From contig JAGNEZ010000060.1 of NCBI GenBank assembly GCA_018003015.1, positions 1 through 36,860 on the forward strand: a DNA stretch of 36,860 bases. The letters run 5' to 3'. Made by a program: the position numbers and the translations under genes. Below are positions 1 through 36,860 of the stretch, piece after piece. The first letter of the stretch is position 1, and each line of letters begins with the position of its first letter. The stretch comes from Phycisphaerae bacterium. Its GTDB lineage: Bacteria > Planctomycetota > Phycisphaerae > UBA1845 > PWPN01. The notes under the pieces are model-generated. The model was not told where the DNA came from. It ran no database searches and saw only the letters and a program-made list of their open reading frames with translations.

Positions 1-114
1 CAAGCCCGCAATGCGGCAGCCCGATGCTCGCACCGCAAGCGAACACTGCGTCGTTTACACAGGATTGGCATATACTTGGCCGAAATAACGCCTTGCCGAT
101 GGCCGAATCCTTAG

Positions 115-765
115 CGTTGTAGTACTAATTGGGTATGGGACGGATGTACGGAAGGCTACGGTGGTGATCCGAAGAACGCCAACTTCATTCGTGACGTTCC
201 CCGCCGCGGCACGATCTTCAAGTACACGAAGAGTGAATCGGTCTACGTGTGTCCCTCTGATCGAGTGGGTATGCCCGACGACAAGGACGATCTTGGGGGC
301 GGCAGTTCCGGGCGCAACAGCTACTCCATGAACGCGTACATTGGTTACAAGTCGCCGGAGAAGCTCGTGCGGCCGGCCAACTCGAGCGGATGGAAGGTTG
401 AAGGCAATGACAGAACCGGCAAGCCGGTGCGAACGCCCCAGAAGGAACGGCTTGACTGGTCGAACGGGGACAAGATGTTCGTGGTGGTCGAGGAGCACCC
501 ATACTACCACAAGGGCTTCAACTTCGAGGGTAACTTCAACGTCACCGACAAGATCGTTGCTCGTCACAGTGTGGTTCGGCGCAAAAGCGGGGCCGATTTA
601 GGTCTTGGCCGGAGCAATGTTGCTTTTCTGGACGGCCACGCGGAATCGCCGTTGTACTCGCTGGAGACGAAAGCTTACGACATGTTCGCCCAGATCGGCT
701 TCCCCTCGACGGACACTGCGTTCATGAACCAGTTTATGGCCAAGTTCACCAAGCCGCCGTGGTGA
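115..765 (+). CDS. DUF1559 / H-X9-DG pseudopilin-like protein, 5' part frame-disrupted
   Basis: The C-terminal part of a planctomycete type II secretion/pseudopilin-like protein. The family normally has an N-terminal prepilin signal and helix, then a globular domain ending in an H-X9-DG motif. Seen here: VYVCPSD in mid-protein and SNVAFLDGHAESP near the C-terminus, the usual end of the family. The prepilin signal is missing from the window. The frame is open from 115, but no start codon precedes the GTG at 247, although typical family sequence begins before it. Bases 1-111 read in frame 1 as a plausible family segment (HRIGIYLAE), which continues in frame 3 (NNALPMAES) and returns to this frame near 120. 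One lost base in an A run near 85 and one extra base near 120 would explain this. It is either a pseudogene or sequencing/assembly error. An annotation starting at 247 would be the minimal ORF. Confidence 0.7.
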   Translation, partial: RCSTNWVWDGCTEGYGGDPKNANFIRDVPRRGTIFKYTKSESVYVCPSDRVGMPDDKDDLGGGSSGRNSYSMNAYIGYKSPEKLVRPANSSGWKVEGNDRTGKPVRTPQKERLDWSNGDKMFVVVEEHPYYHKGFNFEGNFNVTDKIVARHSVVRRKSGADLGLGRSNVAFLDGHAESPLYSLETKAYDMFAQIGFPSTDTAFMNQFMAKFTKPPW

Positions 766-1095
766 TGAGCCGGTGCGGAGTTGTCGCTTCGAGGCAGGAG
801 AGGGGCCGCCGGCATCGAAAGGGGAGGGGCCACCGGGGTGGCCAGGTTCTGGTTGGCGGGCCCATCATGGTGGAGCGGGGGGCTGCCTGTCGCCTGCTAC
901 CTCTTGCATTTCAACGAGTTGTAGACTAAGACATGGATCCTGAGACCTTCCGACCTGGACACGCGGGGGCTGTCTGCGCAGACTGGCGGCGGCCCTTCCG
1001 GGGGTGACCAAGGGCGCTCCCTGGAAGTCACGGTGAGCCGGGGATGGAAGGTGGCGCGGTCGTCACGATTCGTTTCTCAACCAAGAGGTGCGGTC
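766..1095. other. Intergenic region with a possible terminator and a weak promoter
   Basis: This 330-base stretch holds no convincing gene. A short GC-rich hairpin (arms GGCCAC 828-833 and GTGGCC 838-843, loop of four) lies about 60 bases after the first gene. T-rich sequence without a true T run follows it, so it could act as a weak terminator. TTGCAT (904-909) and TAAGAC (927-932), 17 bases apart, could be a sigma-70 promoter for the oxidoreductase. Both are pattern matches only. Confidence 0.3.
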
Positions 1096-2259
1096 ATGTC
1101 CAAACCACTAAACATCGGTCTGATCGGTTGCGGCTTCATGGGGCGTGCGCACTCGAACGCCTATCTCAAGGTGAACCACTTCTTCAAGCGGGAGCATCGG
1201 CCGGTCCTGAAGGCGGCCTGTGCCCGTCCGCAGGAGTTGGAGAAGCTCAAGGCTTTTGCCGAGGCGTGGGGCTATGAGTCGATCGAGACCGATTACAGGA
1301 AGCTCATCGAGCGCAAGGACATTGACTTGATCGACATCTGTGCTCCGAACTTCATGCACAAGGAACTGACCATCGCTGCGGCGAGGGCCGGCAAGATGAT
1401 CGTCTGCGAGAAGCCGCTGGCGATGACTGCCGCCGAGGCCGAGGAGATGACCACGGCGGTCGAGAAGGCTGGCGTGCCCAACATGGTGTCGTTCAACTAT
1501 CGGCGGGTTCCGGCCATTTCGCTGGCCAAGCAGGTGATTGGCGAGGGGCGCATCGGTCGGCCCTTCCACTATCGGGCGACCTACCTGCAAGACTGGACGA
1601 TTGCGACCGACGTGCCCCAGGGCGGAATGGCCCTTTGGCGACTGGACGTCAAGGTCGCCGGATCCGGTGTGACCGGCGATTTGCTGGCCCATTCAATCGA
1701 TACGGCCGAGTGGCTCAACGGCCCGATCAAGCGTGTCGTGGCCGCGACCGAGACCTTCGTCAAGCAGCGCATGCACGTTGAGACTGGGAAGATGGAGCCT
1801 GTCGGGATAGACGATGCCTGCATGTTCCTGGCCATCTTCGCGAATGGTTCGATGGGGACGTTCGAGAGCAGCCGCTACGCGAGGGGGCGCAAGAATTTCA
1901 ACACCTTTGAGCTGAACGGCGAGTTGGGAAGCCTGTACTTCGACCTCGAGGATCCGCATATTCTCCAGTATTTCAAGTATGGTGACCCGGCCACGGGCAA
2001 GAAGATCGAGAGCCACCTGACCGGTTGGCAGAGAATCCACGTGACCAACTCCGAGCATCCCTACATGGGCAAGTGGTGGGTTCCGGGCTGCACGATCGGC
2101 TACGAGCACACGTTCGTTCACGGATTCGCCGATTTTCTGGCTGGACTTGAGGGTGGCGAGAAGTTCCAGCCGGACTTCCGTTGCGCCTTGCGGACCCAGA
2201 AGGTCTGTGACGCGGTACTGCGCAGCGCCAAGGAGCAGCGCTGGCTGGAGGTTGAGTGA
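1096..2259 (+). CDS. Gfo/Idh/MocA family oxidoreductase
   Basis: A 387-residue NAD(P)-dependent sugar or inositol dehydrogenase-type enzyme. The N-terminal Rossmann fold has the dinucleotide loop GCGFMG (residues 11-16). CEKPL (104-108) holds the conserved Glu-Lys-Pro, whose Lys is catalytic in this family. The C-terminal alpha/beta domain contains the [11 protein letters not shown] segment, where the family keeps its substrate-binding Asp and His. The start at ATG 1096 is chosen because the Rossmann strand begins directly after it and AGAGGTG lies just upstream; an upstream in-frame start would add 21 residues unlike the family. There is no signal peptide, so it is cytoplasmic. The next gene is a TIM-barrel isomerase-like protein, a common planctomycete pairing for sugar or cyclitol breakdown. 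The substrate cannot be told from sequence. Confidence 0.9.
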
Positions 2260-2375
2260 GCGGCCGTCGCGGCGGGGGTGGTAAGGGTGGGCGGTAGTCG
2301 GGTTGCGGATGCGTGGGGGGGGGCGGACGCCTTCCTGCTGCGAGGCGGAGATGGCCGGCAGGCCTGGGGAAACAC

Positions 2376-3323
2376 ATGTTCGGAATCGTGACCAAGAGAG
2401 TTGTCGGCATGCTCATGGCGGCGTCGGGTCTGCTGCCGGTGTCGGTCTGGGCAGGCGGGTCGGCGACGAAGCCGGGGCCGGCCCCTGTGGACTTCCGCCC
2501 GCGGGTCGCGGTGCAGACTTACGTCTGGGCACAGGACCGGGCGGCCAAGAAGCTCGATTTCTGGGGTGACCTGGGTGACGTGTTCATCGAGGTGGCCGCC
2601 TCCGGGGCGACCCACGTCGAGGGTTTCCTGGACTGGTTCGATACCGACGCCAAAGCACACCGGGCCCAGGAGTTGCTCAAGAAGCACGCCCTGACGCTGG
2701 TGGGGGCTTACGGGGGGGGTGTCTTTCACGAGGAGGCCGAAGCCCGCAAGACGATCGATGTCATTCTCAAACAGGCGGACCGCGCCAGGCAGCGTTGCGG
2801 GAAGATCTTCATTGACGTGAATCCTCAGCCCCTGTCCAACCGCGCGGCCAAGAGCGAGGCCCAACTGACCGTCCAGGTTGCGATGCTCAACCTCCTGGGT
2901 CACAAGCTGGCCGACAAGGGCATGTCGCTGGTGGTTCACCAGCATGATGCCGAGATCCTCAACGATGCGAGGGAACTCCGCTATCACATCGCCCATCTGG
3001 ACGCGAAAGTCGTCGGTTTGTGCCTGGACACCCACTGGGTCTATCGGGGCGGGCAGGATCCGCTCACGTTGCTGAAGGAAGCCGGCCGGAAGGTCAGGGC
3101 CCTGCATCTCCGCAATTCGGTCAACGGGATCTGGACCGAGAGCCTGGGGCCGGGCGACGTGGACTATGCCGCTATTGGCAGCTACCTTCGCCAGAGTGGC
3201 TACCAGGGGTGGCTGATCATCGAGTTGGCCCACGAACAGGGCACGAAGGTTACTCGCCCGCTGAGCGAGAACGTGAAAACCAGTCGGCATTATCTGGAGC
3301 AAGTGTTCATCAAGGGCAGCTAG
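2376..3323 (+). CDS. Exported sugar phosphate isomerase/epimerase-like TIM-barrel protein
   Basis: A 315-residue AP endonuclease 2-type (xylose isomerase-like) TIM barrel. Barrel-strand motifs appear in order: VAVQTYVWAQD near the start, THVEGFLDWFD, FIDVNPQPL, LVVHQHDAEI, GLCLDTHWVYRGG and RALHLRNSVNGIW. The His, Asp and Glu residues at the strand ends fit a divalent-metal site as in this superfamily. Residues 1-27 resemble a Sec signal peptide (basic VTKR, hydrophobic GMLMAASGLLPVSVWA, then GG), so it is probably exported. ATG 2376 is chosen because it places this signal at the N-terminus; an earlier in-frame start would bury it. It follows the Gfo/Idh/MocA gene by 116 bases in the same direction. 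Function beyond sugar isomerisation or epimerisation is not determinable. Confidence 0.82.
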   Translation: MFGIVTKRVVGMLMAASGLLPVSVWAGGSATKPGPAPVDFRPRVAVQTYVWAQDRAAKKLDFWGDLGDVFIEVAASGATHVEGFLDWFDTDAKAHRAQELLKKHALTLVGAYGGGVFHEEAEARKTIDVILKQADRARQRCGKIFIDVNPQPLSNRAAKSEAQLTVQVAMLNLLGHKLADKGMSLVVHQHDAEILNDARELRYHIAHLDAKVVGLCLDTHWVYRGGQDPLTLLKEAGRKVRALHLRNSVNGIWTESLGPGDVDYAAIGSYLRQSGYQGWLIIELAHEQGTKVTRPLSENVKTSRHYLEQVFIKGS

Positions 3324-3479
3324 CCCCCGGGTCGGCGATGCGTGGGATTCGGGCCGCAGTCGCCGGCGGGTGGCCGGCCCCTTTGAGGCGCGCGGCGCAG
3401 TGAGCGCACCGTATCCGCCAGCTGGGCGCCGGCCGGGCCGAGTGCATATTGGGCGGAGCGTCCGGTTTCGAAGACTCCG

Positions 3480-4145
3480 TCAGCGGTTCAACTCCCGAAG
3501 GATCTGGAATGCCTCGGCCGCCTTCATCCCAACCACGCTGCCGCGAAAACGGGCCAGGGCCTCGATGGCTTCGATCGAGCGGGCGGGGATAGCCTCGGCG
3601 AGTTGGCTCTTGTATTGGCGCATCGCCGCCAGTTTGGCCGGCAGGGTGGCCTCGATTCTCACGTACCAGTTGGGGTTGAAGACCGGCTCGATGCCGGGGG
3701 CCGACCAGTGGGTTTCGGAGACGGTCTCGTAGCAGGCGATTCGCCCCACCTGGTGACGGCGGCCATCGGGGCGTAAGGCGACCATCGCGGCATCGAAGAT
3801 CTGGCGGTGGTCTTCATGGCGGTCACCTGGGAAGGGGAGCAATACTGTGTCCGGCTTGACCTTGCCGATGAGCGAAGCGAAAGCGGCGTTGAGCTTATGC
3901 TCGGGCATGAGGTGGAGCGTCGTCACCGGCAGATTCATGAAGAGGAGCTGGCTCCCGAGCAGCCTGGCGGCCTTCTTGGCTTCAGTCCGGACCTGGCGGA
4001 CCTGCGAGGCGGGGAAGAGCGGGGTTCCCTTGGTCACGATGGCGACGCTGACGTGGTTGCCTTCAGCGGTCATCCGGGCAATGGTGCCGCCACAACCGAG
4101 AATCTCGTCGTCCGGGTGCGGGGCAATGATCAGAGTGTTGCTCAT
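3480..4145 (-). CDS. PIG-L family N-acetylglucosaminyl deacetylase
   Basis: A 221-residue zinc-dependent de-N-acetylase of the PIG-L/LmbE/BshB family. The canonical AHPDDE-type motif is intact near the N-terminus (APHPDDE, with H10, D12, D13), followed by GCGG. The second metal/catalytic motif is GDRHEDH. Family members remove the acetyl group from GlcNAc-type sugars, leaving a free amine. ATG 4145 is chosen because the first strand starts right after it; GGAG lies upstream, overlapping the end of the preceding gene. It is the last gene of the feoA-feoB-sugar transferase-formyltransferase operon, 10 bases after the formyltransferase. The pairing suggests deacetylation followed by N-formylation of the same sugar. 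Specificity is unknown. Confidence 0.9.
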   Translation of the reverse strand: MSNTLIIAPHPDDEILGCGGTIARMTAEGNHVSVAIVTKGTPLFPASQVRQVRTEAKKAARLLGSQLLFMNLPVTTLHLMPEHKLNAAFASLIGKVKPDTVLLPFPGDRHEDHRQIFDAAMVALRPDGRRHQVGRIACYETVSETHWSAPGIEPVFNPNWYVRIEATLPAKLAAMRQYKSQLAEAIPARSIEAIEALARFRGSVVGMKAAEAFQILRELNR

Positions 4146-4155
4146 GACGGGGATC

Positions 4156-5121
4156 TTACTCCAGTCGCTGACCGGTCGCCAAGCCCGGGTGTGTAGCGGG
4201 ATCGGTTTGGATGTCGGTGAGGTGAAGCAGCCCATCGCCGGTCTGGACGATGGGGCCTTTGTTGTCGATCGCCACGATGGTGCCGGGCAGATGCTGGGTA
4301 TTGGAGCCGGGGACCGGCCTGGCTCGCCAGACGATCAGGTGCGGATGCGTTGGCGGGTTTGGGGAAGCCCTCAGCGGCGCGCGGCCGGTGCGTGAGCGTC
4401 GATCCGCATGGCTGCATTGGGTCGTGAACGCTCCCGGATAGGGGTGGCTGACCGCTCGGATCAAGCGATAGATATCGCTCGCTGGTTGGCGCCAGTCGAT
4501 CCGACCGTCCTCGGGGCGTCGTCGCCCGTACCACGTGGCCTTGCTGTGGTCCTGTGGATGGCGGGGGACCTGCCCGGAGGCGAACGCTGGGCAGAGGTCG
4601 GCCACCATCTGTTCGAGGACGACATTGGTCCGGATGATCAGGTCTATGGCGTAGTCGTCGGGGAAGACGGGCACCGGCCGCTGCTCGACGATGTCGCCGG
4701 CGTCGGGTTCGTCGGTGAGGAAGAAGAGGTTCGCGGCTGCCGGTCGCTGGTTCAGGATGGTCCAGGCGACGGGGGCTCGACCACGACCCTCGGGCAAGGG
4801 GGTTGGGTGGAAGCCGATTGCATCTTGCCGGGCAGCGTCGCGGATTGCGGCGGGGACGAGTTGTGACAGACCGATCACGAACAGCCAGTCGGGTCGATGC
4901 CGCTCGAGAAACGCTTTCACTCGCGGCTCAGTCACCTTGTCGAACGCGAGGTAGGGTGTTCCCCACTGAGCGGCCAGGGGGCGGAGGTCGCGGAAGTCGC
5001 TGATCTTGGCCGCATGCCGCTCATGCAGGCCGCAGACAGCCGTGACTTCGAGCCTCCCGCGGAGCATGCCTTGCAGTGTCGCCACGCTCGAGCTCACGCT
5101 GCCGATGAGTGCGGCGTTCAC
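4156..5121 (-). CDS. Formyltransferase family protein (Fmt-like, probably sugar N-formyltransferase)
   Basis: A 321-residue protein with the folate-dependent formyltransferase core and an Fmt-type C-terminal OB domain (WRARPV and GDGLLHLTD near the end). The core loop reads GFHPTPLPEGRGRAPVAW (residues 103-120), with H105 in the place of the catalytic His and D140 in DAGDI as the catalytic Asp. The usual catalytic Asn (as in NVH or NLH) is Gly here. GRGRAP resembles sugar formyltransferases more than housekeeping Fmt. The start is GTG 5121 with GGAG upstream; it overlaps the sugar transferase stop as GTGA, so translation is probably coupled. No peptide deformylase is nearby, as would be expected for a true initiator-tRNA Fmt. 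It sits between a glycan sugar transferase and a PIG-L deacetylase, so N-formylation of an amino sugar is the best guess. Confidence 0.82.
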   Translation of the reverse strand: MNAALIGSVSSSVATLQGMLRGRLEVTAVCGLHERHAAKISDFRDLRPLAAQWGTPYLAFDKVTEPRVKAFLERHRPDWLFVIGLSQLVPAAIRDAARQDAIGFHPTPLPEGRGRAPVAWTILNQRPAAANLFFLTDEPDAGDIVEQRPVPVFPDDYAIDLIIRTNVVLEQMVADLCPAFASGQVPRHPQDHSKATWYGRRRPEDGRIDWRQPASDIYRLIRAVSHPYPGAFTTQCSHADRRSRTGRAPLRASPNPPTHPHLIVWRARPVPGSNTQHLPGTIVAIDNKGPIVQTGDGLLHLTDIQTDPATHPGLATGQRLE

Positions 5122-5768
5122 GGCTTCGTCTCCGCGAAGGGGCTCTGATCGAACGGTCGGGCAAAGGCCGCTTCGCCAAAGATGACGGTCATGGCGGTCT
5201 TGCACAGGATCATCAGGTCGAGCCCGAAGCTCATGTGGTCCACGTAGTAGATGTCGTAGCGGATTCGCTCGTCCCAGGAGATTGCCGTATTGCCGTTGAC
5301 CTGGGCGAGGCCGGCGATTCCCGGTCGGACCTCCAACCTGCGGCGGCGAAGCGCGTCGTACTGCCTGATCTGCTCCATGATCGTGGGCCGTGGCCCGACC
5401 AGCGACATGTCTCCCCGCAGGACGCTGAAGAGCTGAGGCAACTCGTCGATCTTGGCACGACGGAGGATGCGGCCGACGGGCGTGATGCGGGAATGGCTCA
5501 ACGGGACGACCTCGGTGGGATCATGCACGTGGTCGGCGTACATGGTGCGGAATTTGGCGACTCGGATAGGGTGGCCGCGCAGGCCGCCGCGTTCCTGAAG
5601 GAAGAACACGGGGCCCGGGGAGCTGAGGCGGACGGCCAGGGCGACCAGGAGCCAGACGGGGATGAGGACAACGATCAGAATGAGGCTGGCCGCAAAGTCG
5701 AGCAGGCGTTTGATAGCTGGGTACACGGTCGCGATTATGCCCGGTACGGCCGGATGTGTCCATGGCAT
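5118..5768 (-). CDS. Bacterial sugar transferase (PglC/WcaJ-type phosphoglycosyl transferase)
   Basis: A 216-residue monotopic phosphoglycosyl transferase that moves a sugar-1-phosphate onto a polyprenyl phosphate, the first step of cell-surface glycan assembly. It has one hydrophobic re-entrant helix (about residues 22-46), the FRTM segment (73-76), the catalytic Asp-Glu dyad in KIDELPQL (D108, E109) and the phosphate-binding SLVGPRP (122-128). The length matches the minimal PglC-like core. It starts at ATG 5768, overlapping the feoB stop by one base (TGATG), which implies translational coupling with iron transport. It ends overlapping the formyltransferase start. The sugar substrate is unknown; the two downstream genes suggest an amino sugar. 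Confidence 0.93.
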   Translation of the reverse strand: MPWTHPAVPGIIATVYPAIKRLLDFAASLILIVVLIPVWLLVALAVRLSSPGPVFFLQERGGLRGHPIRVAKFRTMYADHVHDPTEVVPLSHSRITPVGRILRRAKIDELPQLFSVLRGDMSLVGPRPTIMEQIRQYDALRRRRLEVRPGIAGLAQVNGNTAISWDERIRYDIYYVDHMSFGLDLMILCKTAMTVIFGEAAFARPFDQSPFAETKP

Positions 5769-7978
5769 CAGAAGCCCATGGCCGTGCCCGTCTGGTAGAC
5801 CAGAACGGTGGCGAGATAGGCCAGCAAGCTCATGTAGCCGATCATGAAGGCGGGCCATCGCCAGGTTCCGGTTTCGGTGTGAACGACGGCGATCGTGCTG
5901 AGGCATTGGCAGGCCAGGGCGAAGAAGATGAGCAGGGCGATGGCCGTCAGGGGGGTGAAGAGTGGCCGGCCGTCCGGCCAGGTCGCGGCTCGGAGCTTGT
6001 CGCGGAGGGCGGGCGAGTGAGCATCGGTGTCGGCGCCGCCACATACGATGCTCATGGTGCTCACGAAGAGCTCGCGGGCGGCGAAGCTGCTCATCAGGCC
6101 CACGCCAATCTGCCAGTTGAATCCCATCGGCCGGAGGAACGGTTCGAACGCACGGCCAAGCTGGCCGGCGAAGCTGCCGCCAAGCCGATCGCGGCTTTCC
6201 TGTTGGCTCAATTCGCTCATCTGCTGCTCCAACTCGGCGTGCGGGACCAGGGCCGACTTGGCTTCGACGGCTGCCCGTTGCCTGGCGAATTGGGCCGCTC
6301 GGTCGCTGCTCCACGGATAGTGCGTGAGTGCCCAAATCACGATCGTGGCGGCCAGGATGATCGTGCCGGCCTTGGTGAGGAACAGCTTGCCGCGGTCCCA
6401 GGCCGCCAGCAGCACAGCCGTAGGGCGGGGCATCCGGTAGGGTGGCAGCTCGATGATGAAGCCGGAGTCGGGGCCGCGAAGCAGGGTGCGCTTGAACAGC
6501 TTGGCCACGGCGAAACCCGCAGCCACACCGAACGCGTAAAGGCACAGGAGGGCTGCCCCCTGAAACCACGCGCTGGTAGGCAGGCATGCTCCGATCAGCA
6601 GGGCGTAAACGGGCAACCGGGCGCTGCAGCTCATGAAAGGGGCGGCCAGGATGGTGGCCAGACGGTCGCGCGGATTCTCGATGGTCCGGGTGGCCATGAT
6701 TCCGGGCACCGCGCAGGCGTGGCAGGAGAGCAACGGAATGAAGCTCTTGCCGTTCAGACCGACCTTGGTCATCACCCTGTTCATGAGAAAGGCCGCCCGG
6801 GCCATGTAGCCGGAGTCTTCCAGGAAGGCCATGAACAGAAACAGGATACAAACCTGTGGGAAGAAGGCGAGCACTGCTCCCACGCCGGCGATGATGCCGT
6901 CACTGAGCAAGTCGCGCAGGACACCGGAGGGCAGGTGGACGATGGTTTGGTCTCGCAGCCATCCGGAGCATGCGTCGATGAGGCTGATCAGGGGCGCGGC
7001 TGCCGCAAACAATCCACAGAACACCGCGGCCATGATGGCGGCAAAGAAGGCATAGCCATAGATCCGGTGGGTCAGAAGCCGATCCAGGCGATCGGTCGCC
7101 GACGCGGCGGTCTCGTGCCGAGCACCCGTCATGCAGGTATTGACGACTTCCCGAAGCCAGTCGTAACGGCGGCGGATGATCTCGGCCGAAGGATCATCGG
7201 TGCCTTCCGCGCCGGCAAGCCGCTGGGTGTCGAGCAAGGACTGCTGCACGGAAGGGGGTAGGTGGTTCTGAGTTGAGACCTCGGCGTGACAGAGCAGAAG
7301 CAGGGCAGTGCCCTCTGCGGTTGCCGGATCAGTGTGTCCCGCCGCCATCATTGAATCGGCGATGGTCTTGACGGCGGCCTCGATCCGCGGGCTCGCGGAC
7401 CATCGTCGTGACGGGCGAGGTCGGTCGCTCACGCGGGCCCGCGTGACCGCGGCGTGGAGATGGTCTACTCCCTTGCCCGAGGAGCCGACCGTCCCGATGA
7501 CTTCCACGCCGAGTTGCTCGCCCAGCCTGGTGAGGTCAAGGTGACACCCGGATCGCTCGACCTGATCGATCATGTTGCAGGCCAGAACGACGGGCAGTCC
7601 AAGCTCGATGACTTGACCCGCCAAGAAGAGGTTTCGCTCCAGGTTGGACGCGTCGGCGACCAGCAGGACGGCGTCGGGCCTGGGTGTATCCGCGGCATGG
7701 CCGAGGAGGACGTCCCGAACGATGGCTTCGTCGGGACTGGTCGAGGCAAGGCTATAGGTTCCTGGTAGATCTACGACCCTTATGGATGGATCGCCGACCA
7801 GGTGGCCTTCACGCTTCTCGACGGTGACGCCCGCGTAGTTGCCGACCTTGTGCCGGGATCCGGTCAGGGCGTTGAACAGGGTGGTCTTGCCACAATTGGG
7901 GTTGCCAACCATCGCGACCCGGAAGAGCCGGGTGGTGGTGGCGGAGTGCCGATCCTCCGCAAGGGCGGGAATGGTCAT
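5768..7978 (-). CDS. feoB: Ferrous iron transporter FeoB
   Basis: A 736-residue inner-membrane Fe(II) permease with a cytosolic G domain. G1 is GNPNCGKT (25-32), the G2 Thr lies in GVTVE, G3 is DLPG (70-73), G4 is NMID (135-138) and G5 lies in VGSSGKG. The membrane part has two Gate regions with the conserved cysteines, in SCHACAVPGIMATRT and PFMSCSARLPVYAL. Length is usual for the family. ATG 7978 overlaps the feoA stop as ATGA, and the end overlaps the next gene's start. No FeoC was found. Transcription starts upstream of feoA and the palindrome there is a candidate iron-responsive operator. Confidence 0.97.
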   Translation of the reverse strand: MTIPALAEDRHSATTTRLFRVAMVGNPNCGKTTLFNALTGSRHKVGNYAGVTVEKREGHLVGDPSIRVVDLPGTYSLASTSPDEAIVRDVLLGHAADTPRPDAVLLVADASNLERNLFLAGQVIELGLPVVLACNMIDQVERSGCHLDLTRLGEQLGVEVIGTVGSSGKGVDHLHAAVTRARVSDRPRPSRRWSASPRIEAAVKTIADSMMAAGHTDPATAEGTALLLLCHAEVSTQNHLPPSVQQSLLDTQRLAGAEGTDDPSAEIIRRRYDWLREVVNTCMTGARHETAASATDRLDRLLTHRIYGYAFFAAIMAAVFCGLFAAAAPLISLIDACSGWLRDQTIVHLPSGVLRDLLSDGIIAGVGAVLAFFPQVCILFLFMAFLEDSGYMARAAFLMNRVMTKVGLNGKSFIPLLSCHACAVPGIMATRTIENPRDRLATILAAPFMSCSARLPVYALLIGACLPTSAWFQGAALLCLYAFGVAAGFAVAKLFKRTLLRGPDSGFIIELPPYRMPRPTAVLLAAWDRGKLFLTKAGTIILAATIVIWALTHYPWSSDRAAQFARQRAAVEAKSALVPHAELEQQMSELSQQESRDRLGGSFAGQLGRAFEPFLRPMGFNWQIGVGLMSSFAARELFVSTMSIVCGGADTDAHSPALRDKLRAATWPDGRPLFTPLTAIALLIFFALACQCLSTIAVVHTETGTWRWPAFMIGYMSLLAYLATVLVYQTGTAMGF

Positions 7979-8232
7979 GGCGACTCGCGATCAGGCGTCG
8001 GAAGCGGTTCGACCAGAATCGCGCGGGCCATGGAGCGGCATAGCCCCAGCCGGCAATTGCCGACCTGGCAGATCATCGGGTCGCAATTGGTCAGCGGGCG
8101 AACGGTTCGGCCTTCGATCAACCCGAGTTCCCGAAGCCGTTGGGTGCGTCGGACGTCGGTCATGCGGATGGACTGAATGCGTACATCGCATCCGGCCGGT
8201 GCATGAGCGAGAGTGAAGCAAGTCGTTCTCAT
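7975..8232 (-). CDS. feoA: FeoA-like SH3-domain protein with a periodic Cys ladder
   Basis: An 85-residue FeoA, the small cytosolic SH3-like partner of FeoB. The RLRELGLIEGRTV segment is typical of FeoA. It is unusual in having cysteines at 5, 15, 50, 55, 60 and 65, the last four spaced exactly C-x4-C-x4-C-x4-C around DPMICQVGNCRLGLCR. Ordinary FeoA proteins lack this ladder, which could bind a metal or Fe-S cluster. ATG 8232 is chosen because a GGAG-containing site precedes it and the FeoA fold starts within about 15 residues; the longer in-frame version would run back through the promoter. It overlaps feoB by four bases. Confidence 0.9.
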   Translation of the reverse strand: MRTTCFTLAHAPAGCDVRIQSIRMTDVRRTQRLRELGLIEGRTVRPLTNCDPMICQVGNCRLGLCRSMARAILVEPLPTPDRESP

Positions 8233-8298
8233 AGGGGCTCCAGGTTTCGGCCTGCTGTCCCAGCGGCTGCGACGTTCCTGTTGGGCTGCTGCCGAAAA

Positions 8299-8313
8299 CT
8301 GAGACTCAGTCTC
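8299..8313. promoter_or_regulatory. Palindrome in feoA leader, candidate metal-responsive operator
   Basis: Two overlapping inverted repeats: CTGAG-A-CTCAG (8299-8309) and GAGAC-TCA-GTCTC (8301-8313). They lie about 10-25 bases downstream of the predicted feoA transcription start, a position where a bound repressor would block transcription. The sequence does not match the classical E. coli Fur box closely. Assignment to a Fur- or DtxR-type regulator is inference from the feoAB context. Confidence 0.45.
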
Positions 8314-8328
8314 TATACTGCCATCGTC

Positions 8329-8358
8329 ACTATAGCATTGGAGCATAACTTGCGTCAA
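8329..8358 (-). promoter_or_regulatory. Sigma-70-type promoter of the feoAB operon
   Basis: On the minus strand TTGACG (8358-8353) and TATAGT (8334-8329) are separated by 18 bases. The predicted start is near 8322, about 90 bases before feoA. It lies between the end of the HU gene and the palindrome. Confidence 0.6.
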
Positions 8359-8389
8359 GAGGGGACTTTGCCTGTTCCTGCCCCAAAGG

Positions 8390-8743
8390 TCAGGACAGCG
8401 GGGGCTGGGCGGGGGGAGACGGCTGCCGGCGGACAGGCGCCCCGGAAGCAGTCTGCGGCGGATTGGAAAGCCGCAACTTCATGAGTCGTCCGACCTTAAA
8501 CTTCACGGTGCGCTTGGCCGAAACGGAGACACGCTCCAAGGTCTTTGGATTCTGGGCGGTGCGGGCGGCACGCATCTTGCTCTCAAAAACACCGAAGTCG
8601 CGAAACTCCAAGCGGTTGCCCTGACTGAGCTCATCAATGACTTCATCCAGGAAGCTCTGAATAATGCGTTTGACAACCACGCGTTTGTGGGAAGACTTCT
8701 CCGCGATGCGGTCGATCAGTTCTTTCTTGGTGATCGTCTGCAT
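8390..8743 (-). CDS. HU/IHF family DNA-binding protein
   Basis: A 117-residue histone-like DNA-bending protein. The N-terminal half (KKELIDRIAEK, then FLDEVIDELSQG) is the HU dimer core; LEFRDFGVFE (45-54) and the NPKT-containing arm (65-68) match the DNA-binding beta arm, ending in VKFKVGRLMK. ATG 8743 is chosen because GAGG lies a few bases upstream and homology begins at MQTITKKEL; a longer in-frame start would add 13 unrelated residues. After the core there is a Pro/Gln/Ser-rich tail of about 25 residues (from around 93) not usual in HU. Whether it is HU, an IHF subunit or a phylum-specific version cannot be decided here. Confidence 0.93.
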   Translation of the reverse strand: MQTITKKELIDRIAEKSSHKRVVVKRIIQSFLDEVIDELSQGNRLEFRDFGVFESKMRAARTAQNPKTLERVSVSAKRTVKFKVGRLMKLRLSNPPQTASGAPVRRQPSPPAQPPLS

Positions 8744-8793
8744 ATCACGCCTCGATGCAAGCGACATTGATTTGTCGGTCACGCACGCAAGTT

Positions 8794-8822
8794 ATCTTAT
8801 AGCAATGGTTTTCGGCGATCAA
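8794..8822 (-). promoter_or_regulatory. Probable promoter of the HU-family gene
   Basis: On the minus strand TTGATC (8822-8817) and TAAGAT (8799-8794) are separated by 17 bases. The predicted start is about 44 bases upstream of ATG 8743, leaving a short leader with a GAGG ribosome-binding site. Confidence 0.45.
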
Positions 8823-8999
8823 GCCCCCTCCAACGTGAATTTTTCCGGGTTCTTTTCACAATCCCTCGGGCGATTCTTCTCCCGCGTCACATGATGGCAA
8901 GATCAGTTACGGCAATGATTTACGCCGAGAAGCGTCCAATGGGACGGCTCCAGTCCTTGTAAGTATCTATTATATAAGCATTTATGTGAGTTCGAGAGG

Positions 9000-9668
9000 C
9001 TAGAGGGCGCGGCTGACAAGGTGTGTGACGACACCTTGGATGGAAAAGTCCTGCGTTTCGTCGATGACCATGGGAGGCGTGTCGGGGTTGTCGCCCCGAA
9101 GGATCACGAATTGCGAGGAGGAGCGGCGTTCGACGGACACGCGCTTGAGCGTGGGGTTGCCGTCGACCAGGCACGCGCAGATTCGGCCCTGGATGTGCTC
9201 GGGTCTCACGCCGGGTCGGTACTCGACGAGGACCAGATCGCCAGGTTTGAGGGTTGGCTCCATCGAGTCGAAGTTGAGGCGGAGGCAGTATCGGTTGGGG
9301 CTCCACAGGTGGCGAAGTACGGGGAACATCTCGGTCTGTTCCTGACTCTGAGTCGGAGGTCCGGCCGGGATGGTGCCGAACAAGGGGAGATCGACGGTGT
9401 CAAGCGGCTGGGGTGTATCGTGGTCCGCGCTCTCCCCGATGAGCACTGCAGGTGGGACATCCAGGGCCAGGGCAATGGCTTTCAGGGAGGAGGGTGAGGG
9501 GTTGCGGCGGCCGCGCTCGATCTCGCTGAGAAAGCCCTGGTTGACCTTGGCTTGCCGGGCGAGGGCGGTCTGATTCAGGCCGATTCTCTCACGATAGAAC
9601 CGAATCCGCTGACCGATGTGGCCGCGAAACGCCGCCGGCTCATGGTACTTGGCCGTCATGTGAGGCAT
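9000..9668 (-). CDS. LexA-like XRE-family repressor with S24 self-cleaving peptidase domain
   Basis: A 222-residue transcriptional repressor. Residues about 17-70 form an XRE/Cro helix-turn-helix (LNQTALARQAKVNQGFLSEI, then ERGRRNPSP). The C-terminal half is a LexA/UmuD/CI-type S24 peptidase: possible cleavage site Ala102-Gly103 in GTIPAGPP, nucleophile Ser135 in FDSMEPTLKPGD and catalytic Lys175 in NPTLKRVS. Such proteins cleave themselves when RecA filaments form, so it may be an SOS or stress switch; it resembles phage CI-type repressors more than canonical LexA, whose HTH is of a different class. No phage genes surround it. ATG 9668 has only a weak AGG upstream; a promoter-like pair overlapping this codon hints that ATG 9659 is the true start. 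Confidence 0.88.
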   Translation of the reverse strand: MPHMTAKYHEPAAFRGHIGQRIRFYRERIGLNQTALARQAKVNQGFLSEIERGRRNPSPSSLKAIALALDVPPAVLIGESADHDTPQPLDTVDLPLFGTIPAGPPTQSQEQTEMFPVLRHLWSPNRYCLRLNFDSMEPTLKPGDLVLVEYRPGVRPEHIQGRICACLVDGNPTLKRVSVERRSSSQFVILRGDNPDTPPMVIDETQDFSIQGVVTHLVSRAL

Positions 9669-9695
9669 TATGAGAACCTGAGCGGTTTCAGTAAA
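9667..9695 (-). promoter_or_regulatory. Possible promoter overlapping the repressor start codon
   Basis: On the minus strand TTTACT (9695-9690) and CATAAT (9672-9667) are 17 bases apart. The -10 overlaps ATG 9668, and a start about seven bases later would fall at ATG 9659, giving a leaderless mRNA. Confidence 0.4.
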
Positions 9696-9861
9696 GAACG
9701 TATTCCCGAGTGGTGATGGGGAACGCCGCAGCGAGCCAACTGAAGGAGAGGGGGGCGAGGTTCAACTGCTTGCCTGGTTGTGCCTGGTGAGCCGTGCGGG
9801 GCGTGGTCGGCGAGCTCGCAGCGTGAGCGGGCCGAAGACCGTCGAATGGTGTTATGGCCTC

Positions 9862-10335
9862 CTATCGCTTGGCCATCGCCATGATGCGCGACTTGACAGA
9901 TCCAATGAGAGTGACTCGCAGTCCAAAATTCTCGCCTACCTTGACGGCCTGGCCGCGCCCGATGCACTTGTTGTTGATCATCAGGTCGAGCTCGGTGTCG
10001 GCGGGTTTCTCGAATTCGATGATGGCTCCCGTGGTCAGACTGACGATCTCCGAAAGAGGCATGCTTCGTTCGGCGAGTTGGACGATCACGGGCACGTGGA
10101 GCTTGAGTACCCTGGAGACGTTGGCTCTGTGGGGCGTGCCTGCGGATGCTCCGTTTTCAGGGATGTCTGCTCGGCGTGGCCCTGGCGGAGCGGCTGCTGA
10201 TGGAGCGGGGGCCATTCCGGCCAAGGGATCGGAGCCGTCGGCAGGCTGGTCGCCCAGGATGTCCGCGACCGCTTGATCGGCAAGCGAGTTCACCTCGGCG
10301 AGCAGGGCGTCGATATCCTCTTGCGTCTCGGGCAT
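9862..10335 (-). CDS. FliN/FliM C-terminal (SpoA) domain protein, flagellar switch-like
   Basis: A 157-residue protein with a FliN-like layout. The N-terminal QEDIDALLAEV resembles the EIDALL-type tip of FliM/FliN. A Pro/Ala-rich linker follows (about residues 35-65), then the SpoA domain from VLKLHVPVIVQLAE through LSLTTGAIIEFEK-like sequence to GENFGLRVTLIGS. FliN forms the C-ring of the flagellar motor or, in type III secretion, the sorting platform. ATG 10335 is chosen because the family N-terminus begins there; ATG 10383 would add 16 residues and has a GGGGG upstream. It lies 123 bases after fabF in the same direction, with no other flagellar gene in the window. Confidence 0.82.
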   Translation of the reverse strand: MPETQEDIDALLAEVNSLADQAVADILGDQPADGSDPLAGMAPAPSAAAPPGPRRADIPENGASAGTPHRANVSRVLKLHVPVIVQLAERSMPLSEIVSLTTGAIIEFEKPADTELDLMINNKCIGRGQAVKVGENFGLRVTLIGSVKSRIMAMAKR

Positions 10336-10458
10336 GCTGCATCCGGCCGTCGGCTCCTCCCGCCCCCCAACGCCAGTGGCCATACCCCCAGCGCCGGGCG
10401 GTGCGCGAGCGCAACGCTTTCTTCTATGTTATCGGCCGATCCGGTCGCTCGCTTTACT

Positions 10459-11700
10459 TCAGGTGAGGGCTCCGACGATCAGGCAGGCGTTGTGCCCACC
10501 GAAACCGAAGGAGTTGCTCATGACTCGCTTCAGTTTCTTGTTTCGGGCGACCTTAGGCACGTAGTCGAGATCGCATCCCTCGTCGGGATGGTCGAGGTTG
10601 AGGGTGGGGGGGAGGATGCCGCTGCGGATGGCCTGGACGCAGGCGATGAGCTCAACGCCGCCGCTGGCCCCGAGAAGGTGGCCGGTTGCGGATTTCGTGC
10701 TGCTGACCGGTACGTGCATGGATGCATTACCGAGGACCTGTTTGATGGCTTTGGTTTCAGCGAGATCGCCCAGCGGCGTGCTGGTGCCGTGGGCATTGAT
10801 GTAGTCAAGTTGCTCGGCGGCGATGCCGGCGTCGGCCAGGCATCGGCGCATGGCGAGCGCTGGGCCGTTGCCGGTTTCGTCAGGCTGGGTGATGTGTCCA
10901 CCATCGGTGCTCGCGCCGAAACCCAGGATCTCGGCGTAGATTCGGGCCGATCGCTTGCGGGCGTGTTCGTATTCCTCGAAGACGAGGATGCCCGATCCCT
11001 CGCTGATGATGAAGCCGTCGCGGTCCTTGTCCCAGGGGCGACTGGCCTGTTCGGGGGCGTCGTTTCGGGTGCTGAGGGCGTGCATGGCGTTGAAGGCTGC
11101 GACGCCGAGTTCGGTGACCGCCGCCTCGCTCCCCCCGCAGATGACCACATCGACGTCGCCGCGCTGGATGCACAGGAAGGCATCGCCCATGGCGTGAGAG
11201 GCGGAAGCGCAGGCCGTGACCGCGGAAGTGGTGGGTCCGTGGATGCCAAAATGGATGGCCACGTTACCCGTTCCCGCATTGACCATCAGCTTGGGGATCG
11301 TGAATGCCGAGATCCGTTCGGGTCCTTTGTTGAGCAGGCGAAGGTACTGCTCCTGGAGCTCCTGGATACCGCCAATGCCGGAGCCGATCATGACGCCGAT
11401 GCGCTGGCGGTCCTCCTTTTCCATTTCCAGATGGCTGTCCTTGACTGCATCAATCGAGGCGGCGAGGGCGTACTGGGCAAAGGGGTCGAGGCGTTTGATG
11501 AGTTTGCCTTCGATCCAGCGGGTGGGGTTGAACTCGCGGCATTCTCCGGCGATGCGAGATTCGTAGCGTGAGGCGTCGAAGCGCGTGAGAGGTCCGATGC
11601 CTGAGCGGCCGGAGACGAGGCCGTCCCAGAATTCGGCGACCGTGCAGCCGAGAGGCGTGATTGCTCCCATACCCGTGATGACAACGCGTCGCTTGGCCAT
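10459..11700 (-). CDS. fabF: 3-oxoacyl-ACP synthase II (KAS II)
   Basis: A 413-residue condensing enzyme that elongates acyl-ACP with malonyl-ACP. The Cys-His-His triad is intact: C164 in TACASASHA, H304 in NAHGTSTPLGD and H341 in SATGHLLGASG. The length is normal and the start MAKRRVVITGMG is typical. GGGAGAAGGGA precedes ATG 11700. It is the last fatty-acid gene of the operon, 230 bases after acpP with a strong hairpin between them. Confidence 0.97.
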   Translation of the reverse strand: MAKRRVVITGMGAITPLGCTVAEFWDGLVSGRSGIGPLTRFDASRYESRIAGECREFNPTRWIEGKLIKRLDPFAQYALAASIDAVKDSHLEMEKEDRQRIGVMIGSGIGGIQELQEQYLRLLNKGPERISAFTIPKLMVNAGTGNVAIHFGIHGPTTSAVTACASASHAMGDAFLCIQRGDVDVVICGGSEAAVTELGVAAFNAMHALSTRNDAPEQASRPWDKDRDGFIISEGSGILVFEEYEHARKRSARIYAEILGFGASTDGGHITQPDETGNGPALAMRRCLADAGIAAEQLDYINAHGTSTPLGDLAETKAIKQVLGNASMHVPVSSTKSATGHLLGASGGVELIACVQAIRSGILPPTLNLDHPDEGCDLDYVPKVARNKKLKRVMSNSFGFGGHNACLIVGALT

Positions 11701-11826
11701 GCAATCCCTTCTCCCCGATGGCCCGGTTTCGTGCGCGAGCCGAAGCGTCGGGAGACGCCCATCCGTTCTTTCCGGCGTTGCTCCGGGGCGAGTTGCGCCG
11801 CGGGGTCGGTTTTACGTTCCATTACA

Positions 11827-11860
11827 CTGCCGCCGGGCCGACTGATCGACCCGGCGGCAG
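11827..11860. promoter_or_regulatory. 11-bp intercistronic hairpin between acpP and fabF
   Basis: Perfect inverted repeat CTGCCGCCGGG (11827-11837) and CCCGGCGGCAG (11850-11860) with a 12-base loop. A second short hairpin (CGGCCC 11911-11916, GGGCCG 11920-11925) lies right after the acpP stop. Neither is followed by a T run. They may partly terminate transcription or protect the acpP mRNA, which would help make more ACP than KAS II. Confidence 0.5.
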
Positions 11861-11930
11861 CGCCAGTCTGGATTCCGTCTCTCGACGGTCGTGACCTGAC
11901 CCGCACGAGACGGCCCGGCGGGCCGGCCGA

Positions 11931-12179
11931 TCACTTGTTGTTCAGATGGGCGGCGATATAATCAATCGCCTGTCCCACGGTCTTGATCTTCTCCGCTTCC
12001 TCGTCGGGAATACTCATGTCGAAGTTGTCCTCCAACTCCATGACGAGCTCGACGATGTCCAGCGAGTCGGCGTTGAGATCGTTGATGAACGAGGTTTCCC
12101 GGGTGATCTCGGCCTTGTTGATCACCATCTGCTGGCTGACGATCGAGAAGACCTTATCTTCAATTTCCTCAGCGGTCAC
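11931..12179 (-). CDS. acpP: Acyl carrier protein
   Basis: An 82-residue ACP that carries growing acyl chains on phosphopantetheine attached to Ser39 in the DSLD motif ([11 protein letters not shown]). It is acidic, of the usual length, with helix III ending [12 protein letters not shown]. The start is GTG 12179, with GGAGG eight bases upstream; the only nearby ATG upstream is followed at once by a stop. It lies between fabG and fabF as in many bacteria. Confidence 0.97.
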
Positions 12180-12226
12180 TACATATCCTCCTCTGTTGAT
12201 CGCTTGGTTTCTTGGCCAATCCGACT

Positions 12227-12255
12227 ATTGTATTCGGGCGTCCCCGAGGTGCACA
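12227..12255 (-). promoter_or_regulatory. Possible internal promoter for acpP
   Basis: On the minus strand a good -10, TACAAT (12232-12227), with a poor -35, TGTGCA (12255-12250), 17 bases apart, in the 102-base fabG-acpP gap. It could give extra ACP transcript. Confidence 0.35.
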
Positions 12256-12281
12256 GAGACCGCCGGGGCGCACAAGAGTCA

Positions 12282-13028
12282 CTACATACTGAGCCCGCCG
12301 TCAACCGCCAGCACCTGGCCGGTGATGTACTTGGCCGCAGGCGAGGCGAGGAATGCCACCGCCGCGGCGATGTCCTCGGGTTCGCCGAACTGCTGGCAGG
12401 GGATGAGCACTTTAACGCCATCCTTGATCTTGCTGGGCAGTACGTCGGTCATGTCCGTGGTGATGAAGCCCGGTGCGACCGCGTTGCAGGTGATGTTCCG
12501 CCGGGCGAGTTCCTTGGCGACGGTCTTGCTGAAGCCGATCACGCCGGCTTTGCTGGCCGCGTAGTTGCATTGGCCGACATTTCCCATGATTCCGGACACG
12601 CTGCTGATGTTGATGATTCGCCCGTACCGGCAGCGGACCATATGCTTGGCCACGGCCCGTGTCATCCAGAACACCGATCGAAGGTTGGTGTTGATGACTT
12701 CGTCGAACTGGGTGTCGTCCATGTTCATCATCAGACCGTCACGAGTGATGCCGGCGTTGTTGACCAGGATGTCGACTCGGCCGAACTCCTCGGCGATCCG
12801 GTCGATCGCTCGGTCGATGGCTTGACGATTGGTGACATCGAGGGTGCGGGGAAGGACCCTGCCTGGGAGCTCCTTCTTGACTGCCTCGTCGGCCAGGTCC
12901 GCGAGCTTGCCTTCATCGCGGGCGACAGCCAGGACGGTCGCCGACTTGGCGGCGAGCGCCAGGCAGATGGCTCGCCCGATTCCCCGGCTGCCGCCGGTGA
13001 CGATCGCAACCTGGTCGGCCATGGACAT
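12282..13028 (-). CDS. fabG: 3-oxoacyl-ACP reductase
   Basis: A 248-residue short-chain dehydrogenase that reduces 3-oxoacyl-ACP with NADPH. The cofactor loop is TGGSRGIG (11-18), the NNAG motif follows ILV, and the catalytic triad is S143, Y156, K160 (in GQCNYAASKAG). It ends ITGQVLAVDGGLSM, typical of FabG. ATG 13028 is chosen because GAGG lies nine bases upstream and overlaps the fabD stop; a TTG at 13043 and an ATG at 13022 are alternatives. Confidence 0.96.
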   Translation of the reverse strand: MSMADQVAIVTGGSRGIGRAICLALAAKSATVLAVARDEGKLADLADEAVKKELPGRVLPRTLDVTNRQAIDRAIDRIAEEFGRVDILVNNAGITRDGLMMNMDDTQFDEVINTNLRSVFWMTRAVAKHMVRCRYGRIINISSVSGIMGNVGQCNYAASKAGVIGFSKTVAKELARRNITCNAVAPGFITTDMTDVLPSKIKDGVKVLIPCQQFGEPEDIAAAVAFLASPAAKYITGQVLAVDGGLSM

Positions 13029-13039
13029 GGGTTGGTTCC

Positions 13040-13972
13040 TCAACTTGCGTAGAACTCCTCGAGGCCCTCAACGGTGCTGACGTTCACCACCGGAGTACGG
13101 CGAGCAATTTTCTTCAGGAGGCCGGCCAATACGCGGCCGGGGCCCACTTCAATGAACCGCTCCACTCCTTCGTTCAAGAGCCGCTCGATCGAGGCCTGCC
13201 ACCGGACCGGGTGGGTCAGCTGGTCGGCCAACCATTGGCGAATAGTAACGGCATCACGGTGGTTTTCGCAATTGACGTTCGCGACTACTGGAAAAGCCGG
13301 CGTTTGGAACGGCGTGCGAGCCAGGACCTCAGCCAGGCCGTCGGCGGCCGGTTGCATGATCGGCGAGTGAAACGCGCCCGCCACCTTGAGGGGGATTGCT
13401 CGCCCGCCCGCCTGCTCGATCAGAGGGACGGCTGCCTCGCAAGCCGCCCTGGTGCCGGAGAGGACAATCTGGCCCGGGCAGTTGAAATTCGCCGGCACGA
13501 GGAGCCCTGCAGTGGCCGCTGACCGGCACACGGCCTCCACCTGGGTCGAGTCAAGGCCCAGAGCACTGACCATGCCGCTCGGCGTGGCAATGGCTGCGGC
13601 CTGCATGAGTTCTCCACGGCGTTGAACGAGCCGGAGTGCGTCATCGAAGGACACCGCCCCAGCCGCATACAGAGCCGTATACTCGCCAAGGCTCAGGCCG
13701 GCCATGGCAAGGGGGGGAGTCGCCCACTGACGGTTATTAGTCATCGCCTGCCAGATCGCGACGCTGGTAGTGAAGATGGCGGGTTGTTGGATATCCGTCT
13801 GTTCGAGTCGATCGGCCGGACCCTCGAAACAGAGGGCGCGCAGGTCGTAGCCCACGATTCGGGCCGCCCGCTCGAAGATCTCGGCCGCGGGTCTGGACCG
13901 TTCGGCGATGTCTTTGCCCATCCCGACGGACTGGGCGCCCTGGCCTGTGAATAGTACCGCTGTCCTGGCCAT
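13040..13972 (-). CDS. fabD: Malonyl-CoA:ACP transacylase
   Basis: A 310-residue transacylase that loads malonate onto ACP. The GQGAQ loop (10-14), nucleophile S94 in AGLSLGEYTAL and the catalytic His in AGAFHSPIM are all present. ATG 13972 is chosen because homology starts at MARTAVLFTGQGAQ; in-frame sequence upstream runs back into fabH. It starts 23 bases after fabH and is followed 11 bases later by fabG. Confidence 0.96.
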   Translation of the reverse strand: MARTAVLFTGQGAQSVGMGKDIAERSRPAAEIFERAARIVGYDLRALCFEGPADRLEQTDIQQPAIFTTSVAIWQAMTNNRQWATPPLAMAGLSLGEYTALYAAGAVSFDDALRLVQRRGELMQAAAIATPSGMVSALGLDSTQVEAVCRSAATAGLLVPANFNCPGQIVLSGTRAACEAAVPLIEQAGGRAIPLKVAGAFHSPIMQPAADGLAEVLARTPFQTPAFPVVANVNCENHRDAVTIRQWLADQLTHPVRWQASIERLLNEGVERFIEVGPGRVLAGLLKKIARRTPVVNVSTVEGLEEFYAS

Positions 13973-13995
13973 CCTTGCCGTTGCCTCGTTTAGGT

Positions 13996-14988
13996 CTAGA
14001 GCCTGATGAGTACTGTACCCCAGGTCAAGCCGCCGCCGAAGCCGGCCATCAACAGCCATTCGCCCTTGTGGATGCGGCCGTCCTGGACGGCTTCGGCAAG
14101 AGCGATGGGGATGGAGGCGGCCGACGTGTTACCATACCGGTCGATGTTCACGGCCACCTTGTCGGCGGGCAGGCCGAGCTTCTCAATAGCGGATTCGATG
14201 ATCCGAGCGTTGGACTGATGGGGGATGACCAGAGCGAGGTCGTTCATCTTGATTCCCGCTCGCTGGACTGCATCCCGGATCACCTCCTGCATTTTGGTGA
14301 CCGCGAACTTATAGACCTCCCGCCCGTTCATTTTCAGATAGTGGAGCCGATCCTCGACCGTCCTGAGCGAGGATGGCAGCCATGAACCTCCGGCGGGCAC
14401 GGTAATCAGTTCTGCGCCGCCGCCGTCGGCTCCCAGATGGAGATCATACACCCCGGTGACCTTGTCGTCAGCAGGGGCGAGTACGGCTGCCCCCGCGCCG
14501 TCGCCGAGCAGGATGCAGGTGCCGCGATCCTGGTAGTCGGTGACGCGGGACATCGTCTCGGCTCCGATGATGAGTGCCCGTTTGTAGGGGGACACGGTCA
14601 TCATGCCGACGGCCGTGCTAAAAGCGTAGATGAAGCCGCTGCAGGCCGCGGAGAGATCGAAGGCCGGGATGTGCCGGCAACCGAGCTGGTGCTGGAGGAA
14701 GCAAGCGGTCGCCGGGATTGGGTAGGCCGGCGTACAGGTTGCCAGGATGATGAGATCCAGGTCCTTGGGTTGGCATCCAGCCGCGGCGAGGGCCGCTCGG
14801 GAGGCCTGAAGGGCCATGGTCAAGGTGTTCTCGTCTTCCGCGCAGATTCGCCGCTCGCGGATTCCGGTACGCGTGGTGATCCACTCGTCCGACGTATCGA
14901 GGATCTTCTCGAAGTCGGCGTTGGTCATGATCCGGCCGGGTAAGGCGTGGCCCACGCCCAAGATGGTGAACGGCAGTCGCTTAGCCAT
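13996..14988 (-). CDS. fabH: 3-oxoacyl-ACP synthase III (KAS III)
   Basis: A 330-residue initiating condensing enzyme joining acetyl-CoA (or another acyl-CoA) to malonyl-ACP. The Cys-His-Asn triad is C116 in SAACSGFIYA, H257 in IPHQSNARI and N287 in YGNTSAAS. The length and both termini are typical of FabH. It starts 15 bases after plsX and lies in the usual order plsX-fabH-fabD-fabG. Confidence 0.96.
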   Translation of the reverse strand: MAKRLPFTILGVGHALPGRIMTNADFEKILDTSDEWITTRTGIRERRICAEDENTLTMALQASRAALAAAGCQPKDLDLIILATCTPAYPIPATACFLQHQLGCRHIPAFDLSAACSGFIYAFSTAVGMMTVSPYKRALIIGAETMSRVTDYQDRGTCILLGDGAGAAVLAPADDKVTGVYDLHLGADGGGAELITVPAGGSWLPSSLRTVEDRLHYLKMNGREVYKFAVTKMQEVIRDAVQRAGIKMNDLALVIPHQSNARIIESAIEKLGLPADKVAVNIDRYGNTSAASIPIALAEAVQDGRIHKGEWLLMAGFGGGLTWGTVLIRL

Positions 14989-15003
14989 AGGTTGGTTGAG
15001 AGC

Positions 15004-16023
15004 TCACTTGGTTGTCTGGTTGGCGGCCGACTCCTTGGCCAGTTCCTCGGCGATGACGGTGTTCAGATCGTTGTCGAGGTACTCCGTGGCGACTCGGACC
15101 GCATTTCGAATCGCGACGTGGTCGCTCCGTCCGTGGCAGATGATGCACGTCCCATCAACGCCGAGCAGGGGGGCGCCTCCGTATTCGGCATAGTCGTGGT
15201 TAGCCCACACGCGTTTCACCACGGGCTCGAAACTCTTGGCCAATTCAGGACTGGCCAAGGCGATTTCCTTGGCAATCGTCTTGAAGAGGCCTTCGGCCAG
15301 ACCTTCGATCAGCTTGAGAGTCACGTTTCCGACGAAGCCATCGCAGATGGCGACGTCGCAACCACCGCGGAACAGGTCACGGCCTTCGACGTTGCCGACG
15401 AAGTTGATGATCTTGCTCGTCCGCAGGCATTCGTGGGCCTGTTGGACGAGGGAGGTGCCTTTGACCTCCTCTTCGCCGACCGAGAGCAGGCCGACCCGGG
15501 GACGTTCGACCTTCAGCACGCACCGGGCATAGGCGCTGGCGGTGATGGCATATTCGAGCAGGTGATGCGGCTTGGGTGTCAGATTGGCCCCGGCATCGCA
15601 CAGTACGATGGGGCCGGTAAACGAGGGGATGACGACGGCGACGCCTGGGCGGGAAACGCCGGGCAGGAGCTTCATTCGAAGCTGGGTGGCGGCCGCGAAC
15701 GCCCCGGTGTTCCCCGCGCTGATCACCGCCTGGAGCTTGCCTTCGGCGGCCATCTTGACCATGCGGCAGATGGAGGAGTCCCTCTTCCCACGGACGGCCT
15801 CCACGGGGTGTTCGTTCATCTCGATGACTTGGGTGGTGTGGACGATCTCGACCTTGGATCTGGCGTGTGGGATCTCGGACCGCTCCAGCTCGGCTCGGAT
15901 CGCATGCTCGTCTCCTATGAGTACAAGCTGGTGGCCGTTGAGCGTGGGAACCGCCTCAAGCGCTCCGCGCACGATTTCTTTCGGGGCGTAGTCCCCGCCC
16001 ATCGCGTCAACGCCGATGTGCAT
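15004..16023 (-). CDS. plsX: Phosphate acyltransferase PlsX
   Basis: A 339-residue enzyme making acyl-phosphate from acyl-ACP for phospholipid synthesis, peripheral to the membrane. The N-terminal IGVDAMGGDYAPKEIVRGA is the family signature, and further conserved segments are ISAGNTGAF, CDAGAN and CDGFVGNV. It starts four bases after rpmF, so the two are surely co-transcribed. Confidence 0.97.
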   Translation of the reverse strand: MHIGVDAMGGDYAPKEIVRGALEAVPTLNGHQLVLIGDEHAIRAELERSEIPHARSKVEIVHTTQVIEMNEHPVEAVRGKRDSSICRMVKMAAEGKLQAVISAGNTGAFAAATQLRMKLLPGVSRPGVAVVIPSFTGPIVLCDAGANLTPKPHHLLEYAITASAYARCVLKVERPRVGLLSVGEEEVKGTSLVQQAHECLRTSKIINFVGNVEGRDLFRGGCDVAICDGFVGNVTLKLIEGLAEGLFKTIAKEIALASPELAKSFEPVVKRVWANHDYAEYGGAPLLGVDGTCIICHGRSDHVAIRNAVRVATEYLDNDLNTVIAEELAKESAANQTTK

Positions 16024-16027
16024 CGAC

Positions 16028-16213
16028 CTAACTCTCCTCGGTCTTCAGCGGCAGGGCCACCGTGCTACTCACGTAGCCGCAGTTCTCGCACGCCCCGTGA
16101 GGAAGCTTGGCCACGCCGCACTTGGGGCATGCGACCAGGTTAGGCCGGGCCAAGGCGTGGTGCGATCGACGGATCCTCTTACGGGCTTTTGATGTTCGGG
16201 CAACAGGTAACAT
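16028..16213 (-). CDS. rpmF: 50S ribosomal protein L32 (zinc-ribbon form)
   Basis: A 61-residue ribosomal protein. MLPVARTSKARKRIRRSHHA is the classical L32 start, followed by a zinc ribbon with C29, C32, C42 and C45. ATG 16213 is chosen by homology with AGGA just upstream; longer in-frame sequence is not L32-like. The usual partner yceD (DUF177) is absent. rpmF is the first gene of the fatty-acid operon. Confidence 0.96.
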   Translation of the reverse strand: MLPVARTSKARKRIRRSHHALARPNLVACPKCGVAKLPHGACENCGYVSSTVALPLKTEES

Positions 16214-16343
16214 AGGGCATCCTATTCGTGACTCAACACGTCCATCCGCTTCGTGACCAGCGGTCAGGGAACCGACGGCACGGACCACCTCGCCCTGCGA
16301 TCCAGAGATCGCTCCTCCCCAGGGCCAGCTCGCACATCAGCGA

Positions 16344-16394
16344 GAGAGGCTTGCATTCTCAGCCACTCCGGGCGGCCGCCGATGCAAGCCTCTC
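16344..16394. promoter_or_regulatory. Leader hairpin with perfect 13-bp stem upstream of rpmF
   Basis: GAGAGGCTTGCAT (16344-16356) and ATGCAAGCCTCTC (16382-16394) are perfect inverted repeats separated by 25 bases that contain a second self-complementary stretch (GGCGGCCGCC). It begins about eight bases after the predicted transcription start. No T run follows on either strand, so a simple terminator is unlikely. It may be a structured 5' UTR or a protein-binding operator. Confidence 0.55.
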
Positions 16395-16408
16395 CGTGTA
16401 AACCTCGT

Positions 16409-16437
16409 ACATTAACGGCCTTAAGACAGGCTGTCAA
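16409..16437 (-). promoter_or_regulatory. Promoter of the rpmF-plsX-fab operon
   Basis: On the minus strand a perfect -35, TTGACA (16437-16432), and TAATGT (16414-16409) are separated by 17 bases. The predicted start is near 16402, giving a leader of about 190 bases before rpmF. Confidence 0.65.
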
Positions 16438-16564
16438 GTCGCCCGCCGGCGGTGGAGCCGGCTCCCGGGGCGAGAACAGCCGCCGGGGCCTGATCCGGGA
16501 TCGGCGGCTCTTCCTTTCCCGGTTACGCCGGATGTATCCTACTGCGGTTACAGAGGATACGCGT

Positions 16565-17227
16565 TCACTCCTGAGCCTTGCGGTCCTCGGCGAATCGCTG
16601 GTAGGCCTCGCAGCGGGTGGGGTTGCCGCAACACGCATTCTTGATGAACTCGAAGTACACGTCACGGCTCATCCCGTATTCGGCACGCAACGGGCACTTG
16701 AGAGCGATTCGAGGTTTGGTCCTTGCTCCACCGCCCAGGATCTGCGAGTGGATGAAGACCTGATTCTTGCCCGCGAAGCACTTCATGTGCTTGTTGAGCT
16801 GATTCTCGAGAACCGACAGGTTGCTGTTTAGTTCCTCGTCGGTGATGGGGCGGGGACCGGCCAGTTCGGAAGCCCGGCAGGCCATGGCATCGTTGACCGC
16901 GTTGTTCAGTTCCTCGGTTGCCACCGGGGCTTCGTGCAAGCTCTTGGCGCCCAGCTTCATCAGCATGGGCTGGTCGACGCCGGCACCGGCGGACAGGACC
17001 ACCACCACCGGGGTTTTGAGCTGGTTCTCGCGGAGGTACTTGAGCAGACGAAGTCCATCCCGCTTGGCCTGATCGTGCCCGACGATGATGACGTCCGGTT
17101 TGACCTTGGGCATGGCCTTGACCCCGTTGAACAGGTTGTCGATGGCCATGAACTCGTGCCCGCTGACCATACCGGCAAGGTGCCGAAGGGATGCGGTATC
17201 ATGGTGGATAACCAACAGCCGGGCCAC
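16565..17227 (-). CDS. Degenerate response-regulator receiver protein with C-terminal Cys cluster
   Basis: A 220-residue protein. Residues 1-115 look like a CheY-type receiver fold, starting LLVIHHD and keeping DGLRLLKYLR and the Ser of VVVLSAG. The phosphoacceptor Asp position in PDVIIVGHD appears to be Gly50, the acidic pocket has one Asp instead of two, and the conserved Lys before Pro is missing (LHEAPV). It is therefore probably a pseudo-receiver that is not phosphorylated in the usual way. The C-terminal part has cysteines at 150, 178, 199, 200 and 206 (CPLR, then CCGNPTRC), which could bind zinc or an Fe-S cluster. GTG 17227 is preceded by an excellent GGAGGGAG site. There is no DNA-binding domain and no histidine kinase nearby. 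Function unknown. Confidence 0.78.
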   Translation of the reverse strand: MARLLVIHHDTASLRHLAGMVSGHEFMAIDNLFNGVKAMPKVKPDVIIVGHDQAKRDGLRLLKYLRENQLKTPVVVVLSAGAGVDQPMLMKLGAKSLHEAPVATEELNNAVNDAMACRASELAGPRPITDEELNSNLSVLENQLNKHMKCFAGKNQVFIHSQILGGGARTKPRIALKCPLRAEYGMSRDVYFEFIKNACCGNPTRCEAYQRFAEDRKAQE

Positions 17228-17563
17228 AATCTCCCTCCGATCGAGCCCTCGCGGTGAGAATCCGGTTCACATGCCGGATGGCGTCCAGACACCGGGTGGG
17301 ATCGATCCAGGTAAGCCAACTACTCTCACCAAATAGTACAAACCCATGACCGTCCCGGCAACAGGGAGGGGCTAGCGGGACTCGCCCGAAAAGCAGCTCG
17401 GGACGCATTTCCTGCCGGTGGCTGCGTCCGGACCGCAGAGTAGCCGGTTCCAGCCGCCGAGCGGCCTGGACCGTTTTCCGGGGATCGTCCGATAGCATCT
17501 TGGGAGAGCGTTGGCACACGAGGCGTGGTGCCTGAACCCCGCGCGACCCCTGGAGATCTGACC
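17228..17563. other. Intergenic region between divergent genes
   Basis: A 336-base gap between the pseudo-receiver gene (-) and the small lipoprotein-like gene (+). It must contain both promoters, but I found no well-matched -35/-10 pair. It holds no convincing ORF or repeat. Confidence 0.4.
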
Positions 17564-17815
17564 ATGTCCCGAACTCGGTTTGGACGGCCGGCACGGCGAG
17601 GCGGTATGTGCCTCCTCTGGGCAGCGATGCTGGTGGGCACCATGGGCTTGAGTTGCGACCAGCAGGCTCAAGCGGTCTTTCGTCAGACGGCCGTGCCTGA
17701 GATTGCCGCCGGCCTGACCAGCGCCTATGGTGGCACCTTCTTTGACGCGATGGTGAACGGGCTTTCCGCAGCCATCCTGAGCGCTGGTGACGCGTCGACC
17801 GACTCCGATTTGTAG
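17564..17815 (+). CDS. Small lipoprotein-like exported protein of unknown function
   Basis: An 83-residue protein starting with a basic segment (MSRTRFGRPARRGG), a hydrophobic stretch (MCLLWAAMLVGTMG) and then LSCDQQ, which resembles a lipobox with a Cys to be lipidated. The rest has VPEIAAGLTSAYGGTFF and NGLSAAILSAGD and no catalytic motif. ATG 17564 is chosen because it gives this signal and GGAG lies upstream. Small exported proteins of this sort are common in planctomycetes, but I do not recognise the family. No function can be assigned. Confidence 0.6.
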   Translation: MSRTRFGRPARRGGMCLLWAAMLVGTMGLSCDQQAQAVFRQTAVPEIAAGLTSAYGGTFFDAMVNGLSAAILSAGDASTDSDL

Positions 17816-18000
17816 GGCCGTAGCCCAGGTGGGTCGGCTCGGGCCGAACGGCAACCACGCCATGCATCCGCAGAATCCGATCGCTCCAAGAGAAAGCGCA
17901 CCTATCGCGCCGTGCAAGGCCATTCCTGCGCATCGGGTACCCCGGGCGGAAGCAGAGGGGCGATTGGCCCGGGCTCATGCGGTGCGGCCGGAGACCCGTC

Positions 18001-18561
18001 CTACTGGGTCAGTCGCTCGATATACCTGCCTCGGGTGATCTTCATCTCGAGCATTCGGTGCCGCCGGCCGGTAGTGGAGAAGAACTTGACCTGTTCCCCG
18101 ACGTGAACGAAGCCGTTGGCGAGGTAGCAGCGCACGGCCGGATCGTTGCGCGGGAAGACCACCAGGCTGACGCTGCTGGCCTCACGTTCGACGAATGCCT
18201 CATCGAGCATGAGCCTGACGATCAGATGTCCCAGGCCGACGCCGCGGAGCCCCGGGCGAATCAGGCAATGACCAAGCCACAGGTGGTCTCTGCTTGCGGG
18301 CATGGGGTTCAGTTCAAGGTATCCGCAAGGCTCGGCGGTACCCTGACGGTAGAACAGCAGGGGGCAACCGTCGGCTCCCGGCCAGGCGATGACTTTCTCG
18401 GCGGTGAGCGGCGGCGGTGTCTTGGGGGCGAGCCAGAAGAGTTCATGATCATCACGGACCCAGGAGGCGACCAGCGGGGCGAACTGACGGTCAAAGCCGG
18501 CCAGCAGGTAGCGCCCGCTCTGGGTGCGTACGCTCGATTGGGTGGATACGGCGATGCTCAT
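18001..18561 (-). CDS. GNAT family N-acetyltransferase
   Basis: A 186-residue protein with a GNAT fold. LGHCLIRPGLRGVGLGHLIV (about residues 95-114) contains the acetyl-CoA pyrophosphate-binding R-G-x-G-x-G type loop, and VFPRNDPAVRCYLANGFVHV is the typical motif B region. The N-terminal part may shape the acceptor site; the substrate is unknown. ATG 18561 has only a weak upstream site. It is divergent from the methyltransferase gene, sharing a 107-base region with a palindrome. Confidence 0.85.
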   Translation of the reverse strand: MSIAVSTQSSVRTQSGRYLLAGFDRQFAPLVASWVRDDHELFWLAPKTPPPLTAEKVIAWPGADGCPLLFYRQGTAEPCGYLELNPMPASRDHLWLGHCLIRPGLRGVGLGHLIVRLMLDEAFVEREASSVSLVVFPRNDPAVRCYLANGFVHVGEQVKFFSTTGRRHRMLEMKITRGRYIERLTQ

Positions 18562-18589
18562 GTTCTGTCGCTCATGTCCCGACCTGGCC

Positions 18590-18602
18590 TGCTATGATAG
18601 CA
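18590..18602. promoter_or_regulatory. Palindrome over divergent promoter region
   Basis: TGCTAT-G-ATAGCA (18590-18602) is a perfect inverted repeat between the GNAT (-) and methyltransferase (+) genes. It contains a -10-like hexamer on both strands; on the minus strand TTGGTC (18622-18617) and TATCAT (18599-18594) are 17 bases apart. It may be a bidirectional promoter or operator. Confidence 0.4.
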
Positions 18603-18668
18603 TCCGGTTCGCAGCCGACCAAGGCGAGAGCCGGGTGAGCATTGCATCGGCCGCGAGGATCTTCGGGC

Positions 18669-19355
18669 ATGAGTGAATTGATGCAGGGTACGAGGTTCAG
18701 GGGTTACGAGACGCGCCGCGAGGTTTGGGTGATCGCCGGGCAGACGTTCGACCTGACCTGGCCGGCCGACATGGATGTCCTGCTGGACGCGCCGCGAACC
18801 CATCAGCGGTTCGATGCCGATGGGTACATGCCCTACTGGGCGCAGCCGTGGCCGGGCGCGGTTCTCCTGACGGAGGCCGTCCTGGCTGGCGAGCGGGGCG
18901 CGAGGCGGCCGGCGGTGGAGATCGGTTGTGGCGTGGGCTTGGTCAGCCTGGCAGCGGCCAGGGCGGACTGGTCGGTGACGGCCAGCGACTACGACCAAGA
19001 CGCTGTGGCGTTCGCCGCCCTGAACGCGGAGCGGAACGGCCTGCAGCTGGCCGGTACGCGGATCATCGACTTTCGGCAGTCTTTGGATGCTCCGCTCTAC
19101 GATCTGGTTCTGGCCGCCGATCTGCTGTACGAACGGCGAAACGGCCAGCCGATTGCGCGCTGGGTCGCGTCTGCCCTGCGGCCCGGCGGCACCGCGCTGC
19201 TCAGCGATCCGAATCGATCGGCGGCGGAAGGCTTTTCGGACCTCGCGCGGGCTGCGGGGCTGGTGACGAGCCTGGTGGACGTTGAGACCATCGGCCCGGC
19301 CGGACTGGTCATCCGCGGTCGAATCTGGCGCCTCGGCTTATCCCCGAGGCAGTGA
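18669..19355 (+). CDS. Class I SAM-dependent methyltransferase (lysine/nicotinamide methyltransferase-like)
   Basis: A 228-residue Rossmann-fold methyltransferase. The SAM-binding motif I is AVEIGCGVGLVSLAAA, the acidic end of strand 2 is ASDYD, and post-motif sequence is DLVLAADLLYERR. YMPYWAQPWPGAVLL before motif I is typical of the METTL/protein-lysine methyltransferase-like group (YWA-x-W-PG). ATG 18669 is chosen because GAGGAT lies upstream; an in-frame TTG nine codons earlier is less likely. The substrate is unknown. It is cytoplasmic. Confidence 0.85.
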   Translation: MSELMQGTRFRGYETRREVWVIAGQTFDLTWPADMDVLLDAPRTHQRFDADGYMPYWAQPWPGAVLLTEAVLAGERGARRPAVEIGCGVGLVSLAAARADWSVTASDYDQDAVAFAALNAERNGLQLAGTRIIDFRQSLDAPLYDLVLAADLLYERRNGQPIARWVASALRPGGTALLSDPNRSAAEGFSDLARAAGLVTSLVDVETIGPAGLVIRGRIWRLGLSPRQ

Positions 19356-19805
19356 TGGCCAGAGGAAGAAACGACCGCCCAGTCAGGTGCAGTTTCTTGA
19401 CGAACAACGGTGGACGGCACTCACTGCTTGCGACTCGCCGCGGGCGGGTGAGTGGATCGCTGTGGCGGGAATGGCGGCCGAAGCGGTGACGCAGATCAAG
19501 ACCGCGCACGCAGCTTATGACCAGCACGCTTGTTCCGCCGTACTCGAGCCGGGCAGAGGTGAGTCAGCTGACGCAGAGCCGGCATCCCGGCGAACCACTG
19601 GGCGGCGCTCGCCCGGCCGAAAACAGGTCTCCCTTCATCGAGCTCCGCGAGCGCTCCCCGAGCGTTGGCCATCATTTGACAGCCAATCCGAACTCTCCTA
19701 CTCTGTCATTCCGCCTCAGAGACGCTGCGGTTGTGTGCGTTCGTGACGACGACGCCGTACGCTCCGGGTCGCGTTCTCGGAGTCTTCCAGCCTAGGAGGA
19801 ATCCG
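19356..19805. other. 450-base intergenic region upstream of the NfeD-like/flotillin operon
   Basis: No ORF here has family features or a good start site. The one clear signal is the promoter at 19676-19704. The rest is unassigned. Confidence 0.5.
19676..19704 (+). promoter_or_regulatory. Promoter of the NfeD-like/flotillin operon
   Basis: Perfect -35, TTGACA (19676-19681), and weaker -10, TACTCT (19699-19704), separated by 17 bases. The predicted start is near 19711, about 95 bases upstream of ATG 19806, which has a strong GGAGG site. Confidence 0.55.
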
Positions 19806-20432
19806 ATGTGGGAGACCATTAGTCAGACCCCGGGGGCTACCTTTTTCTTTTGGGTGGCCCTGGCGAGCACGGTTCTATTCACGCTGAAGCTGAGCCTCTC
19901 GCTGCTCGGTGGCGGGCATGGCGACATGGATGCCGGCCTCGACGCCGGCGGCGAGGCGACTCACATGGATGGCTCGAGTGGCGACGCTCACGGTGACACT
20001 CCGGGACATCACGGAAGCGGGGCGGCCTTCGCCCTCCTGTCGGTTCAGTCTGTTCTGGCATTCCTGATGGGCATGGGCTGGTCGGGCCTGGCGGCACGGG
20101 TGGAATGGCAGTGGCCGACGCTTCCGACGCTGCTGGTGTCCGGCCTCTTCGGTTTCTCGATGATGGTGATGACATCCTACCTGACATTCCAGCTCCGGCG
20201 ACTCAACCGGGAGATTCCCGTTGACTTCGAGTCCTGCGTGGGGTCGGTGGGGAGGGTGTACCTGACCGTTCCAGCCCAAGGAAGGGGACAAGGGCAAGTG
20301 GAGGTGAAGGTGAGCGGCCGGCTGAGGATTCTCCCGGCATCCAGCACGGGGGACGAAATCCCGGCCTTCGCCTCGGTGACCGTCATGCGGGTGGAGTCCG
20401 ACGGCACGCTGTTGGTGGCGCCGTGTTCGTGA
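19806..20432 (+). CDS. NfeD/YuaF-like membrane protein
   Basis: A 208-residue membrane protein with an OB-fold (NfeD-type) C-terminal domain. Hydrophobic helices lie at about residues 11-35, 73-97 and 107-128. Between the first two is a His/Asp/Gly-rich loop (about 38-70) with seven His and several Asp, possibly metal-binding. From 143 the OB-like domain has GSVGRVYLTV, VEVKVSGR and PAFASVTVMRVE. Bacillus YuaF with flotillin YuaG (FloT) is the best-known case of this pairing. ATG 19806 follows TAGGAGG at ideal spacing. The likely role is organising membrane microdomains with the flotillin downstream. Confidence 0.82.
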   Translation: MWETISQTPGATFFFWVALASTVLFTLKLSLSLLGGGHGDMDAGLDAGGEATHMDGSSGDAHGDTPGHHGSGAAFALLSVQSVLAFLMGMGWSGLAARVEWQWPTLPTLLVSGLFGFSMMVMTSYLTFQLRRLNREIPVDFESCVGSVGRVYLTVPAQGRGQGQVEVKVSGRLRILPASSTGDEIPAFASVTVMRVESDGTLLVAPCS

Positions 20433-20458
20433 GGGCAACCGGGTTGGAGGATGTGTTC

Positions 20459-22048
20459 ATGATGCCGGACATGTTGGCTCAACTGGCGGGTGTGGAGTGG
20501 CTCAGCACGGCGGCATTCGTCATGGTGCCGTGCCTGATCCTGTTCTTCTTCTTCGTATTCCTGGTGAAGCAGTACCGTCGCTGCCCTTCGAACCGCATCC
20601 TGGTGGTCTACGGCCGGGTCGCCGGGGCGCGGGCGGCCAAGTGCATCCACGGCGGCGGCATCTTCGTGGTGCCGCTTTTCCAGGACTATGCCTACTTGTC
20701 GCTGGAGCCGCTGACGATTGACATCGAGCTGGGGGGCGCCCTGTCCAAGCGGAACATCCGGGTCAATGTTCCCTCGACGTTCACCATCGGCATTGCGACC
20801 CAGCCGGATATCATGAACAACGCCGCGGAGCGCCTGCTGGGCCTGCCGGAACAGGACATCAACACCAAGGCTCGCGACATTATCCTCGGCCAGTTGCGGC
20901 TGGTCATCGCCACGCTGTCCATCGAGGAGATCAACCAGGACCGCGAGAAGTTCCTGGACTTGGTGAACAAGAACGTGAACTTCGAGCTCAACAAGGTCGG
21001 GCTCGAGGTGATCAACGTGAACATACGCGACATCACCGACGAGTCGGGCTACATCGAGGCGATCGGCAAGAAAGCGGCGGCCGAAGCCATCCAGCAGGCC
21101 AAAGTCGAGGTTGCCCAGCAGGAGCGAATGGGTGCGATCGGCGAGGCGACGGCCAGCCGGGAGCGCGAAGTCAGCGTGGCCGAGCAATCTGCCGCGTCGC
21201 AGTCCGGACAGAAGCAGGCCGAGCGCGACCGCCGCATTGCGGTGGCCAAGTTCGAGGCCGAGGGGGTGGCCGGCGAGGCCGCCGCCTTGCGAGAAAAGGA
21301 AATTGCCCAGGCCGAACAGCGGGCCAAGGCCACCCAGGGCCAGAAGCAGGCTGAGGCCGAGCAGCGTGTTCGCGTGGCCGCCCTCGAGGCCGAGGCCGTG
21401 AAGGGCGAGAACGAGAGCAAGGCCCAGATCGCCGCTTACGAGGCCACGCTGCAGGAACGGCAGGCTGAAGCGCGACGGCGGGGCGGGACGGCGTCGGCCA
21501 AGGCCACCGCAGACGTCCTGCTGGCCGAGAAGGAGCAGGAGGTCGCCCGCCTGGAGAAGGCCGAGGTCGCTCAAAAGGAAATCGACAAGCGCAAGGTCGA
21601 GATCGAGGCCGAGGCCGAAGCGGAACGGCAGCGGCGGGTCGCCAAGGGCGCGGCGGATGCCATCCTGGCTCGGTATACGGCCGAGGCTCAGGGCGTGCAG
21701 CGCGTGCTCGAAGCCAAGGCCCAGGGTTACCAGCAACTCCTCAAGATCTGCGGCCAGAAGCCGGAACTCGCCCCGACCCTGCTCCTGGTCGAGAAGCTGC
21801 CCGAACTGGTGGCCGAGCAGGTCAAGGCCATTCAAAACCTTCGCATCGACAAGATCACGGTCTGGGACAGCGGCTCGGAGAGCGCGGCCGGAGGCAGTTC
21901 AACGGCCGGATTCCTCAAGAGCCTCATTGGTTCCTTGCCACCGATTCATGATCTGGCCCGTCAGGCGGGGGTCAAGCTGCCCGACGTGCTCGGCCAGGTC
22001 GCCGACGGTCACGGCCAAGGCGCGTCGCCGGCCGAGCCGCACAAGTGA
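20459..22048 (+). CDS. Flotillin (band 7/SPFH family) membrane scaffold protein
   Basis: A 529-residue flotillin. An N-terminal hydrophobic segment (FVMVPCLILFFFFVFLV, about residues 20-36) anchors it; the SPFH/band 7 domain follows (VKQYRRCPSNRILVVYG, then GGIFVVPLFQ, RNIRVNVPSTFTIGIAT). Residues about 215-430 form a long Glu/Ala/Gln-rich coiled coil. The C-terminal part (KLPELVAEQVKAIQNLRIDK) matches flotillin, not prohibitin. ATG 20459 is chosen because GGAGG lies nine bases upstream. It starts 26 bases after the NfeD-like gene, so the two form an operon. Flotillins organise membrane microdomains. Confidence 0.94.
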   Translation: MMPDMLAQLAGVEWLSTAAFVMVPCLILFFFFVFLVKQYRRCPSNRILVVYGRVAGARAAKCIHGGGIFVVPLFQDYAYLSLEPLTIDIELGGALSKRNIRVNVPSTFTIGIATQPDIMNNAAERLLGLPEQDINTKARDIILGQLRLVIATLSIEEINQDREKFLDLVNKNVNFELNKVGLEVINVNIRDITDESGYIEAIGKKAAAEAIQQAKVEVAQQERMGAIGEATASREREVSVAEQSAASQSGQKQAERDRRIAVAKFEAEGVAGEAAALREKEIAQAEQRAKATQGQKQAEAEQRVRVAALEAEAVKGENESKAQIAAYEATLQERQAEARRRGGTASAKATADVLLAEKEQEVARLEKAEVAQKEIDKRKVEIEAEAEAERQRRVAKGAADAILARYTAEAQGVQRVLEAKAQGYQQLLKICGQKPELAPTLLLVEKLPELVAEQVKAIQNLRIDKITVWDSGSESAAGGSSTAGFLKSLIGSLPPIHDLARQAGVKLPDVLGQVADGHGQGASPAEPHK

Positions 22049-22203
22049 TCATCGCGAGGATTGCAGGGCGAAACTGGTTGGGGTACAGTGGCCGCGATGG
22101 AACTGCCGTTCGGGAACACGGCGGCCCGGCGAGGGACCAGCCCGGTTGCAGGAGCACGGGCAACGCGCCGCTGGGGCCCCGGACTTCATTGCAGGGAGCG
22201 GTC

Positions 22204-23460
22204 ATGTCCAAGCCTAAACAGAGTGCGATCATCGGCAAGAACATCGCTGGAACACTGGTGTCCGCTTTGGATGCCGGGGGTGGCGTGTTGCGTCTCACAC
22301 CAAACTGGGTGCCGCGCAGCTTCCTGCACCCGGGCAAGCGAATCAAACTTGCTCCCGAGGACTGGTACGCCCTGGGCACGAACCGCGGCGGCATCGACGA
22401 GCGGTGGTTTGCCAGTACCACCGAAGCGATGAACGAGAATCGCAATCCCGACGAAGGCCTCAGCTACGTCGCTTTCGAGGGTAAGCGTTTCCTGCTCCGT
22501 GATGCGGTGGCCGAGGCCGGGGCCCGCTTGATCGGCAAGCCCATGTTCGACAAGTACAAACGCTGGCCGGTCTACTCCAAGTTCTTCGACAATATGGGGC
22601 CAATCCCGCACCACATGCATCAGAGGCAGGAAGACGCGGCCCGGACCGGCCAGGAGGGCAAGCCCGAGGGCTACTACTTCCCCCCGCAACTCAACAACGT
22701 CGACAACCATTTCGCCTACACTTTCATGGGACTGGAGCCGGGTACGACCAAGGATCAGCTCCGCAAGTGCCTGCAGGACTGGAACAAAGGCGACAATGGG
22801 ATTCTGGACCTCGCTCGTGCGTACCGGCTGAAACGCGGCACCGGCTGGCTGATCCCGCCGGGCGTTCTGCATGCTCCGGGTTCGCTGTGCACCTACGAGC
22901 CGCAGTGGGGATCGGACGTGTTCGGCATGTACCAGTCGCTGGTCGAGGGCCGCGAGGTGCCCTGGTCGCTGCTGGTCAAGGACGTGCCCAAGGACAAGCA
23001 CCAGGATCTCGACTACATCATCGGCCAGCTGGACTGGGAGAAGAACGTTGACACCCACTTTGTCGAGCACAACTACGTCGAGCCAATCGTGGACCGAGCG
23101 GCCAGCGGCCAGGGGTACGTCGACCGATGGATCGTCTACGGCCGGTTCGAGGGCAGGCAGCTGTTCAGTGCCAAGGAGCTGACCGTCGAGCCGGGCGTCA
23201 AGTGCATGCTCAAGGACCCCGGAGCGAGCGGCTGGATCACCGTCCAGGGCCGCGGGCGGCTTGGCCGGCTGAACGTTCAGACGCCGGCCATGATCCGGTT
23301 TGGCGAGGAGACCGAGGACGAGCTGTTCATCACCTACGAGGCCGCGACCGCGGGTATCGAGATCGAGAACCCCGGTAGCGAACCGCTCGTGGGCCTGCGC
23401 TACTTTGGCCCCGACGTGCACGCGAACATGCCCAATGTGGGTGATCACCGGAAGGCGTAG
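22204..23460 (+). CDS. Phosphomannose isomerase-like cupin protein
   Basis: A 418-residue protein resembling class I mannose-6-phosphate isomerase-type cupins. PIPHHMHQRQEDAA (mid-protein) gives candidate metal ligands (His, His, Glu), and GTGWLIPPGVLHAPGSL is the second cupin motif with its His. A C-terminal cupin-like part follows (VEPGVKCMLKDPGASGWITV). It may interconvert sugar phosphates or bind a sugar derivative. ATG 22204 is chosen because AGGGAG precedes it. The context (next a TIM-barrel epimerase and a CBM9-like protein) suggests carbohydrate metabolism. The exact reaction is unknown; family assignment is by motif only. Confidence 0.7.
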   Translation: MSKPKQSAIIGKNIAGTLVSALDAGGGVLRLTPNWVPRSFLHPGKRIKLAPEDWYALGTNRGGIDERWFASTTEAMNENRNPDEGLSYVAFEGKRFLLRDAVAEAGARLIGKPMFDKYKRWPVYSKFFDNMGPIPHHMHQRQEDAARTGQEGKPEGYYFPPQLNNVDNHFAYTFMGLEPGTTKDQLRKCLQDWNKGDNGILDLARAYRLKRGTGWLIPPGVLHAPGSLCTYEPQWGSDVFGMYQSLVEGREVPWSLLVKDVPKDKHQDLDYIIGQLDWEKNVDTHFVEHNYVEPIVDRAASGQGYVDRWIVYGRFEGRQLFSAKELTVEPGVKCMLKDPGASGWITVQGRGRLGRLNVQTPAMIRFGEETEDELFITYEAATAGIEIENPGSEPLVGLRYFGPDVHANMPNVGDHRKA

Positions 23461-23628
23461 ATGGCGGCAGAGAAGTGCGGGCCCGGCAGAGTTCTGTTAT
23501 GCCTCTTGAAGAGGTTGGGGGAGGGTATGGCGGACGGCAAGGCCTGAGGCCCGCAGACCGGTGAGGCCAGCTTGAGGTGGGGGGCTTGTTGGGAACGGCA
23601 CGATTCAAGACTTGACCGCCCATCACCT

Positions 23629-23642
23629 CCCTTGGGCAAGGG
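23629..23642. repeat. Short palindrome before the TIM-barrel gene
   Basis: CCCTTG-GG-CAAGGG is a perfect palindrome with a two-base centre, 31 bases before the GTG start at 23673. Only one copy was found in this window, so a dispersed-repeat nature is unproven. Confidence 0.3.
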
Positions 23643-23672
23643 GGGAAGTGGTGGGGCATGGAGGACCAGACA

Positions 23673-24602
23673 GTGTCCAAACGCATCTCGATCGGTACGT
23701 GGGCGTATGCCATCGGGCCCTACGCGGACAACCCGATTCCATTTGTCGAGGTCGTCGACAAGCTCCACAAGCTCGGTTTTGACGGCATGGAACTCGGGGG
23801 GTTTGGCATCCATCCCAACCCCGATCTGCAGAAGACCAAGGATGACCGGCTGGCGGCTCGCCAGGTATGGGAGTCGCGGGGTATGGGCTGCAGCGGTCTG
23901 GCGGCCGATCTCTGGGGCGAGAAGCTGATCACCGCCCGAGACAACGGTTCGTACCTCAATACATTCCGGAAGAACCTGCAATTCTGTGTGGACCTGGGCA
24001 TCAACGTGATTCGAGTCGACACCACCGAGGACCCGGGCGTCCTGGGCCGGGTCGGCGACGAGCCGGTCAAGGCGACGGTGGTCGACTACGATGACGCCTT
24101 GAAGCGAGTCACCACGACCTGGCGGCAGTGCGCCAAGGAAGCCGCTGACGTCGGGGTGAGGGTGGTGTGGGAGTTCGAGCCGGGCTTCGCGTTCAACAAG
24201 CCCAGCGACATCTTCCGAGTCATCGATGGGGTCGGCCACGGCAACTTCATGACCATGTACGACACCTGCCACGCGAACATGATCGCCAAGCATGGCTCGC
24301 GGCAGCCGGGCAAGCGCGAGACGCTGCCCGGTGGGGCCAAGGAACTGGCTCAGAAACTCAAGGGCAAGATCGGCCGCGTTCACCTGATCGACTCGGACGG
24401 CACCCTGCACGACAACCACACCAGCACACACCCGCCGTTCGGCAAGGGCGGACTGGACTTCGACGATCTCATGCCTGCCATCGTGGCCGCCGGGTGCCCG
24501 GACGACTGGTGGACGATCGACCTGTGCTTCTGGCCGGACGCCTGGGTGGCGACGGAGTCGTGCAAGAAGTTCGTGGACGGCCTCGCGGCCAAGTTCGGAT
24601 GA
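23673..24602 (+). CDS. Sugar phosphate isomerase/epimerase (xylose isomerase-like TIM barrel)
   Basis: A 309-residue cytoplasmic TIM barrel of the AP endonuclease 2 family. Strand motifs include RISIGTWAYAIGPY at the start, GFDGMELGGFGIHPN, GINVIRVDTTEDPG, VRVVWEFEPGFAFN (metal-ligand Glu region), FMTMYDTCHANM (Asp, His) and GRVHLIDSDGTLHD. GTG 23673 is chosen because GGAGG lies eight bases upstream; ATG 23658 is in frame and would add five residues but lacks a comparable site. The stop overlaps the start of the CBM9-like gene as ATGA. Together with the cupin gene it forms a small sugar module of unknown substrate. Confidence 0.85.
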   Translation: MSKRISIGTWAYAIGPYADNPIPFVEVVDKLHKLGFDGMELGGFGIHPNPDLQKTKDDRLAARQVWESRGMGCSGLAADLWGEKLITARDNGSYLNTFRKNLQFCVDLGINVIRVDTTEDPGVLGRVGDEPVKATVVDYDDALKRVTTTWRQCAKEAADVGVRVVWEFEPGFAFNKPSDIFRVIDGVGHGNFMTMYDTCHANMIAKHGSRQPGKRETLPGGAKELAQKLKGKIGRVHLIDSDGTLHDNHTSTHPPFGKGGLDFDDLMPAIVAAGCPDDWWTIDLCFWPDAWVATESCKKFVDGLAAKFG

Positions 24603-25255
24603 CCGGTCTCGTACCCAACCGGCTGCTCTTTCGGTTTGAGATCGCCCTGCGATACCGCCAGTCTCCGGAGATCGACGGGGACTTGTGCGACTGGTCGGAC
24701 AAGCACTTGCTGCCCGTGCTCGATCGCCTCGACGGCGGCACCCCCTTTGGGCGGATCTGGCTGGCGTGGAGCGAGGCTGGCCTGTTCCTGGCCTGCCGCG
24801 TAGAGGGGCGGCGAAGCGCCTTCCGCTGTGACCCGAAGACATTCTGGAAGGGAGACAACCTGCGGCTCATGACCGACATGCGCGACGTTCGGGACAATCG
24901 CCGGGCATCACGCTACTGCCAGCAGTTCTTTTTCATGCCTGCAGGGGGCGGAAAGAATGGAGACGAGCCGGTGGCGGGTGCGGCTCGGATCAACCGGGCG
25001 ACCGAAGACGCACCGCCGGTGCCACCGGGCCTGATCCGCATCGCCGGCCGGCGGGAAAAAGACACCTACACCATGGAGGCCCACATTCCCGCAGCGGCCC
25101 TCTCCGGCTTCGACCCCGAGGAGCATCGCCGGATCGGAATCTGCACCATGCTTGAGGATTGCGACCTCGGCCAGCAGTACCTGACCGTCGGCGACGATCT
25201 GAACTGGCACATCGACCCCAGCACCTGGGCGACGGCCGTCTTGACACGGCCGTGA
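24599..25255 (+). CDS. CBM9/DOMON-like carbohydrate-binding domain protein
   Basis: A 218-residue protein whose whole length resembles a family 9 carbohydrate-binding-like beta-sandwich: SPEIDGDLCDWSD near residue 22, RIWLAWSEAGLFLACRVEG, CDPKTFWKGDNLRLM, and a Thr/Glu-rich TYTMEAHIP strand followed by RIGICTMLED. Such domains usually sit on exported xylanases or surface proteins, but no signal peptide is visible here. ATG 24599 overlaps the preceding TIM-barrel stop by four bases, so translation is coupled. It may act as a cytoplasmic sugar-binding partner; this is inference. Confidence 0.7.
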   Translation: MTGLVPNRLLFRFEIALRYRQSPEIDGDLCDWSDKHLLPVLDRLDGGTPFGRIWLAWSEAGLFLACRVEGRRSAFRCDPKTFWKGDNLRLMTDMRDVRDNRRASRYCQQFFFMPAGGGKNGDEPVAGAARINRATEDAPPVPPGLIRIAGRREKDTYTMEAHIPAAALSGFDPEEHRRIGICTMLEDCDLGQQYLTVGDDLNWHIDPSTWATAVLTRP

Positions 25256-25325
25256 CCTGTCATCAGACTGGCCCTGCCGTGGTCCGCCTTGAAGTGCACG
25301 AGGCCATCTAATCGGAGTCGACGCC

Positions 25326-25736
25326 ATGTCCCAGATACCCGGTCAGCCGCCGCCGCCGCCACCACCACCGTCCCACATGCCCTACGCTTCACAGACGACA
25401 GATCCCTCGGAGCGAACATTCGCGATGCTCTGTCACCTGATCGCACTGGTGGGCCTTGCCATTCCCCTGGGCAACATCATCGGTCCGCTGATCATCTGGC
25501 TTGTCAAGAAAGAGCAGTGTCCGTTTGTCGACGACCAGGGCAAGGAGTCGCTCAACTTCCAGATGAGTCTCCTCATCTACGCGCTTGTCTGTGTGCCGTT
25601 GTGCTTCATCGTGATCGGCTTCATCCTGCTGCCCCTGCTCGGCTTGTTCTGGCTGGTGATGACTATCATCGCGGGGATCAAAGCCAACAACGGGGAGAGA
25701 TACCGCTATCCGCTGACGATTCGCTTTCTCCAGTGA
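25326..25736 (+). CDS. DUF4870 (Tic20-like) small membrane protein
   Basis: A 136-residue protein of the DUF4870 family. A Pro-rich N-terminal tail (residues 7-15 nearly all Pro) precedes the conserved SERTFAMLCHLIALVG. Three hydrophobic helices follow, with the family motif WLVKKEQCPFVDDQGKESLN between the first two and a terminal basic IKANNGERYRYPL. ATG 25326 has GGAG upstream. The family is of unknown function. The toroid gene starts four bases after its stop. Confidence 0.88.
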   Translation: MSQIPGQPPPPPPPPSHMPYASQTTDPSERTFAMLCHLIALVGLAIPLGNIIGPLIIWLVKKEQCPFVDDQGKESLNFQMSLLIYALVCVPLCFIVIGFILLPLLGLFWLVMTIIAGIKANNGERYRYPLTIRFLQ

Positions 25737-25740
25737 CGAG

Positions 25741-27030
25741 GTGCGGGTAGCCGCTGCAACCAGGATGGCCGAAGGACAAGCATGTGCCGGGGGGGTGACA
25801 GAACGGACCGACGCCTCGCCTTCCGGCGGTCGCGTGTCCGCGCCGCGTGCCCTGCTGTGCGCGGCGAGTCGTCTCTCACATGGGTTGGTGGTCATCCGCG
25901 ATCTCCTCGGCTTGAGAAGTGGCCGGGTGGAAGACCGCATCCACCTTCAGGCGGCCATGGCGTGGCTTGCCCGAGCCCACGATGCAGCCGGCGGATGGGG
26001 CGTCTCGGCCGGCTACTACTTCGCCTCCGGATGGCTCCCGCCGTACCCGGAAACCACCGGTTATATCATCGGTACCGCGATGCGCTACGCGGAGTTCGCG
26101 GACGACGAACAGTGGACCGATCGAGCGATGCGCATGGGTGACTGGGAGATCCAGGTACAACTGCCCGGCGGAGGAGTGCGCGGCCAGATCGGACTGAACG
26201 ATTTCCCCATCGTGTTCAATACCGGCCAGGTTACTCTCGGCTGGGTCGAGCTGTTCCTGAACACGAGCGAGCAGAAGTACCTGGATGCCGCCGTGCGGGC
26301 GGGGGACTGGCTGTGCGCTGTCCAGGACGTCGACGGCAAATGGAGCACATCCGACCACGCCGGCGTTCCGCACGCCTATCAGTCGCGGGTGGCGTGGCCG
26401 CTGTTCGAGCTGGCCAAGGCCTCCGGAAACGTTGAATACCGGCGGTCAGCCGAGAAGTGCATCGAGTGGGTTCTGTCGAAGGTCCAGCCCAACGGCTGGA
26501 TCGAGCACATGGCTTTCCTGCCTGGGCAGAATCCATATACGCACACCATCGTCTATACGCTCCGAGGGCTGCTTGAGTCTTCGGCTTACCTCGGGGATGC
26601 CGATCGGGGACGCGTGCGGGGTGTCGTACGGCGCGCCGCCGAAACGCTGCTCATGAACTACGAGCTGTCCAAGCGTGATCCGTACGGCCCACCGGCCGAT
26701 CTGCCCGGCCAGTTCGATGAACACTGGCGACCGGCTGCGAAGTACAGTTGTCTCACTGGAGACTGCCAGTTGTCCATCCTGTGGCACAAGCTGTACGCGA
26801 TGACTGGCGATCCTCGGTTCACGAACGCAGCCCTCAAACTGATGGACCAGGTGAAGGCCACGCAGAAGCTGCGATCGGGCAACCCCGGCATCCGGGGAGC
26901 GATCGCCGGCTCCTGCCCGATCTGGGGCGGCTACGAGCGGTTCGGGTATCCCAACTGGGCAGCCAAGTTCTTCGCCGACGCGATCATGGCCCAGGAGGAG
27001 ACCCTGGCGCAGATCGGAGGGCGGCCGTGA
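25741..27030 (+). CDS. Alpha/alpha-toroid protein, possibly glycan-acting
   Basis: A 429-residue protein with repeated helix pairs of the (alpha/alpha)6 toroid type seen in terpene cyclase-like, glycoside hydrolase and polysaccharide lyase folds. Motifs include GGWGVSAGYYF, PPYPETTGYIIGT, FNTGQVTLGWVELF, PHAYQSRVAWPLFELA and NPYTHTIVYTLRGLLESS. The last resembles proteins found in exopolysaccharide clusters, but I could not name a characterised member or active-site residues. No clear signal peptide is visible. GTG 25741 follows the DUF4870 stop by four bases; ATG 25765 is the alternative and neither has a strong ribosome-binding site. The gene overlaps the formyltransferase start, suggesting a glycan role. 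Confidence 0.7.
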   Translation: MRVAAATRMAEGQACAGGVTERTDASPSGGRVSAPRALLCAASRLSHGLVVIRDLLGLRSGRVEDRIHLQAAMAWLARAHDAAGGWGVSAGYYFASGWLPPYPETTGYIIGTAMRYAEFADDEQWTDRAMRMGDWEIQVQLPGGGVRGQIGLNDFPIVFNTGQVTLGWVELFLNTSEQKYLDAAVRAGDWLCAVQDVDGKWSTSDHAGVPHAYQSRVAWPLFELAKASGNVEYRRSAEKCIEWVLSKVQPNGWIEHMAFLPGQNPYTHTIVYTLRGLLESSAYLGDADRGRVRGVVRRAAETLLMNYELSKRDPYGPPADLPGQFDEHWRPAAKYSCLTGDCQLSILWHKLYAMTGDPRFTNAALKLMDQVKATQKLRSGNPGIRGAIAGSCPIWGGYERFGYPNWAAKFFADAIMAQEETLAQIGGRP

Positions 27031-27833
27031 AGCTGGGCCTCGTCTCGCCGGCCGACGACAATCTCTATGCCGCCACCTTGCTTGCGGCGCTGGCGGCATC
27101 GGGCGACACGCCCTGTCTGGTGATCTCCACCCATCGTTCCCGGTTTGCCCGGGCCATGGCGTATGTCGGACAGCACGGCTGGCGAGCCTTCTTTCGTCGC
27201 CTGCTCGAAGAGGCGGATCTTGCCGAAGCGGGTCCTGCCAGTGTCAGGCGATGCCTTCAGGCACTGTCCGCCAGCCGCGGCTTTCAGGACTGGGACCGCC
27301 CGCTCTCGCGAAGCTGCCAGGTGATGGGCATCGAGTATCTGCACGCGTCGAGCGTGAATGCCCCGGTGGCCGTTGAAGCGGTGCGGCGGAACCGGGTGGA
27401 CGTGCTGCTCAGTGCCGTGGCTGAGCTGTATCGCTCGCCCATGATCGAGGCCCCAACGATCGGGATTCTCAATGCCCACATGGCCTTGCTGCCTCGCTTT
27501 CGGGGCATGAACGCGCTGGAATGGAGCGTGCTGCTCGGGCAGACCATCGGGGTCACGATTCACTTCGTGGCTCATCGTGTCGACACCGGTGCGATCGTGC
27601 TGCGCCGCGCGATGGAGGTCGCGCCCGGCGATACGCTGGACACGCTGCGAGCCAGGTCGATGGCGGTCAACGTCGAGCTGATGATCGAAGCGGTGAGCAG
27701 CCTCAAGGCGGATCCGGCCGGCCGTCGGGAGCCGTGTGCAGGCGAGGGCCAGCAGTATTTCGTCATGCACGCCCGGCTGAAGGAGATCGTCCGTCAGAAG
27801 ATCAGCACCGGCTCGGTTTCGACCGGCAGGTAA
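27027..27833 (+). CDS. Formyltransferase family protein (second copy)
   Basis: A 268-residue protein whose C-terminal two thirds match the folate-dependent formyltransferase core. The catalytic Asn-His-Asp triad appears as N149 and H151 in LNAHMALLPRFRG and D186 in HRVDTGAI. There is no Fmt-type C-terminal OB domain, so it is not a methionyl-tRNA formyltransferase and more likely modifies an amino sugar or other amine. The start is GTG 27027 with GGAGG seven bases upstream; it overlaps the toroid-gene stop as GTGA. Its end overlaps the convergent PIG-L gene by 40 bases. Low identity to the first formyltransferase in the window shows they are not recent duplicates. Confidence 0.8.
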   Translation: MKLGLVSPADDNLYAATLLAALAASGDTPCLVISTHRSRFARAMAYVGQHGWRAFFRRLLEEADLAEAGPASVRRCLQALSASRGFQDWDRPLSRSCQVMGIEYLHASSVNAPVAVEAVRRNRVDVLLSAVAELYRSPMIEAPTIGILNAHMALLPRFRGMNALEWSVLLGQTIGVTIHFVAHRVDTGAIVLRRAMEVAPGDTLDTLRARSMAVNVELMIEAVSSLKADPAGRREPCAGEGQQYFVMHARLKEIVRQKISTGSVSTGR

Positions 27834-28525
27834 GCCACTTTGCGTTTTCGCGAAATCGGCGGCAGACTGACCGTGACGGCGTACTTGACACCGACCTCGG
27901 CCCCGTGCTGAGCGGCCAGCCCGGTGTAGTAGTGCAGGTAATTGAACGACACCTCGCCGCGCAGCAGTTGGTGCTCGCGGCACCCGGCCACCCAGGTCTC
28001 GAACACGTCGGTGACATCCAGCCACAGGTCCGGGTGGTAGTCCTCCAGGTCCTCCCAGTTCTCGAGGTAGTACAGACCGCGGATCAAGTGGGCCGGTTCG
28101 GTTCGCTTGATGCCGGGCAGAGCGGCCAGGAACCCGCCTTCCATGGTGATGTTGTAGGCCGCCCGGTGATCGCGATGGTACGAACCCCGCCAGTGAGTGA
28201 GCACGATGTCCGGCTTGAGGCGGCGGATGAGATCGCACATTTCGTAGATGGTCTTCTCATTGCTCTGCAGCTCGCCGTCCGGATGGTCGAGGACGATGCA
28301 CTCGGCGGCGCCAAACTTCCTGGCCGCGGCCTCAGCCTCGCGAATTCGCTGGCGGCGGTACTCGAGGTGGTCCATCCGCGGGTTGCCTTTCTCGCCGGCG
28401 GTCATGTGCAGAACCGTCGCCCGGTGGCCCGCTGCGGCGTACCTGCTGACCAACAGCCCGGCAGTGATTTCCGCGTCGCCGATATGGGCTCCGATCGCCA
28501 GGAGATGCAGCTTCTTGCCGGGCAT
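27794..28525 (-). CDS. PIG-L family protein with variant HIGD metal motif
   Basis: A 243-residue member of the PIG-L/LmbE deacetylase family. The expected AHPDD motif is AHIGD here (H14, I15, G16, D17), so the two zinc-ligand positions (His and second Asp) remain, while the Asp that acts as catalytic base in MshB/BshB aligns with Gly. The downstream zinc-ligand motif is kept as YHRDH. It may use another residue as base, or bind rather than cleave. The start at ATG 28525 has GGAGG eight bases upstream. It converges on the second formyltransferase with a 40-base tail overlap. It follows the M3 peptidase by 50 bases on the same strand. Confidence 0.85.
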   Translation of the reverse strand: MPGKKLHLLAIGAHIGDAEITAGLLVSRYAAAGHRATVLHMTAGEKGNPRMDHLEYRRQRIREAEAAARKFGAAECIVLDHPDGELQSNEKTIYEMCDLIRRLKPDIVLTHWRGSYHRDHRAAYNITMEGGFLAALPGIKRTEPAHLIRGLYYLENWEDLEDYHPDLWLDVTDVFETWVAGCREHQLLRGEVSFNYLHYYTGLAAQHGAEVGVKYAVTVSLPPISRKRKVAYLPVETEPVLIF

Positions 28526-28575
28526 GGTTGCGTCCTCCACAGAACCCTGGCGTCCGGCCCGGGCCGGACGCAGGC

Positions 28576-30288
28576 TCATTCGGGCAGTCGGGCCAGTTCC
28601 GCCTGGACGGCCTCAATCAGCGGCCGGAGCGTGGCCTCGCCGAAATCGAACTTCAGGCCGGCCGCCTGCCACAGTTCCGGCAACGGCCGGCTTCCGCCCA
28701 GAGCCTGGGCCGCCTTGTACTGGGCCAGGGCCTTCCTGGGGTCCTTCTTGGCGTTCTGCCAGAGCTGCAGGGCTCCGACCTGGGCGATGCCGTACTCGAT
28801 GTAGTAGAACGGGACGCTGAACAGGTGCAGCTGCCGGTGCCACAAGGCCCCCTTCGCGGTCTCGTACCCGCTCCAATCCTCGATGCCGCCGAAACGATCC
28901 TGAAGCTCGAGCCAGGCCCTGGTTCGCTCCTCCCGCGTATGGTTGGGGTGCAGGTAGATCCAATGCTGGAACGCGTCGATGGTCGCGATCCAGGGGAAAA
29001 TCATGAGCGTGTCCTCGAACTGCTCACGCTTGGCCCGGATCAGATCGTCACCCTTGTAGAACTCGTCCAGGTAATCGAAGGCCAGCATCTCCATGCCCAT
29101 GGAGGAGACCTCGGCCATCTCCATGCCGTAGTGCCGATATGCCATGAGCGGCTCGCTTCGGCAGGCGATGGCGTGGAAAGCATGCCCGCCCTCGTGCAGG
29201 AGCGTCATGACATCGCTGTGCAGGCCAACCGCGTTCATGAAGATGAACGGGTGGCGGTGCTCGTCAAAGGTCGATTGATAGCCGCCCGGTGCCTTTCCTT
29301 TGCGGCTATCCAGGTCCAGCCACTTGGCCTTGATCATCGCGTCGAACTGTCTGCCCAGCTCCGGGTCGAGGCGGTGAAACACCCTCGCGGTCTTCTCGCA
29401 GAACTCGGGAATCGCCTGAAACGGCTTGAGCGCCGGCCGGTTCCTGGGATCGACGAGCACGTCCCAGGGCCGGAGCCGATCCACGCCCAGGCTCTTACGT
29501 CGCTGTTCCTGAAGGGCCCGCCTGGCCGGGACGACGATCTTCGCAATCGCGTCGTGGAAGGCCATGCAGTCCTTGGGGCCGTAGTCGAATCGCTGATAGG
29601 CCTGGAACTGGTAGTCGCGGAAGTTGTCATAATCCGCGTTCTTGGCGATCTGCTGGCGGATACGGACCAACTGATCGAAGATGGCATCGATCTTGTCGCG
29701 GTCCTGCAGTCGGCGCTCGGCCACCAGGACCCAGGTCTTCTCGCGGACGGCGCGATCGGGATCTCTCTGGTACCTGCCCATCTGCTGCAGGGTCTGTTCC
29801 TTGCCGTCGTATTGAACGGTCATGGCGGCGCAGAGCTTCTTGTACTGCTGGTCGAGCTTGTCGTCCTCGGTTTGGAGGGGGACGTTTTTCTCGCGGAACA
29901 GCTTCACGGCCGCGGTCGTGCTGCGATCGTACACGAAGTACCGCGGCATGGGCAGCCTGGCCCGGATCGGCGAGGCGACATATCGCTCCTGGAGCTTCTG
30001 CCAGCGGGGTTTGCATTTCGGCTCGATCTGCTCGAGGAAATGGAGATGAGCCTTCTCCTTGGCCGGGTCGTCGGTCTGGCAGGTCATGGCCACGCGACGT
30101 CGGGTTCCCTCCTCCTGGATGCAGGCCTCCAGGTCGCTCTGGTCGAGGAGCCACTGCTGGAACTGCTCAGCCGTCTCCAGCGGCCGGCGGTCGAGTTCAT
30201 CGAAGAGCGGCTCGATCTGGGCCCAGTCGCCCATGTCCGCGGCCGCCTGCACGTACTGCCGTGAATACTGAACGTCCATTGCGTCCAT
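28576..30288 (-). CDS. M3 family oligoendopeptidase (PepF-like)
   Basis: A 570-residue zinc metallopeptidase that cuts short peptides in the cytoplasm. The HExxH motif is HEGGH at 365-369 (TLLHEGGHAFHAI); the third zinc ligand Glu lies in the following AEVSSMGMEML region. Size and domain order fit the M3B oligoendopeptidase group. ATG 30288 has AAGGAG eight bases upstream; a longer in-frame version would extend into repeat-like intergenic sequence. It lies between purQ and a PIG-L gene on the same strand. Confidence 0.94.
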   Translation of the reverse strand: MDAMDVQYSRQYVQAAADMGDWAQIEPLFDELDRRPLETAEQFQQWLLDQSDLEACIQEEGTRRRVAMTCQTDDPAKEKAHLHFLEQIEPKCKPRWQKLQERYVASPIRARLPMPRYFVYDRSTTAAVKLFREKNVPLQTEDDKLDQQYKKLCAAMTVQYDGKEQTLQQMGRYQRDPDRAVREKTWVLVAERRLQDRDKIDAIFDQLVRIRQQIAKNADYDNFRDYQFQAYQRFDYGPKDCMAFHDAIAKIVVPARRALQEQRRKSLGVDRLRPWDVLVDPRNRPALKPFQAIPEFCEKTARVFHRLDPELGRQFDAMIKAKWLDLDSRKGKAPGGYQSTFDEHRHPFIFMNAVGLHSDVMTLLHEGGHAFHAIACRSEPLMAYRHYGMEMAEVSSMGMEMLAFDYLDEFYKGDDLIRAKREQFEDTLMIFPWIATIDAFQHWIYLHPNHTREERTRAWLELQDRFGGIEDWSGYETAKGALWHRQLHLFSVPFYYIEYGIAQVGALQLWQNAKKDPRKALAQYKAAQALGGSRPLPELWQAAGLKFDFGEATLRPLIEAVQAELARLPE

Positions 30289-30314
30289 TGGGGCTCCTTG
30301 GCGAAGTCGAGAAT

Positions 30315-30423
30315 GGAGAATTGAGATTGGAGAAGAGCTGGCCCCGTGTGGCTGCCGCGGCCACATGGTTGCACACGCTATCCCGACCGTCTTCCCTTGC
30401 TCAATTCTCCACCCTCAATTCTC
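30315..30423. repeat. Inverted repeats in the purQ-M3 intergenic region
   Basis: GGAGAATTGAG (30315-30325) is inverted as CTCAATTCTCC (30400-30410), and a second CTCAATTCTC copy is at 30414-30423. The two arms are separated by 74 bases. The AT-rich motif contrasts with the GC-rich surroundings. It could be a folded mRNA spacer or a short mobile repeat; other copies were not found here. Confidence 0.5.
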
Positions 30424-30431
30424 AGTTGCCG

Positions 30432-31223
30432 TCAAAGCGATTTCGCCGTCCGGACCGCGGTTTCAAAGACCACGCGCCCGTCCGCCGCGGCCTTCGGTCG
30501 TCGCGTCCACTCCGGGTGCTGAGTTGGACACACGTGGCGCTCGGGGTGGGGCATAAGGCCGAGGATTCGGCCGGTGGCGTCGATCAGGCCGGCAATGTCC
30601 GCCTGGCTGCCGTTGGGGTTGACCGGGTAAGGGCCGGACTGGCCCTCGGCGTCGCAGTAGGTCAGGGCAATGTGCCCGCAGTTCTTGAGTTGGGCGAGGA
30701 CGCTATCGTCCGCAGCCACCAGCTTGCCCTCGCCGTGGGCGATGGGCATGGCCAGGATCGCTCCGTCGGGCAGGAACGCGCATTGCCGCCAGCATCGCAA
30801 GTGAATCCACCGAGCCTCGAATCGAGCCGAGTCGTTCTGCGTGAGTGTAACCGTCTGGCCGTTACCTGACGTGGCCGATTGCCCGGGCACTGCTCCGGGC
30901 AGCAGCCCGGCCTTGACCAGGACCTGGAATCCGTTGCAGATGCCCAGAATCAGCTTGCCGGCGGCCAGGAAACTCTGAAGGGCGTCGGCCAGGTGGTGAA
31001 CCATCTGGTTGGCCAGAATCTTGCCCGCGGAGATGTCGTCGCCGTAGCTGAAGCCACCCGGGATGGTTAGAATCGCGTAGTCCTTGAGCCGATCCGGGTG
31101 ACCGGCGAGCTCGCGGATATGGACGCGTTCCGTCTCGGCTCCGGCCAGTTGCCAGGCGTGAGCGGTCTCTTCGTCGCAGTTGGTGCCCGCGGTACGGAGG
31201 ATCATGACCTTCGGCTTGCTCAT
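30432..31223 (-). CDS. purQ: Phosphoribosylformylglycinamidine synthase glutaminase subunit PurQ
   Basis: A 263-residue class I glutamine amidotransferase that supplies ammonia to PurL in purine synthesis. Catalytic Cys96 in GICNGFQVL, with H226 and E228 in MPHPERH, form the triad; RTAGTNCDEE and PGGFSYGDD are further PurQ signatures. Its length (263) is at the long end for PurQ. The PurS and PurL partners are not in this window. The TTGCAT-17-TAGACT promoter lies so close that the mRNA may have almost no leader, and no ribosome-binding site is visible before ATG 31223. Confidence 0.95.
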   Translation of the reverse strand: MSKPKVMILRTAGTNCDEETAHAWQLAGAETERVHIRELAGHPDRLKDYAILTIPGGFSYGDDISAGKILANQMVHHLADALQSFLAAGKLILGICNGFQVLVKAGLLPGAVPGQSATSGNGQTVTLTQNDSARFEARWIHLRCWRQCAFLPDGAILAMPIAHGEGKLVAADDSVLAQLKNCGHIALTYCDAEGQSGPYPVNPNGSQADIAGLIDATGRILGLMPHPERHVCPTQHPEWTRRPKAAADGRVVFETAVRTAKSL

Positions 31224-31232
31224 GCGGACAAG

Positions 31233-31261
31233 AGTCTAGGGTACAATGGCGTTGGATGCAA
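31233..31261 (-). promoter_or_regulatory. Probable purQ promoter, nearly leaderless
   Basis: On the minus strand TTGCAT (31261-31256) and TAGACT (31238-31233) are 17 bases apart. A start about seven bases after the -10 falls within a few bases of ATG 31223. Confidence 0.5.
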
Positions 31262-31316
31262 CGAGGGAGTCTCGCCGTCACGCGGCGCCCAGGGGGTTCC
31301 AAGTGAGGAGAATCCG

Positions 31317-32912
31317 TTGAGATCGTATACGGCCCGCAAGATCGTTCAGATCCTCGCGATCCTTGTCTGTCTCGCTGGAGGGATCGTCAGCCACCAGCTC
31401 ACCCTCAAGCATCTCCCGGCGTCGGGAACCAAGACGTGGGTCGACAGGGTCTGCACCGCCTTTGAGACGTCGAGCTGCGACGAAGTGATCAAGAGCCGGT
31501 GGTCCGAGCTGCACCTCAATATCGGGAAGGTGCACCTGGGCATGCCGACCGCCCAGGCGGGGGTCGTCTTCTTCGCTTTCATGCTCTGCTGGTTCGTGTT
31601 CATCGGTCCGGTGACCGCCCGGCGGTGGGGGCTCCACTTCATCGGGACCCTCGTGGCCACCGTAGGGCTTGGGTTCGCCGTGTTCTTCGATGTCGTCATG
31701 TTTCTCACCTTGCCCAAGTGGTGCCCGCTCTGCGCGACCACCCATGTGGCCAGCCTGCTGGTGTTCCTCTTCATGCTGCTGCTGTGGCCGCGGCGAGCGG
31801 CGGCAAGGAGCGTTCCGGTCATACCCGCCCTGGGGGCGGCGGGTTCTTCCCTGTTTGATGAGTCGGGCAAGGCTGCCGGCGGCCCGCCCCAGGCAGCCCA
31901 GGCGGTCCCCTACGCGATGATGAGAGGGGCCCCCGGCGCCTGGTCGCTGGAGGATGCTCGGCCCCGCTGGACCGCGGTGCTGACCGTGGCGGTCGTGGCC
32001 TTCCTGATCGTCTTCGTCCAGCACCTGTTTGTCCTGACGCTGTCGGCCAATCAGCGGGTCAAGGCCGGTGAGACCTGGGCCAAGTACTGGGAGTCCCGGT
32101 TCAAGGAGTACGACAACTACTGGCAACACACGTTCACCTCGTGGTTGATCATGCCCCGTGTGACCTTCGAGCTCGAAGGCGTGCCCATTCGAGGCCCGGC
32201 GAACGCTCCCCATACCATGGTCATTTTCGGCGATTTCCAGTGCCCGGCCTGCGCTCTGTTTGAGACTCAGCTGAACGAATGGATCGTGCCCACCGCGAAC
32301 AAAGACTACGGCGGCCTCAGGGTGGTCTTCAAACACTGGCCGATCAGCCCCGGGTGCAACAAGTACACGGCAGTGGACCGGCATCCCAAGGCGTGCATCG
32401 CCGCGCGGGCGGCGGAGGCGGCCAGGCTGGTCGGCGGCGACGACGCGTTCTGGAGGATGCACGACCTGCTTTTTGCCTCTCGGGAAGCACTCAAGGATGC
32501 CGACGAGAAGTGGTATGTCCAGAAAGGACAGGAGCTTGGCCTGAACGCGGATGCCTTCCGCGAGGCGATGACCAGCAAGGAAGCGGCCGATCGGATAGCG
32601 GCCGATGTGCGCGAAGGCGAGACCCTCGGCATGAAGATCATCGAGGATCCCCAGAAGGCCACGGGGGGCAAGGAGACCGACCCCGCGGTCGCCAAGGTGG
32701 ATTCCACGCCGGCGATCTACGTCGACGGCAAGAAGGTGCGCAGTACGCACCACAAGCAGATGTGGAAGATGATCCTGGGTTCGGGCAGAGTCCCGCCACG
32801 GCCGGCGGCGAACCCGAGCCCCGGTCCCGGCATCGGCCCGTTGCGCCCTCCGGAAGCCCCGACCCAGGGCGTTGGCCCGCTCCGCCCGCCGGAGACCGGA
32901 CAGACTCGCTAG
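31317..32912 (+). CDS. VKOR-DsbA fusion protein (vitamin K epoxide reductase plus thioredoxin-like), CPAC type
   Basis: A 531-residue membrane protein for oxidative folding of exported proteins. The VKOR part (about 1-160) has four or five helices, a loop cysteine pair C46/C54 (SSCDEV) and the quinone-side WCPLC pair C136/C139. After a variable linker and another helix (219-240), a periplasmic DsbA-like thioredoxin domain has CPAC (309-312). The Pro-rich C-terminus carries two copies of the nonamer G(I/V)GPLRPPE (505-513, 518-526). TTG 31317 is chosen because TGAGGAG lies six bases before it and the first helix starts right after; in-frame sequence upstream overlaps purQ antisense. It sits next to a second, divergent copy. 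Confidence 0.9.
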   Translation: MRSYTARKIVQILAILVCLAGGIVSHQLTLKHLPASGTKTWVDRVCTAFETSSCDEVIKSRWSELHLNIGKVHLGMPTAQAGVVFFAFMLCWFVFIGPVTARRWGLHFIGTLVATVGLGFAVFFDVVMFLTLPKWCPLCATTHVASLLVFLFMLLLWPRRAAARSVPVIPALGAAGSSLFDESGKAAGGPPQAAQAVPYAMMRGAPGAWSLEDARPRWTAVLTVAVVAFLIVFVQHLFVLTLSANQRVKAGETWAKYWESRFKEYDNYWQHTFTSWLIMPRVTFELEGVPIRGPANAPHTMVIFGDFQCPACALFETQLNEWIVPTANKDYGGLRVVFKHWPISPGCNKYTAVDRHPKACIAARAAEAARLVGGDDAFWRMHDLLFASREALKDADEKWYVQKGQELGLNADAFREAMTSKEAADRIAADVREGETLGMKIIEDPQKATGGKETDPAVAKVDSTPAIYVDGKKVRSTHHKQMWKMILGSGRVPPRPAANPSPGPGIGPLRPPEAPTQGVGPLRPPETGQTR

Positions 32913-33027
32913 GCTCGCGGGAAGCTCCTCGGCGACCACGGGTCGGCGTGCGGCCGATCAGGAGCCTCTGCCGCCGAGATGACGCGGCCGCTTTATATAT
33001 CGCCATGTTGTCGAGAGGACACGACTC

Positions 33028-34500
33028 ATGCGGAACTCAGCGTTGGCCCGAGTGGGCATTCTCTTGGCCGTGCTGCTGTCTCTCTTCGGCCTGACGGTGA
33101 GCGCCATCCTGCTTCAGCACCACGTGGTCATCCTGATCGGGGGTGATCCCGTTCTGGGTCGACTGTGCGAAGCCGACTACGCCAGTTGCGACGAGGTATT
33201 GAGCAGCAAATGGAGCAGGCTGTTTGGGCTTCCGGTCGCCATGTGGGGCTTCTTCTTCTTCTCCGCGATGTCGGCGTGGTACCTGGTCATCGGCCGCCCG
33301 ACTGGTTCCCGTCGCTGGCTCCATGGGCTGCCCCTGCTGGCGACCGGCGCGGGGACGCTGGGCGTGATCGGCCTGGCGATCATCATGTACGGGGTGATCA
33401 AGGGCTTCTGTCCCTTCTGTGCGGCCACCCACGTGACCACGCTGCTGCTTTTCATCGTCACCTTTCTGCTGCGACCTCGTCAAGCGGCTTCGCAGGCGAT
33501 CCTCTCCGCCGGGTCCACGCCCGCCCGAGCGGAAACGGACGCGGCCGTTCCAGCCCATCCTTCCCGGAGACTGGTCTCTGCGGCGGTCCTCCTGGCCGTG
33601 ATGACGTCTTTCGTCGGATGGAGCGAATACGGCCGCCGGCTCCAATCCAGCTATGCCCGCGAGTACCAGAAGCGATGGCAGGAGTATGAGAACCTCCTGG
33701 CCTCGTCGCGCAAGGCGAGCGAGGATCAAGAGGCGGGCTTTGCTGTGGAAAGGAAGCAATGGGAGGCGCAGGAGGCTCTGCTCAAGGGTGTCTATGACAA
33801 GTTCATGGCCCAGGAGGTGGTGGATCTGCCGCTGACCGCCGATGATCCCATTCGCGGGGACACGAACGCCCCGCACACCATCATCGTCTATTCGGACTTC
33901 CAGTGCCCCTGGTGCAAGACGCTCGCGGATATCCTCGACAAGAAGATGCAGGAGTATCCGGGCAGGTTCCGCGTCGCCTTTCGCCACTTCCCGATGGACA
34001 AGTTGTGCAACCCCGACATCTCCCAGACCCTCCACCCCGGTGCGTGCCCGGCTGCGGTGACGGCCGAAGCCGCTCGGCTGCTCGGCGGTCCCGAGGCGTT
34101 CTGGAAGACCCATGATGCCCTCTTCGCCGACCAGAAGGCCTTCCGCGCCGGCGCCCAGAAGTTCGTGAAGGACCACGCCCTGACACTGGGCATCGACCCC
34201 GAGGCCTTCTGGAAGAAGGCGACGGGCTCGACCTCGACCTGGAACCGCGTCAAGGAGGATGTGAAGAAGGCCACCGAACTGGGCACCAGGTCAACGCCTG
34301 CGGTGTATCTGGACGGCCGCAAGTTCGACCGTTACGGCGACGAGTACTTCTGGCGGTACATGTTCGGACTCGAAGACCAGGGCAAGAGCCTGGAGAGCGT
34401 TGGTCGTGCGGTTCCGACAACTCGGCCGGACACAACTCCCATCTCAATGCCCTCCTCCCGGCCGGCCTTGCCTCGGTCCGAATCGGCGGCGAGTCCGTGA
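33028..34500 (+). CDS. VKOR-DsbA fusion protein, CPWC type (tandem paralogue)
   Basis: A 490-residue paralogue of the preceding gene with the same layout. The VKOR domain has C47/C54 (ASCDEV) and FCPFC (C128/C131); the linker has a transmembrane helix (about 181-198) and a coiled region rich in Gln/Glu (210-260); the DsbA-like domain has CPWC (293-296). Both copies keep an extra Cys pair in the helical insertion (LCNPD and HPGAC). The C-terminus is Ser/Thr/Pro-rich. ATG 33028 has GAGAGG upstream. The gap of 115 bases to the first copy has no clear promoter. Two copies with different active-site dipeptides suggest different redox roles. Confidence 0.9.
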   Translation: MRNSALARVGILLAVLLSLFGLTVSAILLQHHVVILIGGDPVLGRLCEADYASCDEVLSSKWSRLFGLPVAMWGFFFFSAMSAWYLVIGRPTGSRRWLHGLPLLATGAGTLGVIGLAIIMYGVIKGFCPFCAATHVTTLLLFIVTFLLRPRQAASQAILSAGSTPARAETDAAVPAHPSRRLVSAAVLLAVMTSFVGWSEYGRRLQSSYAREYQKRWQEYENLLASSRKASEDQEAGFAVERKQWEAQEALLKGVYDKFMAQEVVDLPLTADDPIRGDTNAPHTIIVYSDFQCPWCKTLADILDKKMQEYPGRFRVAFRHFPMDKLCNPDISQTLHPGACPAAVTAEAARLLGGPEAFWKTHDALFADQKAFRAGAQKFVKDHALTLGIDPEAFWKKATGSTSTWNRVKEDVKKATELGTRSTPAVYLDGRKFDRYGDEYFWRYMFGLEDQGKSLESVGRAVPTTRPDTTPISMPSSRPALPRSESAASP

Positions 34501-34534
34501 CCTCCGGCCATCTCTCCGCCGGTTGTCGGATGCG

Positions 34535-34918
34535 ATGGTGGGGCCGACGGCTGCGGTAGTTGCGGCCATGAGGGTCCGAACCGTGGCGGGGGCGAACCTC
34601 GGAGACGGCGAGGACTGGTTGATACGAGATATTGGGTACGGCACCCTCACTGAACGCCAATGCCCCAGACCTCTGCTGGGCGATGGTGGTCTGGCCGTGG
34701 CGTATGAGGCCCATCACGAAAACGCCAACTTGCTGGTGGCGACAGACGGCCTTCTGAAGTACGCTATACCGACGACGATCTGCCGGCTGGCCCTGTGGCC
34801 CAATCTCCAGGACGCGGTCCGGGCGCTGGTGGACTCGGTTCGGCTACGATCCGGCGGCTTGCAGGATGACATTGGCGTGGCACTCTGCAGGCCGGCGACG
34901 GGGGCACCTCCTGGGTAG
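34535..34918 (+). pseudogene. Truncated PP2C-type protein phosphatase remnant
   Basis: A 127-residue ORF whose C-terminal half matches the end of a PP2C-like Ser/Thr phosphatase. LLVATDGLLKYA and the terminal SGGLQDDIGVALC give the late metal-binding Asp residues; WLIRDIGYGTLTERQ fits the mid-domain. The N-terminal half with the essential DGMGG-like motif is missing: upstream is the end of the VKOR-DsbA gene, leaving 34 bases between. It is therefore probably a non-functional remnant, or a new small protein. The start is uncertain (ATG 34535 or 34568), and neither has a good site. Confidence 0.5.
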
Positions 34919-34947
34919 CCGATGAGCAAAGCAAGAGGGCACCTGAG

Positions 34948-35394
34948 ATGAGCATCCGCGGGCGAACGCGCTTGGTACAATGGGTCGCGCTGGCCATGAT
35001 CCTGGGCGGCCCGGTCGCGGGAATTCCCTGCTACCTGGCGCAAGCCCAGCTTCACATCCCCGTCGGCCTCCTGCCGACGCTGGGCTGCATTCTGCTCGCC
35101 GTCGTCGGACCGGGGATCCTCGTCCGCGTATTGGCAGTCATCCCGTTTGTGATCGTGGCAGCGGCGATCGGGTACGCCGACGTTCCGGCCTCTGCGCTGA
35201 CCACCCATCCCTATCCTGATACCGGGCCGGTCTTCGAGATCCTCCTGGTCTGCGGGGCGTTCGTCTTCGCCTGGCTGTGGGCCATCGGGACGAACGTGGT
35301 TGCCCTGGTGCGCGCCCGCAAACACCCCGATGCGGCCGGCACTGCCCGAGGGTCCGTCACGGTCACGGCGACCGGGCGGGCCACGGCCTCATGA
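34948..35394 (+). CDS. Small membrane protein of unknown function
   Basis: A 148-residue protein with about three or four hydrophobic helices (roughly 11-32, 40-56, 57-75 and 94-120), ending in a polar Thr/Ala-rich tail. No family is recognised and there are no catalytic motifs. ATG 34948 follows an AGAGGG stretch. It lies between the PP2C remnant and the convergent accA gene. The hydrophobic pattern supports a real gene, but an opposite-strand ORF also spans this region. Confidence 0.5.
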   Translation: MSIRGRTRLVQWVALAMILGGPVAGIPCYLAQAQLHIPVGLLPTLGCILLAVVGPGILVRVLAVIPFVIVAAAIGYADVPASALTTHPYPDTGPVFEILLVCGAFVFAWLWAIGTNVVALVRARKHPDAAGTARGSVTVTATGRATAS

Positions 35395-35459
35395 GCCCGT
35401 AGAGGCAGTCGCCGCTTCATCGTTCGGCTCACGGGGCACGGACCAGTCTGTCAAAGGGG

Positions 35460-36659
35460 TCACGGTTTGTCGGCTGGCACGGCTGCTTCGTCGCGCGGTT
35501 TTCGGCTGGAGCTGCGGCCGGTCGCTCCTCGACCATTGCCGCCCGGGTTGCCGTCTCCGTTTTCCTTCCGGCCGTTCCCGTTGCCGGCGGTGCCTTTCGC
35601 CTTGGGTGTGGCGATCACCTTCGGTTTGCGTCGGGCTCCGACCTTCTTGCCGGAACCGCTCTCGAAGAAGCTACCCCAGTGCCGCAGACGGTCGTATCGC
35701 CGGGCGAGGAGTGAATCGGTTCGGATCCGCTTCAGATCCTTGAGCGTGTCGGTGATGTATCGCTCCAGCGTGGCGAACATCGGCTGGGGGTTGCGATGCC
35801 CGCCGCCGAGCGGCTCAGGCAAAACGTCGTCGATGAGATTCAGTCTCTTGAGCTCGCCACTGGTCAGCTTCAACGCCCGGGCGGCCTGTGGGGCGTGATC
35901 CGCGCTTCGCCAGAGAATCGCGGCGCAGCCTTCCGGGGTGATGACCGAGTAGTAAGCGTGTTCGAACATGCCCAATCGATCGCCGACCCCGATGCCCAAG
36001 GCACCGCCGCTGCCACCCTCGCCGATGACGACGCAGACGATCGGTGTCTTCAGCCGCGACATCTCCATGAGGTTGACCGCGATGGCCTGAGCAATCCCTC
36101 GCTCTTCCGCCTTGTCGCCGGGATAGGCTCCCTGGGTATCGATGAGGCAGACGACCGGAAGTCTGAACTTCTCGGCCAGACGCATCTTGAGGAGGGCCTT
36201 GCGGTAACCTTCCGGGTGAGGGCAGCCGAAATGCCGCTCGATCTTCTCCTTGGTTTCCCGTCCCTTGTCGTGGCCAACCAGCAGAACCTTGTGTCCGCCG
36301 ATGCGCCCGAAACCGGTCACTATGGCCTTGTCGTCGCCGAAGCAGCGATCGCCGTGCAGCTCGCAGAAGTCCTTGAAGCACGCATCGATGTAGTCACGAA
36401 GTACCGGACGCTTGGGGTGCCGGGCAACCTGGACAGTCTCCCAGGCATTGAGCTTGGCGTAGGTTCGCTTGGTCAGGCTTTCCAGCGTGGTACGCAGTTC
36501 ACGAATCTCCCCGGAGAGGTCCCGGCCGGTCGTGACCTGGGTACTTTCCAGCTCCGCGATCTCCCGTTCGATCCGGGCCAGCGGCTTCTCGAAATCGAGG
36601 AGGCCGGCCACGCTGCGGGGCTCTGCCTTCGCAAGTCGTCCATCTGATGGGTTGCTCAT
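35460..36659 (-). CDS. accA: Acetyl-CoA carboxylase carboxyltransferase alpha subunit, with long basic tail
   Basis: A 399-residue subunit of acetyl-CoA carboxylase, making malonyl-CoA for fatty-acid synthesis. The N-terminal coil (LDFEKPLARIEREIAELE) and crotonase-like core are typical: DTQGAYPG (174-181), GEGGSGGALGIGV (213-225) and SVITPEGCAAILW (238-250). The core ends near 333; then comes a tail of about 65 residues rich in Lys, Arg, Gly, Asn and Ser that E. coli AccA (319 residues) lacks. ATG 36659 is the natural family start; no strong ribosome-binding site is visible. The fab operon lies about 19 kb away in this window. Confidence 0.96.
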   Translation of the reverse strand: MSNPSDGRLAKAEPRSVAGLLDFEKPLARIEREIAELESTQVTTGRDLSGEIRELRTTLESLTKRTYAKLNAWETVQVARHPKRPVLRDYIDACFKDFCELHGDRCFGDDKAIVTGFGRIGGHKVLLVGHDKGRETKEKIERHFGCPHPEGYRKALLKMRLAEKFRLPVVCLIDTQGAYPGDKAEERGIAQAIAVNLMEMSRLKTPIVCVVIGEGGSGGALGIGVGDRLGMFEHAYYSVITPEGCAAILWRSADHAPQAARALKLTSGELKRLNLIDDVLPEPLGGGHRNPQPMFATLERYITDTLKDLKRIRTDSLLARRYDRLRHWGSFFESGSGKKVGARRKPKVIATPKAKGTAGNGNGRKENGDGNPGGNGRGATGRSSSRKPRDEAAVPADKP

Positions 36660-36860
36660 CTTCGGCTCGAATCCCCTTGAGTCCCAATAACACCCCGCTG
36701 CCGCGCCAGAGGCAGTCTGAGGATACTAGGGTAGCAAGTTATCCCCGCCAGGCAAGTTGAACTTGACGTCCCAACGATCCAGCGGCTACAGTACGGGGGA
36801 CCAGAGGGCACAGCCACAAGTGCACAAGATAAGCAATGCCAATACCTTAGATCGCATCGC

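Follow-up and report, generated by a model that had tools for sequence, protein, structure and literature searches.

A formyltransferase without the catalytic asparagine and its PIG-L partner: a conserved gene pair that may exchange N-acetyl for N-formyl on bacterial diamino sugars

The DNA analysed here (the window) is a stretch of 36,860 nucleotides from a Phycisphaerae bacterium of the Planctomycetota (contig JAGNEZ010000060.1). Three complete open reading frames follow one another on its minus strand: a phosphoglycosyl transferase (PGT; positions 5118–5768, from an ATG at 5768 to a TGA at 5118, 216 residues), a formyltransferase (FT; 4156–5121, from a GTG at 5121 to a stop at 4156, 321 residues) and a PIG-L family protein (PIG-L; 3480–4145, from an ATG at 4145 to a stop at 3480, 221 residues). 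Directly upstream lies feoB (5768–7978, also on the minus strand), which was recognised from its sequence. The feoB stop overlaps the PGT start at 5768 (TGATG), the PGT stop overlaps the FT start at 5121 (GTGA), and 10 bases separate FT from PIG-L, giving the tightly packed order feoB-PGT-FT-PIG-L. An earlier sequence-only reading had described a PGT, an Fmt-like formyltransferase and an intact PIG-L deacetylase encoded by overlapping or adjacent genes; the overlaps, the short gap and Pfam matches far above cut-off bear out this layout, and PGT-FT-PIG-L is confirmed as a genuine gene unit. FeoB shares the transcriptional direction of the trio and is outside the functional unit. FeoAB was rejected as a functional partner because the unit adjoins unrelated genes in relatives (LacI, URO-D, aconitase, phospholipase or radical-SAM genes). 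Both in the window and in Phycisphaerae, the unit is isolated among unrelated genes.

The PGT is a small monotopic phosphoglycosyl transferase of the PglC type: its Bac_transf match (5e-62, far above the Pfam cut-off) spans nearly the whole protein, there is no large N-terminal transmembrane region, and it scores below the cut-offs for EPS_sugtrans and WcaJ. Its best solved relative in the PDB is N,N'-diacetylbacillosaminyl-1-phosphate transferase (6e-40). This likens the trio to the PglC/bacillosamine pathway, as do the homologues of PglD, PglE and PglF that flank it in several phyla, although bacillosamine (Pgl) pathways as described contain neither FT nor PIG-L. Four members of the window's family that lack FT and PIG-L (G006, G007, G010 and G011) carry orthologues of the PGT that are 59–63% identical, with neither gene adjoining. 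Because these FT-negative relatives keep the PGT alone, the FT/PIG-L pair looks like an add-on to a pre-existing PGT-primed pathway.

PIG-L matches PF02585 at 3e-26, far above the cut-off, and belongs to this family by its HPDDE motif, its second zinc-binding histidine and its fold. The zinc site is intact, as had been claimed from the sequence, with H10, D12, D13, E14, D108, D112 and H113 invariant across 49 relatives. The predicted structure (pLDDT 95) matches BshB with a Z score of 27.1 (2.6 Å over 205 residues), diacetylchitobiose deacetylase with 24 and MshB with 20; the match at rank 5, the GalB hydratase, has the same fold and is not a deacetylase. BshB, diacetylchitobiose deacetylase and MshB share the fold and zinc-site residues of PIG-L but have other genomic partners, and a score of 82.6 bits against the BshB1 model (cut-off 182.5) predicts that PIG-L is not the bacillithiol enzyme. 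Characterised PIG-L enzymes remove acetyl groups at C2 of glucosamine units, and family membership suggests that the protein in the window is a zinc-dependent N-deacetylase of a C2 acetamido sugar.

FT is a member of the formyltransferase superfamily (PF00551/PF02911) by its fold and by the retained His105 and Asp140, with Pfam matches far above the cut-offs (Formyl_trans_C, 3e-18; Formyl_trans_N, 1e-8). RefSeq names such proteins "methionyl-tRNA formyltransferase" or "formyltransferase family protein". Identity with Fmt was rejected, and with it the possibility that FT is the sole Fmt of its genome: FT reaches 95.2 bits against TIGR00460 (cut-off 201.5), it groups with its relatives separately from both Fmt and Arn-type enzymes, and one of the five Formyl_trans_N genes of its own genome, on contig C59, is a separate fmt (222.6 bits against the same cut-off). 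FT resembles ArnA/PRK06988 more than it does Fmt. Among solved structures, ArnA transformylases come nearest to it in both sequence and fold, and its model (pLDDT 93) finds its best PDB match in one of them (2bln; E 8e-29, 25% identity). PRK06988 is the best NCBIfam match, at 171.2 bits against a cut-off of 316 (147–186 bits for members of the FT clade), and this score together with a glycine, Gly103, in place of the asparagine places FT outside the ArnA/PRK06988 formyltransferases. FT and ArnA share a two-domain fold and the His and Asp residues, and ArnA modifies a sugar amine within a pathway linked to undecaprenyl; FT differs in its active-site signature, in its separate clade and in having PIG-L as partner rather than ArnB, ArnC and ArnD. 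The label "Fmt-like" passes over the question of which reaction FT catalyses, since FT sits in a clade without the catalytic asparagine.

In the final alignment, glycine replaces the asparagine in all 85 clade members, His105 and Asp140 are invariant, and Gly84, Ser86, Gln87 and Pro106 are invariant or nearly so. The signature N-x-H-G-S becomes G-x-H-P-[TAS], with Thr, Ala or Ser at the position equivalent to Ser108, and FastTree gives the clade that unites all G-x-H FTs a support of 0.875. Catalysis by FMT, ArnA and GART has been described as depending crucially on the asparagine of the N-x-H motif, whereas FDH has Ile104 at this position and hydrolyses 10-formyl-tetrahydrofolate (10-formyl-THF) instead (PMC4388273). 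In a local match, the active-site stretch of FT is best matched in the PDB by FDH, the N-terminal hydrolase domain of ALDH1L1, which likewise lacks the asparagine and shares Ser-Gln and His-Pro; unlike FT, FDH has Ile rather than Gly, and it is a hydrolase of animal folate metabolism that supplies a carrier domain, with no sugar context. Because the catalytic asparagine is missing, formyl transfer by FT from 10-formyl-THF to an amine is uncertain. Another Asn-less type was seen in a Planctomycetota genome (locus L138 of G073), where a formyltransferase with Val at the Asn position (FVFHDSLLP) has no PIG-L nearby.

Six genomes belonging to the window's family have the trio in the same order. 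Relatives were sought more widely in GTDB species genomes and annotated plasmids, from which the best 80 loci were kept, so that the counts are not frequencies; 64 relatives of the FT clade were examined among them. PIG-L lies within about 7 kb of FT in 55 of these 64, and directly downstream on the same strand, at no more than 300 bases, in 52. The full PGT-FT-PIG-L order is found in 38 of the 64 by a strict distance rule (39 with L029). Cultured bacteria that carry the trio include Ruegeria, Roseibium and Psychrobacter. Hosts include Planctomycetota, Alpha-, Beta- and Gammaproteobacteria, Bacillota, the actinobacterium Adlercreutzia, Bacteroidota, a cyanobacterium and Opitutia; the gene order proposed from the single window is thus conserved, and beyond Planctomycetota. 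The claim of a coupled three-gene unit holds in that the order recurs, but the conserved core is the FT/PIG-L pair and not the trio: a PGT is absent beside about half of the pairs, including all those in legionaminic-acid clusters.

The partnership is also apparent in draws of some 1,270 genomes (392 Planctomycetota, 289 from the class of a Ruegeria, 296 from the phylum of a Flavobacteriaceae MAG and 299 from the phylum of a Clostridia MAG). PIG-L lies within 1.5 kb of all 27 G-x-H FTs (one of which, at L157, reads GYHP) and of none of the 32 other FTs (Fisher p 2e-17, ignoring relatedness). Unlike the locus counts above, the draws yield frequencies: the G-x-H family is rare, being present in 5, 4, 7 and 11 genomes of the four draws with the centre genomes counted; for Planctomycetota the best 30 matches were read as loci, and weaker members may be missed. 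Distances among FTs correlate with those among PIG-L proteins (r 0.73; shuffled maximum 0.15), which supports the partnership without proving it because shared host ancestry contributes to the correlation.

Several G-x-H FTs of Rhizobiaceae have no PIG-L within 7 kb and adjoin ATP-grasp and HAD genes or a dehydratase; their role may be different from that of paired FTs. ATP-grasp and HAD genes are common neighbours in Alphaproteobacteria and only a handful of other hosts, and were rejected as obligatory parts of the system. Neighbourhood clusters that consisted of antisense shadow ORFs were dropped from the analysis. Two loci have unusual layouts. On a plasmid of Ruegeria sp. B32 (L186; NZ_CP081107.1, 2602–21459), about 9 kb of identical genes are mirrored around a second FT gene, the result either of an extensive inverted duplication or of faulty assembly. 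In Salinicoccus kekensis (L049, 8629–10378), the trio is followed by a second formyltransferase and a polysaccharide-deacetylase-like protein, the latter with no Pfam match at the threshold used.

The pair occurs in two pathway contexts. In class I, found in several phyla, it adjoins a PGT, often with genes for PglD, a PglE-like DegT protein and a PglF-like 4,6-dehydratase (for example L053, L061, L181 and L184). In class II, it is surrounded by LegB, LegC, NeuC, NeuB and often NeuD in the arrangement LegB-LegC-NeuC-FT-PIG-L-NeuB; the order met most often is NeuC-FT-PIG-L (L177, L178, L182 and L183). The LegB, LegC, NeuB and NeuC proteins tested score above their NCBIfam equivalog cut-offs, and class II forms one separate subclade with support of 1.0 in both the FT and the PIG-L trees. 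Common to both classes is a 2,4-diacetamido-2,4,6-trideoxyhexose scaffold made from UDP-GlcNAc, and in several clusters of each a C4 acetyltransferase (PglD or NeuD) lies beside the pair. One legionaminic cluster from the Bacteroidota-phylum draw, L182, encodes a separate N-x-H formyltransferase after LegC, where LegH would be expected (9080–9973, minus strand), besides the G-x-H FT after NeuC; its product is possibly a di-N-formyl legionaminic acid.

The genome from which the window derives encodes homologues of PglF (contig C19, 41% identity), PglE (C29, 49%) and PglD (C23, 36%), which makes UDP-2,4-diacetamido-2,4,6-trideoxyglucose (UDP-diNAcBac) a plausible metabolite. These genes are dispersed on separate contigs and are also present in FT-negative relatives, so that alone they do not prove the substrate. 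The PglF-like gene on C19 was considered as part of a second sugar cluster and rejected, its neighbours being unrelated (CheB, a histidine kinase, LpxB and a HemN-like protein).

We consider it fairly probable that the unit swaps the C2 N-acetyl group for N-formyl on a diamino-sugar scaffold built on UDP-GlcNAc. In the window's organism, the PglF-, PglE- and PglD-like enzymes encoded elsewhere would produce UDP-diNAcBac, and the PGT, as its family suggests, would transfer the sugar phosphate to undecaprenyl phosphate. PIG-L, given its family, its intact zinc site and the logic of the pathway, would hydrolyse the C2 N-acetyl, and FT would formylate the freed amine from 10-formyl-THF to give a 2-formamido sugar; PIG-L and FT could act on either the UDP-linked or the lipid-linked sugar. 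In legionaminic-acid pathways, the same pair would do the same job, the C2 nitrogen becoming N5, on C5 of legionaminic acid. Since PglD or NeuD coexists with FT and PIG-L, the only new amine available to the pair would be the one that PIG-L frees, and the assignment to C2 follows from the need for this extra amine and from the C2 N-acetyl specificity of PIG-L enzymes. Deacetylation followed by N-formylation for a lipid-linked glycan, as the sequence-only reading had it, stays the best account of the chemistry, but since so many pairs have no PGT beside them, this chemistry is not confined to lipid-linked glycans. The missing asparagine of FT and the Rhizobiaceae FTs that have no PIG-L nearby weigh against the proposed exchange, and we know of no glycan structure from an organism that carries the trio.

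The nearest chemical precedent is archaeal. 5-N-formyl-legionaminic acid is known from Halorubrum sp. PV6 and its virus HRPV-1, and the Halorubrum gene cluster (GenBank MH673034) places a putative formyltransferase (HrrPV6_1050) between legG (1049) and neuD (1051), followed by an unnamed gene (1052) and legI (1053) (PMC6137143). As in the proposed exchange, the formyl group is carried by the nitrogen that stems from C2 of GlcNAc, and the published order legG-FT-neuD can be likened to NeuC-FT-PIG-L-NeuB-NeuD of L183 and L178. In contrast to the bacterial clusters, no deacetylase is named, and the loss of the N-acetyl group is given no explanation (PMC6137143). We predict that gene 1052 or a neighbour encodes a PIG-L protein; a search of the plasmid collection for haloarchaeal homologues found none.

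Three other readings of the pair were weighed. If the unit worked like ArnA, ArnC and ArnD in the handling of L-Ara4N, FT would formylate a sugar amine (for example at C4) as protection for the PGT and PIG-L would remove the formyl group after lipid transfer, leaving a free amine on the final sugar. Such a scheme would fit the ancestry of FT, whose nearest characterised relative in sequence and fold is ArnA, the presence of both a PGT and an N-acyl hydrolase in the unit, and the ATP-grasp ligases found downstream in many alphaproteobacterial clusters, for which a free amine could be a substrate. We regard it as unlikely, given that several clusters encode a PglD/NeuD acetyltransferase as well as the pair, that legionaminic clusters have no lipid transfer step needing protection, and that FTs found with DegT in Arn-like loci are all of the N-x-H kind and without PIG-L. 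ArnD and PIG-L also belong to different families. The one known product, 5-N-formyl-legionaminic acid, retains its formyl group (PMC6137143).

The missing asparagine raises the question of whether FT formylates sugar amines at all: it might transfer another acyl group, hydrolyse 10-formyl-THF or serve as a sugar-binding partner of PIG-L, with another N-acyl sugar or a free amine as the product. The Asn-to-Gly change throughout the clade, with its accompanying near-invariant residues, and the local resemblance to the Asn-less hydrolase FDH point this way, as does the loss of activity in FDH when Ile104 is replaced by Asn, which leaves less than 10% of the hydrolase activity (PMC4388273). Set against this are the retention of His105, Asp140 and the ArnA-like fold with its C-terminal domain, the Thr, Ala or Ser at the Ser108-equivalent position, which speaks against FDH-like hydrolysis, and the existence of a legionaminic acid formylated at N5; this reading too is improbable. 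Least credible, with only a slight chance of being correct, is a swap at C4 or on another N-acetyl hexosamine such as GlcNAc, with the DegT and PglF genes incidental. The isolation of the unit in the window and in Phycisphaerae would agree with it, and variation in the C4 acyl group of bacillosamine-type sugars is on record from marine bacteria (PMC3210612). Linkage to LegB, LegC, NeuC and NeuB or to PglD, PglE and PglF in other phyla weighs against it, however, as do the nearest folds of PIG-L, whose characterised enzymes (BshB, Dac and MshB) act on C2 N-acyl glucosamines, and the known product, which is formylated at the C2-equivalent N5.

Within the favoured acetyl-to-formyl exchange, a more general proposal has about an even chance of being right: that the Asn-less FTs are a subclass that works only with PIG-L, the two together exchanging the C2 N-acetyl for formyl on 2,4-diamino sugars in both contexts with a catalytic arrangement that Fmt, ArnA and PurN do not share. 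Every component comes from a known superfamily and the combination appears to be new: no published description of a PIG-L and formyltransferase pair was found in the open-access literature. Sugars that carry N-formyl at the position arising from C2 of GlcNAc have been identified chemically, and the papers found offer no explanation of how the acetyl group of GlcNAc-derived sugars is lost before N-formylation. The pair gives a testable answer to the origin of the formyl groups on some bacterial sugars, and the G-x-H-P signature with its near-constant PIG-L neighbour would make formamido sugars predictable from genomes in several phyla. It also puts right the frequent naming of such proteins as methionyl-tRNA formyltransferase, and raises the enzymological question of how formyl transfer could proceed without an asparagine held to be crucial in the superfamily.

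The window contains further genes of related families. A second PIG-L protein (27794–28579, minus strand) scores above the Pfam cut-off, has a degenerate motif (AHIGDAE against PHPDDE) and is probably inactive as a deacetylase; in the sister genome, a match lies at the equivalent position. Its gene is convergent, with a slight overlap, with that of a second sugar-type formyltransferase (about 27030–27833, plus strand) of the ordinary N-x-H kind (NAHMALLP). Further along the plus strand, two neighbouring genes (31098–32912 and 33028–34500) each encode a vitamin K epoxide reductase (VKOR) domain fused to a DsbA-like thioredoxin domain.
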